A DNA stretch of 64,000 nucleotides. Origin: a bacterium. Its GTDB lineage: Bacteria; Desulfobacterota; Binatia; HRBIN30; CADEER01. How positions within the stretch are numbered: position 1 is the stretch's first letter; each line of letters opens with the position of its first letter. The position numbers were made by a program, and so were the translations under genes. This document shows positions 1 to 64,000 of this stretch, in pieces. Location of the stretch: contig JAHBUY010000008.1 in NCBI GenBank assembly GCA_019637795.1, positions 62,001 through 126,000 of the forward strand, given 5' to 3'. The notes beneath the pieces were generated by a model, which searched no databases, was not told the origin of the DNA, and saw nothing but the letters and a program-made list of their open reading frames with translations.

Positions 1-171
1 CTGCTGTGGTCGACCGACTATCCGCACACCGGCACCGACTGGCCGAACAGCCGGGTCACCATCGCCCGCCAGTTCCGCGGCCTGCCGGCGGCCGAGGTGC
101 GGCGGATGCTGCACGACAACTGCCGCGCCCTGTACCGCCTCGACCACGTTCCCGAGCGCTGGCCGGGCTGA
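1..171 (+). CDS. Amidohydrolase-2 family hydrolase, C-terminal fragment
   Basis: Only the last 56 codons are in the window; the frame is open from base 1 and stops with TGA at 169-171. The peptide contains STDYPHTGTDWPNS and, near the end, VRRMLHDNCRALYRL. This matches the C-terminal signature of metal-dependent amidohydrolase 2 (ACMSD/TIM-barrel) enzymes: an S-D-[YF]-P-H active-site aspartate segment and a terminal 'M-L-x-x-N-A-x-x-L-Y' helix. Such proteins hydrolyse or decarboxylate small organic acids; the substrate cannot be deduced. The SDR starts 3 bp after the stop, so the two are probably co-transcribed in a catabolic operon. Confidence 0.75.
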   Translation: MLWSTDYPHTGTDWPNSRVTIARQFRGLPAAEVRRMLHDNCRALYRLDHVPERWPG

Positions 172-174
172 GCG

Positions 175-963
175 ATGACGGCGACGCGCCTGGGCGGCAG
201 GGTCGCCATCGTCACCGGCGCCGGTTCCGGCATCGGCCGCGCCATCGCCGAGCGCCTGGCGCGAGAGGGCGGCGCGGTGGTCGCGGCGGGCCGGCGCGTG
301 GCCCGTCTCGAGGAGACGGTGGCGGCCATCGCCGCCGCCGGCGGCCGCGCTCTGGCGGTCGCCTGCGACGTCGCCGACCCCGGCCAGGTGGAGGCGCTGG
401 TCGACGCCGCCCGCGCCGCGTTCGGCGGCGTCGACGTGCTGGTCAACAATGCCGTGACCGCGCGGCCGGACGCGCCGGTCGCCGAGCGGGTCGCCGAGCT
501 CGATCCCCGCTGGTGGGCGGCGACTCTGGACGTCAGCCTCACCGGCGCGTTCCTCTGCGCCCGGGTGGCGGTCGGCGCCATGCTGGCGCGCGGCGGCGGC
601 AGTATCGTCAACATCGCCTCGACCTCCGGCGTCGCCGGCAACTGGAATCAGAGCGCCTACGTCGCCGCCAAGCACGGCCTGGTCGGCCTGACGCGCGCCA
701 TCGCGCTCGACTACGCGGGGCAGGGGATTCGCGCCAACGCCGTCTGTCCCGGCTTCATCGAGACCGAGCGCTCGCTGGGGTTCTCGCGCCACAACCGCGG
801 CGACGACTGGCGGGCACGCAAGCTGGCGGAGATCCCGCTCGGCCGTTTCGGGCGGCCCGACGAGGTCGCGGCGCTGGTCGCCTTCCTGGCCTCGGACGAG
901 GCCGGCTACATCAGCGGCGCCGTCATTCCCGTCGACGGCGGCAGCGCGGCGCGCCGCGGCTGA
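175..963 (+). CDS. SDR family NAD(P)-dependent oxidoreductase
   Basis: A 262-residue classical short-chain dehydrogenase/reductase of full family length. The Rossmann motif TGAGSGIG is at residues 14-21, the NNA motif at 91-93, the catalytic Ser at about 149-151, and Tyr162-x3-Lys166 in the AYVAAK segment. The C-terminal GAVIPVDGG is typical of FabG-like members. The Asn usually seen in the 'N-x-T-G' helix is Ser here (DVSLTG). It probably oxidises or reduces a hydroxy/keto group of a small carboxylate or CoA ester in the cytoplasm. The ATG lies 3 bp downstream of the amidohydrolase stop, which supports a shared operon. The substrate is unknown. Confidence 0.9.
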   Translation: MTATRLGGRVAIVTGAGSGIGRAIAERLAREGGAVVAAGRRVARLEETVAAIAAAGGRALAVACDVADPGQVEALVDAARAAFGGVDVLVNNAVTARPDAPVAERVAELDPRWWAATLDVSLTGAFLCARVAVGAMLARGGGSIVNIASTSGVAGNWNQSAYVAAKHGLVGLTRAIALDYAGQGIRANAVCPGFIETERSLGFSRHNRGDDWRARKLAEIPLGRFGRPDEVAALVAFLASDEAGYISGAVIPVDGGSAARRG

Positions 964-1230
964 GGCCGGCGCGCATCTGATTCGACGCTAGCCAGGTTGT
1001 GGTCGCGGATTGCAGACGCGGCAAATACCTGGCAGCGTGCCGCCGGCGCAGCGGACGCAGGGGCGAGATGACGCAGCCGCGAGGACTTCCGGGGAGAATG
1101 TGGGCAGCCACCGCCGCGCCCGTGCCCTGCCGGAATCAATCGCCGGCGCTGCCGACGCACCAGGGACTGGCGGGCTGGCGCGGCGCCGGCGCATCTGGTT
1201 GGCGCCCCCCGGCGCGGCTATAGGCTCGAG

Positions 1231-4020
1231 GTGCGGCGCGACGGCTCACAGCGGCATGCGGGGACGGCCCGCCATGGCGCCGGGCGCGCTGCCGCAGAGT
1301 CGTCGCCCTGGCGGGTCCTGCTGATCGAGGACAGCGAGCACGACGCCGAGCTGATCGTGCACGCGCTGCAGCGCGTGCACGCGGTGCGCTGGCAGCGGGT
1401 GGACACCGCGGCAGCGCTGCGGGCGGCGCTGGCCGACGCCTGGGATCTCGTCACCTGCGACTGGCAGATGCCGGGACTCGGCGGCCTGGCGGCTCTGCCG
1501 CTGGTGCGCGCCGCCGGCGTCGAGGCCCCCGTCGTCGTCGTCTCGGGCGAGGTCGACGACGAGGTGACCCGCCTGGCGTTGGGAGCCGGAGCCGATGACG
1601 TCATCAGCAAGCGGGACCTCCCCCGGCTGGCGCCGGTGGTCGAGCGCGAGCTGGACGCCGCCGCGGAGCGCCGCGAGCGGACGCGCCTGTTCGACGCGGT
1701 CTTCGACCACAGCCTGAGCTGCCTGGTGCTCCTCGACTCCCAGTTCAATTTCGTGCGCGTCAACGCCGCGTATGCCGAGGCCTGCCATCGTCCGCTCGCC
1801 GACTTCGCCGGGCGCAACCATTTCGAGCTCTTTCCCTCCGATGCGCGAGCGATCTTCGAGGAGGTGCTGCGAACGAAGCGGCCGTTCGAGGTGAAGGCGC
1901 GGTCGTTCTCGTTTCCCGACCAGCCGGAGCGCGGCGAGACCTACTGGGACTGGACGCTGGTGCCGATCCTCGATGCGGGCGGCGCGGTCGAGCTGCTCCT
2001 CTTCTCGCTGCACGACGTCACCGAGCACGTCCGCACCGGGCGCGCCCTGCAGGTGGGCGAGCAGCGCTTTCGCGCCCTCATCGAACAGTCGCTGGATCTG
2101 ATCGCGATCGTCGATGCGAAGGGCATCTACCGCTACGTCAACCCGGCCCACGAGGCGGTCTGTGGCTTCCGGCCCGACCAGATGGTGGGGATGAGCGCCT
2201 TCGCGCTGATCCATCCCGAGGACGCGAAGGTGCTGGTGGAGCGCTTCCGCAGCGCGGTCGCCGGCGGCGGCAAGAGCGCGCCCATCGAGTACCGCTTGCA
2301 GAGCCGGGGCGGCGGCTGGCGCTTCATCGAAGGGGTGGCGCTCAACCTGGTGGACGATCCCGGCGTCGGCGGGGTGCTGGTGAGCGGGCGCGACGTCACC
2401 GAGCGGCGGCGCGCCGAGGACGAGCTGCGGGCTCGCGGCGAGCGCCTCAAGCTCACCCTGCGCGTCGCCAACATCGCGGCGTTCACCCAGGACCGCGACT
2501 TCCGCTACACCTGGATGCAGCATCCGCAGCTCGGCTTCCGGGTCGAGGACGTGCTCGGGCACACCGACGAGGAGCTGCTGGTCGGCAGGGACATCACGGC
2601 CCTGGTGGCGCTGAAGCGCCAGGTCATGGCCACCGGCGTCGGCGCGCGGCAGGAATTCGCGATCGATGACGGCGGCCGGCCGGCGCACTTCGACGTCATC
2701 CTGGAGCCGCTGCGCGATGCGGCCGGGGCGATCGCCGGGCTGAGCGGCGCCTCGTTCGACATCACGGCCCACAAGCGGACGGAGCAGGCGCTTCGCGCGC
2801 ACGCCCTACGGCTGGAGATCGTCCAGGGCGTCTACCGCGCCATCCTCGGCGCCGGCCCGGTGGGCGACGTCGTCGGCGCCGCCCTGCCGCGGATGCGGCA
2901 GTTGGTGCCGTGCGACATCGCCTTCGTGCTGCTCGCCGACCCGGCCGCCGGCGTGGCGCGGCTGATCGGGGCCGAAGCCGACTCGGTCGAACGCTTCCGC
3001 GACCTGCAGGTCGTGCCACTCAGCGACTTCCCGACCCTCGACATGCTGGTGGCGCAGTCGGAGATCTACGTCGCCGATCTCCACGCGGTCCGACCGCGCT
3101 CGCGCTTCGTGCGGCGCGCGGTCGAGGCGGGGGCGCGCACGCTGCTCACCGAAGCGCTGGTGGCCGATCGGGAGCTGCTCGGCGCGCTGACGCTGTTCGC
3201 TTCCACGCCCGACGCCCATACGGCGGAGCATCGCGCCATCGCCCGCGAGGTCGCCGACCAGCTCGCGGTGGCGATCGACCGCGCCCGCCTGCACGAGCGG
3301 CTCGAGCGACGGGTGCGCGAGCGCACCGCCGATCTGGAGCGGGCGAATCGCGACCTCGACAGCTTCACCTATTCGGTCTCGCACGATCTGCGGGCGCCGC
3401 TGCGCCGCATCGAAGGCTTCAGCCGCGCCCTGCTCGAGGACTACGGCGCGGGCCTGGCGGTGGAGGCGCGCCGCTACGTCGACGCGATCGTCCAGGGCAG
3501 CACCCGCATGGGGCAGTTGATCGAGGATCTTCTGCGCCTGGCCCGGCTGGCGCAGCACGAGCTGGTGCGCGAGCGCGTCGACCTGACCGCGCTCGCCCTC
3601 GCCATTCGCGGCGAGCTCCATGCCACCGATCCACGCCGCCAGGTGGTGTGGACGATCGCCCCCGGCGTCGTCGTCGACGGCGACGCGCGGCTGTTGCGCG
3701 TGCTGCTCGAGAACCTGCTCGGCAACGCGTGGAAGTTCACCGGCGGTCGCGCCGTCGCCCACATCGAGCTCGGCGTCGAGGCGCGTCCGGACGGGCCGGT
3801 CTACTTCGTGCGCGACGACGGCGCCGGCTTCGACATGGCGTACGCGGAGCGGCTGTTCGGCGTCTTCCAGCGCTTGCACAGCGAGACCGAGTTCGAGGGT
3901 ACCGGCATCGGGCTGGCCACCGTGCAGCGCATCGTCCACGGCCACGGCGGCGCGATCTGGGGAGAGGCTGCCATCGATCGGGGCGCCACCTTCTACTTCA
4001 CCCTCGGCGGCGCCGCCTGA
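1231..4020 (+). CDS. Hybrid sensor histidine kinase: REC-PAS-PAS-PAS-GAF-HisKA-HATPase
   Basis: A 929-residue soluble kinase. An N-terminal receiver domain (about 28-145) has acidic residues ED33-34, phospho-acceptor Asp77 in CDWQMPG and Lys127. Three PAS segments follow (about 150-270, 275-400, 405-520), the second and third ending in 'D-V/I-T-E/A-x-x-x-x-E' linkers. A GAF domain (about 535-690) is followed by HisKA with H718 in SVSHDLRAPLRR and HATPase_c with N832, DDGAGF and GTGIGLA. The C-terminal part resembles bacteriophytochrome-type kinases, but no bilin-binding Cys was identified. No transmembrane segment is seen. The GTG start fits the receiver domain; no ATG is available upstream of it. 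No partner regulator is adjacent, and prfC is convergent 20 bp downstream. Confidence 0.9.
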   Translation: MRRDGSQRHAGTARHGAGRAAAESSPWRVLLIEDSEHDAELIVHALQRVHAVRWQRVDTAAALRAALADAWDLVTCDWQMPGLGGLAALPLVRAAGVEAPVVVVSGEVDDEVTRLALGAGADDVISKRDLPRLAPVVERELDAAAERRERTRLFDAVFDHSLSCLVLLDSQFNFVRVNAAYAEACHRPLADFAGRNHFELFPSDARAIFEEVLRTKRPFEVKARSFSFPDQPERGETYWDWTLVPILDAGGAVELLLFSLHDVTEHVRTGRALQVGEQRFRALIEQSLDLIAIVDAKGIYRYVNPAHEAVCGFRPDQMVGMSAFALIHPEDAKVLVERFRSAVAGGGKSAPIEYRLQSRGGGWRFIEGVALNLVDDPGVGGVLVSGRDVTERRRAEDELRARGERLKLTLRVANIAAFTQDRDFRYTWMQHPQLGFRVEDVLGHTDEELLVGRDITALVALKRQVMATGVGARQEFAIDDGGRPAHFDVILEPLRDAAGAIAGLSGASFDITAHKRTEQALRAHALRLEIVQGVYRAILGAGPVGDVVGAALPRMRQLVPCDIAFVLLADPAAGVARLIGAEADSVERFRDLQVVPLSDFPTLDMLVAQSEIYVADLHAVRPRSRFVRRAVEAGARTLLTEALVADRELLGALTLFASTPDAHTAEHRAIAREVADQLAVAIDRARLHERLERRVRERTADLERANRDLDSFTYSVSHDLRAPLRRIEGFSRALLEDYGAGLAVEARRYVDAIVQGSTRMGQLIEDLLRLARLAQHELVRERVDLTALALAIRGELHATDPRRQVVWTIAPGVVVDGDARLLRVLLENLLGNAWKFTGGRAVAHIELGVEARPDGPVYFVRDDGAGFDMAYAERLFGVFQRLHSETEFEGTGIGLATVQRIVHGHGGAIWGEAAIDRGATFYFTLGGAA

Positions 4021-4040
4021 GCGGAACCCCGGGCTCCGCG

Positions 4041-5657
<1,617 letters not shown>

Positions 5658-5801
5658 AGCCTCCCTGAATGCCCCGCCCGTCCTGCCGACGCAAGGCACC
5701 GGGGTGGGGTGGGCGTACGCGGCGGTCGGACGCCGCGTCCAGCAGGGCGATTTGCGATAGCGCCTGCCTCCGTCGTAGTGTCCGCGAGGAGGGGACGGCC
5801 G

Positions 5802-7346
5802 ATGATGCGACGGGGCCTCGGCTTGGCCATGCTGGCGCTGGCGGCGGCAGGGTGCGGTGATGGCGATTCGCCGCGCCCGGTGCCGACGCCCACCGCGTCG
5901 GCCACCCGGACCGCGATCCCGACGGCGACGACCGCGGCGCCCACCGCCAGCGATACCCCGGTGCCCCTGTCGACCGCGTCGCCCCAGCCGTCGACGCCAC
6001 CCGCCTCGCCGACCGCGACCCCGCCCGCCTCGCCGACGGAGACGCCGCCCCCGACCCCGACCGCGACGCCGCTGGACACCGCGACGCCGACGCCGAGCGC
6101 GACTCCGGCGCCGCCGCAACTCCTGTTCTTCGGCGTCGCTCGCGCCGACGATCTGGTGCAGGCACCGGACGGCGTCGACGAGGCGGGACGGCCGATCTAC
6201 GCGCGCGCCCAGGGGCAGGGGATGACCCTGGTGGTCGAGGCGCGGCGCGGCCAGGTGCGCCTCTCCAACCAGGCCTATGACCCGGTGAACTTCGCGCCCG
6301 GGGTCGAGATCATCGCCTCGCGGCCGCTCGGCGATGGCAGCCCGGCGGTCTGCGATTACGATCCGCCGCTCATCGGCGGCATCCCGGCGGTCGAGCCGCT
6401 GGAGTTCCGCGACGATCCGATGGTGCGCGACGCGATCGCGGATCTCGGCTGCCGATTCAATGATGGCGCCGGCGCGCCGCTCGGCCGCGTCGGCAACAAC
6501 AACGCCTGCACGCGGGACGCGGGCGCGCTGTTCAACTTCGTCGATCCGCTCACCGAGCTGCAGTACTGTCTGCCGATCGCCAAGGCCTGGGCCTTCCCGG
6601 TGGGCGACACGATCGTCGCGGCGCGGGTGCGGGATGCCGGCGGTTCCCTCAGCGAGGTGCGCGAGATCGTCATCCGGGTCGCCGGCGACCAGCCCTTCGA
6701 TTGCAACACCGGCCTCGGCGAACGCGCCTTCACGGTGCGCACGCCGGCGAGCGAGCTCGACGCCGACGGATTCGGAAAGATCAGCACCGACGCCTGGCTG
6801 ACGGCTTCCCTGCGGCTCTGCGCCGGGCCCGACCTGGGCGACGGCACGCACGCGCTGACGCTGCGCGAGAACGCCATTCTCGGCATTCCGCTCACCGACG
6901 GCGGGGTGCTGTGCACCCAGCTCCGCTCGCGCGGCAGCGCCGGGGTGCTCGACTGCGGCAGCACGCTGCCGCAGGACGTGTACGCCACCGCGGATCAGGG
7001 AACGGGCCACATCTCCGTCGACACCGGCCTCGGCGTGCCCGCCGGCACCGGCTCGGCATCCCTGCGCCTGCCGATCGCGTTCCGCGTCCTGCCGAGCGGT
7101 GCTGCCCCGACCGACTGCCTGACCACCAGCTTCGGCAGCGTCATCGCCGGCGCTGTCACCACCGCGGGCGCCACCGCGGAGGTGCTCGACGCGGAGGGGG
7201 CCACGGTGGCCTCCCTGGCGCGCAACGGCGCGCCGTTCTCCTGCGACGAATGGGTCACGGGGGGAGCTCCGGTGCTGGTGCTGCCGCTGCCGATGACCGA
7301 TCCCGTGGCCGGCGCGGTCGCTACGGCTCTGGTGCTCGCGGACTGA
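5802..7346 (+). CDS. Secreted lipoprotein with long Pro/Thr-rich linker, function unknown
   Basis: A 514-residue exported protein. Residues 1-17 are a lipoprotein signal with lipobox LAAAGC (Cys18). Residues about 27-107 are almost entirely Pro, Thr, Ala and Ser in TPTA/PTAT-like units, a flexible cell-surface spacer. The rest (about 108-514) is a soluble domain rich in beta-type sequence with several cysteines (CDYDPP, GCRFND, YCLPIAKAW, CAGPD), probably disulfide-bonded outside the cytoplasm. No enzyme motif was recognised. The ATG-ATG start has GAGGAGGGG about 8 bp upstream. It is divergent from prfC across about 145 bp and is probably monocistronic. The MITE lies 93 bp downstream. Confidence 0.75.
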   Translation: MMRRGLGLAMLALAAAGCGDGDSPRPVPTPTASATRTAIPTATTAAPTASDTPVPLSTASPQPSTPPASPTATPPASPTETPPPTPTATPLDTATPTPSATPAPPQLLFFGVARADDLVQAPDGVDEAGRPIYARAQGQGMTLVVEARRGQVRLSNQAYDPVNFAPGVEIIASRPLGDGSPAVCDYDPPLIGGIPAVEPLEFRDDPMVRDAIADLGCRFNDGAGAPLGRVGNNNACTRDAGALFNFVDPLTELQYCLPIAKAWAFPVGDTIVAARVRDAGGSLSEVREIVIRVAGDQPFDCNTGLGERAFTVRTPASELDADGFGKISTDAWLTASLRLCAGPDLGDGTHALTLRENAILGIPLTDGGVLCTQLRSRGSAGVLDCGSTLPQDVYATADQGTGHISVDTGLGVPAGTGSASLRLPIAFRVLPSGAAPTDCLTTSFGSVIAGAVTTAGATAEVLDAEGATVASLARNGAPFSCDEWVTGGAPVLVLPLPMTDPVAGAVATALVLAD

Positions 7347-7439
7347 CCCGGGCTCCGCTGCGTCGGCGCCGGTCGCGTGGAGCGCCCGTGCTCCGGGGGA
7401 CGCCCACGCCGGCCGGGACGACGTGGCGCGCCGCTGGAT

Positions 7440-7605
7440 CTAGTGTCCCGCGTTGGAAGTTCGTTGCCTATTTCGGCAAGCAATCGGCGCCCCTGGCAAG
7501 GCGTCCCGACGCAGGAATATCGGGAATATTCCAAGGAGGGGCAACGCAGCCAGGGGCGTCGAGGGCCGGCGAAATAGGTGACGAACTTCCGACTCGGGAC
7601 ACTAG
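7440..7605. mobile_element. MITE-like palindromic element, copy 1
   Basis: A non-coding element of 164 bp between TAGTGTCCCG and CGGGACACTA, bounded on each side by CTAG (166 bp with the outer C and G). The outer 24 bp at each end are inverted repeats with two mismatches, and the complementarity continues inward with interruptions, so the whole element can fold into a long hairpin. The centre holds GGAATATCGGGAATATTCC. A second copy of identical length at 24810-24975 differs at only five positions. It encodes no protein. The CTAG at both ends is compatible with a 4-bp (CTAG) or 2-bp (TA) target duplication; the parental transposase is not in the window. Confidence 0.85.
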
Positions 7606-7625
7606 CCTCGAGACGACAAAACACC

Positions 7626-7776
7626 TTCACCACGGAGGCATGGAGACACGGAGGGTGCAGCGTGGGAATGGCGGGTGGGCGCGATCCCCAATGGCCATTG
7701 CTGATGGCGTTGGGGATCGCGCCCCCGAACCCTCTCTTGTCCAGGGTACTCCGTGTCTCCGTGCCTCCGTGGTGAA
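7626..7776. repeat. Nested inverted repeat of the CACGGAGGCACGGAGACACGG type
   Basis: Outer 28-bp arms at 7626-7653 and 7749-7776 (beginning TTCACCACGGAGGCA) are inverted copies with a single mismatch. A second perfect inverted pair of 15 bp lies inside, at 7677-7691 and 7710-7724 (GGGCGCGATCCCCAA). Read as protein, the arms give the TEARRHG/SPRRHGDTE strings seen as spurious ORFs in many bacterial genomes, so this is a known style of dispersed repeat. It starts 21 bp after MITE copy 1 and fills the gap to the Mla operon's last gene, whose transcript it could terminate. Confidence 0.75.
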
Positions 7777-7801
7777 ATCGTTTTCGTCACATCGAGCAAG
7801 G

Positions 7802-8404
7802 CTAGGGTGCCGCCGCCGGCGCCGATTGCATCGCCGCCGCGATCGCCTCACTGAGCTCGGCGATCAACTCGCTCAGCGCGGCGGCGTTCGCGTCGGGCGT
7901 GCCGCCGGGCCGCGTGTAGTCGAAGATCCGCGCCGCCACCGTCGCGTCGTGGCGGTCGCGCACCACCCACCGACCGGAGAGTTCCAGGCTGCCATCGGCC
8001 TGCTGCTCGAAGCGGGTCGCCGCCACGCTGACGCTGAAGTCCAGCTTCTCGGTGCTGTACCAGGGGAACGTCACGATCCGCTCCGGACCCATGAGCTGCA
8101 CCAGGTTCGCCCCCAGGGCGCGCTGGAAGTTGGTTCGCAGCGATTCCGCCCAGCGCGCCTCCGGATCGTAGACGATCTGGTTGGCGTCGACCCGGCGCGC
8201 CATCTCCGGCCGATCGAGATAGCTCGGCAGACTGAGCGGGCCGAGGCCGATCACGATCGGGGCGGTGGCGCCGGTGTGCGGCGCCACGGCGTTGAGGATG
8301 AAGAAGCGGGGCGCGATGGTGCGCGGCGCCATGATGAGGCCACAGCCGGCGAGCGCGAGCGCCAGCAGGGCGGCGAGGAGGGGAACGGCGGCGCGGCGAC
8401 TCAT
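7802..8404 (-). CDS. PqiC/ABC-transport auxiliary lipoprotein of a Mla/Pqi operon
   Basis: A 200-residue lipoprotein with signal and lipobox ending LALAG-C21. The mature part (RFFILNAVAP..., ...PIVIGLGPLSLPSYLDRPEMARR, YDPEARWAESLRTNFQRALGANL) is typical of the PqiC/DUF330 family: outer-membrane lipoproteins that accompany MCE-domain lipid transporters. It is the last gene of the minus-strand operon and its ATG overlaps the TGA of the MCE gene by 4 bp. It probably forms the outer-membrane end of the lipid conduit. The role is inferred from family and operon position. Confidence 0.85.
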   Translation of the reverse strand: MSRRAAVPLLAALLALALAGCGLIMAPRTIAPRFFILNAVAPHTGATAPIVIGLGPLSLPSYLDRPEMARRVDANQIVYDPEARWAESLRTNFQRALGANLVQLMGPERIVTFPWYSTEKLDFSVSVAATRFEQQADGSLELSGRWVVRDRHDATVAARIFDYTRPGGTPDANAAALSELIAELSEAIAAAMQSAPAAAP

Positions 8405-9366
8405 GGCGTGCTCTCCTGCTGTTGCGAGCGGCCGTAGAGCAGGGCGCTCGGGTTGCGCTCCAGGTAGTCGGCGAACAGCCGCAGCGCGTCGGCCGCCTGA
8501 CTGATGGCGTTGAGCGACTGGCGCAGGTCGTGGTCCAGTGGCGAGCCCGGCTGGATCAGCGTCGTCGCGGTGCTGGCGGTCTTCTCCACGGTGTCCATGG
8601 CGCGCTGGGCGCCGACCAGGGTCTGCGTCAGCTCGCTGCTGAGCGGCTCGACCTGGCGGTCGACGCGGCGCAGCAGCGCGTTGGCGCTGTCGATCGCGCC
8701 GTTGAGGTTCTTCACCGTGCCGGGGAGCTGATCGATGGCGCCGCGCAGCGACGGGTCGTTGATCAGTTGGCTCAGCCCGGCGAGGGCGCGGTTGGCCTCG
8801 TCCACCATGCCCTTGAAGTCGATCGTGCGCAGCTCGTTGATGATCTCGCGCGCCTGCGTCGAGGCCTGTTCGAGCGTCGTCGGGATGGTCGGAATCTCCG
8901 GCGGGTCGGATGGTTGCTTCTCGACCCACCTCGCCTCGGTGTCGGGGAAGAAGTCGAGCTGGATGAAGAGCAGGCCGGTGAGCAGGCTCTGCGACTGCAA
9001 CTGGGCGCGCAGGCCGCGGTTGATCAGCTCTTCGCGTGCCTCGGGATCGGGGAAGTGGATGTTGCGGCCCTCGGTGACGATCTTGCTCGGGTCGAGCACC
9101 ACGTAGACCGGGATGCGCGCCTCCGGGCCGCGCTCCCCGGCCCGGAGGACGAGCTGGATGTTGGTCACCGAGCCGATGTCGACGCCCTTGAACTTCACCG
9201 GCGCGCCGACGCTGAGCCCGTCGACCGAGCCGGGGAAGTACATCACGGCGTCGATCGTGCGGCGGAAGAGCTTGCCGGAGCCGAACACCAGGACGCCGGC
9301 GACGGCGAGGATCAGGGCGCCGAGCACGAACAGGCCGACGATGGCCGGGTTGGCTTTCTTACCCAT
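8401..9366 (-). CDS. mlaD: MCE-domain substrate-binding protein (MlaD family)
   Basis: A 321-residue inner-membrane-anchored periplasmic protein. One N-terminal TM helix (about 9-30) is followed by a single MCE domain (about 38-115) with the typical YFPGSVDGLSVGAPVKFKGVDIGSV. A long helical C-terminal region (about 150-310) has residues such as LINDPSLRGAIDQL and HDLRQSLNAIS. This is longer than E. coli MlaD (183) and fits the needle-like YebT/PqiB or actinobacterial Mce arrangement with a helical barrel. It binds phospholipid or another hydrophobic ligand between MlaE/F and the outer-membrane lipoprotein. It overlaps mlaF by 8 bp and the PqiC gene by 4 bp. Confidence 0.9.
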   Translation of the reverse strand: MGKKANPAIVGLFVLGALILAVAGVLVFGSGKLFRRTIDAVMYFPGSVDGLSVGAPVKFKGVDIGSVTNIQLVLRAGERGPEARIPVYVVLDPSKIVTEGRNIHFPDPEAREELINRGLRAQLQSQSLLTGLLFIQLDFFPDTEARWVEKQPSDPPEIPTIPTTLEQASTQAREIINELRTIDFKGMVDEANRALAGLSQLINDPSLRGAIDQLPGTVKNLNGAIDSANALLRRVDRQVEPLSSELTQTLVGAQRAMDTVEKTASTATTLIQPGSPLDHDLRQSLNAISQAADALRLFADYLERNPSALLYGRSQQQESTP

Positions 9367-10189
9367 GGGGCGGCGCCTCCGTCTGCTCGGCCTCTTCGGC
9401 GCCGCGCGTCAGGAAGCGGCGCACGGCGGGTTGATCGGAATGGTCGCGCAGCTCCTTCGGGTCGCCGTGCGCGATCGCGGTGCGCGTCTCGACGTCGAGG
9501 AAGATGCTGTTGTTGCCGATGGTGAAGATGCTCGCCAGCTCGTGCGTGACCACGACGATGGTGGCGCCGAGGCTGTCGCGCAGCTCGAGGATGAGGTCGT
9601 CGAGCAGGCGCGAGCTGATGGGATCCAGTCCCGCCGAGGGCTCGTCGAAGAACAGGATGTCGGGGTCGAGCGCCATGGCGCGCGCCAGCCCGGCGCGCTT
9701 CTGCATGCCGCCGCTGATCTGCGAGGGGAAGAAATCCTCGAACCCCTTGAGGCCGACCAGCGCCAGCTTGAGCGACGCCACCTCGCGGATCTCGGCCGGC
9801 GAGAGGTCGGTGAACTCGCCGAGCGGCAGGGCGATGTTCTCGGCCAGCGTCATCGAGCTGAACAGCGCGCCGCTCTGGTAGAGGATGCCGAGGCGGCGGA
9901 GCATCCGCTCGCGCTCGTGCGGCGGCGCGGCGGTGAAGCTGACGCCGTCGTACAGGATCTCGCCCTTGGCCGGCTCGATCAGGCCGATGAGATGGCGGAG
10001 CAGGGTGCTCTTTCCGCAGCCGCTGCCGCCCATGATGATGAAGATGTCGCCCGGGGCGACGACGAAGTCGAGGTCGCGCATCAGCACGAAGCTGCCGAAG
10101 GCCATCGTCAGATCGCGCACCGCGATGCGCGGCTGCGTGCCGACGGCGGCGGCGCGGCCGTCGGGGCCGGTGGCGATGACGTCGCGCAT
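9359..10189 (-). CDS. mlaF: Lipid-transport ABC ATPase (MlaF family)
   Basis: A 276-residue ATPase. Walker A GGSGCGKST is at 54-62, the Q-loop is YQSGALFSSMTLAENIALPL, the signature SQISGGMQKRAGLARA, Walker B ILFFDEPSAGLDP and the H-loop VTHEL. The Q-loop sequence and SGGM-x-K-R signature are diagnostic for the MlaF/Ttg2A group. It powers the MlaE permease. Start MRDVIATG is fixed by a 1-bp overlap with the upstream mlaE stop (translational coupling). The C-terminal tail after residue 260 is Glu-rich and has no domain. Confidence 0.92.
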   Translation of the reverse strand: MRDVIATGPDGRAAAVGTQPRIAVRDLTMAFGSFVLMRDLDFVVAPGDIFIIMGGSGCGKSTLLRHLIGLIEPAKGEILYDGVSFTAAPPHERERMLRRLGILYQSGALFSSMTLAENIALPLGEFTDLSPAEIREVASLKLALVGLKGFEDFFPSQISGGMQKRAGLARAMALDPDILFFDEPSAGLDPISSRLLDDLILELRDSLGATIVVVTHELASIFTIGNNSIFLDVETRTAIAHGDPKELRDHSDQPAVRRFLTRGAEEAEQTEAPPHG

Positions 10190-11340
10190 CAGATCCCCAG
10201 CACGTAGAAGACCACCGCCAGCAGGCCGCAGGCGACGACGATGAGGACGATGCCGGTGACGACGGCCGAGGTGGCGGCGTCGCCCACCGCGGAAGCGCTG
10301 CTGCCGCTCTGCATGCCGCGCAGACAGCCGGCGACGGCGACCAGCACGCCGTAGACGGATCCCTTGAACACGCCGCCGACGAGGTCGGTGACGTGCACCG
10401 CGTCGAACACGCGCCGGAAGTAGACCTCCGGGTTGATGCCCAGCATGCCGCCGCCGATGACGGCGCCGCCGACGATGCCGACCAGGTCGGCGTAGAGCAC
10501 GAGCAGCGGCATCATCAGGCACAGGGCGAGGGCGCGCGGCAGGACCAGGAATTCCATCGGGTCGATGCCCATGGTGGTGAGCGCGTCGATCTCCTGCGTC
10601 ACCTTCATGGTGCCGAGCTGGGCGGCGAATGCGGCGCCGGTGCGTCCGGCCATGATGATGCCGGTCATCAGGGCGCCCATCTCGTGCACGACCGCGATGC
10701 CGACCAGGTCGGCGACGTAGATTTCGGCGCCGAACTTCTCCAGTTGGATGGCGCCGACGAAGGCCATGATGACGCCGACCAGAAAGCTGATCAGGGTGAC
10801 GATGGGCAACGCGTCGGCGCCGGCTTGTTGCATGAACAGCAGCAGGTCGCCGCCGCGGTAGCGGGCGCGGCCGACGATCGCCCGGCCGCCGGCGATGGTG
10901 AGCTGGCCGATGAAGTCGAGGAACTCCCTGGCTCCGGCCGCGCCGTCGATCGCCGACAGGCCGAGTCGGGTCAGGAACCCCGGCCGCGCGCCGCCGCTGC
11001 GCGCGCCGGTCCGCTCCGGCACCGCCTCGGCGAGCGCCATCAGGCGCTGCACGCCCTGCGGCAGACCGCTGCGGTCGATGGCGATGCTGCGTTCCTTGGC
11101 GACCTCGGCGAGGTGGGCGAGGAAGATGAGCAGGGCGCTGTCCCAGGCGCCGAGCTGCCCGGCCTCGAAGGAAATGCGCCGCGGCGGCGCGGCGCCGGTG
11201 AGGGCCTCCTTGATGTCCCGTGGGTCGGGCACGCCGCTGGTCATCCGCCACGGCCCTGCCAGGCGGACGACCAGTTGGTCGGCGGAGGGTCGCTCGAAGG
11301 CGAGCTCGGCGGCGGCCATGGTCGGTCGCCGCTCTACCAT
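10189..11340 (-). CDS. mlaE: STAS-MlaE fusion, lipid ABC transporter permease
   Basis: A 383-residue protein. Residues about 10-105 form a STAS-like domain (MlaB equivalent), with ISFEAGQLGAWDSALLIFL and AIDRSGLPQGVQRLMAL. Residues about 130-383 are the MlaE permease (PF02405), with LISFLVGVIMAFVGAIQLEKFGA, MTGIIMAGRTGAAFAAQLG and LTTMGIDPMEFLVLPR, and 5-6 hydrophobic helices. The fusion covers the E. coli genes mlaB and mlaE in one polypeptide. The alternative start Met8 (position 11319) is possible; neither has a strong ribosome site. It works with the adjacent MlaF and MlaD; the transport direction cannot be read from sequence. Confidence 0.92.
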   Translation of the reverse strand: MVERRPTMAAAELAFERPSADQLVVRLAGPWRMTSGVPDPRDIKEALTGAAPPRRISFEAGQLGAWDSALLIFLAHLAEVAKERSIAIDRSGLPQGVQRLMALAEAVPERTGARSGGARPGFLTRLGLSAIDGAAGAREFLDFIGQLTIAGGRAIVGRARYRGGDLLLFMQQAGADALPIVTLISFLVGVIMAFVGAIQLEKFGAEIYVADLVGIAVVHEMGALMTGIIMAGRTGAAFAAQLGTMKVTQEIDALTTMGIDPMEFLVLPRALALCLMMPLLVLYADLVGIVGGAVIGGGMLGINPEVYFRRVFDAVHVTDLVGGVFKGSVYGVLVAVAGCLRGMQSGSSASAVGDAATSAVVTGIVLIVVACGLLAVVFYVLGI

Positions 11341-11457
11341 GTGTCGACGTCACTGCAAGCGAGCCGCCTCGGGCGGCGGGCGGCGGCCCCGCCCGAGGCG
11401 CGTGGCGCGCCGGCGTGCCGGCACGTCGGCGCGGCGGTGCCCCGCCGGGCCGCCGGC

Positions 11458-14400
11458 TCACGGGCCGCGGCTCGGTGCCGGCGTCGGCGGCGCCACCAGG
11501 GTGCGGACGCCGTCGAACATCCAGTCGAGCGGTTGGACCACGGTCTGCCCGAGCCGGCGCGGGGCGCCGATGAGGGCATCGGCGAACCAGCGCGCCGTCG
11601 ACCCGGCGAGCGCCGCGGCTTCGGGGTGGATGTCCGGCTTCGCCAGCGTGCCATCGACGCGGGCCGGGATCACCGGCAGAGACAGGAAGCCCGAGCCGGG
11701 GATCGGCACGGCGCTCAGCGCGAACATCTTCTTGATGCCGTTCGGGGTGAGCGTGATCCGGCCATCGAGAGCGAGCGTGCCGTCGAAGCCGATGCTGCCG
11801 GCGGCGGCGAGGTCATAGTCGTCGCTGTCGACGGCGAGGTCCTGGGTCGACAGGCGTCCGTTGGCCAGGGTGAAGGTCTGCGTCAGGCTGGTCAGGCGAT
11901 TCGGCGGTCCCCCCTCGCGCAGGGCGCGCGTCGGGACGATGGTCGCGACGATGGCGCGCAGCAGCCCGGTCGAGGTGAGAAAGCCGCCGCGCAGCGCCAT
12001 GCGGCCGCTGCCCTGCAGCGCCTGACGCCAGCCGTCGTGGAGCGGCGTGCTGAGCTGCACGGTCAGATCGAGGCCGTCGGGGTCGAGGGCGGGCGCCTGG
12101 ATCCCCAGCAGTCGCAGGAACGCGTCGGGGTCGGCGCGGGTGACCGACAGCGTGCCCTCGATGCGCGGGTCGGCGAGGTCGATGCGGCCGCTGCCCTGCC
12201 ACGGCGCGCCGGCGGCGGTGGCGCGCAGCGCGGCGAAGCGCACGTGGTCGGGAGCGAAATCGAGCTGGGCAGTGGCCTGGGTGGCGCTGATGGCGCCGTA
12301 GCTGGCGACGGCGGCGCTGACGACGCCGTTCGCGAGCGCCCAGCGCGGGCCATCGACGCGCAGCGTGCCGGTGCCGCGCGCCGGCGCGCCGACGGTGAGC
12401 GCCTGAAAGAGGAAGCGGCCGCGCGCGAGCTCGACGGCGAGATCGGCGTCGACCGTGCCGTCGCGGCGGCGGCGCCCGGTGGCGTCGACGCTGGCCAGGC
12501 CGCGCTGGCTGCGCGGGCCGGCGTCGAGCGCCGCCAGCACGGCGTCGAGGTTGACGTTCGTGGCGCGCACGCGGCCCGCGATCTCGTCGCGCGACAGGTC
12601 GGCGCTCACGCGCCAGCCGCCGCCGAACGCGCGCGCCGTCAGCGGCGACACCAGCAGGTGGCCCGGATCGCCGCTGGCGAACGCGGCGCGCACATCGCCA
12701 AGGTCGGTGCCGGCGAAGCGGACCCGCGCCAGTTGCGCGCTGCCCTTGCTGACCTGGACGCCCGTGCCGCGCCAGGTGAGCGTCCCCGCCGCCGACGCCG
12801 GCTGGGCGACGAGCAGTGGCCCGAGCGCAAGGGTCGGCGAGGCGAGGCGGAGGGCGATCTGGCCGCTGCCGCCGCGCAGCGTCGCGGTGACGTCGACGTC
12901 GCCGGCGGTGCCGGACTCCTCGCGCCGGCCGGTGAGCGCGGCGCGCGCCAGGTGCGCGGCGTTGATGCCGACCGCCGACAGGCTGATCGTCGGTGCGCCC
13001 TGCAGCGGGAGCGTCCCCGACAGCGTCCAGTCGCCGTCGAAGGCGCGCGCCGTCAGCGACGCGATCTGCAGCGCCTGGCCGTCGAACGCGAAGCGGGCGT
13101 CGAGGGCGTCGGCGGTGAGGTCGCGGTCGCTCACCGCCGCCGCCTGGGCCTGCGCGTCGCGCAGCGTGAGCGCGCCGCCGTCGAAGGTCGCCGCGGCGAT
13201 CAGGCGGAGGGGCGCGGTGGCGGTGACGGTCGCCCAGCTCGCGCTGCCGCTGGCCATGCTGACGGCGATCTGCCCGGCGAGCGCGGCGCCGACCTGCCCG
13301 CTGGCGGTGGCATGGAGGGTGAGGGGGCCCGCGAGCTGCAGCGGCGCGGCGGCGTCGCCGACCAGTTGGCGCACGGCCGCCGCGGCGGCGGCGGCGTCGA
13401 TCGCCTCGGCGTCGACCCCGCCGTCGAGCGCCACGGTGTCGGCGAGGTGGACGGTGCCGTGTTGGCGCCAGTGGCCGCCGAACGCCTGCCACTGGGCGTC
13501 GCGGAGGGTGATGCCGGCGGGGTCGACGGCGAAGCTGGCGCGCAGGGCGGTGGCGTCGACCCCCGCCGCCTGGACGCGGGCGATGTCGACCTGGCCGGTG
13601 GCCGTGGTCAGCCCGGCGTTGCTCCAGCCGCCGCGCAGGGTCAGCGCGATCGGTGCCGCGGCGCGGATGCGGTCGCGCCACGCGACCGCGCCGTCGCGCA
13701 GGTCGAGGGCGATCTCGGCCGTGCAATCCGTCGGCCGGCCCTGGACGCTGACGGACAGCCGGCCGCTGCCGGACATCGTCAGCGTCGCGCCGGCGCTCGG
13801 CAGCCAGGGGGCGACCCCGGCGGCGTCGGCGCCGCGCGCCTCCAACTCGGCGCGGAACGGCGCCGTCGCGATGTCGGCGAGACGGCTGACGGTGACGTCG
13901 CCGCGCAGCTCGCCGAGCTGGGCCGAGCGCCCACCAAACGTGAGCCTCGCGCCGGGGCGGGTCGGGGTGAGCGTTGCCGCGATGGCCTCGACCTGCAGGG
14001 CGCGGCGTTCGCCGCCGTGCCCCTCGCGCAGCGTCACCCGCCCATCGCGCAGCTCGATCCGCGGGCAGTCGCGGTCGAGGGCCGCCGGCGCTCCGCTCCC
14101 ATCGCCCTGGTTGGCGAGGGCGACGTCGCCGAGGCGGACGGCGCCATCGTCGCCGCGCCGGAGGTCGAGCTCGAATCCGTCCACGAGGACCTGGGCGAGC
14201 GCGGGCGAACCGCCGATCAGCGCCCGCAGGCGCACCCGGGCGAGCACGTGGCGGGCGCGCAGCACCGGCGCGCCGGCGGCATCGAGCACCTCGACGCCGT
14301 CGAGCGCCACCGCCAGCGGCGGCGGCCAGGGCGCGACGTGGGCGCCGCTGAAGCGGACCGACGGGCCGAGCGCCGCCGCGACCCGTTGCGCCGCCCAACG

Positions 14401-14490
14401 CTGTCCCCAGGGCGAGCGCGCCAGCCACGTCGTGCCGATGGCGCCCAGCGCGATCGCGATCCCGCCGCCGACGATCACCCGCCGCGTCAT
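11458..14490 (-). CDS. AsmA-family envelope protein (bridge-like lipid transport candidate)
   Basis: About 1010 residues. An N-terminal TM anchor (VIVGGGIAIALGAIGTTWLA) is followed by an AsmA-type start (ALGPSVRFSGAHVAPWPPPLAVALDGVEV) and a long series of beta-strand repeats. The C-terminal AsmA region holds LQGSGRMALRGGFLTSTGL, FTLANGRLSTQDLAVDSDDYDLAAAGS and LSLPVIPARVDGTLAKPDI. AsmA, TamB and YhdP relatives form hydrophobic grooves that move phospholipid between membranes. Met at 14490 was chosen because AGGA lies 8 bp before it; Mets at 14499 and 14505 are alternatives. mlaE follows 117 bp downstream on the same strand, so they may be one lipid-homeostasis transcript. The domain is clear; cargo is inferred. 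Confidence 0.85.
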   Translation of the reverse strand: MTRRVIVGGGIAIALGAIGTTWLARSPWGQRWAAQRVAAALGPSVRFSGAHVAPWPPPLAVALDGVEVLDAAGAPVLRARHVLARVRLRALIGGSPALAQVLVDGFELDLRRGDDGAVRLGDVALANQGDGSGAPAALDRDCPRIELRDGRVTLREGHGGERRALQVEAIAATLTPTRPGARLTFGGRSAQLGELRGDVTVSRLADIATAPFRAELEARGADAAGVAPWLPSAGATLTMSGSGRLSVSVQGRPTDCTAEIALDLRDGAVAWRDRIRAAAPIALTLRGGWSNAGLTTATGQVDIARVQAAGVDATALRASFAVDPAGITLRDAQWQAFGGHWRQHGTVHLADTVALDGGVDAEAIDAAAAAAAVRQLVGDAAAPLQLAGPLTLHATASGQVGAALAGQIAVSMASGSASWATVTATAPLRLIAAATFDGGALTLRDAQAQAAAVSDRDLTADALDARFAFDGQALQIASLTARAFDGDWTLSGTLPLQGAPTISLSAVGINAAHLARAALTGRREESGTAGDVDVTATLRGGSGQIALRLASPTLALGPLLVAQPASAAGTLTWRGTGVQVSKGSAQLARVRFAGTDLGDVRAAFASGDPGHLLVSPLTARAFGGGWRVSADLSRDEIAGRVRATNVNLDAVLAALDAGPRSQRGLASVDATGRRRRDGTVDADLAVELARGRFLFQALTVGAPARGTGTLRVDGPRWALANGVVSAAVASYGAISATQATAQLDFAPDHVRFAALRATAAGAPWQGSGRIDLADPRIEGTLSVTRADPDAFLRLLGIQAPALDPDGLDLTVQLSTPLHDGWRQALQGSGRMALRGGFLTSTGLLRAIVATIVPTRALREGGPPNRLTSLTQTFTLANGRLSTQDLAVDSDDYDLAAAGSIGFDGTLALDGRITLTPNGIKKMFALSAVPIPGSGFLSLPVIPARVDGTLAKPDIHPEAAALAGSTARWFADALIGAPRRLGQTVVQPLDWMFDGVRTLVAPPTPAPSRGP

Positions 14491-14645
14491 TCTGCCCATC
14501 CTCATCCGCAAGGCGCCGCAGCATAGACCAGGGGTCCCTCGGATTTCACGGATGAGATCGGACCGCATCGACAACGCCGTGAAATCCATGCGCTTCGTGC
14601 GCTGGCCCACCGTCCCGGTGGCCGTCCGCGGCTGGGTCCGCCGCG

Positions 14646-14674
14646 TTGAACTGCCATCCGGCCTTCGATAGGAT
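14646..14674 (+). promoter_or_regulatory. Candidate sigma70-type promoter for hpnJ-exporter operon
   Basis: TTGAAC at 14646-14651, a 17-bp spacer and TAGGAT at 14669-14674, in the 276-bp divergent gap between the AsmA gene and hpnJ. Transcription would start near 14681. A GAGGAAGG ribosome-type site follows at about 14686-14693, 7 bp before an in-frame ATG at 14701. Prediction only, from hexamer match and spacing. Confidence 0.4.
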
Positions 14675-14766
14675 CCGGATTCTATTGAGGAAGGCGCCGC
14701 ATGCGGGGGGCTGCGGACCTCGGGCCCGCACCCGCACTCGGCCGAGTCGGTGAGAGCAGGCGGTTG

Positions 14767-16242
14767 ATGATGAAGACGCTATTTCTCAATCCCCCGTCGT
14801 ACGAGGGCTTCGACGGCGGGGCCGGGTCGCGTTACCAGGCGCGGCGCGAGGTGCGATCCTTCTGGTATCCGACCTGGCTGGCGCAGGCCGCGGCGCTGGT
14901 GCCGGACAGCACCCTGATCGACGCCCCGGCCGACGAGCTGACGCTGGACGACGTGCTGCGGCGCAGTCCCGGGCACGAGTTGGTCGTCATCCACACCTCC
15001 ACTCCCTCGGTGGACCAGGACGCCAAGACCGCCGCGGCGCTCAAGGCCGCGCTGCCCGGCATCCGGGTCGGCTTCGTCGGCGCCCACACCATGGTGCTGC
15101 CGGAGGACACGCTGCGCGGCGCCCCGGCGGTCGATTTCGTCACCACCGGCGAGTTCGACTACGCGGTGCGCGACATCGCCGCCGGCGCCGACTACCCGGA
15201 GGTGCGCGGCATCGCCTACCGGGCCGCCGACGGGTCCATCGCCCGCACCGCGCCGCAGCCGCCGATCACCGATCTCGACGCCTTCCCGTACGTGACCGAC
15301 GTCTACCAGAAGCACTTGACGATCGAGCATTACTACATCGGCTACCTGCAGCATCCGTACGTGTCGCTCTACACCGGACGCGGCTGCCGCAGCCGCTGCA
15401 CCTTCTGCCTCTGGCCGCAGACCATCGCCGGCCACGCCTATCGGACGCGCAGCCCCGAGCACGTCATCGCCGAGATGGCGCACGCCCAGAAGCTGTTCCC
15501 GCAGGTGAAGGAGTTCTTCTTCGACGACGACACCTTCACCGACGACCGGCCGCGCGCCGAGGCGGTGGCGCGCGGGCTCGGCAGGCTGGGCCTCACCTGG
15601 TCGTGCAACGCCAAGGCCAACGTGCCGTACGAGACGCTGAAGGTGCTGAAGGACAACGGCCTGCGCCTGCTGCTGGTCGGCTTCGAGAGCGGCAACCAAC
15701 ACATCCTCAACAACATCAAGAAGGGCACGCGCATCGACCGCGCCCGCCAGTTCATGCGCGACTGCCACGCGCTCGGCATCCTGGTGCACGGCACGTTCAT
15801 CGTCGGCCTGCCGGGCGAGACGCGCGAGACCATCGCCAACACCATCGCCTTCGCCAAGGACATCGATCCGTACAGCCTGCAGGTGTCGCTGGCGGCCCCG
15901 TACCCGGGCACGGAGCTCTACGCGCAGGCGCAGGCCGAGGGCTGGCTGCCGGTGGAGCGGGCCGGCGGACTGGTCGCGGAAGGCATCCAGCAGGCGGTGC
16001 TGAGCTACGATCAGCTCTCGAGCGCCGAGATGCACGAGGCGCTCGAGCGCTTCTACCGCGCCTACTACCTGCGGCCGCGGCCGATCCTGCGCATCGTGCG
16101 CGACATGCTGCGCGACCGCGAGGTGATGAAGCGCCGGTTGCGCGAGGCGCGCGAGTTCTTCTCCTTCATGGCCCAGCGCCGGCAGCCGCCGGCCGCGGCA
16201 TCGGCGCCGCTGCGCGACGGTGCGCCGGCCGCCTCGCACTGA
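14767..16242 (+). CDS. hpnJ: B12-binding-like radical SAM protein, hopanoid-associated HpnJ
   Basis: 491 residues from MMKTLFLNPPSYEGFDGGAG. A cobalamin-binding-like N-terminal domain (about 1-150; LIDAPADELTLDD, FVGAHTMVLPE) precedes a radical SAM core with C207-x3-C211-x2-C214 (GCRSRCTFC). The remaining hallmarks are FFFDDDTFTDD, LLLVGFESGNQHILNNIKKGT and HGTFIVGLPGETRETI. The N-terminus and body match HpnJ, which rearranges the sugar headgroup to the cyclitol ether of bacteriohopanetetrol. The start is set at the family's usual N-terminus; an in-frame ATG at 14701 has the better ribosome site and would add 22 residues. No other hpn gene is in the window. A TolC-type gene starts 58 bp downstream on the same strand. 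Confidence 0.82.
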   Translation: MMKTLFLNPPSYEGFDGGAGSRYQARREVRSFWYPTWLAQAAALVPDSTLIDAPADELTLDDVLRRSPGHELVVIHTSTPSVDQDAKTAAALKAALPGIRVGFVGAHTMVLPEDTLRGAPAVDFVTTGEFDYAVRDIAAGADYPEVRGIAYRAADGSIARTAPQPPITDLDAFPYVTDVYQKHLTIEHYYIGYLQHPYVSLYTGRGCRSRCTFCLWPQTIAGHAYRTRSPEHVIAEMAHAQKLFPQVKEFFFDDDTFTDDRPRAEAVARGLGRLGLTWSCNAKANVPYETLKVLKDNGLRLLLVGFESGNQHILNNIKKGTRIDRARQFMRDCHALGILVHGTFIVGLPGETRETIANTIAFAKDIDPYSLQVSLAAPYPGTELYAQAQAEGWLPVERAGGLVAEGIQQAVLSYDQLSSAEMHEALERFYRAYYLRPRPILRIVRDMLRDREVMKRRLREAREFFSFMAQRRQPPAAASAPLRDGAPAASH

Positions 16243-16300
16243 GCCGCGCCCGCCGCGTGGTCTCTCCACCGCCGGCATGCGATGGCCAGGCGGCACCGCG

Positions 16301-17701
16301 ATGACGCCCAACCGATCGCCGCTGGTCCGGCGCTCCCGCGCCGCCGCTGGCCTCGCCGGCGCGCTGCTGCTGCTGCTGGCGGCGCGCCCCGGTGCCGCCG
16401 GGGAGCCGCCGCTGACCCTGGCGGCGGCGGTGGCGCAGGCGCTGCGCGAGGCGCCGGACGCGCGCATCGCCCGCCTCGAGGCCGAGCAGGCGGATGACGC
16501 CGCCGCCGCGGCGCGCAGCCTCTACTGGCCGCACGCCTCGGTGACCAGCCAGGCCGGCTGGTCGAACCGCCAGAACGACACCATCGACGTCGAGGACCCC
16601 TACAATCCGAACCAGATCAAACGCTATCCGCTGTCGACCCTGGGCTCGTCCGAACCCTGGTTGGGGCTGTACATCGACCAGGTGCTGTTCGATCTGAAGC
16701 AGTGGCGCGACGTCCAGCGCAGCGAGCTCGAGGCCGAGGCCGCCGCGGTGGGGGAGGCGCAGCAGCGCGAGGGCATCAGCGCCGCCGTCCTCGACCAGTA
16801 CCTGGAGGTGGTGCGACTGGAGGCCTGCGGCGAGCGCGATCAGCAGCGACTGCGCGACGCCGAGTGGCTGGATCGCCAGGCGCGCTCGCTCCTCGGCGCC
16901 GGCCGGGCGCTCCCCAGCGAACAGGAGCAGGTGGGGCTCGAGGTCGAGCAGGCGCGGCTCGATGCCGAGGAGCGCGAGGCCGAGCTGGCGCACGCGCGCG
17001 CCGTCCTGGCGCAGTTGATCGGCGAGGAGGGCGAGGCGACGACCCTGCGGGTCGATGCCAGCAGCCTGCCGCCGGTGCGGACGCCGGCGACCGACAACCC
17101 CGAGGCGGCGCTGGCCAGCTCGCCGGAGCTGCGCATCCTGGCGCTTCGCCAGCGCATGGAGGAGCTGACGCTCGACGCCGCCCGCGCCGGACGCTATCCC
17201 ACGCTGGCGGTGCGCGGCGGCTACTTCCATTACGGGACCAAGCGGTTCAACGCCTTCGAGCAGGAGGTCGCGGTGGGCGTCGACCTCAAGATCCCCGTGT
17301 TCGACGGCTTCCTGGCGTCGGCCAACGTCGACCGCGCGACCAAGGCCGCGGAGGCCGCCCGCCTGCGCTACCAGGCCGTGCAGCAGCAGAAGCGGACTCG
17401 CGCCGACGAGCTCGAGCGCCGCGTCCGCGCCGCCGTGCAGCAGCAGGAGCTGGCGGCGCGGCGGGCCAGGATCAGCGCCGAGCGGCTGCGGCTGGCCGAT
17501 GCCAGCCTGCAGGGCCAGCGCGGCTCGCTCGGCCAGGCGCTGGCGGCGCGCGCCGACGCCGCGCGCGACGCCCGTGCGGTGGTCGAGGCGCAGATCGAGA
17601 GCGTCCGCGCCTGGGCGGCCCTGCAGCGCGAGCGCGGCCACCTGGCCGTCGCCCTCGCCGGCGCGGAGGCGGCGTCGCCGCAGACGGCGAGGAAGCGATG
17701 A
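16301..17701 (+). CDS. TolC-family outer-membrane efflux protein
   Basis: A 466-residue outer-membrane factor with a cleavable signal (LAGALLLLLAARPGAAG). Mature TolC repeats begin LTLAAAVAQALREAPDARIARLEAEQA; the second half has LEVVRLEACGERDQQRL, RQRMEELTLDAARAGRYPTLAVRGGY and VGVDLKIPVFDGF. The two homologous halves and long helices fit a trimeric channel-tunnel. It is the first gene of a three-component export operon; its TGA overlaps the adaptor ATG by 4 bp. Start at 16301 was chosen because the signal peptide follows directly; Met at 16277 is an alternative. Cargo may relate to HpnJ, by position only. Confidence 0.88.
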   Translation: MTPNRSPLVRRSRAAAGLAGALLLLLAARPGAAGEPPLTLAAAVAQALREAPDARIARLEAEQADDAAAAARSLYWPHASVTSQAGWSNRQNDTIDVEDPYNPNQIKRYPLSTLGSSEPWLGLYIDQVLFDLKQWRDVQRSELEAEAAAVGEAQQREGISAAVLDQYLEVVRLEACGERDQQRLRDAEWLDRQARSLLGAGRALPSEQEQVGLEVEQARLDAEEREAELAHARAVLAQLIGEEGEATTLRVDASSLPPVRTPATDNPEAALASSPELRILALRQRMEELTLDAARAGRYPTLAVRGGYFHYGTKRFNAFEQEVAVGVDLKIPVFDGFLASANVDRATKAAEAARLRYQAVQQQKRTRADELERRVRAAVQQQELAARRARISAERLRLADASLQGQRGSLGQALAARADAARDARAVVEAQIESVRAWAALQRERGHLAVALAGAEAASPQTARKR

Positions 17702-18867
17702 CGACGTCGTGGCGTCGCGCGCTGTGGCTGGTGCCGCTGGCGATCGCCCTGCTCACCGCGCGCGCCTGGTGCGGCCGCACCGCCGCGCCGGCGGTCCAGG
17801 CCGTCGCCGCGCGCCGGGCGCCGCTGCAGGTCGTCGTCTCGAGCAACGGCAAGGTCGAACCCGTGGACGACATCGAGGTGCGCGCCAGGCTCGACGGCCG
17901 GGTGGTGGACATTCCCGATCCGGGGAAGGTGGTCGCCGCCGGCGAGGTGATGGTGCGCTTCGACGACGGACCGGTGACCGGGCAGGTGGCGGCGGCGGAG
18001 TCGGAGCGCCTGGCGGCGCTCGAATCGCTGCGCGTCGCGCGCGCTACCGCCGCCGAGCGCCAGGATCGCCTGGCCAGCGATCGCGACCTGCAGCGCCAGG
18101 GGGCGCTGACGCGCCAGGTGCTGGCGGAGAGCGAGCGCGCGGCGCGCGAGGCGGCGGCGCAGGTCGCCTATCTGGAGCGCGACGTGCCGCTGCGCGTCGC
18201 GGCGCTCGACACCCGCATCGCCGAGCTGCGGGCGCAGCGGGAAGCGACGGTCGTGCGGGCACCGTTCGCCGGGACGATCTACCGGACGCAGGCGAAGAAG
18301 GGCGAGCTCGTCCATCTCGGCGATCCGCTGTTGTGGCTCGCCGACCTCGACCACCTGCGGGTGCGCGCCAACGTCGACCAGGTCGACCTCGGCCGCGTCC
18401 GCCCCGGGCAGCCGATGCGCGTGACCGCCAACGCCTTCCCGGGGCGCGCCTGGAGCGGCACGGTGAGCGAAGTGGTGCCGAACGTCGTGGTCAAGGAGAG
18501 CCGCTCGGTATCGGAGAGCCTGGCGCGCCTCGATCCGCCCACCGAGGGGCTGGTGCCGGGCATGACGGTGGACGTCGAGATCGTCGTCGCCGAGGACCCG
18601 AACGCCCTGCAGGTGCCCGCCGAGGCGGTGCAGGCGCAGGGGCGCGAGGCGTTCGTGTACCGCGTCGACGGCCGGCGCCTGCACAAGGTCCCGGTGCGTA
18701 TGGGACTGACCAGCGTCTCGGCGGTGGCGATCGCCGACGGGCTCGAGGAGGGCGCCCTGGTGGTGGTCGGCCCCAGCGAGGGCCTGGTCGACGGCATGAA
18801 GGTCACCGCATCGCGCCGCGATCTGCAGGAGGCGGCGTCGGCGACCGCCCCCGGGAGCGGCGGATGA
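17698..18867 (+). CDS. HlyD/MacA-type periplasmic adaptor
   Basis: A 389-residue membrane-fusion protein. An N-terminal anchor (LWLVPLAIALLTARAWCG) is followed by a lipoyl/barrel-sandwich half (VVVSSNGKVEPVDDIEVRA and ATVVRAPFAGTIYRTQAKKGELV) flanking a helical hairpin (about 100-180). A beta-barrel (HLRVRANVDQVDLGRVRPGQPMRVT) and a membrane-proximal domain (ALQVPAEAVQAQ) follow. It links the TolC partner to the ABC permease. It is translationally coupled on both sides by 4-bp ATGA overlaps. Confidence 0.9.
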   Translation: MTTSWRRALWLVPLAIALLTARAWCGRTAAPAVQAVAARRAPLQVVVSSNGKVEPVDDIEVRARLDGRVVDIPDPGKVVAAGEVMVRFDDGPVTGQVAAAESERLAALESLRVARATAAERQDRLASDRDLQRQGALTRQVLAESERAAREAAAQVAYLERDVPLRVAALDTRIAELRAQREATVVRAPFAGTIYRTQAKKGELVHLGDPLLWLADLDHLRVRANVDQVDLGRVRPGQPMRVTANAFPGRAWSGTVSEVVPNVVVKESRSVSESLARLDPPTEGLVPGMTVDVEIVVAEDPNALQVPAEAVQAQGREAFVYRVDGRRLHKVPVRMGLTSVSAVAIADGLEEGALVVVGPSEGLVDGMKVTASRRDLQEAASATAPGSGG

Positions 18868-19619
18868 GCCGCGCCGCGATGCCATCGCCACAGCGCCTGC
18901 CGGCGCTGGCGCCGCTGCCCGGCGAGCGCGCCGACGCCGCGACGCCGCTCATCAGCCTGCGCGGCATCGCCAAGACCTATCAGCGCGACGGGGCTCCCGT
19001 GCCGGCGCTGCGCGGTGTCGATGTCGACATCCACGCCGGCGAGCTCACCGCGATCATGGGCCGCTCGGGGTCCGGGAAGTCGACCCTGCTGCACATCCTC
19101 GGCCTGCTCGATGCCGAGTACGAGGGCCGCTACGTCTTCGACGGCGAGCTGGTGTCCGGCCTCTCGCCGGATCAGCTCTCGCGCCGGCGCAATCGCAAGA
19201 TCGGCTTCGTCTTCCAGCAGTTCCATCTCCTGCCGCAGCTCACCATCCTGGAGAACGCGGCCCTGCCGGCGCTCTACGCCGGCGGCCGGCCGCGGCAGTG
19301 CCGCGCGGCGGCGCGGGCGCGCCTCGAGCAGATGGGTCTCGGCCACCGTCTGGACCACCGCCCGGGCGAGCTGTCGATCGGCCAGCGGCAGCGCGCGGCG
19401 ATCGCCCGGGCGCTGGTCAACGAACCGCGGCTGATTCTCGCCGACGAACCCACCGGCGCGCTCGACAGCGCGACCGCGATGGAGATCCTGTCGCTGCTCC
19501 GCGAGCTGCATCGCGGCGGCGCCACCGTGGTCCTGGTCACCCACGACCCGGAGGTCGGCGGCGCCGCCGAGCGCATCATCCACATCCGCGATGGAACGAC
19601 CGACGACGGAGTGGCTTAG
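18864..19619 (+). CDS. MacB/LolD-type ABC transporter ATP-binding protein
   Basis: A 251-residue ATPase with a roughly 28-residue N-terminal extension. It has Walker A GRSGSGKST (66-74), the Q-loop VFQQFHLLPQLTILEN, the signature ELSIGQRQRAAIARAL, Walker B LILADEPTGALD and the H-loop VTHD. The signature reads LSIGQ rather than LSGGQ, a mild variant. The Q-loop and ADEPTGALD place it with the LolD/MacB/FtsE class acting with FtsX-fold permeases. The frame overlaps the permease start by 29 bp, so the two form one transporter. Confidence 0.92.
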   Translation: MSRAAMPSPQRLPALAPLPGERADAATPLISLRGIAKTYQRDGAPVPALRGVDVDIHAGELTAIMGRSGSGKSTLLHILGLLDAEYEGRYVFDGELVSGLSPDQLSRRRNRKIGFVFQQFHLLPQLTILENAALPALYAGGRPRQCRAAARARLEQMGLGHRLDHRPGELSIGQRQRAAIARALVNEPRLILADEPTGALDSATAMEILSLLRELHRGGATVVLVTHDPEVGGAAERIIHIRDGTTDDGVA

Positions 19620-20799
19620 CCTCCTGCTGCGCTTCGCGCTCGACGGGCTGAAGGGGCAGCGCGGGCGCTCGCTGCTCACCATGCTCGGCATGGCGATCGG
19701 CACCGCCAGCGTCGTCGCCGTGGTGTCGATCGGCCTGCTCGGGCGGGACTACGTCATCGGGCTGATCGAGGGCGTCGGCTCGAACCTGGTCTTCGCCTAC
19801 GGCACCGGCGGCGGCGTCAATCCGGAGGAGCTGGAGTTCGAGGACGTCGATGCCTTTCGGCAGCGCGTGCCGAACGTCGCCTTCATGGCGCCGGTGCTCA
19901 ACGGCAACGAGCTGATCTCGATCCGCAACCAGCCGGAGAGCATCACCGTGCTCGGGGTGACGCCGGAGTACGCGCCGGTGCGCAACATCGTCGTGCAGAG
20001 CGGCCGCTTCATCACCGCCGCGGAGGAGAGCGGCGCCGCGAAGGTGTGCGTCATCTCGAAGGAGCTGGCGCTCAGGAAGTACGGCACCGTCGACGTCGGC
20101 GAGGAGTGGCTGCGCATCTTCGGGTTGCAGTTCCGCGTCGTCGGCGTCTACCGCGAGGGCGTGGAGAGCGCCGCCGCGTTGCAGAAGAGCGAAGCGGCGG
20201 GCCTGGTGGCGATCATTCCGTTCTCCACCTTCCGCAACCTGTCGGGCGTGCGCTTCGTGGACGTCGTCTACTTCCAGGCCGCCAGCCCGCAGGCGGTGCC
20301 GTCGGTGGTGGCGGCGACGAGCCAGGTGATCGCCGGCCGCCATCGCTCGCTCAGCAGCTTCAAGGTCGAGTCGCTCGACCAGTACCTCGTGCTGGTGCAG
20401 CGCATCTCCGACGCCGTCAGCCTCGGCCTGATCGCGATCGCGGCCGTGTCGCTGCTGGTCGGCGGCATCGGCATCATGAACATCATGTTGGTGACCGTGA
20501 CCGAGCGCACGCAGGACATCGGCATCCGCCTGGCGCTGGGCGCCGGGCGGCGCGACATCCTCATCCAGTTCCTGATCGAGGCGAGCATCCTGAGCTTCGC
20601 CGGCGGCGTCGCCGGCACGCTGATCGGCGCCGGCGTGCCGCTGTACCTGGGCTTCCTCTACGGCGTCGACGTGCCGGTGTCGGGGATCAGCGTCGCCGTT
20701 GCCTTCGCCGTCTCGGTCGGCGTCGGCCTCTTCTTCGGCCTCTACCCGGCCCGCAAGGCGGCGGCGATGAACATCATCGACGCGCTGGGCTACACGTGA
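19591..20799 (+). CDS. MacB-like FtsX-fold ABC permease
   Basis: A 402-residue permease with four TM helices. The first TM (LLTMLGMAIGTASVVAVVSIGL) precedes a periplasmic MacB_PCD domain (about 50-240). The C-terminal FtsX core holds VSLLVGGIGIMNIMLVTVTERTQDIGIRLALGAGRRDIL and then two helices ending LFFGLYPARKAAAMNIIDAL. With the upstream ATPase, adaptor and TolC protein it makes a MacAB-TolC-like mechanotransmitting exporter, a class that handles periplasmic cargo such as lipids, peptides or glycolipids. It is the last gene of the operon; the P450 gene converges 49 bp downstream. Confidence 0.92.
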   Translation: MERPTTEWLSLLLRFALDGLKGQRGRSLLTMLGMAIGTASVVAVVSIGLLGRDYVIGLIEGVGSNLVFAYGTGGGVNPEELEFEDVDAFRQRVPNVAFMAPVLNGNELISIRNQPESITVLGVTPEYAPVRNIVVQSGRFITAAEESGAAKVCVISKELALRKYGTVDVGEEWLRIFGLQFRVVGVYREGVESAAALQKSEAAGLVAIIPFSTFRNLSGVRFVDVVYFQAASPQAVPSVVAATSQVIAGRHRSLSSFKVESLDQYLVLVQRISDAVSLGLIAIAAVSLLVGGIGIMNIMLVTVTERTQDIGIRLALGAGRRDILIQFLIEASILSFAGGVAGTLIGAGVPLYLGFLYGVDVPVSGISVAVAFAVSVGVGLFFGLYPARKAAAMNIIDALGYT

Positions 20800-20811
20800 C
20801 GCGGGGCGTAT

Positions 20812-20830
20812 CCCAGGGCCGATCCCTGGG
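20812..20830. terminator. Short hairpin between convergent genes
   Basis: CCCAGGG at 20812-20818, loop CCGAT and CCCTGGG at 20824-20830, located between the stops of the MacB-like permease and the P450. There is no U-tract. It probably acts as a bidirectional stem. Confidence 0.4.
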
Positions 20831-20848
20831 CTCGGATCACGGACGGAA

Positions 20849-22093
20849 TCACCCCGCCGGTCGTAGGCGGTAGCGCACGGGCATCGATTTGATGCCGCCG
20901 ACGAAGGAGGAGCGCAGGCGGGCGACCTCGCCGGCGAGCTCGATCGATTCCAGACGTTCGAGCAGTTGCCGGAAGATGGTGCGCAGCTCGAGGCGGGCGA
21001 GGTTGGCGCCGAGGCAGAAGTGCTCGCCGATGCCGAAGCCCAGGTGCGGGTTGGGGGCGCGATCGACGCGGAAGGCGAAGGGCTCGTCGAACACCTCCTC
21101 GTCGCGATTGGCGGATGGATAGAACAGGCAGAGGTGGTCGCCGGCGGGGATGTGCTGGCCGCGCAATTCGACGTCGCGCAGCGGCGTGCGACAGAACTGG
21201 ATCACCGGCGAGGTCCAGCGCACGATCTCCTCGGTCGCGGCGTCGATCAGCGCCGGGTCGCGCTGCAGCTTCGCGAGCTGGTCGGGATTGCGAATCAGCG
21301 CCAGCAGGCCGCCGCTGGTGGCGTTGCGGGTGGTCTCGTTGCCGGCGACGACGAGCAGGAAGCAGTACGAGAGGAGCTCGAATTCGGGGACGTGGGCGCC
21401 GTCGACGCGGGCGTTGGCGAGCACGCTGACGATGTCGTCCGTCGGCGCGCGCCGCCGCGCCTCGATCATCTGCCAGAAGTAGCGGAAGAGCTCGCCGCGC
21501 GAGCGGTCGGCGGTGTCGACCGCGGACTCGCCCTGCTGCTGAAACTCGGGATCGTTGGCGCCGATGGTCTCGTTCGTCCACTGAAAGAGCAGCGGCCAGT
21601 CGGCGCGCGGCGCCCCGAGGAGGTCGCAGAGCACGGCCAACGGGAAGGTGGCGGAGACGCCGGCGACGAAGTCGCCGCTGCGCTCGCCGCCGTCGCCGGC
21701 GAACTGGTCGAGCACGTCGCGCGCGATCGCCTCGATCGACCCGCTCAGGCGTTGCAACTGGCGCGGCGCGAAGTGGCTGCTGATCAGGCGGCGGAAGCGC
21801 CCGTGCTCCGGCGGATCCATGTTGATGAGATGGCGGGCCGGCGGCGGGCCGTCGTCGAGGGGCTCGAGGCCGGGAAAGACCGCGAGCCGCGGCGCGTTCT
21901 GGAACAGCGCCGGGTTTTTGGAGATGGCGACGATGTCGGCATGCTTGGTGATCGCCCAGAACGGGCGCACGCCCGGCGGGGCGAAGCGGTGGACCGGCGA
22001 CTCGCGGCGCAGCCGCGCCCAGGCGTCGTGCGGGTAGCCGTGCCGTTCGTAGGTCTCGTTGCTGATGACGTCGAGCGCGTCGATCGCGGTCAC
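20849..22093 (-). CDS. Cytochrome P450
   Basis: A 414-residue class I bacterial P450 of full length. It has the I-helix oxygen-binding motif AGNETTRN, the K-helix ExxR (EEIVRW), and the heme loop FGIGEHFCLG with Cys360 as the axial thiolate. The early HLINMDPPEHGRFRRLISSHF is the usual C-helix heme-propionate contact. It resembles the CYP125/CYP142 steroid- and terpene-oxidising or linalool-type groups, but no substrate can be assigned. No ferredoxin or ferredoxin reductase gene is adjacent, so electrons must come from elsewhere. It stands alone, convergent with the exporter operon. Confidence 0.93.
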   Translation of the reverse strand: MTAIDALDVISNETYERHGYPHDAWARLRRESPVHRFAPPGVRPFWAITKHADIVAISKNPALFQNAPRLAVFPGLEPLDDGPPPARHLINMDPPEHGRFRRLISSHFAPRQLQRLSGSIEAIARDVLDQFAGDGGERSGDFVAGVSATFPLAVLCDLLGAPRADWPLLFQWTNETIGANDPEFQQQGESAVDTADRSRGELFRYFWQMIEARRRAPTDDIVSVLANARVDGAHVPEFELLSYCFLLVVAGNETTRNATSGGLLALIRNPDQLAKLQRDPALIDAATEEIVRWTSPVIQFCRTPLRDVELRGQHIPAGDHLCLFYPSANRDEEVFDEPFAFRVDRAPNPHLGFGIGEHFCLGANLARLELRTIFRQLLERLESIELAGEVARLRSSFVGGIKSMPVRYRLRPAG

Positions 22094-22442
22094 GCGGTCC
22101 CTCCGGCGGCGGCGATCATAGCCCGGCCGGGAGGGGGCACCAAGACGAGGAGTCGCGCCCGCTCCCCCGGGTGCTTTGACTTTGTCGCGTCAGGCACTAG
22201 TCTCTGATCACGATGAGCCATCGGGTGAACCTGTTCCGCCCGATTCGAGAGGAATCGCCCCGCGCGTCCGAGGATGAGCTGACGGCGCGCGGACGTGCGG
22301 CGTTCGACGGCGCCGCCTCCGTTGGTCCGGTCTCTGCGTCGCATGTGTCACCGTCGCGCCGCCGGGCTGGCGATTCCCGCCGGATGAATTGAACGGATTT
22401 CCACTTCGACCGCACAGCCTGGTCGGACTGGGAGGCCAGTTC
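22094..22442 (+). promoter_or_regulatory. Divergent intergenic region with candidate promoter at 22176-22203
   Basis: A 349-bp gap between the P450 and the FecR/DUF6600 gene. A possible sigma70 promoter reads rightward: TTGACT at 22176-22181, a 16-bp spacer and TAGTCT at 22198-22203. It would leave a leader of about 230 nt before the ATG at 22443. No credible ORF, RNA fold or repeat was noticed in that leader. Confidence 0.3.
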
Positions 22443-24764
22443 ATGAATCGTTCGCAGGGGTGGCAGAGGGTGCTGCCGACGCGGCACCTGTTTCCCGTGA
22501 TCGCCGGCGCGCTGGCGGTGCTGATCGCGGCGGCCGACGCGGCCAGCGCCGACGTCGACGAGAAGACCTTGCGCCTGACGCCGGCGCGCCTGGGTTATGT
22601 CGAAGGCGACGTCTCCTTCTGGCGTCCGGGCGCCGGCGACTGGGAGGCGGCGACCGTCAACATTCCGCTCGCCGCCGGCGACGCGCTGGCGACCCGCGAC
22701 GGGCGCTTCGAGGTGCAGATCGGCCCGCAGGCGTTTCTGCGCGCCGCCGACCAGACGCAGCTCAGGGTGAAGAGCCAGGAGCCGGACTTTCTGCAACTCG
22801 AGGTCGCCCAGGGCAGCGCGGTGCTCGACCTGCGCCAGTTGCCGGCGGGGCACATCGTCGAGATCGACACGCCGCAGGGCGCGACGACGGTCAATCGCGA
22901 CGGCTTCTACCGGGTCGACGTCGACGCCCAGTCGACCCGCATCACCGTGCGGCGCGCCGGCGCCGCGTCGTTCACGCCGCTCGGCGGCCAGCCGGTGCAG
23001 GTGGCGACCGGCGAGTCGATCACCCTGCGCGGCGGCGCGGCCGGCCAACTCGACCTGGCGGCCGCGCCGGCGTTCGACGAGTGGGATCGCTGGAACTACG
23101 CCCGCGCCGACGCCGGGCTGGCGGCGCCGCGCAGCTACGCGGTCTCGACCGACGTCTACGGCGTGTCCGACCTCGATCGCTACGGCGGCTGGCGCTACGT
23201 CCCCACCTACGGGCGCGTCTGGGTGCCGTACTCGGTGCCGGTCGGGTGGGCGCCCTACAGCTACGGGCGGTGGTTGTGGGATCCGGTCTACGGCTACTCG
23301 TGGGTCGACTACGCCCCGTGGGGCTGGGCTCCCTTCCACTACGGCCGGTGGGTCTACACCGGCTACTGGGCATGGGCCCCGGGACCGGTGGTCTACGGCG
23401 CCGTCTACGCGCCGGCCCTGGTCAGCTTCTTCACCCCGGCGGTGTCGGTGAGCGTCGGCGTCGGCGTGCCCTTCATCGGCTGGACGGCCCTGGGCTGGGG
23501 CGAGCCGCTGGTGCCCTGGTGGGGCGGCGTCGGCTTCGTCGGCGTGCCCTGCTGGTACGGCTGGGGCGGACCGCGGGTGGTGAACAACATCGTCATCAAC
23601 AACTACGACACGGTGCACGCCAACCAGATCAACGTGTACCGCAACGCCAGCGCGCCCGGCGGCCTGGTCGGCGTGCCGAAGAACGCCTTCGGCGGTCCCG
23701 ACGTGCAGCGGGCGCGCCTGGCGTCGCTCACCAACAACGACGTGAAGCCGCTGCGCGGCGTCACCCGGACTTCGCTCGGCGCGCCAGCCGGGGGGGCGGC
23801 GATGCCGAAGGACGGCATTCCGCATCTCGCGGGGAGCGCCGGCACGCCGCGGGGCGCCGGCGGCGGCGCCACCCAGCTCACCCGCCAGGCCAACGTCGGC
23901 GGGGCTACCGCCGACGCCGTGCCGCCGAAGCCGGCCGGGCAGGGCGCGGCCTTCGACCGCCTGCGCGGGGGCACGGTCGAGGCGGCGCGCGGATCCATTC
24001 CGAAGGCGGCGCTGCCCGCGGTCGGAGCGCGCGCGCCGGGCTCGGACACGGCCGCCGCGCCGGACAAGGGACGGACGGCGCCGTTCGACCGATTGCGGAC
24101 GAGCGGCACGGTGGTCTCACCGCCGCCCCTCCCGCAAGCGGCGCCGCCATCGGCGGGCAGCCGCGCCCCGGGCGGGCGCGTCGCGGCGCCGCCCAGGGAT
24201 CAGAGCGCTTCCTTCGACCGCGCGGGCAGCGGAACCGTGTCCCGCTCGCAGGCGCTGCCGAAGCGGTCGCTGCCGGCGGTGCCTGCTGCCGGCTCGAGCG
24301 TCGGCAGCGTCGCGCCGCCGCCGTTGCGCGGTCTGAGCCGGCCACAGGGAGGCAGCGCCGAGGCCTATCGCCGCCTCGGCAACGGCAGCCTGGCGGCGCC
24401 GCGCGCCGCCGTCGCCCCGAGCTATCCGCGCGGCATCGCGGGCGCGCCGGTCGTGAAGTCCGGTGTGCCAGCGGCGGTGGAGCCGTCGCGACCGGTGGCG
24501 CCCAGCGCGGGCAACGTCGGCCGCGCCGACTCGGCGGCGCCGCTGTTGCCGAGGCCGCGCGCCGTGGCGCGCGTCGACGCCGCCCCGATGGCCAACTTCG
24601 CGCCGCAGCCGAAGCCGCTGGCGCTGCCGAGTGTCGGCGGCGGCACGGGCGGCGGGAATCTCGGCGCCATGGGCGGCGGGCCGGCGGCCGGGGGCGGCAG
24701 CGGCGGCGCTGGTGGCAGCGGGATGGGCGGCAGCGGCGGCGGGCGTCCCAGTTTCTCGCGCTGA
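22443..24764 (+). CDS. Secreted FecR-domain/DUF6600 protein with repetitive low-complexity tail
   Basis: About 773 residues. The signal peptide is about 1-36 (VIAGALAVLIAAADAASAD). A FecR-like beta domain (about 50-190; VEGDVSFWRPG..., LDLRQLPAGHIVEIDTPQGATTVNRDGFYRV) precedes a Tyr/Trp/Gly-rich DUF6600 segment (about 240-370; GRVWVPYSVPVGWAPYSYGRW, PWGWAPFHYGRW). The tail (about 385-773) carries imperfect units centred on FDRLR-x-GTV at about 504, 548 and 591 and YRRLGNGS at about 642, then a Gly/Ser-rich end. Similar FecR-DUF6600 proteins occur at delta-proteobacterial and planctomycete surfaces; function is unknown. The start has no strong ribosome site. A strong hairpin follows the stop at once. 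Confidence 0.8.
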   Translation: MNRSQGWQRVLPTRHLFPVIAGALAVLIAAADAASADVDEKTLRLTPARLGYVEGDVSFWRPGAGDWEAATVNIPLAAGDALATRDGRFEVQIGPQAFLRAADQTQLRVKSQEPDFLQLEVAQGSAVLDLRQLPAGHIVEIDTPQGATTVNRDGFYRVDVDAQSTRITVRRAGAASFTPLGGQPVQVATGESITLRGGAAGQLDLAAAPAFDEWDRWNYARADAGLAAPRSYAVSTDVYGVSDLDRYGGWRYVPTYGRVWVPYSVPVGWAPYSYGRWLWDPVYGYSWVDYAPWGWAPFHYGRWVYTGYWAWAPGPVVYGAVYAPALVSFFTPAVSVSVGVGVPFIGWTALGWGEPLVPWWGGVGFVGVPCWYGWGGPRVVNNIVINNYDTVHANQINVYRNASAPGGLVGVPKNAFGGPDVQRARLASLTNNDVKPLRGVTRTSLGAPAGGAAMPKDGIPHLAGSAGTPRGAGGGATQLTRQANVGGATADAVPPKPAGQGAAFDRLRGGTVEAARGSIPKAALPAVGARAPGSDTAAAPDKGRTAPFDRLRTSGTVVSPPPLPQAAPPSAGSRAPGGRVAAPPRDQSASFDRAGSGTVSRSQALPKRSLPAVPAAGSSVGSVAPPPLRGLSRPQGGSAEAYRRLGNGSLAAPRAAVAPSYPRGIAGAPVVKSGVPAAVEPSRPVAPSAGNVGRADSAAPLLPRPRAVARVDAAPMANFAPQPKPLALPSVGGGTGGGNLGAMGGGPAAGGGSGGAGGSGMGGSGGGRPSFSR

Positions 24765-24765
24765 C

Positions 24766-24803
24766 GGACGAGGGGGCGGGTCGTCCGACCCGCCCCCTCG
24801 TCC
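24766..24803 (+). terminator. Strong 18-bp hairpin terminator
   Basis: Perfect 18-bp arms 24766-24783 and 24786-24803 (GGACGAGGGGGCGGGTCG and its complement) begin 2 bp after the DUF6600 stop. There is no U-tract, as is common in GC-rich genomes. MITE copy 2 begins 7 bp beyond. Confidence 0.7.
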
Positions 24804-24809
24804 CGTACG

Positions 24810-24975
24810 CTAGTGTCCCGAGTTGGAAGTTCGTTGCCTATTTCGGCAAGCAATCGGCGCCCCTGGCAAGGCGTCCCGACGCCGGAATATCGGGAATATT
24901 CCGAGGAGGGGCAACGCAGCCAGGGGCATCGAGGGCCGGCGAAATAGGTGACGAACTTCCGACTGGGGACACTAG
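24810..24975. mobile_element. MITE-like palindromic element, copy 2
   Basis: Same length and structure as the copy at 7440-7605, with five substitutions. It is again bounded by CTAG and carries 24-bp terminal inverted repeats with two mismatches. Both copies lie in the same relative orientation. It sits between a terminator hairpin and the GNAT gene and interrupts no recognisable ORF. Confidence 0.85.
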
Positions 24976-25075
24976 TGGCGCGCCGCGCGCCAAGCCGGCC
25001 GGCGCGGCGTGCCGCGTCGCCGTTCGTCGAGCCGTCGATCTTGCGTCGGCCGCGACCCGGTGTCAGGCATCGCCG

Positions 25076-25633
25076 ATGCCTTCCACGGTGGTGATCCGCG
25101 CCGCCGCCGCCGCCGACCTGACGGCCGTGAGCGCGCTGCTCATCGCGCAGTTGCGCGAGCATGGCAACGCCGTGCCCGACGTCGAGCTCGCCGCCGCGGC
25201 GCGCGGCATGCTGGAGCGGCCGCAGCGCGGCCGCTTCCTGCTCGCCTTCGACGGCGATGCCGCGGTCGGCCTGGCGGCGCTGTCCTTTCTCTGGACGCTG
25301 GAACGGGGCGGGCGCGCCGCCTGGCTGGACGAGCTGTACGTCCTGCCGGCGCGGCGCGGCGCCGGGATCGGGGCGGCCCTGCTGGCGGCGGCCCTCGACC
25401 TCGCCCGCGCGGTCGGCGCCCACGCCGTCGACCTCGAGATCGAGGCCGGTCACGAGCGCGTCGGGTCGCTCTACCGGCGGCACGGCTTCGCGCCGCTGTC
25501 GCGACAACGCTGGGCGTTGCCGCTCGAGACGCCGGCCGCCGCCAGCGCGCCGCCGCCCTCGACGTTGCAGGGCGGCGGCGGCTGCCTGGACGACGAGCCG
25601 CCGCGCCACGGTGGCCGCGGTCCGGCGCGCTGA
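25076..25633 (+). CDS. GNAT-family N-acetyltransferase
   Basis: 185 residues. N-terminal STVVIRAAAAADLTAVSALL is the usual first strand and helix of the fold. Residues about 80-100 hold the acetyl-CoA motif A as LYVLPARRGAGIGAALL (R-R-G-A-G-I/G). GSLYRRHGFAPL is motif B. The terminal 25 residues (PPPSTLQGGGGCLDDEPPRH) are low complexity and may be disordered. The acceptor is unknown. It starts about 100 bp after MITE copy 2, and DedA converges 25 bp downstream. Confidence 0.85.
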   Translation: MPSTVVIRAAAAADLTAVSALLIAQLREHGNAVPDVELAAAARGMLERPQRGRFLLAFDGDAAVGLAALSFLWTLERGGRAAWLDELYVLPARRGAGIGAALLAAALDLARAVGAHAVDLEIEAGHERVGSLYRRHGFAPLSRQRWALPLETPAAASAPPPSTLQGGGGCLDDEPPRHGGRGPAR

Positions 25634-25658
25634 GCGGGCGCGCCGGACCGCGCCCGCC

Positions 25659-26315
25659 TCACAGCTCCTCGGCCGAGCCGCGGCGGGCGCGCAGGAATTC
25701 GAGAACCGGCGGGATGATCGAAATGATGATGATCGCGACGATGACGAAGTGGAAGTTGCGCTTCACCACCGGCACGTTGCCGAAGTAGAAGCCGGCGAGG
25801 GTGAAGGCCGTCACCCAGACGATGCCGCCGAGGATGTTGTAGGCGGCGAAGTGCGCGTAGCGCATGCTGCCGATGCCGGCGACGAAGGGAGCGAAGGTGC
25901 GGACGATCGGCATGAAGCGGGCGAGGATGATCGTCTTGCCGCCGTACTTCTCGTAGAAGCGCTGCGTGCGCACCAGGTGCTCCTTGTTGAGCAGGCGCGA
26001 GGTCTCGCTGGTGAACACCCGTGGGCCGATGCGGTAGCCGATGGCGTAGTTGACGGCATCGCCGAGAACCGCGGCGATGCACAACAAGGCGATCGCGAAG
26101 CCGACGTGGATCGGCGAGCCGTCGATCGCCGCCAGGGCGCCGATCGCGAAGAGCAGCGAATCGCCCGGCAGGAACGGCGTCACCACCAGCCCGGTCTCGG
26201 CGAAGACGATCAGGAAGAGCAGCACGTACAGCAGCGGCCCGAGGGACACCGCGAGATCGTTCAGATGCGTGTCGAGGTGGAGAAAGATGTCGACCAGGTA
26301 GTGGATGAGCTCCAT
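25659..26315 (-). CDS. DedA-family membrane protein (undecaprenyl-phosphate/phospholipid flippase type)
   Basis: A 218-residue polytopic protein. Hallmarks are FAETGLVVTPFLPGDSLLF (acidic Glu and the P-G-D re-entrant loop) and ARFMPIVRTFAPFVAGIGSM (paired Arg). The closing helices are ILGGIVWVTAFTLAGFYFG and FVIVAIIIISIIPPVLEF. DedA/VTT proteins recycle undecaprenyl phosphate or scramble phospholipid at the inner membrane in a proton-motive-force-dependent way. Length is normal for the family (about 200-220). It is monocistronic and divergent from the EamA gene. Confidence 0.92.
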   Translation of the reverse strand: MELIHYLVDIFLHLDTHLNDLAVSLGPLLYVLLFLIVFAETGLVVTPFLPGDSLLFAIGALAAIDGSPIHVGFAIALLCIAAVLGDAVNYAIGYRIGPRVFTSETSRLLNKEHLVRTQRFYEKYGGKTIILARFMPIVRTFAPFVAGIGSMRYAHFAAYNILGGIVWVTAFTLAGFYFGNVPVVKRNFHFVIVAIIIISIIPPVLEFLRARRGSAEEL

Positions 26316-26452
26316 CGGGCTCCTTCGCCGCGGCGTGTCGGGATCGGGTCCGTATAGAGAGGATCGGCGGGGGACTCAACCGACTGCGCGGCGGGGCGAT
26401 CCGAGCCGCCGGCCGGTTGAGTTGCCGCACCACCCGTGATCGAGTGCGGCGG

Positions 26453-27373
26453 GTGTCGTCCGACCGCAGCCGACTGGCGCTGCTCGCGGTGGCGGTGGCG
26501 GTGGTCACCTGGGGCTGCAGCAACGTCATGATCAAGGCGGTGCCGGTGCCCGGGCTGGTCGCCTCCTTCTACCGGCTCTGGTTCTCGGTGCCGCTGCTCT
26601 GGGCGGTGCCGCTGCTGCATGCCCCGGCGCGCGGCCGGCTCGACCGCGACTGGCTGCGCGCCTCGCTGATCGGCGGCGCGCTGTTCGCCATGCACCAGGT
26701 GCTGTTCTTCACCGCCCTCAAGACCACGACGGTGGCCAACGTCGCCCTCATCGGCGCGCTGCAGCCGCCCCTGGTGCTGTTCGTCGCCCCGCGCTGGTTC
26801 GGCGAGGCGCGGGCGCCGCGGGCCCTCGGCTGGTCGCTCACCGCGGTGGGTGGCGCCGCGATGGTGGTCGTCGGGGCGGCGGGCCTGCCGGGATGGAACC
26901 CGCTCGGCGACGCGTTGGCGGTCGCCAACCTGTTCGCCTTCACCGCCTACTTCCTCGCCACCAAGCGCCTGCGCGATCGCGCCGGCGCCACCGAGTACAT
27001 GATCGGCATGACCACCGTCGCGGCGCTGATCATGCTCGTCATCTGCCTCGCCAGTGGGCAGCCGCTGCTGGCGCCGCGCGGCGGGGAGTGGGCGGTGCTG
27101 CTCCTGCTGGCGCTGTTCCCGGGCACGCTCGGCCACTTCCTGGCGGCCTGGGCGTATCCGCACGCCTCCGCGTTCGCCGTGTCGATTCTGTTCCTGGCGG
27201 TGCCGGTGGTGGCGAGCGCCGGCGCGGCGGTGTTTCTCGGCGAGGCGCTGCGCCCCCTGCAACTCGTCGGCGCCGCGGTGGTGCTCGGCGCGGTCGCGGC
27301 GGTGGTGCTGCAGCAGTCGGCGCGCGCCGGCGAGGAGCTCGCCGAGAGCGTGGTCGAAACCGATGCGCCGTGA
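26453..27373 (+). CDS. EamA/DMT-family transporter
   Basis: About 306 residues and ten predicted TM helices as two EamA repeats: LAVAVAVVTWGCSNVMIKAV with ASFYRLWFSVPLLWAVPLL, and AVANLFAFTAYFLATKRLRD through the final VVLGAVAAVVLQQS. The conserved 'R-x-W/F' early in each repeat and the Pro-rich LIGALQPPLVLFVAP are typical of drug/metabolite exporters; the substrate is unknown. The start is uncertain: GTG at 26453 was chosen because it begins just before the first TM; GTG 26444 and TTG 26417 are in frame. A perfect hairpin follows the stop. Confidence 0.88.
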   Translation: MSSDRSRLALLAVAVAVVTWGCSNVMIKAVPVPGLVASFYRLWFSVPLLWAVPLLHAPARGRLDRDWLRASLIGGALFAMHQVLFFTALKTTTVANVALIGALQPPLVLFVAPRWFGEARAPRALGWSLTAVGGAAMVVVGAAGLPGWNPLGDALAVANLFAFTAYFLATKRLRDRAGATEYMIGMTTVAALIMLVICLASGQPLLAPRGGEWAVLLLLALFPGTLGHFLAAWAYPHASAFAVSILFLAVPVVASAGAAVFLGEALRPLQLVGAAVVLGAVAAVVLQQSARAGEELAESVVETDAP

Positions 27374-27375
27374 GC

Positions 27376-27414
27376 GATGAAGGAGGCCCGCCGGGGCGGC
27401 GGGCCTCCTTCATC
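27376..27414. terminator. Perfect 17-bp bidirectional terminator hairpin
   Basis: GATGAAGGAGGCCCGCC at 27376-27392, loop GGGGC and the exact complement at 27398-27414. It fills the gap between the convergent EamA gene (stop 27373) and the small membrane protein gene (stop 27421), so it can serve both strands. Confidence 0.75.
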
Positions 27415-27420
27415 CCCGGC

Positions 27421-27624
27421 TCACACCAGGGCGCGCAGCAGCCAGAGGCTGGCGACCGCGATGAACAGCCCGGTTCCGGTGACGAAGCCCGAAACCGGCG
27501 GTGCCCAACGGTCGCGCTCGGACACCGGCGCGAGCAGGAAGTCCGCGCACTCGGCGCGCGATGTGACCAACAGCGCGCTCAGCACCAGCCCGGCCAAGGC
27601 CCCCGCAAGCAGGTTCACATCCAT
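27421..27624 (-). CDS. Small two-TM membrane protein, unknown
   Basis: 67 residues from MDVNLLAGALAGLVLSALLV. One hydrophobic helix (about 4-21), a short polar loop (RAECADFLLAPVSERDRWAPP) and a second helix (about 46-64; GFVTGTGLFIAVASLWLLRAL). The start is supported by an AAGGGGG ribosome site about 9 bp upstream; longer in-frame starts lack one. It does not resemble a family I can name. It is bounded by a strong terminator on its 3' side. It is probably real because of that ribosome site and the coherent membrane topology. Confidence 0.6.
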   Translation of the reverse strand: MDVNLLAGALAGLVLSALLVTSRAECADFLLAPVSERDRWAPPVSGFVTGTGLFIAVASLWLLRALV

Positions 27625-27859
27625 CACCGATTTCCCCCTTCTCGATCGGCCGCCCGTGAATCCCAGAACCCCCGGCAGCGCGCCCTTGCCCGGCGGCGCT
27701 GCCTTCTCACGGCCCATAGATGCGATGAACCGACCGCATTAGGCAACAAAAAAATGCGCATAAGCGGTCTTCCGCGGCGCCCGATCGGTCTCGGATGGCG
27801 ATCCGGCGGCGGATGTGCTCTGAGCAGCGGCGGGCTGGGGTGATGGTCGGGAGGGGGCC

Positions 27860-29047
27860 ATGAGGTGGCAGTCGGCGATCCTGATGGTCGGGGTGGCCTG
27901 GGCGCTCGGGGCGTCGGCGGCCCGGGGCGAGGACAGCGACCAGTTCCGGTGGTACATCGGCGGCCGCTTCGATCTCTTCTCGCTCACCCATACGCACGAC
28001 TTCGTCGGCGGCGAGATCGGGGTGAACTTCAATCGCTACCTCGGGGTCGAGCTGGCGCTCGACAACTGGGAGCGCAAGGTCGGCGATCTGAGCGAGCTGG
28101 CGATCACCAGCATCACGCCGCAGCTCCGGCTGCGCTATCCCATGCTGGACGATCGCCTCACCCCGTATCTGGTCGCCGGCTTCGGGCCGGCGGTGTCGCA
28201 GGCCAACGACGGCCGCCAACCGGTCACCTGGCTCGGCGGCAAGACCGAGACCCACCTCGGCGGCACGATCGGCGCCGGGATCGAATACTTCATCGCCGAC
28301 AACATCGCGGTCGGGTGGGAAATCAAGCAGTTCCTGTCGGACTACGTCGCCTACGAGGCGAACGGACGTCAGGGCCGCACCAGTCTCTCCTCGCCGCTGA
28401 TGGGGCTGAGCCTGCGCGTCTTCTACCCCCTGCTGCATCCGGAAGCGGCGGCGGCCGCGGCGGCGGCGGCGACGGCGCGCCTCTACGTCGACCTGCGCAC
28501 CGGCGGCGCGCTGCTGCTCGATCTCGAGCCGTTTCCCGGCGTCTCGGCGCGGCCGGAGCAGTCGGTGTTCGGCAGCAACTTCACCTTCGGCTTCGGCGCC
28601 AGCCTGGGCGCCGACTTCGGCCGCTACTGGAGCGTCGAGCTGTCGCTCGACAACTACGAGATCAAGGTCGGCCTACCCGGGGTCGGCGACATCGGCGAGT
28701 ACGCGGTGTTCCCCGTCATGGTCCAGCCGCGCCTGCGCTATCCGCTCTTCGATGATCGCCTCGAGCCGTACGTGTTCGTCGGTCTCGGCGCCGAGCTCGG
28801 GCAGCTCAACGACCTGAACGAGACCGGCAAGGCGCTCAAGCCGAAGGCCGAGGACGTGACCATCATCGGCGGCTTCGGCGTTGGCGCCGAGTACTACCTC
28901 CTGGAGAACGTCGCCATCGGCCTGCAGACCAAGTACATCATCTCGCGCGGCCATCAGTTCAGCCTGCCCGGGCAGCCGACGGTCAACGGCGACTTCGACT
29001 CGCTGCTGCTGTTCGGCAACATCCGCATTCTGTTCGCGGATCTCTGA
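27860..29047 (+). CDS. Outer-membrane beta-barrel protein with internal duplication
   Basis: 395 residues with a cleavable signal (about 1-23, GASAARG). Two homologous OmpA/OprF-like barrel domains lie in tandem, about 28-193 and 208-395. They share YLGVELALDNWERKVG/YWSVELSLDNYEIKVG, PQLRLRYPMLDDRLTPYLV/PRLRYPLFDDRLEPYVFV, and IGAGIEYFIADNIAVGWEIK/FGVGAEYYLLENVAIGLQTK. An Ala-rich stretch (about 196-207) joins them. Each half has the length of an eight-stranded outer-membrane-beta-barrel domain; each domain ends in an aromatic or hydrophobic residue. The ribosome site GGGAGGGGG precedes the ATG. It converges with the ABC gene, 5 bp away. Function could be structural or ligand binding. Confidence 0.82.
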   Translation: MRWQSAILMVGVAWALGASAARGEDSDQFRWYIGGRFDLFSLTHTHDFVGGEIGVNFNRYLGVELALDNWERKVGDLSELAITSITPQLRLRYPMLDDRLTPYLVAGFGPAVSQANDGRQPVTWLGGKTETHLGGTIGAGIEYFIADNIAVGWEIKQFLSDYVAYEANGRQGRTSLSSPLMGLSLRVFYPLLHPEAAAAAAAAATARLYVDLRTGGALLLDLEPFPGVSARPEQSVFGSNFTFGFGASLGADFGRYWSVELSLDNYEIKVGLPGVGDIGEYAVFPVMVQPRLRYPLFDDRLEPYVFVGLGAELGQLNDLNETGKALKPKAEDVTIIGGFGVGAEYYLLENVAIGLQTKYIISRGHQFSLPGQPTVNGDFDSLLLFGNIRILFADL

Positions 29048-29052
29048 CGCCG

Positions 29053-30798
29053 TCACGCCGGCGGCGCCTCGAGCGGCGCCAGGGCCGTGGCGGCGAGCGA
29101 GAGCGAGCGACCGTGGTATTCGGCGACGCCGGGGCGCGTCGACAACGACAGGATCCCGCTCTTCGGCAATCGTTCGCGCAGGACGGTGTAGACGCGCCGC
29201 TCCGTCTCCTGGTCGAGGCCGGCGGTGGCGTCGTCGAGCACGACCCAGTCGGGCTGGTGGAGGATGGCGCGGGCGATGGTGAGGCGGAGCTGCTGCTCGG
29301 CGGGGAGCTGTTGCTCCCACGGCTCGCTCTCGTCGAGGCGACCGGCAAGCGATTCGAGGCCGACCGCGGCCAGCGCGCCCCGCACCTGCTGGTCCGGAAA
29401 CGCCTCGGCCGGCGAGGGGTAGGTGACGGCCTCGCGCAGCGTTCCGATCGGCAGGTACGGCTGCGACGGGAGATAGAGCGGCAGCGCCTCGGCCGGCAGC
29501 TCGATGCGGCCGCTGCCGAACGGCCACAGGCCGGCGAGGGCGCGGAACAGCGTCGTCTTGAGCACGCCGGCGGTGCCGACCATGGCGACGCGCTCGCCGG
29601 CCGCCACCGTGGCCTCGAGGCCGCTGGCGATGGCGGTTCCATCAGGCTGGCGCAGCGCCAGGTGCGCGAGGTGCATCTGCGGGCGATCGGCGGTCGCGAA
29701 TTCGATGCCCTGCAGGGCGCCGAGCTCCTCGCGGGTCCGGTCGAGCACGTCCTGGAAGACCGCCAGACGCTCGACGCTGGCCCGCCAGTTGGCGATCTCC
29801 TGGTAGGCGTCGACGAACCAGGACAGCGCGCCCGACACCTGGCCGTAGGCGATGCCGGTTTCGGTGAGCTGGCCGAGCGTCATCCGCCCGGCGAAGAAGG
29901 CGGGCGCGGCGACCAGCAGGGGGACGACGCCGTTCGCCTGCCCGATGCCGCTGGTGAGCAGGGTCAGGTTCCGCTGCGCGGTGATCAGCGCCCACCAGTT
30001 GGCGACGATGTTGCGGAAGCGGCCGAGCGCCCCCTGGCGCTCGACGGCGTCGCCGCGCGAGATCGACACCGCCTCGACGTGATCCCGGTAGCGCACCAGC
30101 CCGTACCGGAAGTCGGCCTCGAAGCGCAGGCGGTTGAAATTGATCGACACCAGGGCGCGGCCGACGCGGTTGGTCAGCCAGGTGGCGGCCAGGGCGTAGA
30201 GGATCGCCACCCACATCATCAGTCCGGGGATCCAGATCTCGTGCGTGCCCAGCCGCAGCGGCCACTCCCCCGACAGGCGCCAGAGGATGCCGGAGAAGGA
30301 GAGCAACGTCGCCACCGCGGACAGCAGCGACAGCGACAGGCCGAGCGCGCTGGCGACGTACGTCTGCACGTCCTCGGCGATGCGCTGGTCGGGGTTGTCG
30401 TATTCCTTGTGGTGCAGCTCGCGCTGCCAGAAGGCGCGCGGGCCGATCCAGTCGCCGAGGAAGTGATCGGTGAGGCGCTCGCGCCAGCGGATCTGCAGGA
30501 TGTTGCGGACGTAGATGCGGTAGGTCGAGACGAACACGACCAGCAGGGCGACGGCGAGGAAGACCTGCATGGCGGTGAGGAAGGCGGTCGCCTCCTTGTT
30601 CTGCACGGCGTTGAACACCGTGGCCTGCGCCTGTGCCAGTTGCACGTTGCCGTAGACGGTGCCGAGCTCGCCGGCGATGCAGAGCGCCAGCAGGCCGGCT
30701 CCCTTGGTCCGGTCGGCCGACGTCCAGTAGATGCGCGTCAACCGCCGCAGGTGCTGGATGAAGCGACGCTCGAAGATCCCTGTCTCGGTCGACGCCAC
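29053..30798 (-). CDS. SbmA/YddA-type ABC transporter, fused permease-ATPase with degenerate ATPase motifs
   Basis: About 581 residues. An ABC_membrane_2 permease part (about 10-330; YRIYVRNILQIRWRERLTDHFLGDWIG, NPDQRIAEDVQTYV) is of the SbmA/BacA/YddA group, which imports peptides, cobalamin or long-chain acyl-CoA. The ATPase part (about 385-581) departs from consensus. Walker A reads GTAGVLKTT (408-416; third Gly is Leu), the signature LPAEQQLRL, Walker B VVLDDATAGLD (Asp523 replaces the catalytic Glu), and the H-loop LSLSTRPG (His to Thr). The start is GTG 30798, with AAGGAGG immediately upstream; a TTG at 30852 would add 18 residues. It could be a slow or regulated transporter. Confidence 0.88.
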   Translation of the reverse strand: MASTETGIFERRFIQHLRRLTRIYWTSADRTKGAGLLALCIAGELGTVYGNVQLAQAQATVFNAVQNKEATAFLTAMQVFLAVALLVVFVSTYRIYVRNILQIRWRERLTDHFLGDWIGPRAFWQRELHHKEYDNPDQRIAEDVQTYVASALGLSLSLLSAVATLLSFSGILWRLSGEWPLRLGTHEIWIPGLMMWVAILYALAATWLTNRVGRALVSINFNRLRFEADFRYGLVRYRDHVEAVSISRGDAVERQGALGRFRNIVANWWALITAQRNLTLLTSGIGQANGVVPLLVAAPAFFAGRMTLGQLTETGIAYGQVSGALSWFVDAYQEIANWRASVERLAVFQDVLDRTREELGALQGIEFATADRPQMHLAHLALRQPDGTAIASGLEATVAAGERVAMVGTAGVLKTTLFRALAGLWPFGSGRIELPAEALPLYLPSQPYLPIGTLREAVTYPSPAEAFPDQQVRGALAAVGLESLAGRLDESEPWEQQLPAEQQLRLTIARAILHQPDWVVLDDATAGLDQETERRVYTVLRERLPKSGILSLSTRPGVAEYHGRSLSLAATALAPLEAPPA

Positions 30799-30990
30799 GG
30801 CTCCTCCTTCTTCGGGCGCCGCGCAGTCTGGCGATTCCGCGCGGCGAGTCAAACGAGACCCGGAACGCCAGGGGCGAGATCGGGAACCCTTACAATCGAA
30901 GGCAGGAATTTCCGGTGGCCGGATGCACGCCCCCGCCGCTGGTGGCGCGGAGCCTGATCACTGACGTCTGGCCGCGGGATTGCTCTGCCG

Positions 30991-31770
30991 ATGCGTTGGA
31001 CGGACATGGAAGGCCATCGCAGCAAGCCACCGCGGACCAGCGTGCCGCCCATCGCCGGCGCTGCCACGGCTGCGGGCGAGGCGGACCGGAAGGTGGACGA
31101 CATTCTCGCCGTGCTGGCGCACGAGCTGCGGACGCCGCTGCAGGCGATCCTCACCTGGGCCGACGTCCTGCGTCGGCAGCCGCTCGATGGCCGCCTGGTG
31201 CTGCGGGCCGCGGAGGTGGTCGAGCGCAGCACCCGCACCGAGATGCGGGCGATCGGCGATCTGCTGGACCTGTCGCGCATCGCTGGCGGACGGCTGCGGC
31301 TCGAACGCCACCGGGTCGACATGCTTGCCGTCGTCCGCCGGGCGCTCGACAGCGCGCGCGCCGCCGCGGCGGCGCGGCCCGTCGCCGTGATCTTCGACGT
31401 GCCCGCCGCGCCGTGTCACGTGCAGGGCGACGCGGACCGCCTGCAGCAGGTGGTCTGGCGCCTGCTGACGAATGCGATCGAGCGCACGCCCGCGAACGGC
31501 CGTGTCGAGGTGGCACTGGCGATCGAGGGCGCGCAGATCGTGCTGCGCGTCCGCGACGACGGCCCCCGCATCCCGGATTCGCTCCCGCCGCACGTGCTCG
31601 ATCGCCTCCACCAGGCGGACCGCAGCGCCGCGCAAGGGCACGGCGGACTCGGCCTCGGACTGACCCTGGCGCGCCATCTGGTCGAGCTGCACGGCGGCGC
31701 CCTGGCGGCGGCGAACGCCGTCGGCGGCGGAGCCCTCTTCACGGTGTGCCTGCCCGCCTCACCCGCCTGA
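30991..31770 (+). CDS. Soluble sensor histidine kinase (HisKA-HATPase only)
   Basis: 259 residues with no TM and no sensory domain beyond an N-terminal 30-residue tail. HisKA has H44 in LAHELRTPLQAI. HATPase_c shows an N-box in VWRLLTNAIERTP, a weakened G1 box (DDGPRIP instead of D-x-G-x-G) and G2 GLGLGLTLARHLVELHGG. Kinases this short usually take their signal through a partner protein. No response regulator is adjacent. The ATG at 30991 was used; ATG 31006 is an in-frame alternative. An alpha/beta hydrolase converges 38 bp downstream. Confidence 0.85.
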   Translation: MRWTDMEGHRSKPPRTSVPPIAGAATAAGEADRKVDDILAVLAHELRTPLQAILTWADVLRRQPLDGRLVLRAAEVVERSTRTEMRAIGDLLDLSRIAGGRLRLERHRVDMLAVVRRALDSARAAAAARPVAVIFDVPAAPCHVQGDADRLQQVVWRLLTNAIERTPANGRVEVALAIEGAQIVLRVRDDGPRIPDSLPPHVLDRLHQADRSAAQGHGGLGLGLTLARHLVELHGGALAAANAVGGGALFTVCLPASPA

Positions 31771-31808
31771 TCCCCTCTGCCGCGTCGCGACGCGCACGGG
31801 GTCGGATG

Positions 31809-32966
31809 TCACTCCGCCGCCGCGGTGGGGTCGTGCAGCCATCGCGTCACCACCCGGCAGGCGAGGTCGAGGTTGCCCATCTGGCAATGGCGGTCGGCCT
31901 GTTCGGCGGCGGTGAAGACGCGGAGCCGGAGCGAGCGCGCGGCGCGGAGGGCGGCGGCCTGGCGCTGGGCGAGCGCGGGGGGCTGGAAGGCGTCGTGCTC
32001 GCCGCAGCACAGCAGCACGTGCTGCGTGACCCGCTCGCTGCCGAGGTGAGCGGCGTTCATGCCCAGGAACCAGTCGACGACGTCGACCGGCTCGCGGCCG
32101 TCGACCAGGTACAGCGTGTGGTCGACGACGTGGCGGAGGACGGGGAACAGGCGGGCGCGCAGGCGCACGCTCCAGTTCATGAAGCGGCGTCGGCGCAGCA
32201 TCCAGCGCGTGGCAGGGCGCAGCGGCGCGGGCAAGCGGTGCAGCCAGTCGTACACCGGCGGCCAACTGACGACGCGGTCGATGCGCGGCTCCAGGCTCGC
32301 GGCGCGCAGGGCCCAGTACCCTCCCATCGACAGGCCGACGAGGGCGGCGCGATCGATCGCGAAGTGGTCGAGCACCGTCGCCACGGGTTTCTCCCAGTCG
32401 TGGTCGAACAGCAGCCCGCCGAGGGCGCGGGCGCCACCCTGCCCGGGTCCCTCGAAGGCGATCACGTCGAATCCGCTCGCCGCCAGGCGTTGCCAGACGG
32501 CGTAGAATTCCTCGATCAGCGAGTCGAACCCGCCGTGCAGCAGCACCGTGCCGGTTGCCGCGCCGCCGACGGCGGGCAGCCGATAGGCGGGCAGCGCGCC
32601 GCGCCCGTAGGGGATCTCGTGCCGCCGCGCCCCCTCGTCGCCGAAGGCGCGGTCGAAGAGGTCGCGGTAGCGCCGATAGATGGCGATGCCTCCGCCGGCG
32701 CGCTTGTGGGTGAAGAACTCGGCGAGGCGCAGATAGCTCGTGGCATGCCGCAGGCGGTCGTCGGCCTCGGCCCGCTCCGAGAGCGCGGCGAAGACCGGCG
32801 GACAGTCGGCGAACGAGCGCAGCGCGCGCGCCGCGGCGCCGAGCTCGCGGCGATCGGCAAAGCCGAGGGCGTGGGCGCGATTGAGCTGGTAGTTGAGGAA
32901 CGCATCGCGATGAAACGTCTCGAAGCCGACCGGCAGCTCGGCCGGCGCGCCGCGTCCGGGGGCCAT
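31809..32966 (-). CDS. Alpha/beta-hydrolase fold esterase-like protein
   Basis: 385 residues. An alpha-helical N-terminal region (1-110) precedes an alpha/beta-hydrolase core. The oxyanion-side motif is LLHGGFDS (142-149), nucleophile Ser213 in VGLSMGG, the acid probably in LLCCGEHDAFQPP, and His in QADRHCQMGN. The layout (helical N-terminal cap, then hydrolase) recalls FrsA/2,6-dihydroxypseudooxynicotine-hydrolase-type enzymes. The substrate is unknown. Start MAPGRG was chosen; an upstream in-frame extension to 33107 is compositionally unlike the protein. No operon partner. Confidence 0.85.
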   Translation of the reverse strand: MAPGRGAPAELPVGFETFHRDAFLNYQLNRAHALGFADRRELGAAARALRSFADCPPVFAALSERAEADDRLRHATSYLRLAEFFTHKRAGGGIAIYRRYRDLFDRAFGDEGARRHEIPYGRGALPAYRLPAVGGAATGTVLLHGGFDSLIEEFYAVWQRLAASGFDVIAFEGPGQGGARALGGLLFDHDWEKPVATVLDHFAIDRAALVGLSMGGYWALRAASLEPRIDRVVSWPPVYDWLHRLPAPLRPATRWMLRRRRFMNWSVRLRARLFPVLRHVVDHTLYLVDGREPVDVVDWFLGMNAAHLGSERVTQHVLLCCGEHDAFQPPALAQRQAAALRAARSLRLRVFTAAEQADRHCQMGNLDLACRVVTRWLHDPTAAAE

Positions 32967-33753
32967 CGCGCCGCACCCTACACCCGCAGCCCGCGACCGC
33001 GGAACGCCGCCGCACTCCCATCGCGAGCCCGCCGCCCACCGGTGCACTTCCTGCCGAGCGGCGACGACCATCGCTTTGTCGATGCGCTCGACCGCGCTGT
33101 GGAACACGGTTCTGACCCCACTCTGACCACAAACCCCTCGAATCTAGGCCGCGCTCCGATCAAGAAGGCCGGCGACCGTGCCGGCACTGCGGGCGGTCCA
33201 CACCCCGCCGATCTGCCGAGAGACGTCGGATGCGACTGCTCCCCAACCGCCCATCCGGTTGCTTCGGTCGAGCACGCCACGGGGAGTGGCCGCATCGCGC
33301 TTCCAGACCGCCACCGCACGAGGTCGAAGGCGCTGGAATACGGCGCGCGGAGTCGATTGAAGCCGGGACGACCGGCAGCTTCCCGATACCCAGAATCACG
33401 AAGGCCGGCGAACTCTCGATCCCGAGGAACGTGATGTCGTTCTGGAGGTCGTCGGCTATGTAGTTCGAGCTGTGGTCGTGAGGCAGCGTGAGGCCTGTTG
33501 TACGGCGTGGCCACTGGGAAACTTGAGACGCTGAGGGTCGCGGTGTCGATCACGGAGGCTTGGCCAGGCCCGATGAAGTTGGCCGCCCCCTCGGTGGACA
33601 GGTCAAAACCGGCCGCCCAGACATCGGCTCAAGACGGCAAGGATGGCGCTCGTCGTGCCGCCGGGGGGACGGCGGCCGGAAAGTGGACGGAGGTATCTTG
33701 ATGGCGGGCGGGACGTCGCGGATCTAAAGCGTATGCGGTAGAAGGCTCACTCG
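32967..33753. other. Disturbed intergenic region with gene remnant
   Basis: 787 bp without an intact gene, between the hydrolase and the membrane protein at 33754. Base composition falls gradually below that of neighbours. Near its left end, at 33111-33130, TCTGACC occurs twice, 11 bp apart. The section 33349-33622 carries a broken minus-strand reading frame listed separately. The rest (33640-33753) shows no signal beyond an AGAAGG ribosome site before 33754. Confidence 0.6.
33349..33622 (-). pseudogene. Frameshifted remnant of a secreted beta-sheet protein
   Basis: Reading minus from 33622 gives protein-like sequence, VWAAGFDLSTEGAANFIG then VIDTATLSVSSFPVATPYNR. A shift of frame near 33485 is then needed to continue as LPHDHSSNYIADDLQND and ITFLGIESSPAFVILGIGKL to about 33349. 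The pieces are compositionally unlike shadow ORFs of this genome (few Arg, many Asp, Asn, Ser, Ile) and resemble extracellular beta-sandwich proteins. There is no start codon at the left edge: a stop precedes V. Family unknown; assignment as a remnant is inference. Confidence 0.4.
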
Positions 33754-34575
33754 ATGGCCTGGTTGCTCGCCGCCGCGATAGTAGCCGCGATTGTCGGTTC
33801 GGCATGGCAGCGGTTAGATGACAAATGGAGTGAGCGCGGCAAATATCTTTTGACCTGCTCCGCCACGGCCATTGGTGTCGGCTTGGCTCTGTGGGCTGAT
33901 CGGTTCGAGGTTGAGCGTCGAGAGCGCGACCAGCTCCAGGCGCTTTTCACTGATCTTTACGTCACAGCCCAGAACCTTGGGACGGGAATCAACTGGACAC
34001 TGCAAGACACGGGAAAGAGCGAACCGAACTGCGCCCTGTTGGAACAGCTCCGGGTAGACCGGGAGATGCTCAACAAGACCAAGTGGGATCGACCGGAGGC
34101 AGCAAAGCACACAAGCCAACTGCTGCGGCAGTCGTTGCGGATGACCTTCCTGGAGCTGCACGGATGGGGCGCACAAGTTGAGCAGGACTGTAAGGAAGGA
34201 AAGCCGCTTCAATCAATTGGGCTGCGCTTCTACCAGGCCTACGCCGCGAAATTGACCTTCAAACTTGGGCTCGCGGTCGCGAGTCTTGATGCCACGAATC
34301 CTCTGGACCGTAAGAAATTGTTTCGTTGTCTTGCGGCGCTACACGTGCCCTTTCGTTTTGCGCTGGTTAACTCAGTGAAGGAAATCGCTTTTGAGTCAGA
34401 ATGTTGTGAGGAATTTCTACGCGCAAGCGCATCCGCCGCAGAGAAGTGGGCAGGTACGAGTGATCCGACGTTCTTTCGCGAGATACGGATGCCACTGCCG
34501 GAGTCGCTCATCTCCCTGATCGATGAATGCCCATCGGCCCGACAGGTTTCGCCTGTAATCCCCTGTACGGAGTGA
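33754..34575 (+). CDS. Unrecognised membrane-anchored protein, probably horizontally acquired
   Basis: 273 residues with two N-terminal hydrophobic helices (about 2-18 and 29-48; YLLTCSATAIGVGLALWAD). A largely helical, charged cytoplasmic part follows with scattered cysteines (CALLEQ, QDCKEG, RCLAAL, ESECCEEF). I recognise no domain. Codon use differs sharply from neighbours: AAG/AAA, GAA, TTT and CTT codons are frequent and GC content is clearly lower. An AGAAGG ribosome site is 8 bp before the ATG. It lies between a decayed gene and tRNA-Lys, which fits a foreign insertion at the tRNA. The TM-pair plus helical domain could be a receptor-like or defence accessory protein, but nothing shows this directly. 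Confidence 0.7.
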   Translation: MAWLLAAAIVAAIVGSAWQRLDDKWSERGKYLLTCSATAIGVGLALWADRFEVERRERDQLQALFTDLYVTAQNLGTGINWTLQDTGKSEPNCALLEQLRVDREMLNKTKWDRPEAAKHTSQLLRQSLRMTFLELHGWGAQVEQDCKEGKPLQSIGLRFYQAYAAKLTFKLGLAVASLDATNPLDRKKLFRCLAALHVPFRFALVNSVKEIAFESECCEEFLRASASAAEKWAGTSDPTFFREIRMPLPESLISLIDECPSARQVSPVIPCTE

Positions 34576-34753
34576 CGTGTGGCATTCAAACCGCCAACTT
34601 GCGCTTTGAATTGCGGAGGTCGTATCGAACAGCGCCGGAACCAAGTGGCGCCATGCCCTTCGACCCGCGCGGAATCCAGCACATCCGGCATCCAGACGGG
34701 CCGAATCTAATCGACGACGGCAGCGTGTCGTCAGATGCGCTCACGCCGAAAGA

Positions 34754-34783
34754 GAAAACCCCCCGGTCGCCCGGAGGGTTTTC
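34754..34783 (-). terminator. Rho-independent terminator of tRNA-Lys
   Basis: Read on the minus strand: GAAAACCCTCCGG, a short loop and its near-complement ending GGGTTTTC, followed by TCTTTC. It starts 3 bp beyond the tRNA 3' end. One C-A mismatch is in the stem. This is one of the few terminators in the window with a T-rich tail. Confidence 0.8.
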
Positions 34784-34786
34784 GAG

Positions 34787-34860
34787 TGGGCCGCGAGTGA
34801 CTCGAACACTCGACCCGCTGATTAAGAGTCAGCTGCTCTAGCCAACTGAGCTAGCGGCCC
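34787..34860 (-). tRNA. tRNA-Lys (anticodon CTT)
   Basis: A 74-nt cloverleaf on the minus strand. The acceptor stem is GGGCCGC/GCGGCCC with discriminator A. The D-arm is GCTCAGTTGGCTAGAGC. The anticodon stem is GCTGA/TCAGC with loop CTCTTAA, so the anticodon is CTT. The T-arm contains the GTTCGAGTC segment. CCA is not encoded. Low-GC foreign-looking DNA abuts its 3' side, a common integration position. Confidence 0.95.
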
Positions 34861-35013
34861 GCGGGGAGGTAGGTACCGAATCGGGTTGACGAAGTCTACC
34901 CACCGGCGGGCGCTCGGCGGGGGATGTGCGGGTGGGCGCGAGGCGCGGCGGCGACGATGAGGCCACTTCCCCGAGCGCGCGGCCTTTGGCATCAAGGAGG
35001 AGAGGATCAGGGC

Positions 35014-35421
35014 ATGAAGAGGACGGGCATCGCCGGGTTGGTACTGTTGGGCGCGCTCGCCGCCGGGTGCGCGGCGCGCCATCCGGAGCAGGAGCTGAGC
35101 TCGACGCGGGAACGCGAGATGACGCTCGGGATCGTGCAGCGCGAGATCCGCGTCGGGCTGAGCCAGGATCAGGTGGCGGCGGCGCTGGGCTCGCCGAACA
35201 TCGTCACCCGCGATGCCAACGGCAACGAGAGCTGGATCTACGACAAGGTGGCCAGCGAGGCGTCCTATTCGACCAGCGATCGCTACGGCACGATCCTCAT
35301 CCTCGGCGGCAGCAGCGCCCAGGGCGCTGCATCGAATACGCAGCGCACGCTGACGGTGGTCATCAAGTTCGACGCCCAGTCGCAGGTGGAGTCGTTCTCG
35401 TACCACGCGAGCAAGTTCTGA
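35014..35421 (+). CDS. SmpA/OmlA (BamE)-like lipoprotein
   Basis: 135 residues. Lipoprotein signal ends LGALAAG-C19. The mature part has TLGIVQREIRVGLSQDQVAAALGSP, then NGNESWIYDKVASEASYSTS, matching the BamE/SmpA fold ('G-x-s-x-x-x-V-x-x-x-L-G-x-P'). It is larger and with a different C-terminus from BamE proper, so a role in outer-membrane assembly is only suggested. AAGGAGGAG lies about 14 bp upstream. A second lipoprotein gene begins 5 bp after its stop, indicating an operon. Confidence 0.8.
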   Translation: MKRTGIAGLVLLGALAAGCAARHPEQELSSTREREMTLGIVQREIRVGLSQDQVAAALGSPNIVTRDANGNESWIYDKVASEASYSTSDRYGTILILGGSSAQGAASNTQRTLTVVIKFDAQSQVESFSYHASKF

Positions 35422-35426
35422 GGGTC

Positions 35427-36002
35427 ATGCGGACCGCGGGCCCTCTCCTCGCCGCCGCGGCGGCGCTGGCGCTGGTCGCCGGCTGCCTGCCGCCGACCAA
35501 GCCGCCGCCGACCCAGCTCGAGGTGCGCGAGTACCAGACCCGCACCTTCGACACCGCCGACACGGCGCTGGTGCTGAAGGCGATGTTCAACGTCCTGCAG
35601 GACGACGGCTACGTGGTGAAGAACGCGGTGGTCGACCTTGGCCTGATCACGGCGCAGAAGGAGAGCGATGTGGCGCCGGGCCGCTCCGGCAGCGGCGCCG
35701 ACGCCGGCGGCATCTTCGGCGGCTTCGGCGGCATCATCATCGGCGGCCGCGGCCCGGGCGGGGTGGTGGTCGGCGGCTCGCCGCAGGAGAACAGCTTCCC
35801 CAAGACCGAGGTGCGCGATTTCACCGGCAACGTCAGCTCGTTCGGCAAGCAGACCAAGGTGCGGGTGAGCTTCCAGCGCAAGGTGCTCGACAACCGCGGC
35901 CAGGTGGTCGAGGTGGAGCCGATCACCGACCTCGAGTTCTACCAGAGCTTCTTCTCGCGCATGGACAAGAGCCTCTTCCTGCAGAAGGAGAATCTCGGCT
36001 GA
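35427..36002 (+). CDS. Conserved lipoprotein, unknown function
   Basis: 191 residues with lipobox LALVAG-C20. The mature protein begins LPPTKPPPTQ and has YQTRTFDTADTALVLKAMFNVLQDDGYVVKNAVVDLGLITAQKE, then a Gly-rich linker (GGIFGGFGGIIIGGRGPGG) and a beta-type C-terminal half ending FSRMDKSLFLQKENL. I recall the 'Y-Q-T-R-x-F-D-T' segment from uncharacterised delta-proteobacterial lipoproteins, often paired with a SmpA-like lipoprotein as here. It is the second gene of a two-lipoprotein operon. Confidence 0.75.
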   Translation: MRTAGPLLAAAAALALVAGCLPPTKPPPTQLEVREYQTRTFDTADTALVLKAMFNVLQDDGYVVKNAVVDLGLITAQKESDVAPGRSGSGADAGGIFGGFGGIIIGGRGPGGVVVGGSPQENSFPKTEVRDFTGNVSSFGKQTKVRVSFQRKVLDNRGQVVEVEPITDLEFYQSFFSRMDKSLFLQKENLG

Positions 36003-36057
36003 GCCGGCCCGCCGCGGCCGCGTCGGCGACGCGTTGCCAGGGGCGCGACGCGATGTC

Positions 36058-37182
36058 ATGCAGGCCGGCATGAGCGATCTCGCCCCGCGCTCGCGCGCCG
36101 CCTTCGATGCCCTGCTCGATCTCCTGCGCGAGATCGGCGCCTCCCACTTCTCGCTCGCCCGCGGCGTCATCGACGAGACCACCGCCGCCGAGGGCTACCG
36201 CTTCCTCCTCCACCTGCTGGCGGCCGGCGCCGAGCACCACGTCGACGGCGATCCCGAGCGGCCGCTCTTCACCCGCATCGTCTCGCCGAGCCGCAAGGTG
36301 CTGGGCGACAACCCCGATGCGCTCTACTACTGGACGCGCATCGACGGCCGCCGCGCCTACCGGGTGCGCGGCGCGCTCGACGGCGCCGTGTACACCTCGT
36401 TCACCGTCCACGGCGTCGATCCCGCCGGCGGCAGCATGGAGCGGGTGATCAGCGACGTGAACGATCGCGAGCTGGCGATCGCCGCCGACGGCACCTACGA
36501 GCTGACCATCGCCCCCGAGCCGCATCCCGGCAACTGGATCCGCAGCGAGCCCGACGCCACCGCGGTGATCACCCGCCACTATTTCGAGCGCCCGCTCAGC
36601 ATCGCCGCCGACCCGACCGCCGGCGTCCGCCTGCGCATCGAACCGCTGGCGCCGCCGCCGCCGCCGCCGCCGCTCACCGATGCGACGCTGGCGGCTCGCC
36701 TCGAGGCGCTCGCCCGCTACGTGCGCGGCAACACCCTCGGCATGCCGGCGCCCGGCGAGGGCCCGGCCTATCCCTTCGTCTCGCGGGTGCCGAACGTGCT
36801 GCCGAAGCCGGCCAGCTTCCGCGCCGCCGGCGTCGCCACCGTCGGCGCCGTCGACATCCACTACGCGATGGCGCCCTACCTGCTGCAGCCTGACCAGGCC
36901 CTGGTGATGGAGGGACGGCTGCCGGCCTGCGGCTTCGCCAACGTCGCGCTCTGGAACATGCACATGCAGACGCTGGAGTATCGCGGCCACCGCACGTCGC
37001 TGAACCGCGCCCAGATGCGGTTCCGACCCGACGGCTCGTTCCGCGTCGTCGTCGCGCCACGCGACCCGGGCGAGCCGAACTGGATCGACACCGAGGGGCA
37101 CCCGATCGGCATTGTCTTCTGGCGCATCCTCCTCCCGGAATGGGAGCCGGAGGAGATCCGCTGTTCGGTGATCGACCTCTGA
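36058..37182 (+). CDS. DUF1214 domain-containing protein
   Basis: 374 residues without a signal peptide. The C-terminal half (about 280-374) carries the DUF1214 elements GFANVALWNMHMQTLEYRGHRTSLN, DGSFRVVVAPRDPGEPNWIDTEGH and a closing FWRILLPEWEPEEIRC. The N-terminal half has LALYYWTRIDGRRAYRVRG-like sequence and ELTIAPEPHPGNWI, related to DUF1254/1214 proteins. A run of eight prolines sits near residue 210. Function is unknown; relatives co-occur with steroid and lipid metabolism genes. Its stop is 1 bp from the stop of the convergent FAD protein. ATG 36070 is an alternative start. Confidence 0.8.
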   Translation: MQAGMSDLAPRSRAAFDALLDLLREIGASHFSLARGVIDETTAAEGYRFLLHLLAAGAEHHVDGDPERPLFTRIVSPSRKVLGDNPDALYYWTRIDGRRAYRVRGALDGAVYTSFTVHGVDPAGGSMERVISDVNDRELAIAADGTYELTIAPEPHPGNWIRSEPDATAVITRHYFERPLSIAADPTAGVRLRIEPLAPPPPPPPLTDATLAARLEALARYVRGNTLGMPAPGEGPAYPFVSRVPNVLPKPASFRAAGVATVGAVDIHYAMAPYLLQPDQALVMEGRLPACGFANVALWNMHMQTLEYRGHRTSLNRAQMRFRPDGSFRVVVAPRDPGEPNWIDTEGHPIGIVFWRILLPEWEPEEIRCSVIDL

Positions 37183-37183
37183 T

Positions 37184-38287
37184 TCACCCCAGGGGCAGCC
37201 GCGCGCGGTCGTCGAAGCGGGCGACGAAGCGACGGTCGATCCAGTCCTTCAGCCGCCAGGCCCAGCGGCCGCGCGCGGCGAGGCCGGCATAGCTGAGCAG
37301 GGCGCGGCCATCGGCGGTGTTGAGCAGCGCCAGGGCGTGTCGTTGCGGGCGGAAGGGTCGGGGCGTGCCGCCGGCGAGCGCGGCGCGCAGGTTGGCGGCG
37401 AGGAGCGGTCCCTGGCGCACGGCGTAGACGCCGGACTTCGGCGTCGGCGTCGGCGGCGTGGCGCAGTCGCCGGCGGCGAAGACCTCGGGGCGCGCCGGAC
37501 AGCGCAACGTCGCGTCGACGCGCAGGAAGCGGCGCTCGTCGACCGCCAGGCCGGCGGCGGCGAAGAGGCCGTCGCCCACCGCGCCGGCGGCGGCGACCAC
37601 GAGGTCGGCTTCGAGCGCGCTGCCGTCGGCCAGATGGGCGGCGGTGGGCGACACCCGGGTCGCCGCCTGACCGCCGACCCAGCGGATGCCCGCGGCCGCG
37701 AAGGCCGCCTGGATCGCCGCCGCCGCCCGCGCGCCGAGCCCGGGGAGCGGCCGCGGCGCGGGATCGCAGACGGTCACACGTCCGCCCCCGGGGCGCAGTC
37801 GCGCCGCCAGGGCGAGGGCGAGCTCGCAGCCGGCGGCGCCGCCGCCGATCACCACGGCATGCGCCGACGGGCGGGCCGCGAGCGCCGCTTCGAGGGCCGC
37901 GAGCGCCGCGTCCATCGGCTTGATGGCGACCAGCGGCGCGCCGGCGTCGGCGGCGATCGGCGCCACCTGCGAGCCGATGTCGAAGGACACCACGTCGTAG
38001 TCGTGACGGACGCCGTCGGCGAGGGCGACCGCGCGCGCGTCGGCGTCGAGGGCGGCGGCGCGGCCGGCGACGAAGCGGCCGCCGGCGCGCGCGGCGAGGC
38101 GGCGGACGTCGATCTGCGCCGCGCGCAACGGGTACTGGCGATTGAGGACGCCCGGCACCATCCCCGAATAGGTGGCGAGCGGCGAGGGCGCGACGAGCGT
38201 CAGGTCGAGGCCGACGACGCGCTGCCGCGCCAGGGCCTCGAGGACGAAGAGATGGCTGTGACCGCTGCCGACGAGCAGCAGGCGCAT
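37184..38287 (-). CDS. FAD-dependent NADH-type oxidoreductase of the SelD-fusion family, without SelD domain
   Basis: A 367-residue flavoprotein. It has FAD-binding LLLVGSGHSHLFVL (3-16), a second Rossmann motif HAVVIGGGAAGCELAL and the FAD-closing VFAAGDCA near 270. The THLVAPSPLATYSGMVPGVL-type segment (LTLVAPSPLATYSGMVPG here) is characteristic of the 'N-term to SelD' pyridine nucleotide-disulfide oxidoreductases. Those are usually fused to selenophosphate synthase; here the protein ends at 367 and the next bases belong to a convergent gene. There is no redox-active CxxC. It may reduce quinone or a selenium/sulfur species. Confidence 0.82.
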   Translation of the reverse strand: MRLLLVGSGHSHLFVLEALARQRVVGLDLTLVAPSPLATYSGMVPGVLNRQYPLRAAQIDVRRLAARAGGRFVAGRAAALDADARAVALADGVRHDYDVVSFDIGSQVAPIAADAGAPLVAIKPMDAALAALEAALAARPSAHAVVIGGGAAGCELALALAARLRPGGGRVTVCDPAPRPLPGLGARAAAAIQAAFAAAGIRWVGGQAATRVSPTAAHLADGSALEADLVVAAAGAVGDGLFAAAGLAVDERRFLRVDATLRCPARPEVFAAGDCATPPTPTPKSGVYAVRQGPLLAANLRAALAGGTPRPFRPQRHALALLNTADGRALLSYAGLAARGRWAWRLKDWIDRRFVARFDDRARLPLG

Positions 38288-38307
38288 GGCGAGCGGAGGG
38301 AGCGCGT

Positions 38308-38359
38308 GCGCCGCGCGCCGGTGCGCCGGTCCTGGGGACCGGCGCCCGGCGCGCGGCGC
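38308..38359 (-). terminator. Long GC hairpin between two minus-strand genes
   Basis: Arms of about 24 bp with a single one-base bulge (GCGCCGCGCGCCGG... against ...CCGGCGCGCGGCGC) around a short TGG-type loop. It lies 5 bp beyond the stop of the lipoprotein gene at 38364 and before the FAD gene start, so it probably separates the two transcripts. Confidence 0.55.
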
Positions 38360-38363
38360 CGAC

Positions 38364-38942
38364 TCACTGCGGCGCGCTGACGTCGATGCCGATCGCCTCC
38401 GTCATGGTGATCTCGACGCTGTCGCCGACGGCGACGCGGTTGAGGTTGTCGGGGTTGCGCGCCTGGACGACGACGTCCTCCCCGCCCTCGAGGCCGGCGA
38501 GCGTGACGGTGCCGGCCTTCTTGTCGATCGCCTTGATGGTCGTGGTGACGGTCACGGCGCGGGCGCCGGCGGCGCCGGGCCGCTCGCCCGGCTCGGCGCG
38601 CACGGCGTCCTCGGCGATGGTGACGCCGGGCGTCGCGCCCTGGCCCTTGCGGACCACCTGGTAGGAGAGCTGGCCGATGTAGGTGACGGTGACCAGGTCG
38701 CCGGCCTTCACCTGCGGCAGGTTGCGCACCTCGGGGCCGGCGTGGATCGTCGTCGTGCGGCCGTCCGGCAGGGCGAGCGTCACCTCGCGCGTCTTCTGAT
38801 TGATCTTCTTCACCGTGGCCGTGGCGGTGACCACGCCCTGTTGCAGCACGCCGCTGGGCGGCGGACCGGGCGGCGGCTTCTGGGCGCAGCCGGCGGCGAT
38901 CACGGCGAGCAGGGCCAGGGTGCGGGTGAGGGTGCGGTTCAT
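38364..38942 (-). CDS. Lipoprotein with two tandem OB-like repeats, unknown
   Basis: 192 residues. Signal with lipobox AVIAAG-C19. A Pro-rich spacer (PPPGPPPSG) is followed by two homologous beta units of about 65 residues. Unit 1 is TVKKINQKTREVTLALPDG...AGDLVTVTYIGQL; unit 2 is TIKAIDKKAGTVTLAGLEG...VGDSVEITMTEAI. Each looks like a small OB or barrel fold ('V-x-x-I-D-x-x-x-x-x-V-T-L'). Such proteins are often annotated as hypothetical periplasmic metal or polysaccharide accessory proteins; no function can be assigned. Monocistronic. Confidence 0.75.
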   Translation of the reverse strand: MNRTLTRTLALLAVIAAGCAQKPPPGPPPSGVLQQGVVTATATVKKINQKTREVTLALPDGRTTTIHAGPEVRNLPQVKAGDLVTVTYIGQLSYQVVRKGQGATPGVTIAEDAVRAEPGERPGAAGARAVTVTTTIKAIDKKAGTVTLAGLEGGEDVVVQARNPDNLNRVAVGDSVEITMTEAIGIDVSAPQ

Positions 38943-39097
38943 GGGGTCTCCCTGTGCTGGGCGTCGCCGGCGGCGACGCGACGTGGACGCGGCCGGCAGC
39001 GGTCGCGCGATTCGTTATAGCGGTCGACGTGGACGCGCCTAGTGCAAAAGCGCCGCGGGGGTCAAATCCGGACGCGGCGAACGCGCCGCGCCGCGCC

Positions 39098-39892
39098 TCA
39101 GCGCTCCTCGGGCAGGAACTGGCGGATGAACGGAACCAGGTCCGGTCCCTGGCGGATGGTGTGTCCGCCATCCACCGGCACGCACTGGCCGGTGATCCAG
39201 CCGGCCTGGTCGCTGAGCAGGAAGGCCACCAGGGCGGCGACGTCGTCGACCGTGCCGAGGCGGGCGATCGGCATGCGGCGCAGGTATTCGGCGACGCTCT
39301 CCTCGGCGCCGACCAGCGGCGCCGCCATGTCGGTCGGCACCAGGCTGGGCATCACCGCGTTGACCCGGATGCGGTGCTCGCCGAGGTCGTCGGCGGCGCA
39401 CGCGGTCAGCATGTTCACCCCCGCCTTCGAGACGCAGTAGCTGGTCATCCAGCGATGGGTCAGGCCGCCGGCGATCGAGCTGACGTTGACGATGCTGCCG
39501 CCGCCCGCCGCCTTCATCGCCCTGGCCTCGGCGCGCACGCAGCGGAAGGTGCCGACGAGGTTGGTCTCGAGCACCAACTGCAGCTCCGCGGCGGTCGAGT
39601 TGAGAACGCTGCCGACGCCCGGCTGGCCGTGCGAGTTGACCGCCAGGCGCAGCGCCCCGTGGCGGGCCACCGCGGCGGCGACGGCGGCCTCCACGGAGTC
39701 GTCGCTGGTGACGTCGCAGACGACCCAGTCGGCGCGCGCTCCGAGCGCGGCGGCGGCGTCGCGCACCACCGACTCGCGCCGGCCCGCCAGCACCACCGTG
39801 CCGCCGCCGGCCGCGACGTGGCGCGCGCAGGCGAGGCCGATGCCGGTGCCGCCGCCGGTGATCAGGGCGACCTGGTTCGAAAAGTCGGGCAT
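39098..39892 (-). CDS. SDR family NAD(P)-dependent oxidoreductase
   Basis: A 264-residue classical SDR. TGGGTGIG at 12-19, Asn111, Ser139, Tyr152 and Lys156 (SYCVSKAG) form the full tetrad. The C-terminal ITGQCVPVDGGHTI is FabG-like. NSHGQ replaces the usual NNAG motif, a variant seen in 3-alpha-hydroxysteroid-type and mycofactocin-independent members. The start is fixed by MPDFSNQ and a GGAGGA ribosome site about 6 bp upstream; an upstream in-frame start lacks one. It is divergent from the S1 protein gene. Confidence 0.9.
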   Translation of the reverse strand: MPDFSNQVALITGGGTGIGLACARHVAAGGGTVVLAGRRESVVRDAAAALGARADWVVCDVTSDDSVEAAVAAAVARHGALRLAVNSHGQPGVGSVLNSTAAELQLVLETNLVGTFRCVRAEARAMKAAGGGSIVNVSSIAGGLTHRWMTSYCVSKAGVNMLTACAADDLGEHRIRVNAVMPSLVPTDMAAPLVGAEESVAEYLRRMPIARLGTVDDVAALVAFLLSDQAGWITGQCVPVDGGHTIRQGPDLVPFIRQFLPEER

Positions 39893-40002
39893 GGGGTCCT
39901 CCGATCCCGGCATCTCCGTCACGAGGCGCCGGGGGAGCGCAAGCGGGGCGCCGGGCGAGCGCACTCCCGCCGGCGGCGAAAGCGCGCTATGGGTCGGTCG
40001 TC

Positions 40003-41214
40003 ATGACCAAGAACGATGAGCAGGACTTCGCGTCGCTGCTGGCGGCGAGCGAGGCGCAGGCGACGCAGCGGCCGGCGGTCGGCGAGACCGTACGCGGCCG
40101 GGTGATCGCGCTCGGCGGCGGCAGCGCCTTCGTCGAGATCGGCGGCAAGGGCGAGGCGGTGATCGACCTCGGCGAGTTCGTCGATCCGGAGAGCGGCGCG
40201 CCGGCGCTGGCGGTCGGCGACCAGCTCGAGGCGACGGTGGTGGACGACGGCCGGACCTCGGGCACGGTGCGGCTGAAGCGCACGGTCGGCCGCGGCGGCC
40301 ACCTGCCGGGCGAGCTCGAGCAGGCGCACGCACACGGCATCGCGGTCGAGGGCGTCGTCACCGGCGAGGTGAAGGGCGGCTACCAGGTGCAGATCGGCAG
40401 CGTGCGCGCCTTCTGTCCCGGCTCGCAGATCGACCGCCGGCGCGGCGAGCCGGCGGAATACGTCGGCCAGCGGTTGCGTTTCCGGGTGACCCGGATCGAG
40501 GGCGGGGGCCGCAACGTCGTGGTGTCGCGGCGGGTGTTGCTCGACGAGGAGGCGGCGGAGCAGGCGGCGCAGACCTGGGAGCGGCTGCAGGTCGGCAATG
40601 TCCTGCAGGGACGGGTGAGCACGGTGCGCGACTTCGGCGTCTTCGTCGATCTCGGCGGCGTCGAGGGGCTCGTCCACATCAGCGAGCTGGCGCACGGCCA
40701 CGTCGGCCATCCGTCCGAGGTGCTGCAGCCCGAGCAGGTGGTCGAGGTGAAGGTGCTGAAGGTCGAGCCGGCGGAAGCGGGCGGCCGGCCGCGCATCGCC
40801 CTGTCGCTGCGCGCGTTGGCGCCCGATCCCTGGGCGGACGTCGCGGCGCGTTTCCCGATCGGCGCCACGGTGCCAGGCGTGGTGCGGCGGCTGGAGAGCT
40901 TCGGCGCCTTCGTGGAGATCGCGCCCGGCCTCGACGGCCTGGTGCACGTGTCGAAGATGGCGCTCGACCGCCGCGTCGCCCACCCGCGCCAGGTGGTCAG
41001 CGCCGGCGACACGGTGCAGGTGACGGTGCAGGCGATCGATCCGGCGCAGCGCCGCATCGGCCTCTCGATGGTCGAGGCGGCGCGCCGCGAGCGCGACGGG
41101 CAGGAGGCGACCGCCCGGCGCGAGACCGAATCGGCGCTCGGGCAGATGAACGAGCAGCGCAGCCTCGGCACCTTCGCCGACCTGCTCGCCGCTTCGAAAC
41201 GCGATCGGAAATAG
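40003..41214 (+). CDS. S1 RNA-binding domain protein, four repeats (RpsA-like)
   Basis: 403 residues. Four S1 domains: about 27-92 (VGETVRGRVIALGGGSAFVEIGGKGEAVI), 110-180 (VEGVVTGEVKGGYQVQIGSVRAFCPGSQI), 195-270 (GNVLQGRVSTVRDFGVFVDLGGVEGLVHISEL) and 285-355 (GATVPGVVRRLESFGAFVEIAPGLDGLVHVSKM). The third and fourth domains carry the best RNA-binding consensus. It is shorter than ribosomal S1 (six domains), so it is a second S1-like protein for RNA binding in translation or decay. The ends share FASLLAAS/FADLLAAS, perhaps an interaction motif. Divergent from the SDR gene. Confidence 0.88.
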   Translation: MTKNDEQDFASLLAASEAQATQRPAVGETVRGRVIALGGGSAFVEIGGKGEAVIDLGEFVDPESGAPALAVGDQLEATVVDDGRTSGTVRLKRTVGRGGHLPGELEQAHAHGIAVEGVVTGEVKGGYQVQIGSVRAFCPGSQIDRRRGEPAEYVGQRLRFRVTRIEGGGRNVVVSRRVLLDEEAAEQAAQTWERLQVGNVLQGRVSTVRDFGVFVDLGGVEGLVHISELAHGHVGHPSEVLQPEQVVEVKVLKVEPAEAGGRPRIALSLRALAPDPWADVAARFPIGATVPGVVRRLESFGAFVEIAPGLDGLVHVSKMALDRRVAHPRQVVSAGDTVQVTVQAIDPAQRRIGLSMVEAARRERDGQEATARRETESALGQMNEQRSLGTFADLLAASKRDRK

Positions 41215-41247
41215 CCGCTGGCGCAAGGCGGGCCGGGCGCCGCCGGC

Positions 41248-41886
41248 TCACGGCGGTTGGAGCGCCGCCGAGAAGAGGCGCAGCGCCTCGCCGACGAGCT
41301 GCGGGCCGGCCTTCTCGGGGGACCCGGCGTCGAAGGGCGGCTGCGGGTCGTACTCGATCGCCAGTTGGATGAGGCGCGCGGTCGCCTCGCCGTGGATGCG
41401 GCCGGTCAGGGCGAGCGCCATGTCGATGCCGGACGAGACGCCGGCGGCGCTGGCGAAGGGCGGGTCGATGACGACGCGCGCCGTCGAGACGGTCGCGCCC
41501 ATGCCGGCGAGAATGTCGCGGAACGCCCAGTGGGTGGTGACCGGGTGCGCGCCGAGGACGCCGGCGGCGGCGTAGAGACTGGAACCGGTGCACACCGACA
41601 CGCACCAGCGGGCGCGCGGCGCGGCGTCGCGAATCCAGGCGAGCAGCGCCTGGTTGTCGAGCGGCGCCAGCGGGCGCGACGAACCGGGAATCACGATCAC
41701 GTCGGGGTGGGCCAGCGACGCCGGCGTGGCGGTCGGCAGCACGGTCAGCCCGTTGTCGGCGCGCTGCGGCCGCTGCTCGGTGGCCAGGAAGTGGGGACGC
41801 GCCTCGGGCCACGCGGCGATGACTTCGTAGGCGCCGACCAGGTCGAGGGCGGTGAAGCCGTCGTAGAGGACGAAAGCGATGTCCAT
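41248..41886 (-). CDS. DJ-1/PfpI family protein, isonitrile-hydratase-like
   Basis: 212 residues, a single class I glutamine-amidotransferase-like domain. Nucleophile-elbow Cys99 lies in CVSVCTGSSLYAAAGVL, preceded by Asp15/Glu21 (FTALDLVGAYE), matching the layout of isonitrile hydratase InhA and of the enzyme part of AraC/GATase fusions. No AraC DNA-binding domain is attached. THWAFRDILAGM and the VSSGIDMALAL motif support the InhA branch. The start MDIAFVL was chosen; a longer in-frame extension is low complexity. Function probable but not shown. Confidence 0.85.
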   Translation of the reverse strand: MDIAFVLYDGFTALDLVGAYEVIAAWPEARPHFLATEQRPQRADNGLTVLPTATPASLAHPDVIVIPGSSRPLAPLDNQALLAWIRDAAPRARWCVSVCTGSSLYAAAGVLGAHPVTTHWAFRDILAGMGATVSTARVVIDPPFASAAGVSSGIDMALALTGRIHGEATARLIQLAIEYDPQPPFDAGSPEKAGPQLVGEALRLFSAALQPP

Positions 41887-42129
41887 GCGCGGGCAACCTC
41901 CGACCGGGGTCTCCCACGCCGATGGCGCGGCCGGCAACGACAAATGGGCGGCGGATTCGGCCAGGGTGGGTCCTGCGACGCGCCGCGGCATTCGACTCTT
42001 GTGATCCGGTCGCCGGCTGTGCTTAGCGATCACCTATCCGTGGGAGAAGACGCGGGTCGCTGGCGACCCAGCGGGGGCCGGCCGAAAGGCCATGGGACAA
42101 CCTGTTGCGAGGGACGAAGGAGGACGAAC

Positions 42130-42693
42130 GTGTTGACGAAGCGCATGTTGACGATGACGGTGGCCGCCGTGGCGGTCACGGCGTCGGCCGCCATGGCCGG
42201 CACCAAGTACCAATCCAATGTGGTGAACGCGAGCACGACCCACCCGCCGGGCAACCCGACCGTGGCGTCGGGCAAGGTCTCGGTGCAGGACAACGGCAAC
42301 ATCAAGGTGGGCGTCAAGGGCGTGACCGACGGCGGGGGCGCGCCGGTGGACTCGAGCACCTCGTACAAGGACACCGCGACGCTCGACGGCAGCGAGTACA
42401 TCTACATCGTGAAGTTGAACTACACGGCGCTCGGCGTCGACGTGGAGATTCCGGTGGTGCTGACCATGAAGAAGGGCGGCGGCAAGGGCGCCGTCTCGCT
42501 CGGCGGCCTGACGTCCAACATCCCGATGGGCGTGGGGCGCTCGCTCGAGGTGACCGGCGGTGAGCTCTGGGGTCCGCTGGGCGCCGGCAACGTCCCCGCC
42601 TGCACGGCCGATGTGACGGCGGGCTTCGCGATCCTCTCGAGCGCCTGCAAGGGCGGCACGCGGGTCGGCGTCGCCGGCATCGCCGTTCCGTAA
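42130..42693 (+). CDS. Secreted protein, unknown function
   Basis: 187 residues. Signal peptide MLTMTVAAVAVTASAAMAG. The mature part begins TKYQSNVVNASTTHPPG and is Gly/Val/Thr-rich with a beta pattern, two cysteines near the end (PACTADVTAGFAILSSACKGG) and a MKKGGGKGAVS loop. No domain was recognised. The GTG start is decided by a GAAGGAGG ribosome site 6 bp upstream; ATG 42145 is an alternative. Monocistronic. It shares a general 'small exported beta protein' style with the 50-61 kb cluster but no alignable segment. Confidence 0.7.
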   Translation: MLTKRMLTMTVAAVAVTASAAMAGTKYQSNVVNASTTHPPGNPTVASGKVSVQDNGNIKVGVKGVTDGGGAPVDSSTSYKDTATLDGSEYIYIVKLNYTALGVDVEIPVVLTMKKGGGKGAVSLGGLTSNIPMGVGRSLEVTGGELWGPLGAGNVPACTADVTAGFAILSSACKGGTRVGVAGIAVP

Positions 42694-42808
42694 CGCCGGG
42701 TCCGAGCACTCTGGGCAGGGGCCGCCGCGCGGTGGCTCCTGCCCCGCCCGTCCTGCGCCACGCCGCGAGGCGCCCGTCTCTGTCAACGCGGCGCGCCCGT
42801 GTCGCGCG

Positions 42809-44128
42809 TCAGGTCGGCTCCTCCGCGGCCATGGGCAGGACGACCGTGGCGATGCAGCCCGCGCCGTCGAGTCGATTGGCGATCGTCACCTCGCCGCCGT
42901 GGGCGCGGGCAATGGCGCGCGCGATGCTCAGCCCGAGACCGGTGCCGCCGCGCTTCTCGCCGCGGCCGCGGAAGAAGCGGTCGAAGACGCGCGCCAGCTC
43001 ATCGGCCGGGATGCCGGGGCCGTCGTCGAGGACGCGAATCTCGACCCGCCCGTTCCCGTCCGCGGCCTCGACGCGCACCACACCATCCGGGCGCGCGTGG
43101 CACAGGGCGTTGTCGAGCAGGTTGGTGAACAGGCGGTAGAGGTCGGCGATGGTGCCGTGCACGGGCAGCGCGGCGTCGGCGACGACCTCCACCCCCACCC
43201 GCCGCGGCTCGCCGAGCGGCCGGTAGGCGTCGGCCAATTCGTGCAGCATCTCCGCGAGGTTCACCGGCGCCGCTGGCGGCGCCGGCAGGCCTTCGAGGCG
43301 GGCCAGGGCCAGCAGCTCCTCCGCCAGGCGATCGAGGCGCTCGCTGTCGTGCAGCGCCTCGGCAAGCGCGGCGCGGTACTCGGCGGCGGTGCGGTCGCGG
43401 CGTAGCGCCACCTCGAGCCCGGCGCGCAGGACGGCGATCGGCGTCCGCAGCTCGTGCGCGGCATCGGCGGTGAGGCGCTGCATCTGCGCCACCGCTGCCG
43501 CCAGCCGGTCGAGCATGCGGTTGAGGGCGACGACGATGCCGCCGACCTCGTCGTCGCGCGCCGGTGGCGGCAGGCGCAATGCGAGGTCGCCGACGCCAAC
43601 CCGTTCGATGGCTGCGGCCGCATCCTCGAGCGGTCGCAGGGCGCGACGGGTGATGCCCCAGAGCGCGACCGCGAGCAGCAGCAGGGTAGCCGGCACGCCG
43701 AACACGAGCAGGGCGCGCAGGCGGCTAGTGGCGTGCGACGCGGCGGTCGCCGGGACGCCGATGCGCACGGTCAGCGCCCCCGCCGCGGCGTCGGCGACCC
43801 GCAGCGCGCGGGGCGCGGCGAGCCGCGCCGCGGCGCCCGCTGGCGCTTCCGCGACGAGGCGGGTGCCGGCGAACACGGCGACCTGCTTGCCGACCCCGAG
43901 GTCGGTCTCGTCGGCGATGCGGGCGACCAGCGCCGCGATGCCGTCCGGCGGCAGCGGTTGCTCGATCAACGCCGCCACCGTGCTCGCCTCCTCCGCGAGC
44001 GCGACGTCGAGGTCGCGCAACAGGCGATCGCCGAACACGCGCAGCAGGAGCCAGCCGGCGAGGACGGTGCCCGGGAGCAGCAGCGCCAGGATCGAGACGA
44101 CCAGGCGCAGGCGCAGGGGACGCCTCAC
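42809..44128 (-). CDS. Efflux-operon sensor histidine kinase
   Basis: 439 residues. TM1 about 6-28, a periplasmic loop of about 100 residues, TM2 about 140-160, HAMP, HisKA with DAAHELRTPIAVLRAG, and HATPase_c with LLDNAL, DDGPGIPADE and GGTGLGLSIARA. This is a QseC/CusS/TctE-class kinase. The GTG start overlaps the regulator's TGA as GTGA (4 bp), so the two are translationally coupled. The pair sits at the end of an RND efflux operon and probably controls it by sensing a compound or metal in the periplasm. Confidence 0.9.
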   Translation of the reverse strand: MRRPLRLRLVVSILALLLPGTVLAGWLLLRVFGDRLLRDLDVALAEEASTVAALIEQPLPPDGIAALVARIADETDLGVGKQVAVFAGTRLVAEAPAGAAARLAAPRALRVADAAAGALTVRIGVPATAASHATSRLRALLVFGVPATLLLLAVALWGITRRALRPLEDAAAAIERVGVGDLALRLPPPARDDEVGGIVVALNRMLDRLAAAVAQMQRLTADAAHELRTPIAVLRAGLEVALRRDRTAAEYRAALAEALHDSERLDRLAEELLALARLEGLPAPPAAPVNLAEMLHELADAYRPLGEPRRVGVEVVADAALPVHGTIADLYRLFTNLLDNALCHARPDGVVRVEAADGNGRVEIRVLDDGPGIPADELARVFDRFFRGRGEKRGGTGLGLSIARAIARAHGGEVTIANRLDGAGCIATVVLPMAAEEPT

Positions 44129-44802
44129 CGCGGCTCCGCGCTCAACACGTAGCCGGCGCCGCGAACGGTGTGCAGCAGGCGCGGGGCGCCGTCGGCCTCG
44201 AGCTTGCGGCGCAGGCGGTTGATGAAGACCTCGATCAGATTGGAGAGCGAGTCGTAGCGCTCGCCCCAGACGTGATCGGCGAGCATCGAGCGCGTGACCA
44301 CCTCGTCGGCGTGGCGCATCAGGAGCTCGAGCAGGCTGAACTCGCGCGCCGTCAGCTCGATGCGGCGTTCGCCGCGCCGGGCCTGGCGGCGGCGCACGTC
44401 GAGGATCAGGTCGGCGACCTGCAGCGAGACCAGATCGCGCTGATGGCCGCGCCGCAGCAGGGCGTTGAGGCGTGCCAGCAGCTCGCCGAAGGCGAACGGC
44501 TTGCCGAGGTAGTCGTCGGCGCCGGCGTTGAGGCCGGCGATGCGGTCCTCGACCCCGCCGCGGGCGGTGAGGATCAGCACCGGCGTCGAGCGGCCGGCGG
44601 CGCGCAGGCGGCGCAGCAATTCGGTGCCGTCCTGGTCCGGCAGGCCGAGGTCGAGGACGACGAGGTCGTAGGCGTTGAGCAGGAGCAGCCGCCACGCGTC
44701 CTCGACACGCTCGCAGACGTCCACCGTCCACGCCGCCTCCTCGAGGCCGCGCCGCAGGTGGCGCGCCAGCGCCGCCTCGTCCTCAACCACCAGCAGGCGC
44801 AT
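44125..44802 (-). CDS. OmpR-family response regulator of the efflux operon
   Basis: 225 residues. Receiver domain with ED8-9, phospho-acceptor Asp51 (VVLDLGLPD), Thr79 and Lys101 (GKPFAFGEL). The winged-helix DNA-binding domain (about 125-222) ends LLHTVRGAGYVL. It overlaps the RND permease by 20 bp and its kinase by 4 bp, making a five-gene autoregulated operon. A possible target is the TTCA direct repeat at 50189-50205. Confidence 0.93.
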   Translation of the reverse strand: MRLLVVEDEAALARHLRRGLEEAAWTVDVCERVEDAWRLLLLNAYDLVVLDLGLPDQDGTELLRRLRAAGRSTPVLILTARGGVEDRIAGLNAGADDYLGKPFAFGELLARLNALLRRGHQRDLVSLQVADLILDVRRRQARRGERRIELTAREFSLLELLMRHADEVVTRSMLADHVWGERYDSLSNLIEVFINRLRRKLEADGAPRLLHTVRGAGYVLSAEPR

Positions 44803-47800
44803 GGTGCCTCGCCGCCGCCGCTCGCGGCGACAGCAGGATGTAGAGCAGGGGGATGCCGATCAACGAGCAGAACATCGAGACCGTGATGCCGCCGAGGATG
44901 GCGATGGCCAACGGCTGCTGCATCTGCGCGCCGGCGCCGATGCCGAGCGCCAGCGGGGCGAGGCCGGCGAGCGCCGCCAGCGTCGTCATCAGGATCGGGC
45001 GCAGGCGCACGCGCCCGGCCTCGATCAGCGCCACGTCGCGCCGCCCGAGGCGCGCTTCGGCGCGCCCGGCGAAGTCGAGCAGGAGGATGCCGTTCTTGGC
45101 GACGATGCCGACCACCATGATGATGCCGACGACGGAGGAGACGTTGAGCGCCGTGCCGCTGAGCCACAATGCCAGCAAGCTGCCGGAGAGCGCCATCGCG
45201 CTGCCGAGGACGATCGCCGCCGCGGCGGCCACGGAGCCGAACTCGACGAGCAGCAGCGCCGCCACGCCGGCCACGGCGGCGGCGAAGACGAGGACGAGCT
45301 GGGCGAACGCTTCCTGCTGGCTGGCGTAGAGGCCGCCGAGCTCGACGCTCACGCCCGGCGGCAGGGCGACGTCGGCGAGCGCCCGGCGCACCGCCGTGGT
45401 GGCGGAGCCCAGATCGCGGCCCTCGAGCCGCGCGGTGACGCGCAGCACCGGGCGCAGGTTCTCGCGCTCGTGCTGCACTTCCACCCGGCCGGGCCGCAAG
45501 TGGGCGATGTCGGTCAGCGGCGCCAGACGGCCGTCGGGCGTGGTCAGGGTGACGCCGTCGAGCGAGCGCAGGCGCTGCTGCAGCGCCAGCGGGTAGCGGA
45601 CGCGCAGGGGAATGGCGCGGTCGCCCTCGAGGACCTGGCCGACGATGCTGCCGCTGACCGCCGTTGCGAGCCAGCGCTGCACGCCGGCGGCGTCGATGCC
45701 GGCGAGCGCGGCGCGGCGAGCGTCGACGTCGACGTCGTAGGTCGGGCCGACCGCGGTGACGCCGTCGAACTCGTCGACCACGCCGGGAATCGGGCTGATC
45801 CGCGCCGCGACCTGCGGCGCCAGGGCGCGCAGCGCCGCCGGGTCGTCGCCGAGCAGCTTGATCTCGATCGGGCTCGGGTTGCCGCTGAGATCGCCGATCA
45901 TGTCCTGCAGCACCTGGACGAACTCGACGCGCAGCCCCGGCACCTGCCCCTCGACGCGCTCGCGGACGTCCTCGATGACCGCCTCCGAGCTGCGCCGGCG
46001 CTGCCGCCGGAGCTGCACCGAGTAGTCGCCGCGGTTCGATGCGGTGAGGAAGAAGCCGAGCTCGGCGCCGGTGCGACGGGCGAAGGTCGCGACCTCGGGC
46101 GTGTCGCGCAGCACGGCGTCGACCTGATCGAGCATGCGCTCGGTCTCCGCCAGCGCCGCGCCCGGCGGCGCCCAGTAGTCGAGGACGAAGGCGCCTTCGT
46201 CCATCGCCGGCACGAAGCCGCTGTCGATGCGCTGGTAGGCGAGGATCGAGACGGCCAGCAGCAGCGCCCCGAACCCCACCGCGGCGGCGCGGTGGCGCAG
46301 GGTCCAGTGCAGACCGCGGGCGTACAGCAGGCTGAGGGCGGCGGCCAGCCGGTCGCCGGGCCCGTGTCGCATCGGCCGGGCGCGCCGCGGGGCGAGGGCG
46401 TCGGCGAGCGCCGGGGTGAAGGTGAGGGCGAGGCCGAGCGAGACCAGCAGGCTGACCGACATGGTGACCGCCAGCGGCCGGAAGAAGGCGCCGGGCACGC
46501 CGCCCAGCAGGCCGAGCGGCAGGAGCACCAGCACCGGGGTCAGGGTCGAGCCGAGCAGGGCGTGGGTGATTTCGCCCAGCGAGCGGCGCGTCGCCTGCTC
46601 GCCGCTCTGGCCGGCGGCGCGGTGTCGGCTGACGTTTTCGACGACGACGATGGCGTCGTCGAGGATCAGCCCGATGCCGGCGGCGATGCCGCCCAGGGTC
46701 ATGAGGTTGAAGCTGAGGCCGAGGACGTGCAGCGGCAGGCAACTGATCAGCACGGTGGCGGGGATCACCGCGGCGGCGACCGCGGTGGCGCGCAGGTCGG
46801 CGATGAAGAAGAACAGCGTCGCCACCGCCAGGAGCAGGCCGACGCCGATGCTGTCGCGCACGCTGGCGATCGCCTCCTGCACCAGGTCGGCCTGGTCGTA
46901 GACGATGCGGAAGCGGATGTCGGGATGGGTGCGGGCGAGGGCGGCGAGGTGGGCGCGCACCGCGGCGGCGATGGCGACGGCGTTGCCGTCCGGCTGGCGG
47001 GAGATCCCGAGCAGCACGGCGGGCTCGCCCTCGACCGCGGCGCGGGTGAAGTCTTCGCGCAGCGCCGGCGCGACGGTCGCCACCGCGGCCAGCGGCACGG
47101 TGGCGGCGTCGCGGGTGGCGACGACGATGTCGCCGAGCGCCGCCGGTTCGGCGGCCGGGCCGCGGACCACGGCGAGCGTCAGCTCGTGGCCGTCCACTCC
47201 CTGGCCGGCGCCGGCGATGGTGGTGCCGTCGCGTACCGCGTCCTCCACCGCGCCGAGGTCGAGGCGGTGCGCCGCCAGGGCGGCGGGATCGACGGTGATC
47301 GCGTACTCGCGGATCTTCGCGTTGTCGAGGTCCACCCGGTAGACGCCGGGGATGGTGCGCATCTGTGGCGCGACCTCGTAGATCGCCAGGTCGGAGAGCT
47401 CGCCCAGCGTGCGTCGCGACGCGCTCAGGGCGACGCTGACGATCGGGAACGCCGAGGTGTCGAGCAGGCGGCCCTCGAACTGGGTGCCGGGCGGCAGCTC
47501 GGACACGGTCTCGTCGGCGACCCCGAGCACCGCCTGCAGCGCCCCGGCCATGTCGCTTCCCCACTCGAACACCAGATCGAGCTGGCTGCCGCCGCGCGTC
47601 GTCAGCGAGCGGATGGTGCGTACCCGGGGCACGGTGGTGACGGCGTTCTCGAGCGGCTTGGTGAGCGCGGTGACGGTCTGCGCGACCGGCAGGTCGCCGG
47701 CGCGGGCGATGAGGGTGATGCGGTGGAAGGCGACCTCGGGGAAGATCGCCACCGGCATCGCCCAGGCGGCGATCGCGCCGGCGACGGTGAGCAGCGCGGT

Positions 47801-47851
47801 CAGGCCGAGGATGGCGGTGCGATTGCGGCCGACGAGCTCGCCGAGCGTCAC
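44783..47851 (-). CDS. RND efflux permease (HAE-type, AcrB/MdtB family)
   Basis: 1022 residues, full family length. TM4 carries the proton-relay pair in GIGLILDDAIVVVENVSRH (two Asp) and TM10 the Lys in GIVAKNGILLLDFAGRAE, as in AcrB-type drug pumps. The periplasmic porter domains lie at about 40-330 and 560-860, with the typical LPPGTQFEGRLLDTS-like and FVQVLQDMIGDLSGNPSPIEI segments. GTG start. It runs 7 bp after the adaptor stop. Because both Asp of the relay are present it is more likely an organic-compound exporter than a metal pump. Confidence 0.93.
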   Translation of the reverse strand: MTLGELVGRNRTAILGLTALLTVAGAIAAWAMPVAIFPEVAFHRITLIARAGDLPVAQTVTALTKPLENAVTTVPRVRTIRSLTTRGGSQLDLVFEWGSDMAGALQAVLGVADETVSELPPGTQFEGRLLDTSAFPIVSVALSASRRTLGELSDLAIYEVAPQMRTIPGVYRVDLDNAKIREYAITVDPAALAAHRLDLGAVEDAVRDGTTIAGAGQGVDGHELTLAVVRGPAAEPAALGDIVVATRDAATVPLAAVATVAPALREDFTRAAVEGEPAVLLGISRQPDGNAVAIAAAVRAHLAALARTHPDIRFRIVYDQADLVQEAIASVRDSIGVGLLLAVATLFFFIADLRATAVAAAVIPATVLISCLPLHVLGLSFNLMTLGGIAAGIGLILDDAIVVVENVSRHRAAGQSGEQATRRSLGEITHALLGSTLTPVLVLLPLGLLGGVPGAFFRPLAVTMSVSLLVSLGLALTFTPALADALAPRRARPMRHGPGDRLAAALSLLYARGLHWTLRHRAAAVGFGALLLAVSILAYQRIDSGFVPAMDEGAFVLDYWAPPGAALAETERMLDQVDAVLRDTPEVATFARRTGAELGFFLTASNRGDYSVQLRRQRRRSSEAVIEDVRERVEGQVPGLRVEFVQVLQDMIGDLSGNPSPIEIKLLGDDPAALRALAPQVAARISPIPGVVDEFDGVTAVGPTYDVDVDARRAALAGIDAAGVQRWLATAVSGSIVGQVLEGDRAIPLRVRYPLALQQRLRSLDGVTLTTPDGRLAPLTDIAHLRPGRVEVQHERENLRPVLRVTARLEGRDLGSATTAVRRALADVALPPGVSVELGGLYASQQEAFAQLVLVFAAAVAGVAALLLVEFGSVAAAAAIVLGSAMALSGSLLALWLSGTALNVSSVVGIIMVVGIVAKNGILLLDFAGRAEARLGRRDVALIEAGRVRLRPILMTTLAALAGLAPLALGIGAGAQMQQPLAIAILGGITVSMFCSLIGIPLLYILLSPRAAAARHHAPAGG

Positions 47852-47858
47852 GGCGCCC

Positions 47859-48923
47859 TCAGTTGGTCGCCGCCGCCTGCGGCGTCACCGCGGCGCCGTC
47901 CGGCAGCCCGTAGTGGCCGCTGACCACTACCAGCTCGCCGGCGGCGACGCCCTCGAACAGCTCCACGACGTCGTCGGCGCGCAGGCCGATGCGCACCGCA
48001 CGGCGGCGCGCCACGCCGTCGGCGACGACCATCACCGTGCCGTGTTCGCTCCGGTCGTCGGCGAGCAGCGCCGCGCTCGGCACCAGCAGCGCCTGGTCGT
48101 GGACGGCGACGGTGATGTGGCAGTCGGCGGCGGCGTGCAGCAGCGCAACCGGCGCCGGCGCGGTCAGCGCGATGCGCACCGGCACGGTGAGGCTCTGGGG
48201 GCTGACGGCGGTGACCACGGCGGCGACGCGGCCGTCGATGGTCGTGCCGCCGAGGCGCACCAGCGCTGGCTGGCCGGCGCGCACCTCGGCGCTGCGCGCC
48301 AGCGGCACCTGGGCGAGGACGATCAGCGAGCGCGGGTCGAACAGCTCGACCAGCACGTCGCTCGGCGCCACCTGCTCGCCGGGATTGTGCAGCCGGTCGG
48401 CGACGACGCCCTCGAAGGGCGCGGCGAGCGCGATGTCGCGGCCGGCGAGGTCGCGCGCCAATCGCGCCGCCGCCGGCCGCTCCTCCGGGCGCAGCGCTCC
48501 GGCCTGCGCGAGGATGCCGAACCCGTGCAGCGCCGCTTCGTTCTCCTGCGGCAGGACGCGCGCCGCCACCGCGCCGGCGGCGAGCCGATCGCCGGGTTGC
48601 ACCGCCACCGCGGTCACCCGTCCGGCGACCGGCGAGGCGAGGCGGACCGACCTGAGCGCCGCCGTCTCACCGGTGGCTTGCAGCCGCGCGGCGATGCTCC
48701 GCCGTTCGACGGCGGCGACCTGCACCGCGACGGGCGGTGCCGCCTCCGCTGGTTCGGCGGGCGGGGGGGCGCCGCAGCCGGCGAGGAGCGCGAGGGCAAG
48801 AGGCAGCAGGCAAGAGAACGGGGGCAGGCGTGCGCCGGCCCTCCGACTGGTGCCGTGCGGCGCGGGCGCGTTGCCGCCTGCGCTGCCCGCGCGGGCGTCG
48901 ACGCGGGCGTTCCCCGCCTTCAT
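47859..48923 (-). CDS. RND periplasmic adaptor lipoprotein
   Basis: 354 residues. A 35-residue charged N-terminal stretch precedes a signal with lipobox ALLAG-C50. The barrel-sandwich halves are ARLQATGETAALRSVRLASPVAGRVTAVAVQPGDRL and IALAAPFEGVVADRLHNPGEQVAPSDVLVELFD. A beta-barrel (SLIVLAQVPLARSAEVRAGQPALVRL) follows. The hairpin between the two halves is short, less than 40 residues, so it would make a stubby adaptor. It overlaps the TolC protein gene by 4 bp. A later Met could be the true start, since the first 30 residues look extra. Confidence 0.85.
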   Translation of the reverse strand: MKAGNARVDARAGSAGGNAPAPHGTSRRAGARLPPFSCLLPLALALLAGCGAPPPAEPAEAAPPVAVQVAAVERRSIAARLQATGETAALRSVRLASPVAGRVTAVAVQPGDRLAAGAVAARVLPQENEAALHGFGILAQAGALRPEERPAAARLARDLAGRDIALAAPFEGVVADRLHNPGEQVAPSDVLVELFDPRSLIVLAQVPLARSAEVRAGQPALVRLGGTTIDGRVAAVVTAVSPQSLTVPVRIALTAPAPVALLHAAADCHITVAVHDQALLVPSAALLADDRSEHGTVMVVADGVARRRAVRIGLRADDVVELFEGVAAGELVVVSGHYGLPDGAAVTPQAAATN

Positions 48924-50161
48924 TCCATGCCTCTGCCGAGCAGTTGCTCCACGGCCGCCGCCGCCATCCGCTGGTCGAGCTGCGAGCGGACCACGGCCGC
49001 CCGGGCGGCGATCGTCTGATCGAGCGCGTCGAGGACGTCGACCAGGGTGGCGCCGCCGCCGCCGAAGTAGCGGGCGCGCATCAGCAGCAGGGCGTCGTCG
49101 GCGGCCGGCTGCAGGCGCTGCCAGGCGACGGTGTCGGCGCCGGCCCGCTGCGCGTCGGCGCGGGCGTGGGTGAGCGCGATGACGAGATCCTGGCGCACCT
49201 GGCCGACGTTTGCCTCGGCGCTGGCGCTGGCGGCGGTCGCCGCCGCGGTGCGCGCGGCGATGGCGCCGCCGTCGAACAGCGGCATGGTGAAGCCGAAGAG
49301 GAACTCGCCGCCGCCGTTGTCACGGAAGGTCGGCGCGGGATTGACGCCCAGGAAGCCGCCGTCGGCGTTCAGGCCGAGGTGGCCGCGGCCCTCGCTCCGC
49401 GCCACGTCCGCGTCGCGGCGCGCCGCCTCGGCGCTGGCGCGGGCGTCGGCGAGGACCGGACTTGCCTCGATGGCGTCGTCGTCGACCGGCAGTGGCGGGC
49501 TGGCGGCCGGCGCGGTCAGCGCCGTCGCCTCGACCGTGACGCCGGTGAGCTGCGAGAGCTCCTGGGCGGCGGCGCCGAGGGCGGCGTCGGCGGCGCGGAC
49601 GGCGCTGCGCGCCGTCTCCAGTGCCAGCGCGGCGCGCGGCAGGTCGCTGCTGGGCGCCAGGCCGAGCTCGACCTGGCGCTCGAGCAGCGCCCGGTAGTCG
49701 GCCAGGGCGTCGCCGGCGCGGCGGTAGATGGCGGCGTCGGCCTGCTCGGCCAGGGCGGCGAAGTAGGTGCTGCGCACCGCGAAGGCGACGTCCGCCTGCC
49801 GCTGCCGGGCGAGCGCGCGCGCCGAGGTGACGCGGGCGCGCGCCGCGGCGAGCGCGGCGGCGCGTTCGCCGCCGTCGAGGAGCGGCGCCTCGATGGCGAG
49901 GCCCAGCAGGGTGACGCCGCCGTTGGTGATGGCTTCGTCGTAGCCCTCCGAGTGGCCGTACTGCGCCTGCCCGGTGAGCTTGGGCCAGTACGCGGCGCGC
50001 GCCGCCCGGACTCGTGCCTGCGCCGCCCGCAGGTCGGCGGCCGCCGCCTGGGTCGCCGGCGAGCGCGCGAGGGCCAGGCGCACGCAGTCCTCGACCGGCA
50101 GGAGCGCCGCGGCGGTGTGGGCGGCGAGCAACACCAACGCGACGAGGGCAGGGCGCAGCAT
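48920..50161 (-). CDS. TolC-family outer-membrane channel of the RND operon
   Basis: 413 residues with a signal peptide (LVALVLLAAHTAAA). The mature part starts LLPVEDCVRLALARSPATQAAAADL. The two TolC repeats are seen, with VTLLGLAIEAPLLDGGERAAALAAARARV in the first and FLFGFTMPLFDGGAIAARTAAATA in the second. It is the first gene of the minus-strand operon TolC-adaptor-RND-regulator-kinase. It is divergent from the propeller/cytochrome gene; the operator candidate lies 28-44 bp upstream. Confidence 0.88.
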   Translation of the reverse strand: MLRPALVALVLLAAHTAAALLPVEDCVRLALARSPATQAAAADLRAAQARVRAARAAYWPKLTGQAQYGHSEGYDEAITNGGVTLLGLAIEAPLLDGGERAAALAAARARVTSARALARQRQADVAFAVRSTYFAALAEQADAAIYRRAGDALADYRALLERQVELGLAPSSDLPRAALALETARSAVRAADAALGAAAQELSQLTGVTVEATALTAPAASPPLPVDDDAIEASPVLADARASAEAARRDADVARSEGRGHLGLNADGGFLGVNPAPTFRDNGGGEFLFGFTMPLFDGGAIAARTAAATAASASAEANVGQVRQDLVIALTHARADAQRAGADTVAWQRLQPAADDALLLMRARYFGGGGATLVDVLDALDQTIAARAAVVRSQLDQRMAAAAVEQLLGRGME

Positions 50162-50471
50162 GGCTGGGCGATACGGTAGCGCAGCCGCCCTGAACCAGCG
50201 GTGAATGCCGCCTTAATTCTCGTTCAGGTTCGGCGCCGCCACTGGTCGCCCCTCCTCCCGGCCCGCTGGCGACCGGCGGGCACTGGCGCTCGCCGCAGGC
50301 ATCAAAGTGCCGCGAATTCGTACGCGCCGTGCAAGTTCCACGCTGTCGGACGCTCCCGGACGACCGTTGGCGCCGCTGACAGGCCATTCGCCCACATAAG
50401 CGTGGGATTATCCGACCGCTGGGGCTAGATTTTGAGGAACACTTCGACTTCGTGGGTACGGGGGGTACAGG
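50162..50471. other. Divergent intergenic region
   Basis: 310 bp between the efflux operon and the propeller/cytochrome gene, with somewhat lower GC around 50205-50225 (CCTTAATTCTCG). It must hold both promoters, but no convincing hexamer pair was seen for either. Apart from the operator candidate listed next and the inverted heptamer CCTGAAC (50189-50195)/GTTCAGG (50222-50228), nothing stands out. Confidence 0.5.
50189..50205 (-). promoter_or_regulatory. Candidate direct-repeat operator for the efflux regulator
   Basis: On the minus strand TTCACC-N5-TTCAGG, two half sites 11 bp apart (one helical turn), the spacing used by OmpR-type regulators. It lies 28-44 bp upstream of the TolC-gene ATG. 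Sequence-only suggestion. Confidence 0.25.
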
Positions 50472-53400
50472 ATGAGCATCAGGTGTTCGAGGGCGCGCCG
50501 GGCTGGGCGCGCCGGGGCAGTGGCGCTCTGGGCGTTGGCGAGCGGGCTGGCGGTCGCGCCGGCCGCGGCGTTCACCACGTTCGAGAGCGGGCAGGTGCGG
50601 CCGTTGGCGTTGTCGCCGGACGGCACGCGGCTGTTCGCGGTCAATACGCCGGACGGCCGACTGGAGATCTTCGATGTCGGCGTCGGTGGCCTGACGCGGC
50701 GCGCCTCGGTGGCGGTCGGCCTCGAACCGGTGGCGGTGGCGGCGCGCAGCGACAGCGAGGTGTGGGTGGTCAACCACCTCTCGGACAGCGTCAGCATCGT
50801 CGACGTGGGCAGCAGTCCGCCGCGCGTCGTGCGCACCCTGCTGGTCGGCGACGAGCCGCGCGACATCGTCTTCGCCGGCAGCGGCGGCAGCCGCGCCTTC
50901 ATCACCACCGCGCATCGCGGCCAGCAGCGCACCAACGCCTCGATCAGCGGCGTCCCGGGCGCCGGCGATCCGCAGTTCACGACCCCCGGCATCGGCCGCG
51001 CCGACGTCTGGGTGTTCGACGCCGACGCGCTCGGCGGCACGATCGGCGGCACGCCGCTGGCGATCAAGACGCTGTTCGGCGACACGCCGCGCGCCCTCGC
51101 CGTCAGCCCCGACGGCAGCACGGTCTACGCCGCGATCTTCAAGTCCGGCAACCAGACGACCGTGCTCTCCGAGGGCGCGGTGTGCAACGGCTTCGGCAAC
51201 GCCGCGCCCTGCGTCGTGCAGGGGCAGACGATGCCCGGCGGCCTGCCGCCGCCGAGCACCGACGCGCAGGGCAAGCAGGCGCCGGAAACCGGTCTGATCG
51301 TCAAGTTCGACATCGCCTCGGGCCAGTGGCGCGATCCGCTCGGCCGCAACTGGTCGGCGGGCGTCCGCTTCGACCTGCCGGATCTCGACGTGTTCGCGCT
51401 CGACGCCGACACCCTGACGCAGTCGACCGCCTTCGCGCACGTCGGCACCACCCTGTTCAACATGGCGGTCAACCCGGCGACCGGCGCGCTCTACGTGTCC
51501 AACACCGATTCGCGCAACGAGGTCCGCTTCGAGGGGCCCGGCATCTTCGGCGGCAGCACCGTCCAGGGCCATCTCGCCGAATCGCGCATCACCGTCATCA
51601 GCGGCAACGGCGTCTATCCGCGCCACCTCAACAAGCACATCGACTACGACAGTCTGCCGGCGCCCGCCGGCACCAAGGAGCACAGCCTGGCGACGCCGAC
51701 CGGCATGGCGGTGTCGGCCGACGGCACGACGCTCTACGTCGCCGCCTTCGGGTCGAGCCGCATCGGCGTCTTCGACACCGTCGCCCTCGAGGGCGACACC
51801 TTCGATCCGGAAGTCGACAGCGCCGACTACCTCGGCGTCAGCGGCGGCGGTCCGAGCGGCCTGACGCTGGACGCGGCGCACAACCGCCTCTACGTCCTGA
51901 CCCGGTTCGACAACAGCGTGTCGGTGGTCGATCTCGGCAGCCGCGCCGAGGTGGCGCACCTGCCGCTGCACAACCCGGAGCCGGCGAGCGTGGTCAACGG
52001 CAGGCGCTTCCTCTACGACGCCGCCCACACCTCCAGCAACGGCGAGGCGTCGTGCTCGAGCTGCCACATCTTCGGCGACATGGACGACCTGGCCTGGGAT
52101 CTCGGCAACCCCGACGACGCGGTGAAGACCAACCCGATTCCGATCAATCTCCAGATCACCATCCCCTTCGCCGGCCTGCCGGCGCCGATCAACGGCACCG
52201 GCAACGCCACCGATTTCCATCCCATGAAGGGGCCGATGACCACCCAGACCCTGCGCGGCATGCTCGGCAGCGGCGCCATGCACTGGCGCGGCGACCGCTC
52301 CAACCCGCCGGGCGGGCCGGCGAAGGCCTTCGATGAAGTCAACTCGTTCATGAACTTCAACGTCGCCTTCCCCGGCCTGGTGGGGCGCGACAGCGAGCTG
52401 ACGACCGCCGAGATGCAGGCGTTCACCGACTTCATCCTCCAGGTCGAGCTGCCGCCCAATCCGGTGCGCGCCCTCGACAATTCGCTGAACGCGGCGCAGT
52501 CGGCGGGCCGCGACTTCTTCTTCGGCCCGCGGCTGTCGGACGGCCTCCCCGGCACGTTCTTCAACCAGCCGCTCGGCTTCACCTGCGAGGGCTGCCACCG
52601 CCTGCAGCCGGGTCTCGGCCACTTCGGCACCGACGGCCGCGCCAGCTTCGAGAACGAGCAGCAGATCATCAAGATCCCGCACCTCCGGAATCTGTACCAG
52701 AAGGTCGGCATGTTCGGCGTCCTCGACGTCGCCGGCGAGTTGCCCCTCAACCAGCCGCACCAGGGGCCGCAGATCCGCGGTTTCGGCTTCCTGCACGACG
52801 GCAGCGTCGACACGCTCTTCCGTTTCTTCAATGCCACCGTGTTCAACGGCGCCTTCAGCAACCAGACCGGCTTCCAGAACAACACCCAGAAGCAGAACGT
52901 CGAGCAGTACATGCTCGCCTTCGACACCAACCTGGCGCCGATCGTCGGCCAGCAGATGACGCTGACGAGCGGCAACGGGGGAGTCGCCAACCCGCGCATC
53001 GACCTGCTCGTCGCCCGCGCCGCCGCGGGGGAGTGCGACCTGATCGTCAAGGGCACGGCGGGCGGCCTGGCGCGCGGCTGGCTGCGCCAGGGGAGCGGCC
53101 AGTTCGTCAGCGACCGCGCCAGCGAGGCGCCGCTCGCCGACGCCGCGCTGCGGGCGCTGGCGGCGACGGCGGGCCAGGAGCTGACGTACACCTGCGTGCC
53201 GCCGGGCGACGGCACGCGCGCCGGCATCGATCGCGACGAGGACGGCTACTTCGATCGCGACGAGCTCGACGTCGGCTCCGACCCGGCCGATGCCGCGAGC
53301 ACGCCGCTGACCATCCCGCAGCGGGTGATCATTCGCACCAGCAAGCTGATCATGAAGGACGACGTCACGGCGCCGATCGACGCCAACAAGCGCCGGTTCA

Positions 53401-53882
53401 CCTTCTCGGCGGACAGCACCTACGAGCTGCCGCAGCGCCACATCGTGCCCCCGGCGCCGGCCAGCAGCGGCGACCCGCGCGGCGGCGGCGCGACGCTGAT
53501 CGTCTACAACTCCGCCGGCCTCGCCGTCGACGCGGTGAGCGTTTCGCTTCCCGCCGGCGGCTGGACGGCGCTCGGCAGCGCGACCTCGCCCAAGGGCTGG
53601 CGTTTCCGCGGCGACCCTGCGTCGCCGATCCGCAGCGTGCTGGTGAAGCAGAACCGCATCGTCATCAAGGGCGGACGCAGCGCCTGGGGCTACACGCTCG
53701 ACGAGTCATCGCAGGGCCGCATCGCTCTGCGCCTGCAACTCGGCGGCGATGGCGGCTGGTGCACCGAGACGCCGGCGGAGAGCAAGGGCAATCCGCCGTC
53801 GACCGCCAAGTCGGACCGCCCCGGCTACTTCAAGGCCGGCGGCCTGGCGCCGGCGCCGGCGATCTGCCCGCTCGTGCCCTGA
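50472..53882 (+). CDS. Secreted beta-propeller/diheme c-type cytochrome with C-terminal shared module
   Basis: 1136 residues. Signal peptide (LWALASGLAVAPAAA). A YncE/NHL-like beta-propeller with LALSPDGTRLFAVNT and AVNPATGALYVSNTD-type blades occupies about 35-510. A MauG/cytochrome-c-peroxidase-like region has heme sites CSSCH (C528-C531-H532) and CEGCH (C705-C708-H709). An EF-hand-like DRDEDGYFDRDEL follows near 920. The C-terminal module (about 945-1136) includes TLIVYNSAGLAVDAVSVSLPAGGWTALGS and the cysteine-bearing GGWCTETPA...AICP. It probably transfers electrons outside the inner membrane. It is the first gene of the exported-protein cluster; a hairpin follows. Confidence 0.85.
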   Translation: MSIRCSRARRAGRAGAVALWALASGLAVAPAAAFTTFESGQVRPLALSPDGTRLFAVNTPDGRLEIFDVGVGGLTRRASVAVGLEPVAVAARSDSEVWVVNHLSDSVSIVDVGSSPPRVVRTLLVGDEPRDIVFAGSGGSRAFITTAHRGQQRTNASISGVPGAGDPQFTTPGIGRADVWVFDADALGGTIGGTPLAIKTLFGDTPRALAVSPDGSTVYAAIFKSGNQTTVLSEGAVCNGFGNAAPCVVQGQTMPGGLPPPSTDAQGKQAPETGLIVKFDIASGQWRDPLGRNWSAGVRFDLPDLDVFALDADTLTQSTAFAHVGTTLFNMAVNPATGALYVSNTDSRNEVRFEGPGIFGGSTVQGHLAESRITVISGNGVYPRHLNKHIDYDSLPAPAGTKEHSLATPTGMAVSADGTTLYVAAFGSSRIGVFDTVALEGDTFDPEVDSADYLGVSGGGPSGLTLDAAHNRLYVLTRFDNSVSVVDLGSRAEVAHLPLHNPEPASVVNGRRFLYDAAHTSSNGEASCSSCHIFGDMDDLAWDLGNPDDAVKTNPIPINLQITIPFAGLPAPINGTGNATDFHPMKGPMTTQTLRGMLGSGAMHWRGDRSNPPGGPAKAFDEVNSFMNFNVAFPGLVGRDSELTTAEMQAFTDFILQVELPPNPVRALDNSLNAAQSAGRDFFFGPRLSDGLPGTFFNQPLGFTCEGCHRLQPGLGHFGTDGRASFENEQQIIKIPHLRNLYQKVGMFGVLDVAGELPLNQPHQGPQIRGFGFLHDGSVDTLFRFFNATVFNGAFSNQTGFQNNTQKQNVEQYMLAFDTNLAPIVGQQMTLTSGNGGVANPRIDLLVARAAAGECDLIVKGTAGGLARGWLRQGSGQFVSDRASEAPLADAALRALAATAGQELTYTCVPPGDGTRAGIDRDEDGYFDRDELDVGSDPADAASTPLTIPQRVIIRTSKLIMKDDVTAPIDANKRRFTFSADSTYELPQRHIVPPAPASSGDPRGGGATLIVYNSAGLAVDAVSVSLPAGGWTALGSATSPKGWRFRGDPASPIRSVLVKQNRIVIKGGRSAWGYTLDESSQGRIALRLQLGGDGGWCTETPAESKGNPPSTAKSDRPGYFKAGGLAPAPAICPLVP

Positions 53883-53890
53883 CGAGGCCC

Positions 53891-53920
53891 GGCGAGGCGG
53901 ATCGCTGCATCCGCCTCGCC
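53891..53920 (+). terminator. 12-bp hairpin after the cytochrome gene
   Basis: GGCGAGGCGGAT at 53891-53902, loop CGCTGC and the perfect complement at 53909-53920, 8 bp beyond the stop. No U-tract. Confidence 0.6.
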
Positions 53921-54078
53921 GCGCCCGCCGGGGGGCCGCTTCATTCCCGGCGCCGAAGGTCGGCCCGACGTCGACTGCGCGGTTCTCGAAGCCTTGCGCG
54001 TGCAGCGAAGCCGCCCGACTCGGTCCTGCCGCCCCAATGCCGCATCCTCGGCGCCGGCCTGAGGTCGCCGCAGACGAC

Positions 54079-54110
54079 AGCGCCCCGGCATCTTGCGATG
54101 CCGGGGCGCT
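54079..54110 (-). terminator. 14-bp perfect hairpin terminator of the choice-of-anchor-L gene
   Basis: AGCGCCCCGGCATC at 54079-54092, tetraloop TTGC and its exact complement at 54097-54110. It lies 21 bp past the minus-strand stop at 54132. Confidence 0.65.
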
Positions 54111-54131
54111 GGTGCCCATGGGGAGCGGGAG

Positions 54132-55685
54132 CTACTTCTTCGCCTTGAACTGCCCGATGTCGTTCTTCACTTCGTCGGGGGCGGTGAACGTGCTCTCGAG
54201 GCAGACCGACGAGCCGTTCTTCTTGAGTTGCACCGTTACCGGATAACTGAGCGGCAGTGCCGGGTCGGGTAGGGCGCTTCCCTTACCCTTGGCCTGCGCC
54301 TTCGGCTTGCCGGACGCGCCACCTTTGAGGAGGGCCTTGGTGAGGCCATTGGGGCTGGTGCCCTTGAACAGGTAGCCGGTGTTGCCGAGCGCGCTCCAAC
54401 CGCTTCCCGCCGGCAGCGAGGCGGCCCCAACCAGCGTGCCGCCAGGGCCACTGTAGACACACAGCGCGTAGTCCGTGCTGCCGGTCGGATCGGCGAGGGC
54501 GGCTTGGCTCACCGGGGCGCCCTTGCCCCACTTCCACATCAGCTTGTCCTTGGCGTCGTCGGTCGCGTTCTTGATCATGAAGAGGCCCTTGGCCGCCGTG
54601 AGGCAGCCCGTGGCGGGGCCCGCCTCGTTGACGCAGCCGGTCATCGGGTCGCAGGCGTCGGCGGTGCAGGCGTTGGCGTCGTCGCAGTTGAGAACGGTGG
54701 GGCCGGCGCAGGCGCCGGCGCCGTTGCAGACATCGCCGCTCGTGCAGGCGTCGTGGTCGCTGCAGGCGCTGCCGGCCGGCTCGTACTGGCAGTCCGAGTC
54801 GCAGCAGTCGCCGCTGGAGGAGTTGCCATCGTCGCATTGCTCGCCCGCGTCGACGATGCCGTTGCCGCACAGTTTCGCGCCCGGCTCGCAGCCGCCGGGC
54901 GACGCGGTGCCGACGACCAAGCGATCGACGAAGACGGCGGAGTCGAACACGTTGTCGCCCTGGTCGAAGATCGAGAGGTAGAGTGAGTGGGCACCGCTGG
55001 TGATCGGCGTCGACGCGGTCAGCAGCGGCGTCGCGCCGTCGTAGGTCGTGCCCGCGGCATTGCCGGCGGTCATGCTCGCGGGGCCGACGGTGTTGATGCT
55101 GATCACGTTGCCGAGGAGGTCGAAGGCGAAGTTGTCCGGTGCCGTGACGATCGATCCCATCGTCGTCCAGGTCGAATGGTCGAGCTCGGCGACGAACGCG
55201 TCGCTGAACTCGCTGCCCACGTATTCTGGGAACTCTTCCGACAGGAAGCGGAAGTCGAGCGACAGGCAGTTGGCGCCCTCGGGCACGTCGAGGTCGATGC
55301 GGAGAATGGTCACGTCGCGGTCGGTGTCGCCGCGAACCGCGTCGCCGCCGTCGTTCCGACCGCTGCTCCCGCTCGCATTCGCCTGATCGGCGAGCGTGAC
55401 GTCGCCGGAGGTTAGAATGGCAAAGGTCGTTCCGCTGGTCGGAAAGCCGGCCAGCGCGGCGGTTCCGGCGGCCATCCCGATGCCGTGCGGCGTGCCCGAT
55501 GGCGGCAGGGCCTCGAAGGCGGCGCCGACGACGGCGCCCGGCACCTGTTCGATGGCGGCGGACAACGCGACGGGATCCGAGGTGACAGTGATAGCCGCGG
55601 TCGCCGAGGACACGGCCAATACGGCCGCTCCCCCGACGCCCAGCAGACAGCAGACTGCGGTGCGGATCGACGCGGATATCCTCAT
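54132..55685 (-). CDS. Surface protein: choice-of-anchor-L domain, Cys-rich repeats, shared C-terminal module
   Basis: 517 residues. Signal peptide about 1-30 (AAVLAVSSATAA). A choice-of-anchor-L-type domain (about 32-235) includes FAILTSGDVTLADQANAS and CLSLDFRFLSEEFPEYVGSEFSDAFVAEL. A Myxococcus-type repeat CGNGIVDAGEQCDDGNSS is followed by a disintegrin-like cysteine run (CSDHDACTSGDVCNGAGACAG). A C-terminal module (about 365-517) aligns by eye with the end of the neighbouring cytochrome protein (ALCVYSGPGG...SLPAGSGWSALGN...FKG). It is probably displayed on the cell surface. Start MRISAS is supported by AGGGGGG upstream; a longer start lacks signal continuity. Confidence 0.82.
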   Translation of the reverse strand: MRISASIRTAVCCLLGVGGAAVLAVSSATAAITVTSDPVALSAAIEQVPGAVVGAAFEALPPSGTPHGIGMAAGTAALAGFPTSGTTFAILTSGDVTLADQANASGSSGRNDGGDAVRGDTDRDVTILRIDLDVPEGANCLSLDFRFLSEEFPEYVGSEFSDAFVAELDHSTWTTMGSIVTAPDNFAFDLLGNVISINTVGPASMTAGNAAGTTYDGATPLLTASTPITSGAHSLYLSIFDQGDNVFDSAVFVDRLVVGTASPGGCEPGAKLCGNGIVDAGEQCDDGNSSSGDCCDSDCQYEPAGSACSDHDACTSGDVCNGAGACAGPTVLNCDDANACTADACDPMTGCVNEAGPATGCLTAAKGLFMIKNATDDAKDKLMWKWGKGAPVSQAALADPTGSTDYALCVYSGPGGTLVGAASLPAGSGWSALGNTGYLFKGTSPNGLTKALLKGGASGKPKAQAKGKGSALPDPALPLSYPVTVQLKKNGSSVCLESTFTAPDEVKNDIGQFKAKK

Positions 55686-55920
55686 GAGTTGGTCCCCCCT
55701 GTGCGGTTGGCACGAACACCCGATTGCCGGCGGGCGCCGCGGCATGGTCGCGATGATCTCCACGGATTGGGCCGTCGAGATCGCCAATGAATGGCCTTTT
55801 ATGATACTGCCCAGCTAGCGAGCAATTGGGGAAAACCCGTAGCGCTCCGTTGTCCCGTCGCTCGGCGGTGACACGCGGACGAGCAGGCGGCGCGATTCGG
55901 GGAATCGCCGGCTGACCTTC

Positions 55921-56136
55921 ATGCTCGACAGGACCTCCGTCGGCGCCGCCGCGCCGCGTCCTGACGCCGGCGCCGGCCGGCTGCGCCGGCGGCTCGGCGG
56001 CGATGGGCGCCTGGCGCACCGACACGCCGGCGGAGGGCAGGCGCCGACCGCCGCTGGCTGCCAAGTCGGACCGCGCGGCTACGTCGAGGCCGGCGGTCCG
56101 GCGCCGGCGCGGGCGGTCCGCCCGCTCGCGCCCTGA
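55921..56136 (+). pseudogene. Degenerate duplicate of the cytochrome protein's C-terminal module
   Basis: At DNA level this stretch resembles 53695-53882. Shared blocks include CTCGGCGGCGATGG, ACGCCGGCGGAG, GCCAAGTCGGACCGC and the end CCGGCGCC...CCGCTCG. At protein level it needs two frame changes: RLGGDG, then AWRTDTPAEG and AAKSDR in a second frame, then GYVEAGGPAPA back in the first. The cysteines are lost. A 71-codon frame remains open by chance. It is a remnant of a duplicated or recombined module, lying between the two exported-protein genes. Confidence 0.6.
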
Positions 56137-56143
56137 CAGGGGG

Positions 56144-56191
56144 CGACGGTGGAGGGCGCGGAGGTTCGAGGCGCCGCGCCCTCTACCGTCG
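56144..56191 (-). terminator. 18-bp hairpin terminator of the copper-oxygenase gene
   Basis: CGACGGTGGAGGGCGCGG at 56144-56161 pairs with 56174-56191 with one mismatch, around a 12-nt loop. It begins 5 bp beyond the minus-strand stop at 56197. Confidence 0.65.
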
Positions 56192-56196
56192 GCGGT

Positions 56197-57576
56197 TCAG
56201 TCCCCGGCGCGGATGGTCGTCGTCGCGACCCCGTGGTCCTGCACGCAGGTGATCGCTTCGTTGGGGGTCGCGGTCGGGTAGTAGAAGGCGAAGAGGTTGC
56301 AGTGCTCGTTGGTGTCGGTGAACGGGCCGAACTTGTATTCGACGTCGTTCGGATTCTCCCAGTAGCACTCCCACTCCAGGCCCTCGCCGGCGTCGAAGAA
56401 CAGCGGCGGCTGGTGGATCAGGAAGAGGGGATCGGTGTAGCCCTCGTGGTGGTAGATCTCCTCGCCGCGCACGCCGTCGTCCCAACGGAAAGTGGAGAAG
56501 CGCTTGCCGCGGAAGTGATAATGGCCGGTCTCGGCGAACAGCTCGAGCGGGCGCGGGAAGGTGCAGGTGGCCGACTGGGCGGTGTTGGCGAGCGGCGGCA
56601 CATCGACGTCGCGATCCTGGCCGAAGAGGGCGCCGGCGTAGGCGGTGACCGTGCCCGGGTCGGCGTCCTGCAGGTTCATCACCACCTTGCCCTCGCCGGA
56701 GGTCTCCAGCGAGCCGACGTTGACGAAGTGGGTCTGCACCAGCAGTTGCTCGCCGGCGCGCAGGTGGAAGGCGACGCCGGCCGGCAGCTCCCAGTCCGTC
56801 TTGCGGATCTGCGAGGCGACCACCAGCGCCCACTTGTCGAAGTCCACCGCCATGTTGCAGACCTCGAAGCCGTCGGGGACGTCGGTCGCCGCGTCGTAGG
56901 CGCGGTAGAGATGGATGTGGTGGCTGCCGCCGCTGACGTTGATCTGGATGCGGTTGACGTCCAGGTCAACGTCGGACTGCAGCTTCATGTAGTGACACAG
57001 CGTCTCCTCGGAGCCCTTGGCCACCGGCCGCGCCGTCACCCGGATCTGCACGCCGCGGTTCGGCTTCGGCAGCGTCACCTCGGCCGGGTTGTCGCTGCTG
57101 TTGCCGAGGGTGCGGCCGTCGTCGCCGCGGACCACGCCAGTCGTCGGGGCGCCGGCGGCGATCCACGCCTCCAGCACCTCGATCGTCGCCTCGTCGAGCG
57201 GCGCGGCATTGTAGGGCATGGGCACGCCCTCGCCGGCGGCGAGGTTGTTGGTCAGCTTGGCGATCAGGAAGGAGTGCGCGGTGTCGCCGGGCGCCACCCG
57301 GAGCATGCCGTGCGCCGCGGCGGCGCGGTTGGACGGCGCGTGGCTCATGAGTTGGTCCCAGGAGGAGCCCGCTTCCAGGCTCAGGCCGCCGGCCCTCCCG
57401 ACGCTGCTGTGGCAGGAGTCGGCCGAGCAACTGACGTCGAAGACCTCCCTCTGGATGCGCTCGAAGGTTGCCATCCGCGGCGCCCCTGGGCCGCTGCCGC
57501 CCCCGTCACCGCAGGCGGCGATGCCGCCCGCCGCGCCGAACATCAGCAACCCCGCGAGGATCTGCTTGCGCTGCAT
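56197..57576 (-). CDS. Copper type II (PHM/DBH-like) monooxygenase-family lipoprotein
   Basis: 459 residues. Lipobox GGIAA-C22. A cytochrome-like segment has C50-x4-C55-H56 (CSADSCH), then a two-domain fold resembling copper type II ascorbate-dependent monooxygenases. Possible ligands: H219/H220/H222 in SHHIHLY, H283 in LLVQTHFVN, and H352/H354 in TGHYHFRGK. The position of the CuM methionine (E-M-C in PHM) reads NEHC with H425. It is probably an outer-membrane lipoprotein with redox or copper-binding function. Start MQRKQ is decided by GGAGG 4 bp upstream. Divergent from the Cys-rich protein at 57645. Confidence 0.78.
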   Translation of the reverse strand: MQRKQILAGLLMFGAAGGIAACGDGGGSGPGAPRMATFERIQREVFDVSCSADSCHSSVGRAGGLSLEAGSSWDQLMSHAPSNRAAAAHGMLRVAPGDTAHSFLIAKLTNNLAAGEGVPMPYNAAPLDEATIEVLEAWIAAGAPTTGVVRGDDGRTLGNSSDNPAEVTLPKPNRGVQIRVTARPVAKGSEETLCHYMKLQSDVDLDVNRIQINVSGGSHHIHLYRAYDAATDVPDGFEVCNMAVDFDKWALVVASQIRKTDWELPAGVAFHLRAGEQLLVQTHFVNVGSLETSGEGKVVMNLQDADPGTVTAYAGALFGQDRDVDVPPLANTAQSATCTFPRPLELFAETGHYHFRGKRFSTFRWDDGVRGEEIYHHEGYTDPLFLIHQPPLFFDAGEGLEWECYWENPNDVEYKFGPFTDTNEHCNLFAFYYPTATPNEAITCVQDHGVATTTIRAGD

Positions 57577-57644
57577 GGTTCCTCCCAACCCGCGCCATGG
57601 TGTATCAGCCGCGGGTGAGCCCCTTCAACGTGGGTTTGTCCCGC

Positions 57645-58508
57645 ATGCGTCGGGCAATGGCGAGTAGTCGGGCCGTCTGTGCCGCCCTCGGCCTGCTGCT
57701 GGGGACCGTCGCGGTAGCCCGGGCGCACAATCAGCCGCCGCCGATCGAGTCCTGGGGGCCGTTCCTGCCGGGGACCCAGACCTGCCTGCGCACCATCAGC
57801 CGGGCGACCCACGCCTGCTTCGACACCGTGTTCGCGCTCGAGCAGGCGTGTCGGGACGCGCCGCTGCGCGGCGAGACCTGCGACCCGGCGGCGCTCGAGC
57901 GCGACGTCGCCGCCGCCGACGGCGCCCTGCGCGCCACCCTGGCGGCGGCGTGCGCCGACGGCCAATTGACCGAGCTCAGCTTCATCGGCCTGTTCGACGC
58001 CGGCAGCGACCTCACCCGCGGCTGCGTCGGCGAAGCGCAGAACGCGATCGCGGCCCTCTACGCTCCGGCGCGCGCCGGCGCGACATCCGCGGAGGCCGCC
58101 CGGTGCCTGGCGGCGGCGGCGAGCTACGGCCGCAAGATGATGTGGTTCGCGCTGCAGCGCGAGGTCCCGGTGATGGAGCGCATCGCCACCCGTCTGGTGG
58201 CGAGCGACGAGAAGCAGGCCTCGATCCGGCGCGTCAACCAGGAGCTCGCCGCCGCCCGGGCCCGTTGGAGCGCCGGTCTGCTGGCGGCGTGTCCCTCACT
58301 CGAGCAGGTCTACGGCCGCTCTCCCGACAGCCTGCTGCGCACCCTCAAGCAGCGCGTCGACTGCGTGCTCTCGCGCACCTATGTCCACAGCGCCATCGCC
58401 TGCCTGCCGCAGGTCTGCGGCAACGGCATCCCCGAGGGCGGCGAGGCCTGCGACGACGGCAACACCGTCGACGACGACGCCTGCTCCAACGACTGCGTCG
58501 CGCGCTGA
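57645..58508 (+). CDS. Secreted Cys-rich protein with C-terminal Myxococcus-type repeat
   Basis: 287 residues. Signal peptide ends GTVAVARA. A mostly helical cysteine-containing body (TCLRTISRATHACFDTVFALEQACRD, CDPAALERDV, CVLSRTYVHSAIACLPQ) ends in CGNGIPEGGEACDDGNTVDDDACSND, the Myxococcus cysteine-rich repeat (TIGR02232/DUF4215). The repeat also occurs in the protein at 54132. The helical body matches no family I can name. Start is uncertain among ATG 57597, 57645 and 57657; 57645 gives a normal signal peptide. Probably extracellular. Confidence 0.72.
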   Translation: MRRAMASSRAVCAALGLLLGTVAVARAHNQPPPIESWGPFLPGTQTCLRTISRATHACFDTVFALEQACRDAPLRGETCDPAALERDVAAADGALRATLAAACADGQLTELSFIGLFDAGSDLTRGCVGEAQNAIAALYAPARAGATSAEAARCLAAAASYGRKMMWFALQREVPVMERIATRLVASDEKQASIRRVNQELAAARARWSAGLLAACPSLEQVYGRSPDSLLRTLKQRVDCVLSRTYVHSAIACLPQVCGNGIPEGGEACDDGNTVDDDACSNDCVAR

Positions 58509-58551
58509 ATCCGCACCCGCGGGGCGCCGCTGCCGCGACAGCGCGTCGCAG

Positions 58552-59841
58552 TCATCTGGGGCCCGGGCAGCCCTCGAGCGCGTTGCGGACCGCGGCCACC
58601 AGCTCGTTGATGGTCACGGTCGCGCTGGCGTCCGGATCGGCGGCCAGGCAGGCGGCGACCGAGCTGCCGCTCACGGCGATGGCGACGCTGCGCACCAGCT
58701 CGTCGATGCCGACGGTGTGGTTGTCGTCGCAATCGCCCAGGCAGGCGGGGCCCGGATCGACGGTGCTGCGTCGCAGCGCGGCGCCGCCGGCGAGGGCATC
58801 GACGCTCACCAGGTCGGGCACGCGGCTGCGGTCGAGGTCGGCCGCGGCGAGCGCGATCGGCATCGGCCCCGTGGGCAGCTCCAATGCCGGCGCGAAGCCG
58901 CCGCCGCTGCCCCGGAGAACGGCGATGCGGTCGTCGAGGCAATTGGCCGTGGCGAGATCGACGTCGCCGTCGTGATCGAAGTCGGCGGCGACGACGGCGG
59001 TCGGGAAGGCGCCGGCCGGGATCCGGATCGGCGCCGCGAAGCTGCCGTCGCCGCGCCCCGGCAGCAGCGTGATGGCGTCGTCGCCGGTGGCGGCGACGGC
59101 GATGTCGGGCACGCCGTCGCCGGTGAGATCGCGCACCAGCGGCGTCCCGGGCTGCGCGCCGGTGGCGAAGCGAAGCGGCGGGGCGAAGCCGCCGCCGGGC
59201 GTGCCGCGCAGGATCCACACCGCGTCGTCGCCGATATTGACGCCCACCACCAGGTCGGCGGCCCCGTCGCGATCGAGATCCGCCGCGGCGATACCGGCCG
59301 GCCCGCCCGCCACCGCGATCGGCGGGTCGGCGGCGAAGCCGCCGGCGGCGGTGCCGCGCAGCACCAGCACGACGTCGTCGTAGCGGCTGGTCACCGCCAG
59401 ATCGGGGCGACCGTCGCGATCGAAATCGGCGCTGGCGATGCCGCTCGGCGCCAGCAGGGTCGCGATCACCCGCGGCGCCGCGAAGCTGCCGTCGCCGCGC
59501 CCGGCGAGCAACGCGATGGTGTCGTCGACGTCGTTGGCGACCACCAGGTCGGCGCGATCGTCGCCGGTGACGTCGGCGGCCAGCAGCGCGCTCGGGGCGG
59601 CGCCGGGGCGCAGGGGCCCGACGCGCGCCGGTTCGCCGTCGGCCCGCATCAGGAACACCCAGACGCTGTTGGTGTCGGGCACGGCGATCGCGACGTCGAC
59701 CCGGCCATCGCGGTCGAAGTCGGCGGTCGCCAGCGCGGCGCCGTGCCCCGGCGCGGGCATGGGGCGCGGCGGATCGAACGACAGCGCGCCGGCAGCGCCA
59801 CTGACGAGCGAGGCCAGCGCCAGGGACAAGGGCACGCGCAC
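58552..59841 (-). CDS. FG-GAP/VCBS propeller protein with C-terminal EF-hand/dockerin-like module
   Basis: 429 residues. Signal peptide about 1-19. Seven or so FG-GAP blades (about 25-355) carry calcium-type loops, e.g. ADFDRDGRVDVAIA, ADVTGDDRADLVVA, ADLDRDGAADLVVG. The last 65 residues hold CLGDCDDNHTVGIDELV and DPDASATVTINELVAAVRNALEGC, a pair of EF-hand-like loops framed by cysteines. The propeller is integrin-like and probably extracellular. The same end module stands at the N-terminus of the protein at 59985. Confidence 0.85.
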   Translation of the reverse strand: MRVPLSLALASLVSGAAGALSFDPPRPMPAPGHGAALATADFDRDGRVDVAIAVPDTNSVWVFLMRADGEPARVGPLRPGAAPSALLAADVTGDDRADLVVANDVDDTIALLAGRGDGSFAAPRVIATLLAPSGIASADFDRDGRPDLAVTSRYDDVVLVLRGTAAGGFAADPPIAVAGGPAGIAAADLDRDGAADLVVGVNIGDDAVWILRGTPGGGFAPPLRFATGAQPGTPLVRDLTGDGVPDIAVAATGDDAITLLPGRGDGSFAAPIRIPAGAFPTAVVAADFDHDGDVDLATANCLDDRIAVLRGSGGGFAPALELPTGPMPIALAAADLDRSRVPDLVSVDALAGGAALRRSTVDPGPACLGDCDDNHTVGIDELVRSVAIAVSGSSVAACLAADPDASATVTINELVAAVRNALEGCPGPR

Positions 59842-59984
59842 GGCGTCGTTCGTAGCACGGCGCCGCCGGTGAGAGCACTCTCACCGCGGCCTGCCGGCAT
59901 CTCGGCTTCGCTCGGCCGCTGTGCCAGAGATCGGCGGCCGGGGCGCGACGGTCGCATCCCGGGGATGCACGATCGGGAGGGCGC

Positions 59985-60791
59985 ATGCGGCGCGCGATAC
60001 TGGCGGTGGCGATGATGATGGCGTGTGCGGGCCGGAGCGGCGCCGCCTGCGTCGGCGACTGCGGCGGCGACGGCGAGGTGACGGTCGACGAGATGGTTCG
60101 CGGCGTGACCATCGCCCTCGGCAGCGGCCGCGTCGATCAGTGCCGAGCGTTCGACGCCGACGGCGACGGGACCGTCACCATCAACGAGCTGGTCGCCGCC
60201 GTCGGCAACGCGCTCGGCGGCTGTCCGCTCGTCGGCGCGACGCCGATCCCGACGCCGACGATGGTGGCGGTGACGCCGACCACGGCGGTGACGCCGACCA
60301 TCGGCGCGGGCTGTGGCGACGGAACCTTCACGGTGACGATCAGCGACGTGTCGGGCGACAGCAACGTGAGCCGCGAGGCCTTCAGCGCCGGCAAGGGGCG
60401 GGCGGTGGATTCCGGGCCGGGGCCGTACGTGTGGGCGATCGCCGGCGAGCCGTGCGCGCGCCCGCTCGGCGAGGTCGTCCGTTCGTTCGCGATCAACGTC
60501 TCCGACGCCCCGGCGCGCCTGCTGCCCGGGACCTACGCGATCACGGTCTCGACGCCGCCGTTCATCCGAGTCGACTACCGCGAGAACAAGTTCGTGCCCG
60601 GCAACCCCAGTCAGAGCTTCAGCCACCAGTGGCTGTCCACCGGCGGAACGCTGGAGGTGAGCGACGCCGGTGGCGGCGCGGTGCGCGTGCACGCCCGCGG
60701 CGTCACCATGGACGTCGGCCCCACCTATCCCGGCGCGGTCGGCACCTTCAGCCTCGACATCAGCGGTACCGTCACGGTGACGCACAACTGA
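59985..60791 (+). CDS. Secreted protein: N-terminal EF-hand/dockerin-like module, TP linker, beta domain
   Basis: 268 residues. Signal peptide about 1-20. The module ACVGDCGGDGEVTVDEMV...DADGDGTVTINELVAAVGNALGGC (21-80) has both Cys pairs and two DxDGDG-type loops in better form than its neighbour's. A TPTPT linker (about 83-104) leads to a beta-rich domain (105-268; TVTISDVSGDSNVSREAFSAGKG, FIRVDYRENKFVPG, SGTVTVTHN). Function is unknown; the shape resembles an anchored adhesin or cargo. Divergent from the FG-GAP gene across 143 bp. Confidence 0.75.
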   Translation: MRRAILAVAMMMACAGRSGAACVGDCGGDGEVTVDEMVRGVTIALGSGRVDQCRAFDADGDGTVTINELVAAVGNALGGCPLVGATPIPTPTMVAVTPTTAVTPTIGAGCGDGTFTVTISDVSGDSNVSREAFSAGKGRAVDSGPGPYVWAIAGEPCARPLGEVVRSFAINVSDAPARLLPGTYAITVSTPPFIRVDYRENKFVPGNPSQSFSHQWLSTGGTLEVSDAGGGAVRVHARGVTMDVGPTYPGAVGTFSLDISGTVTVTHN

Positions 60792-60903
60792 GAAGCCGCC
60801 GCCGGCGGCCAGTTCGCCGGCGCGCATCCCCGCCCCCGAGGGACCGCGGCCGTCCCGTTCGCTTGACAGCCAGCGCGGCGATCGGGGAACAGCACGGCCA
60901 CGC

Positions 60904-63900
60904 ATGGTGGAGTCGGATCTCGCCCATTGCGGGCATGCGAATCCCGATTCGGCGCGCTTCTGCGCCACCTGTGGACGGGCGCTGTCGCCCCGCTGCGCCG
61001 GCTGCGGCGCGACGCTGCCGGCCGCGGCGCGCTTCTGTTCGCAGTGCGGGCAGGCGGTCGGCGCCGCGGAGACCGCCGGCGCGGCGGCGGGCGAGCGGCG
61101 CCAGCTCACCGTGTTGTTCAGCGATCTCGTCGGCTCGACCGAGCTGGCGTCGCGCCTCGATCCCGAGGAGTACCAGGAGCTGGTGGGCGCCTATTACACC
61201 GCCTGCGGCGAGGCGGTGCGCACCCGCGGCGGCCACCTGGCGCAGTTGCTCGGCGACGGCGTGCTCGCCTACTTCGGCTATCCCCTGGCGCACGAGGACA
61301 GCGCCCGCCGCGCCGTGCTGGCGGCGCTCGACGCGCAGCGGGCCCTGGCCGCCCTGGCGGCGTCGTGCACGGCGCGCTTCGGCGTCGCGCCGGTGGCGCG
61401 GGTCGGCATCCACACCGGCGTGGTGATCGTCGCGCCGGTGCGCGCCGGCGAACGGCAGGCCACCGTCGCCCTCGGCGACGCGATGAACGTCGCGGCGCGG
61501 GTGCAGGCGCTGGCCGAGCCGAACACGGTGGTGGTCACGGCGGCGACCCGCCACCTGGTCGCGGAGGCGTTCGAGCTCGACAACCTCGGCTGCCACGCGC
61601 TGAAGGGCGTGCCGGAGCCGGTGGAGCTGCACCGCGTGCGCGGCGTGCGCGACGCGCGCAGCCGCCGCGCCGCCGGCGCCGCCAGCCGCGCCACGCCGTT
61701 CGTCGGGCGGCGGCACGAAGTGCAGCTCCTGCGTCGGCGCTGGGCGGCGGCGCGCGCCGGCGCGGGGCAGGTGGTGTTGCTGGTCGGCGAGGCCGGAATC
61801 GGCAAGTCGCGTCTCATCGCCCAGTTCCGCGACGACCCCGAGGTGGCGGCGGCGCGCTGGATCGAGATCGCGGCCGCGTCGGAGCTCGCCCACACCCCGT
61901 TCGGCATGCTGCGGCTCTTCCTCGACGACGAGCTGGGGTGGCCCGCGGGGTGGTCGGCGGAGGCGCGTCTCGACGATCTCGAGCGGCGACTGCGCGACGG
62001 CGGCATCGATCCGCGGGCGGGCCGGGCGCTCGGCGCGCTGCTCGAGCTGCCGGTCGAGGCGCGCTACGGCCACGTGCTGAGCACCGCCGAGCAGGAGCGC
62101 CGGCGGCTGATCGAGTCGCTGGTCGGCTGGCTGCGCGGCATCGGCCGGGGCGATCCGCGTCTGCTCGTGTTCGAGGACCTGCATTGGGCCGACCCGTCGA
62201 CCCTCGAGACCCTCGGTCTGCTGGCGCGACAGATCGCCGGCGAGCCGGTGCTGCTGCTGCTGACCGCGCGATCCGATTTCACGCTGCCCTGGCCGCTGGC
62301 GGCGGACGACGCTCGGCTGGAGGTGAATCGGCTCTCCGCCTCCGAGGTGCGCGACATCGTCGCCCACGTCGCCGCCGATCGCGATCCCGTCGGCGCGGTG
62401 ATCGAGGCGCTGGTCGAGCGGACCGACGGCGTGCCGTTGTTCGCCGAGGAGCTGGCGCGCGCCGTGTTCGAGCGCCATGACGACCACGCGGCGGCGGAGG
62501 GCGTGCCGCTGACGCTGCATGATTCGCTGCTGGCGCGTCTCGATCGCCTCGGGCCGGCGAAGGAGGTGGCGCAGATCGCGGCGGTCATCGGGCGCAGCTT
62601 CTCGCACGACCTCCTGGCGCGGGTGGCGGGGCTCGGCGCCGGCGAGCTCGACGCCGGCCTGGCGGCGTTGGCCGACGCCGGCCTGGTGCGGGTGCGCGGC
62701 GCGCCGCCGCAGGCGACCTACCAGTTCACCCACGCGCTGATGCGGCAGGCCGCCTACGACTCGCTGCTCAAGCGGCGGCGACGCGAGCTGCACGCGACGG
62801 TGGCGCAGACGATCGCCGCCGGCGACGAGGCGCCGGCCGAGCTCCTGGCGCAGCACTGGACGGCGGCGGGCGACGGCGTCCGGGCCACCGCGGCGTGGGC
62901 CGCCGCCGCCGAGCAGGTCTTCGCCCGCTCCGCCTTCCGCGAGGCGAGCATCCACTTCGCGCACGCGATCGAGGCGCTGCTGCTGTCGCCCGAGTCGCCG
63001 GAGCGCGCCGGCCGCGAGCTCGAGCTGCAGCTCCGCCTCGCCACCGCGCTCCAGTACGGCAAGGGGTTCGTGGTCCCGGAGACCGCCGCGGCGATGGCGC
63101 GGGCGCGCCAGCTCGGCGAACGCATCGGCAACGCCGAGCAACGCTTCTCGACCCTGCTCGGCATCTGGGGGCTGTCGCTCAGTCGCGGCGAGATCGCCGC
63201 CGCCGGCGAGCTGGCGGAGCAAATCCTGGCGATCGCCGAGGCGGAGGGGCGTCCGGCGATGCTGGCGCAGGCGTGCGGCACGCGGGCGGCGTCGCGCCTG
63301 CACCTCTGCGACCTCGCCGGCGCGATCGCCGCCGCCGACCGCGCCATGGCGATCCCGTCCGGCGACGACGGCATGGTGTCGGTGCTCAGCCACGGCGCGC
63401 TGCTCTACAGCGGCATCGCCCTGGCGCTCACCGGCCGCGCCGACCAGGCGCGGGCGCGCTGCGGCCAACTGCTGGAGCTGGGCGACGCGCCGGGGATGCG
63501 GCCCTTCGCCCTGGTCGCCAATCTCGTCGTCCACACCTGGCTGCGCGAGGTGGACGCGGTGCTGGCGTTCGATGCCCAGCTCCGGCGCGAGTGCGAAGCG
63601 CTGCAGATGCCGCTGTTCGCTGCCTGGGGGCGCATCTATGGCGGCTGGGCGCAGGCGATGCAGGGGCGCTGCGCCGCTGGCATCGAGGATCTCCGCCGCG
63701 GGATGGCGGAGCACGTCGGCTCCGGCCAGCGGCTGGGCTTCACCCAGTATCTCGGCCTGCTGGCCGAGGCCCAGCTCGCCGCCGGCGCGCTCGACGAGGG
63801 GCTGGCGGTGATCGACGACGCGCTCGGGGCGCGCGCCACCGAGGAGCGCTGGCACCACGCCGAGCTGCAGCGCCTGCGCGGCGCGTTGCGGGCGGCGCGC

Positions 63901-64000
63901 GGCGACGACGTCGCGGTGGTCGAGGCGGCCTACCGCGAGGCGATCGCGACCGCGCGGCGCGACGGCACGTCGCTGTTCGAACGCCGCGCCGCGACCGCGC
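60904..64000 (+). CDS. Double zinc-ribbon class III cyclase/AAA/TPR regulator (partial)
   Basis: Open to the window end (1032 codons seen). Two zinc ribbons (C9...C20-x2-C23 and C31-x2-C34...C45-x2-C48). A class III adenylate/guanylate cyclase domain (66-230) has metal Asp74 in LFSDLVGSTE and Asp118 in LLGDGVLAYFG, then VGIHTGVV and GDAMNVAARVQALAEP. A BREX/MalT-like AAA module has P-loop GEAGIGKSR (295-303) and Walker B LLVFEDLHWADPS. A helical TPR-like region follows from about residue 650. Such fusions (common in Myxobacteria and Actinobacteria) are stand-alone regulators. A good TTGACA lies 41 bp upstream at 60863-60868, but without a clear -10. Confidence 0.9.
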   Translation, partial: MVESDLAHCGHANPDSARFCATCGRALSPRCAGCGATLPAAARFCSQCGQAVGAAETAGAAAGERRQLTVLFSDLVGSTELASRLDPEEYQELVGAYYTACGEAVRTRGGHLAQLLGDGVLAYFGYPLAHEDSARRAVLAALDAQRALAALAASCTARFGVAPVARVGIHTGVVIVAPVRAGERQATVALGDAMNVAARVQALAEPNTVVVTAATRHLVAEAFELDNLGCHALKGVPEPVELHRVRGVRDARSRRAAGAASRATPFVGRRHEVQLLRRRWAAARAGAGQVVLLVGEAGIGKSRLIAQFRDDPEVAAARWIEIAAASELAHTPFGMLRLFLDDELGWPAGWSAEARLDDLERRLRDGGIDPRAGRALGALLELPVEARYGHVLSTAEQERRRLIESLVGWLRGIGRGDPRLLVFEDLHWADPSTLETLGLLARQIAGEPVLLLLTARSDFTLPWPLAADDARLEVNRLSASEVRDIVAHVAADRDPVGAVIEALVERTDGVPLFAEELARAVFERHDDHAAAEGVPLTLHDSLLARLDRLGPAKEVAQIAAVIGRSFSHDLLARVAGLGAGELDAGLAALADAGLVRVRGAPPQATYQFTHALMRQAAYDSLLKRRRRELHATVAQTIAAGDEAPAELLAQHWTAAGDGVRATAAWAAAAEQVFARSAFREASIHFAHAIEALLLSPESPERAGRELELQLRLATALQYGKGFVVPETAAAMARARQLGERIGNAEQRFSTLLGIWGLSLSRGEIAAAGELAEQILAIAEAEGRPAMLAQACGTRAASRLHLCDLAGAIAAADRAMAIPSGDDGMVSVLSHGALLYSGIALALTGRADQARARCGQLLELGDAPGMRPFALVANLVVHTWLREVDAVLAFDAQLRRECEALQMPLFAAWGRIYGGWAQAMQGRCAAGIEDLRRGMAEHVGSGQRLGFTQYLGLLAEAQLAAGALDEGLAVIDDALGARATEERWHHAELQRLRGALRAARGDDVAVVEAAYREAIATARRDGTSLFERRAATA

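Follow-up and report, generated by a model that had tools for sequence, protein, structure and literature searches.

What are the two near-identical 166-bp repeats in this window (the whole 64,000-nucleotide stretch of DNA analyzed), what moves them, and is anything inside them under selection? MITEs are usually regarded as decayed transposons with unimportant interiors. Here, the interior is conserved across phyla, the ends are exchanged and pairing is kept on one strand only. We consider it likely that the repeats are MITEs mobilized in trans by IS630 transposases, with an exchangeable core that is selected as a single strand, most probably as RNA.

Anatomy and surroundings of the two copies

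The first-pass annotation placed copy 1 (7440–7605) and copy 2 (24810–24975) correctly, with five differences between them. The core strand is the plus strand in both. Each has terminal inverted repeats and no transposase gene within its 166 bp, and CTAG flanks both ends of both copies, as had been described. The first 24 bp of copy 1 (CTAGTGTCCCGCGTTGGAAGTTCG; 7440–7463, plus strand) match the reverse complement of its last 24 bp (7582–7605, minus strand) at 22 of 24 positions, which bears out the 24-bp terminal inverted repeats that had been reported; those of copy 2 lie at 24810–24833 (plus strand) and 24952–24975 (minus strand). The near-full palindromic folding was likewise confirmed, each copy forming approximately one hairpin nearly throughout. 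When folded as RNA, copy 1 gave −117.8 kcal/mol compared with −57.6 ± 4.1 kcal/mol for dinucleotide shuffles (z = −14.6). A conserved 62-nt core occupies 7492–7553 in copy 1 (plus strand; covariance model R1, E = 8.2e-17) and 24862–24923 in copy 2 (plus strand; R1, E = 7.8e-17). Long ORFs reading across both copies were regarded as mechanical.

Copy 1 is flanked by two ORFs, one on the plus strand that ends at 7346 and one on the minus strand (7802–8929) that is lipoprotein-like. It is the copy that had been annotated beside a different repeat: its right-hand CTAG (7602–7605) is common to a second palindromic repeat, CTAGCCTCGA..CACCACGGAGG..CCTCCGTGGTG..GGCTAG, at 7602–7805 (no strand assigned). 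The outer CTAG of this palindrome (7802–7805) contains the TAG stop codon of the lipoprotein-like ORF. Copy 2 is the one said to follow a terminator directly, and a terminator-like hairpin (24770–24799, plus strand) indeed lies between it and a plus-strand ORF ending at 24764. On its other side is an acetyltransferase-like reading frame, the start of which was read as 25076.

Copy number, insertion sites and IS630 partners

BLAST of the window's own genome returned five full copies with the ends of the window copies (type A; 96–100%) and one partial match, which is a hybrid. About seven relatives have the same middle and core between other ends (type B, CTAGTGCACCGTCGTTGAGATAGG). Two hybrids of the same genome, L006 and L037, combine a B-type left end with an A-type right end, showing that ends have been exchanged there. 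Lone type B left ends were seen at L031 and L034, just upstream of frames that by eye resemble Phd/YefM-type antitoxins. The second palindromic repeat (CTAGCCTCGA..CACCACGGAGGCACGGAGACACGGAG) directly adjoins type A copies with a common CTAG; related sequence occurs at the right flank of L002, and at L027 the repeat is joined to a type B end.

Matches were found in 18 of 98 genomes of relatives (own genome counted), the nearly full-length ones measuring 160–168 bp. Scanning GTDB genome contigs for CTAGTGTCCYG-N136..152-CRGGACACTAG gave at least 119 stretches; this pattern itself fixed the length range, so that length conservation rests instead on the search of the 98 relatives. By record title, the stretches listed belong to Actinomycetota, Acidobacteriota, Proteobacteria, Desulfuromonadales, Planctomycetota, Verrucomicrobiota, Gemmatimonadota, Eisenbacteria, Binatia and others. 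The 11-base type A end occurred 3 to 96 times per strand in twelve genomes, compared with 0 to 4 times for the reversed pattern. With the queries used, the full element was not found in plasmids, phages or viral contigs, and one Pseudomonas type A element had zero matches in 5,426 E. coli genomes. A shorter MITE with type A ends, an 81-bp element that lacks the core, was seen in Actinophytocola (L188, G107:C12:182192-182272).

Full copies have CTAG at their ends, and neighboring elements have one CTAG in common. Tandem elements or ends with a single common CTAG (L130, L170, L176 and L189) are what insertion of a new copy into the CTAG of one already present would give. A preference of IS630 for TA within CTAG is already known (titles cited in PMC2170065). 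Called stop codons coincided with 41 of the 121 elements in the contigs sampled, compared with 34 of the 346 other CTAG sites of those loci, and two of the 121 elements lay inside genes, compared with 157 of the 346 other sites; these counts are approximate, because genes were called by a heuristic based on GC by codon position and an in-frame element that truncates a gene also scores as a stop. For three Massilia sites, other species have the neighboring sequence without the element, although divergence at the junctions hides the exact empty site. For a Janthinobacterium IS630, no plasmid lacking it was found.

A full-length IS with the same termini and a transposase was expected by the first-pass annotation if the repeats were MITEs. 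Such elements are present in other genomes and were not found in the window's own. In Crossiella (L186:890-2022), type A ends 1133 bp apart surround an IS630-family transposase interrupted by a frameshift (NCBIfam E = 8.5e-47; Pfam DDE_3). Plasmids of Acidovorax carolinensis carry a 1169-bp element with type A ends (L309:1381-2549) and an annotated IS630 family transposase; the right 49 bp of the element match an Acidovorax MITE at 82%. Type B ends surround intact IS630 transposase genes in two genomes of the window's class, G021 and G059. In the elements from Crossiella, Acidovorax and G021, the terminal CTAG supplies the TAG stop codon of the transposase gene. Given these partners with matching ends, the element was filed as an IS630-derived MITE. 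It carries a hairpin that is conserved, probably at the RNA level. The MITE reading of the annotation is thus upheld by many copies with CTAG junctions and by full IS630 elements sharing the termini. Its alternative, a duplication limited to two copies with no IS sharing the ends, is disfavored by the five full copies and the matching IS630 ends.

The annotation had also noted that no transposase was in sight. In the window's own genome none with these ends was found: its IS630 elements carry ends other than A or B, and no pairs of the 12-bp CTAGTGTCCCGA ends occur at IS distance. A MITE does not need such a partner in its own genome, but the copies there may be relics. Seven near-identical IS630 copies of about 1.1 kb (L191–L197; G000 contigs C2, C4, C5 and C7) were considered as a source and set aside as a different type, with ATTGAGTCTCG ends and an interrupted frame. 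All seven are interrupted by a TAA at one shared position and are either dead copies or use programmed readthrough or frameshifting. In the planctomycete Pla86, a 1212-bp IS630 has a third kind of end, and six of its seven copies abut a type A MITE with one common CTAG (L222, L233, L239, L243, L246 and L248); MITE ends may be preferred targets. The 1.8 kb between two Desulfuromonas copies was considered as a transposon and proved to be an ordinary gene region. No convincing gene was found to recur beside copies.

As a mechanism, it is proposed that the repeats are non-autonomous MITEs moved in trans, by cut and paste, by IS630-family (Tc1/mariner-like) transposases. These would recognize the ends (TA)GTGTCCYG..CRGGACAC(TA) and insert the repeats at the TA within CTAG, and the repeats may still be mobile. 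TAG stop codons preceded by C would be tolerated sites, since insertion leaves the TAG in place.

A conserved core between different ends

Forty-two type A elements from many lineages were aligned for conservation. Strong conservation was limited to the outermost bases and a middle of about 62 nt, the core GGCAAGGCGCGACGACGAGG..CGAGGAGGAGCAACGCAGCC. The arms vary yet are complementary, with two-sided changes in 42 of 54 pairs, a pattern that palindrome maintenance at the DNA level could also yield. In the non-Watson–Crick part of the core, G.A was the commonest mismatch (134 of 227), and 29 tandem GA/AG steps were counted, a number that depends on the alignment; this pattern is suggestive only.

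The covariance model R1 was built from the core and used for genome searches. It detected 13 core copies in the window's own genome, 36 in G045, 58 in G070, 56 in Pla86 and 75 in Aquisalimonas. R1 also matched 60 places in a sample of 84 contig loci, 18 of which had supplied training sequences; the titles of these loci cover at least eight phyla. Within the window's phylum, the core was present in 15 of 198 evenly drawn genomes, and a few weaker hits look spurious. A search of Rfam gave no match above family thresholds and nothing meaningful at a low threshold.

Several kinds of transposon end enclose the core, an exchangeable module. In G045 it lies inside type A, type B and AGAGTYTGTGAATCAATCCCC ends, the last without CTAG. 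In Massilia it is found inside AGAGCCTATCCCGGTAGGTGGG ends and also in roughly 100-bp elements with GAGGTCGTTTCAAAATGAGCA at their ends, and in Longimicrobiales inside CTAGTGTAGTGTCGCC ends. The phylum sample added further end types around the core, and AGAGTYTGTGAATC, AGAGCCTATCCCGG and GAGGTCGTTTCAAAATGAGC are among the other end types. A Crossiella core with GAGTGGTCGG ends is a weak match (E = 0.0017). Boundaries of the elements without CTAG are our own reading of the palindromes. Conservation of the core across phyla, its presence within other terminal repeats and its single-strand-specific pairing go beyond what the first-pass annotation had described.

Strand asymmetry and competing explanations

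The arms were compared by strand-symmetric alignment, with the core used solely for orientation. On the core strand of 38 elements, arm mismatches comprised 149 G.T compared with 19 A.C, 91 G.A compared with 12 C.T, and 44 G.G compared with 3 C.C. The arms fold better as RNA on the core strand in 38 of 38 elements, and the whole elements in 42 of 42, by 17 kcal/mol on average; P values for this asymmetry are overstated, because the elements are related by descent and not independent. In 29 further elements outside that alignment, G.T mismatches outnumbered A.C by 91 to 29 and the core strand was the better one in 28. By end type, the asymmetry was seen in 9 of 9 type B elements and in 11 of 13 with other ends. 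It is also present in type A-ended elements without a detectable core, and so is not strictly tied to the core.

Copies occur in both orientations relative to genes, any bias being weak at most, which makes transcription or replication bias a poor explanation of the asymmetry. Nor would mRNA read-through alone predict so little orientation bias. Strand-specific mismatches would be expected of an element that functions as one strand, whether RNA or single-stranded DNA. RNA is favored, since G.U is a true pair in RNA; nevertheless, folding of single-stranded DNA would likewise favor G.T over A.C. The two arms and the 62-nt core are predicted to form one long hairpin, and the core would be under single-strand selection, most likely in the form of RNA produced by read-through or by its own transcription. 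Our guess is that the core strand acts at mRNA 3′ ends as a structure, either a barrier or an RNase III substrate, that renders insertions harmless or useful; such a role in read-through transcripts is suggested by analogy with Correia and ERIC (PMC10969869).

An ordinary IS630 MITE family maintained by transposition only would have the same MITE anatomy and IS630 partners, with the core conserved by recent horizontal spread and the asymmetry arising from mutational or repair bias at extruded hairpins. Occurrence is patchy, in 15 of the 198 genomes sampled from the phylum, and this fits horizontal spread. However, the arms are almost wholly different between lineages and still paired, which argues that the spread is not recent. 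A mutational or repair origin also has to face an asymmetry that spans G.T, G.A and G.G alike in 38 of 38 elements, and the core is found with other ends; we regard this explanation as unlikely. Strand-specific pairing, extragenic location and high copy number would also suit a single-stranded DNA hairpin of the REP/RAYT or IS200/IS605 kind, in which a Y1 (HUH) transposase acts on the one strand that folds and the IS630-like ends are secondary. Since the A and B ends match IS630 elements whose stop codon falls in the terminal CTAG, and no gene cluster recurs beside the copies, the chances of this are slim.

The least credible reading, to which we give almost no weight, is the duplication, within the window's own genome, of a regulatory or terminator structure that belongs to the host and does not derive from a transposon. 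It would account for the intergenic position, the strong hairpin and the location of one copy just after a terminator, but not for the sharp CTAG bounds at unrelated sites, the presence across phyla or the IS630 elements with the same ends. Mobilization in trans by IS630 transposases with an exchangeable, single-strand-selected core is preferred to all of these. A bolder form of this reading takes the core as a mobile structured RNA, one hairpin repeatedly repackaged between unrelated transposon ends in at least eight phyla under one-strand RNA selection; it is put forward tentatively, with somewhat less than even confidence. Were this so, borrowed transposon ends would be the means by which a widespread structured RNA travels. 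Whether selection keeps the RNA or the single-stranded DNA form of ERIC, Correia and REP, and hence why small palindromic repeats persist, would then become testable.

A description of the element was not found in the open-access literature, and searching the literature for the sequences of the ends and the core gave unrelated hits only; an earlier description is possible in the subscription literature on MITEs. Several known repeats resemble it. RUP of Streptococcus pneumoniae (IS630-Spn1) is likewise a small non-autonomous palindrome with IS630-family ends, located at TA; it is 107 bp long, is confined to one species and has no reported core common to other end types (PMC2229807), whereas the element here is about 166 bp, spans many phyla and lies at CTAG. 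Correia/NEMIS repeats, compared here by description alone, are MITEs with TA ends whose hairpin RNA is cut by RNase III; they were reported from Neisseria and have promoters and an IHF site (PMC10969869). The IS630 family (Tc1/mariner) shares the ends and the TA within CTAG, while the repeats here encode no transposase. REP/REPIN/BIME sequences with RAYT are also high-copy extragenic hairpins, but their units are shorter (20–40 bp), tagged by GTAG or CGTC (PMC3733652) and associated with a Y1 transposase, compared with IS630 ends and about 165 bp here. ERIC (RU-1, 127 bp) and YPAL (RU-2, about 168 bp) are intergenic imperfect palindromes like the present element, ERIC being located at TA; both belong to enterobacteria, unlike the many-phyla element. 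YPAL lacks TA at its ends and has duplications of 3–26 bp (PMC2229807). It was considered for its length of 168 bp, and the printed RU-2 sequence, judged by eye alone, looks unrelated.
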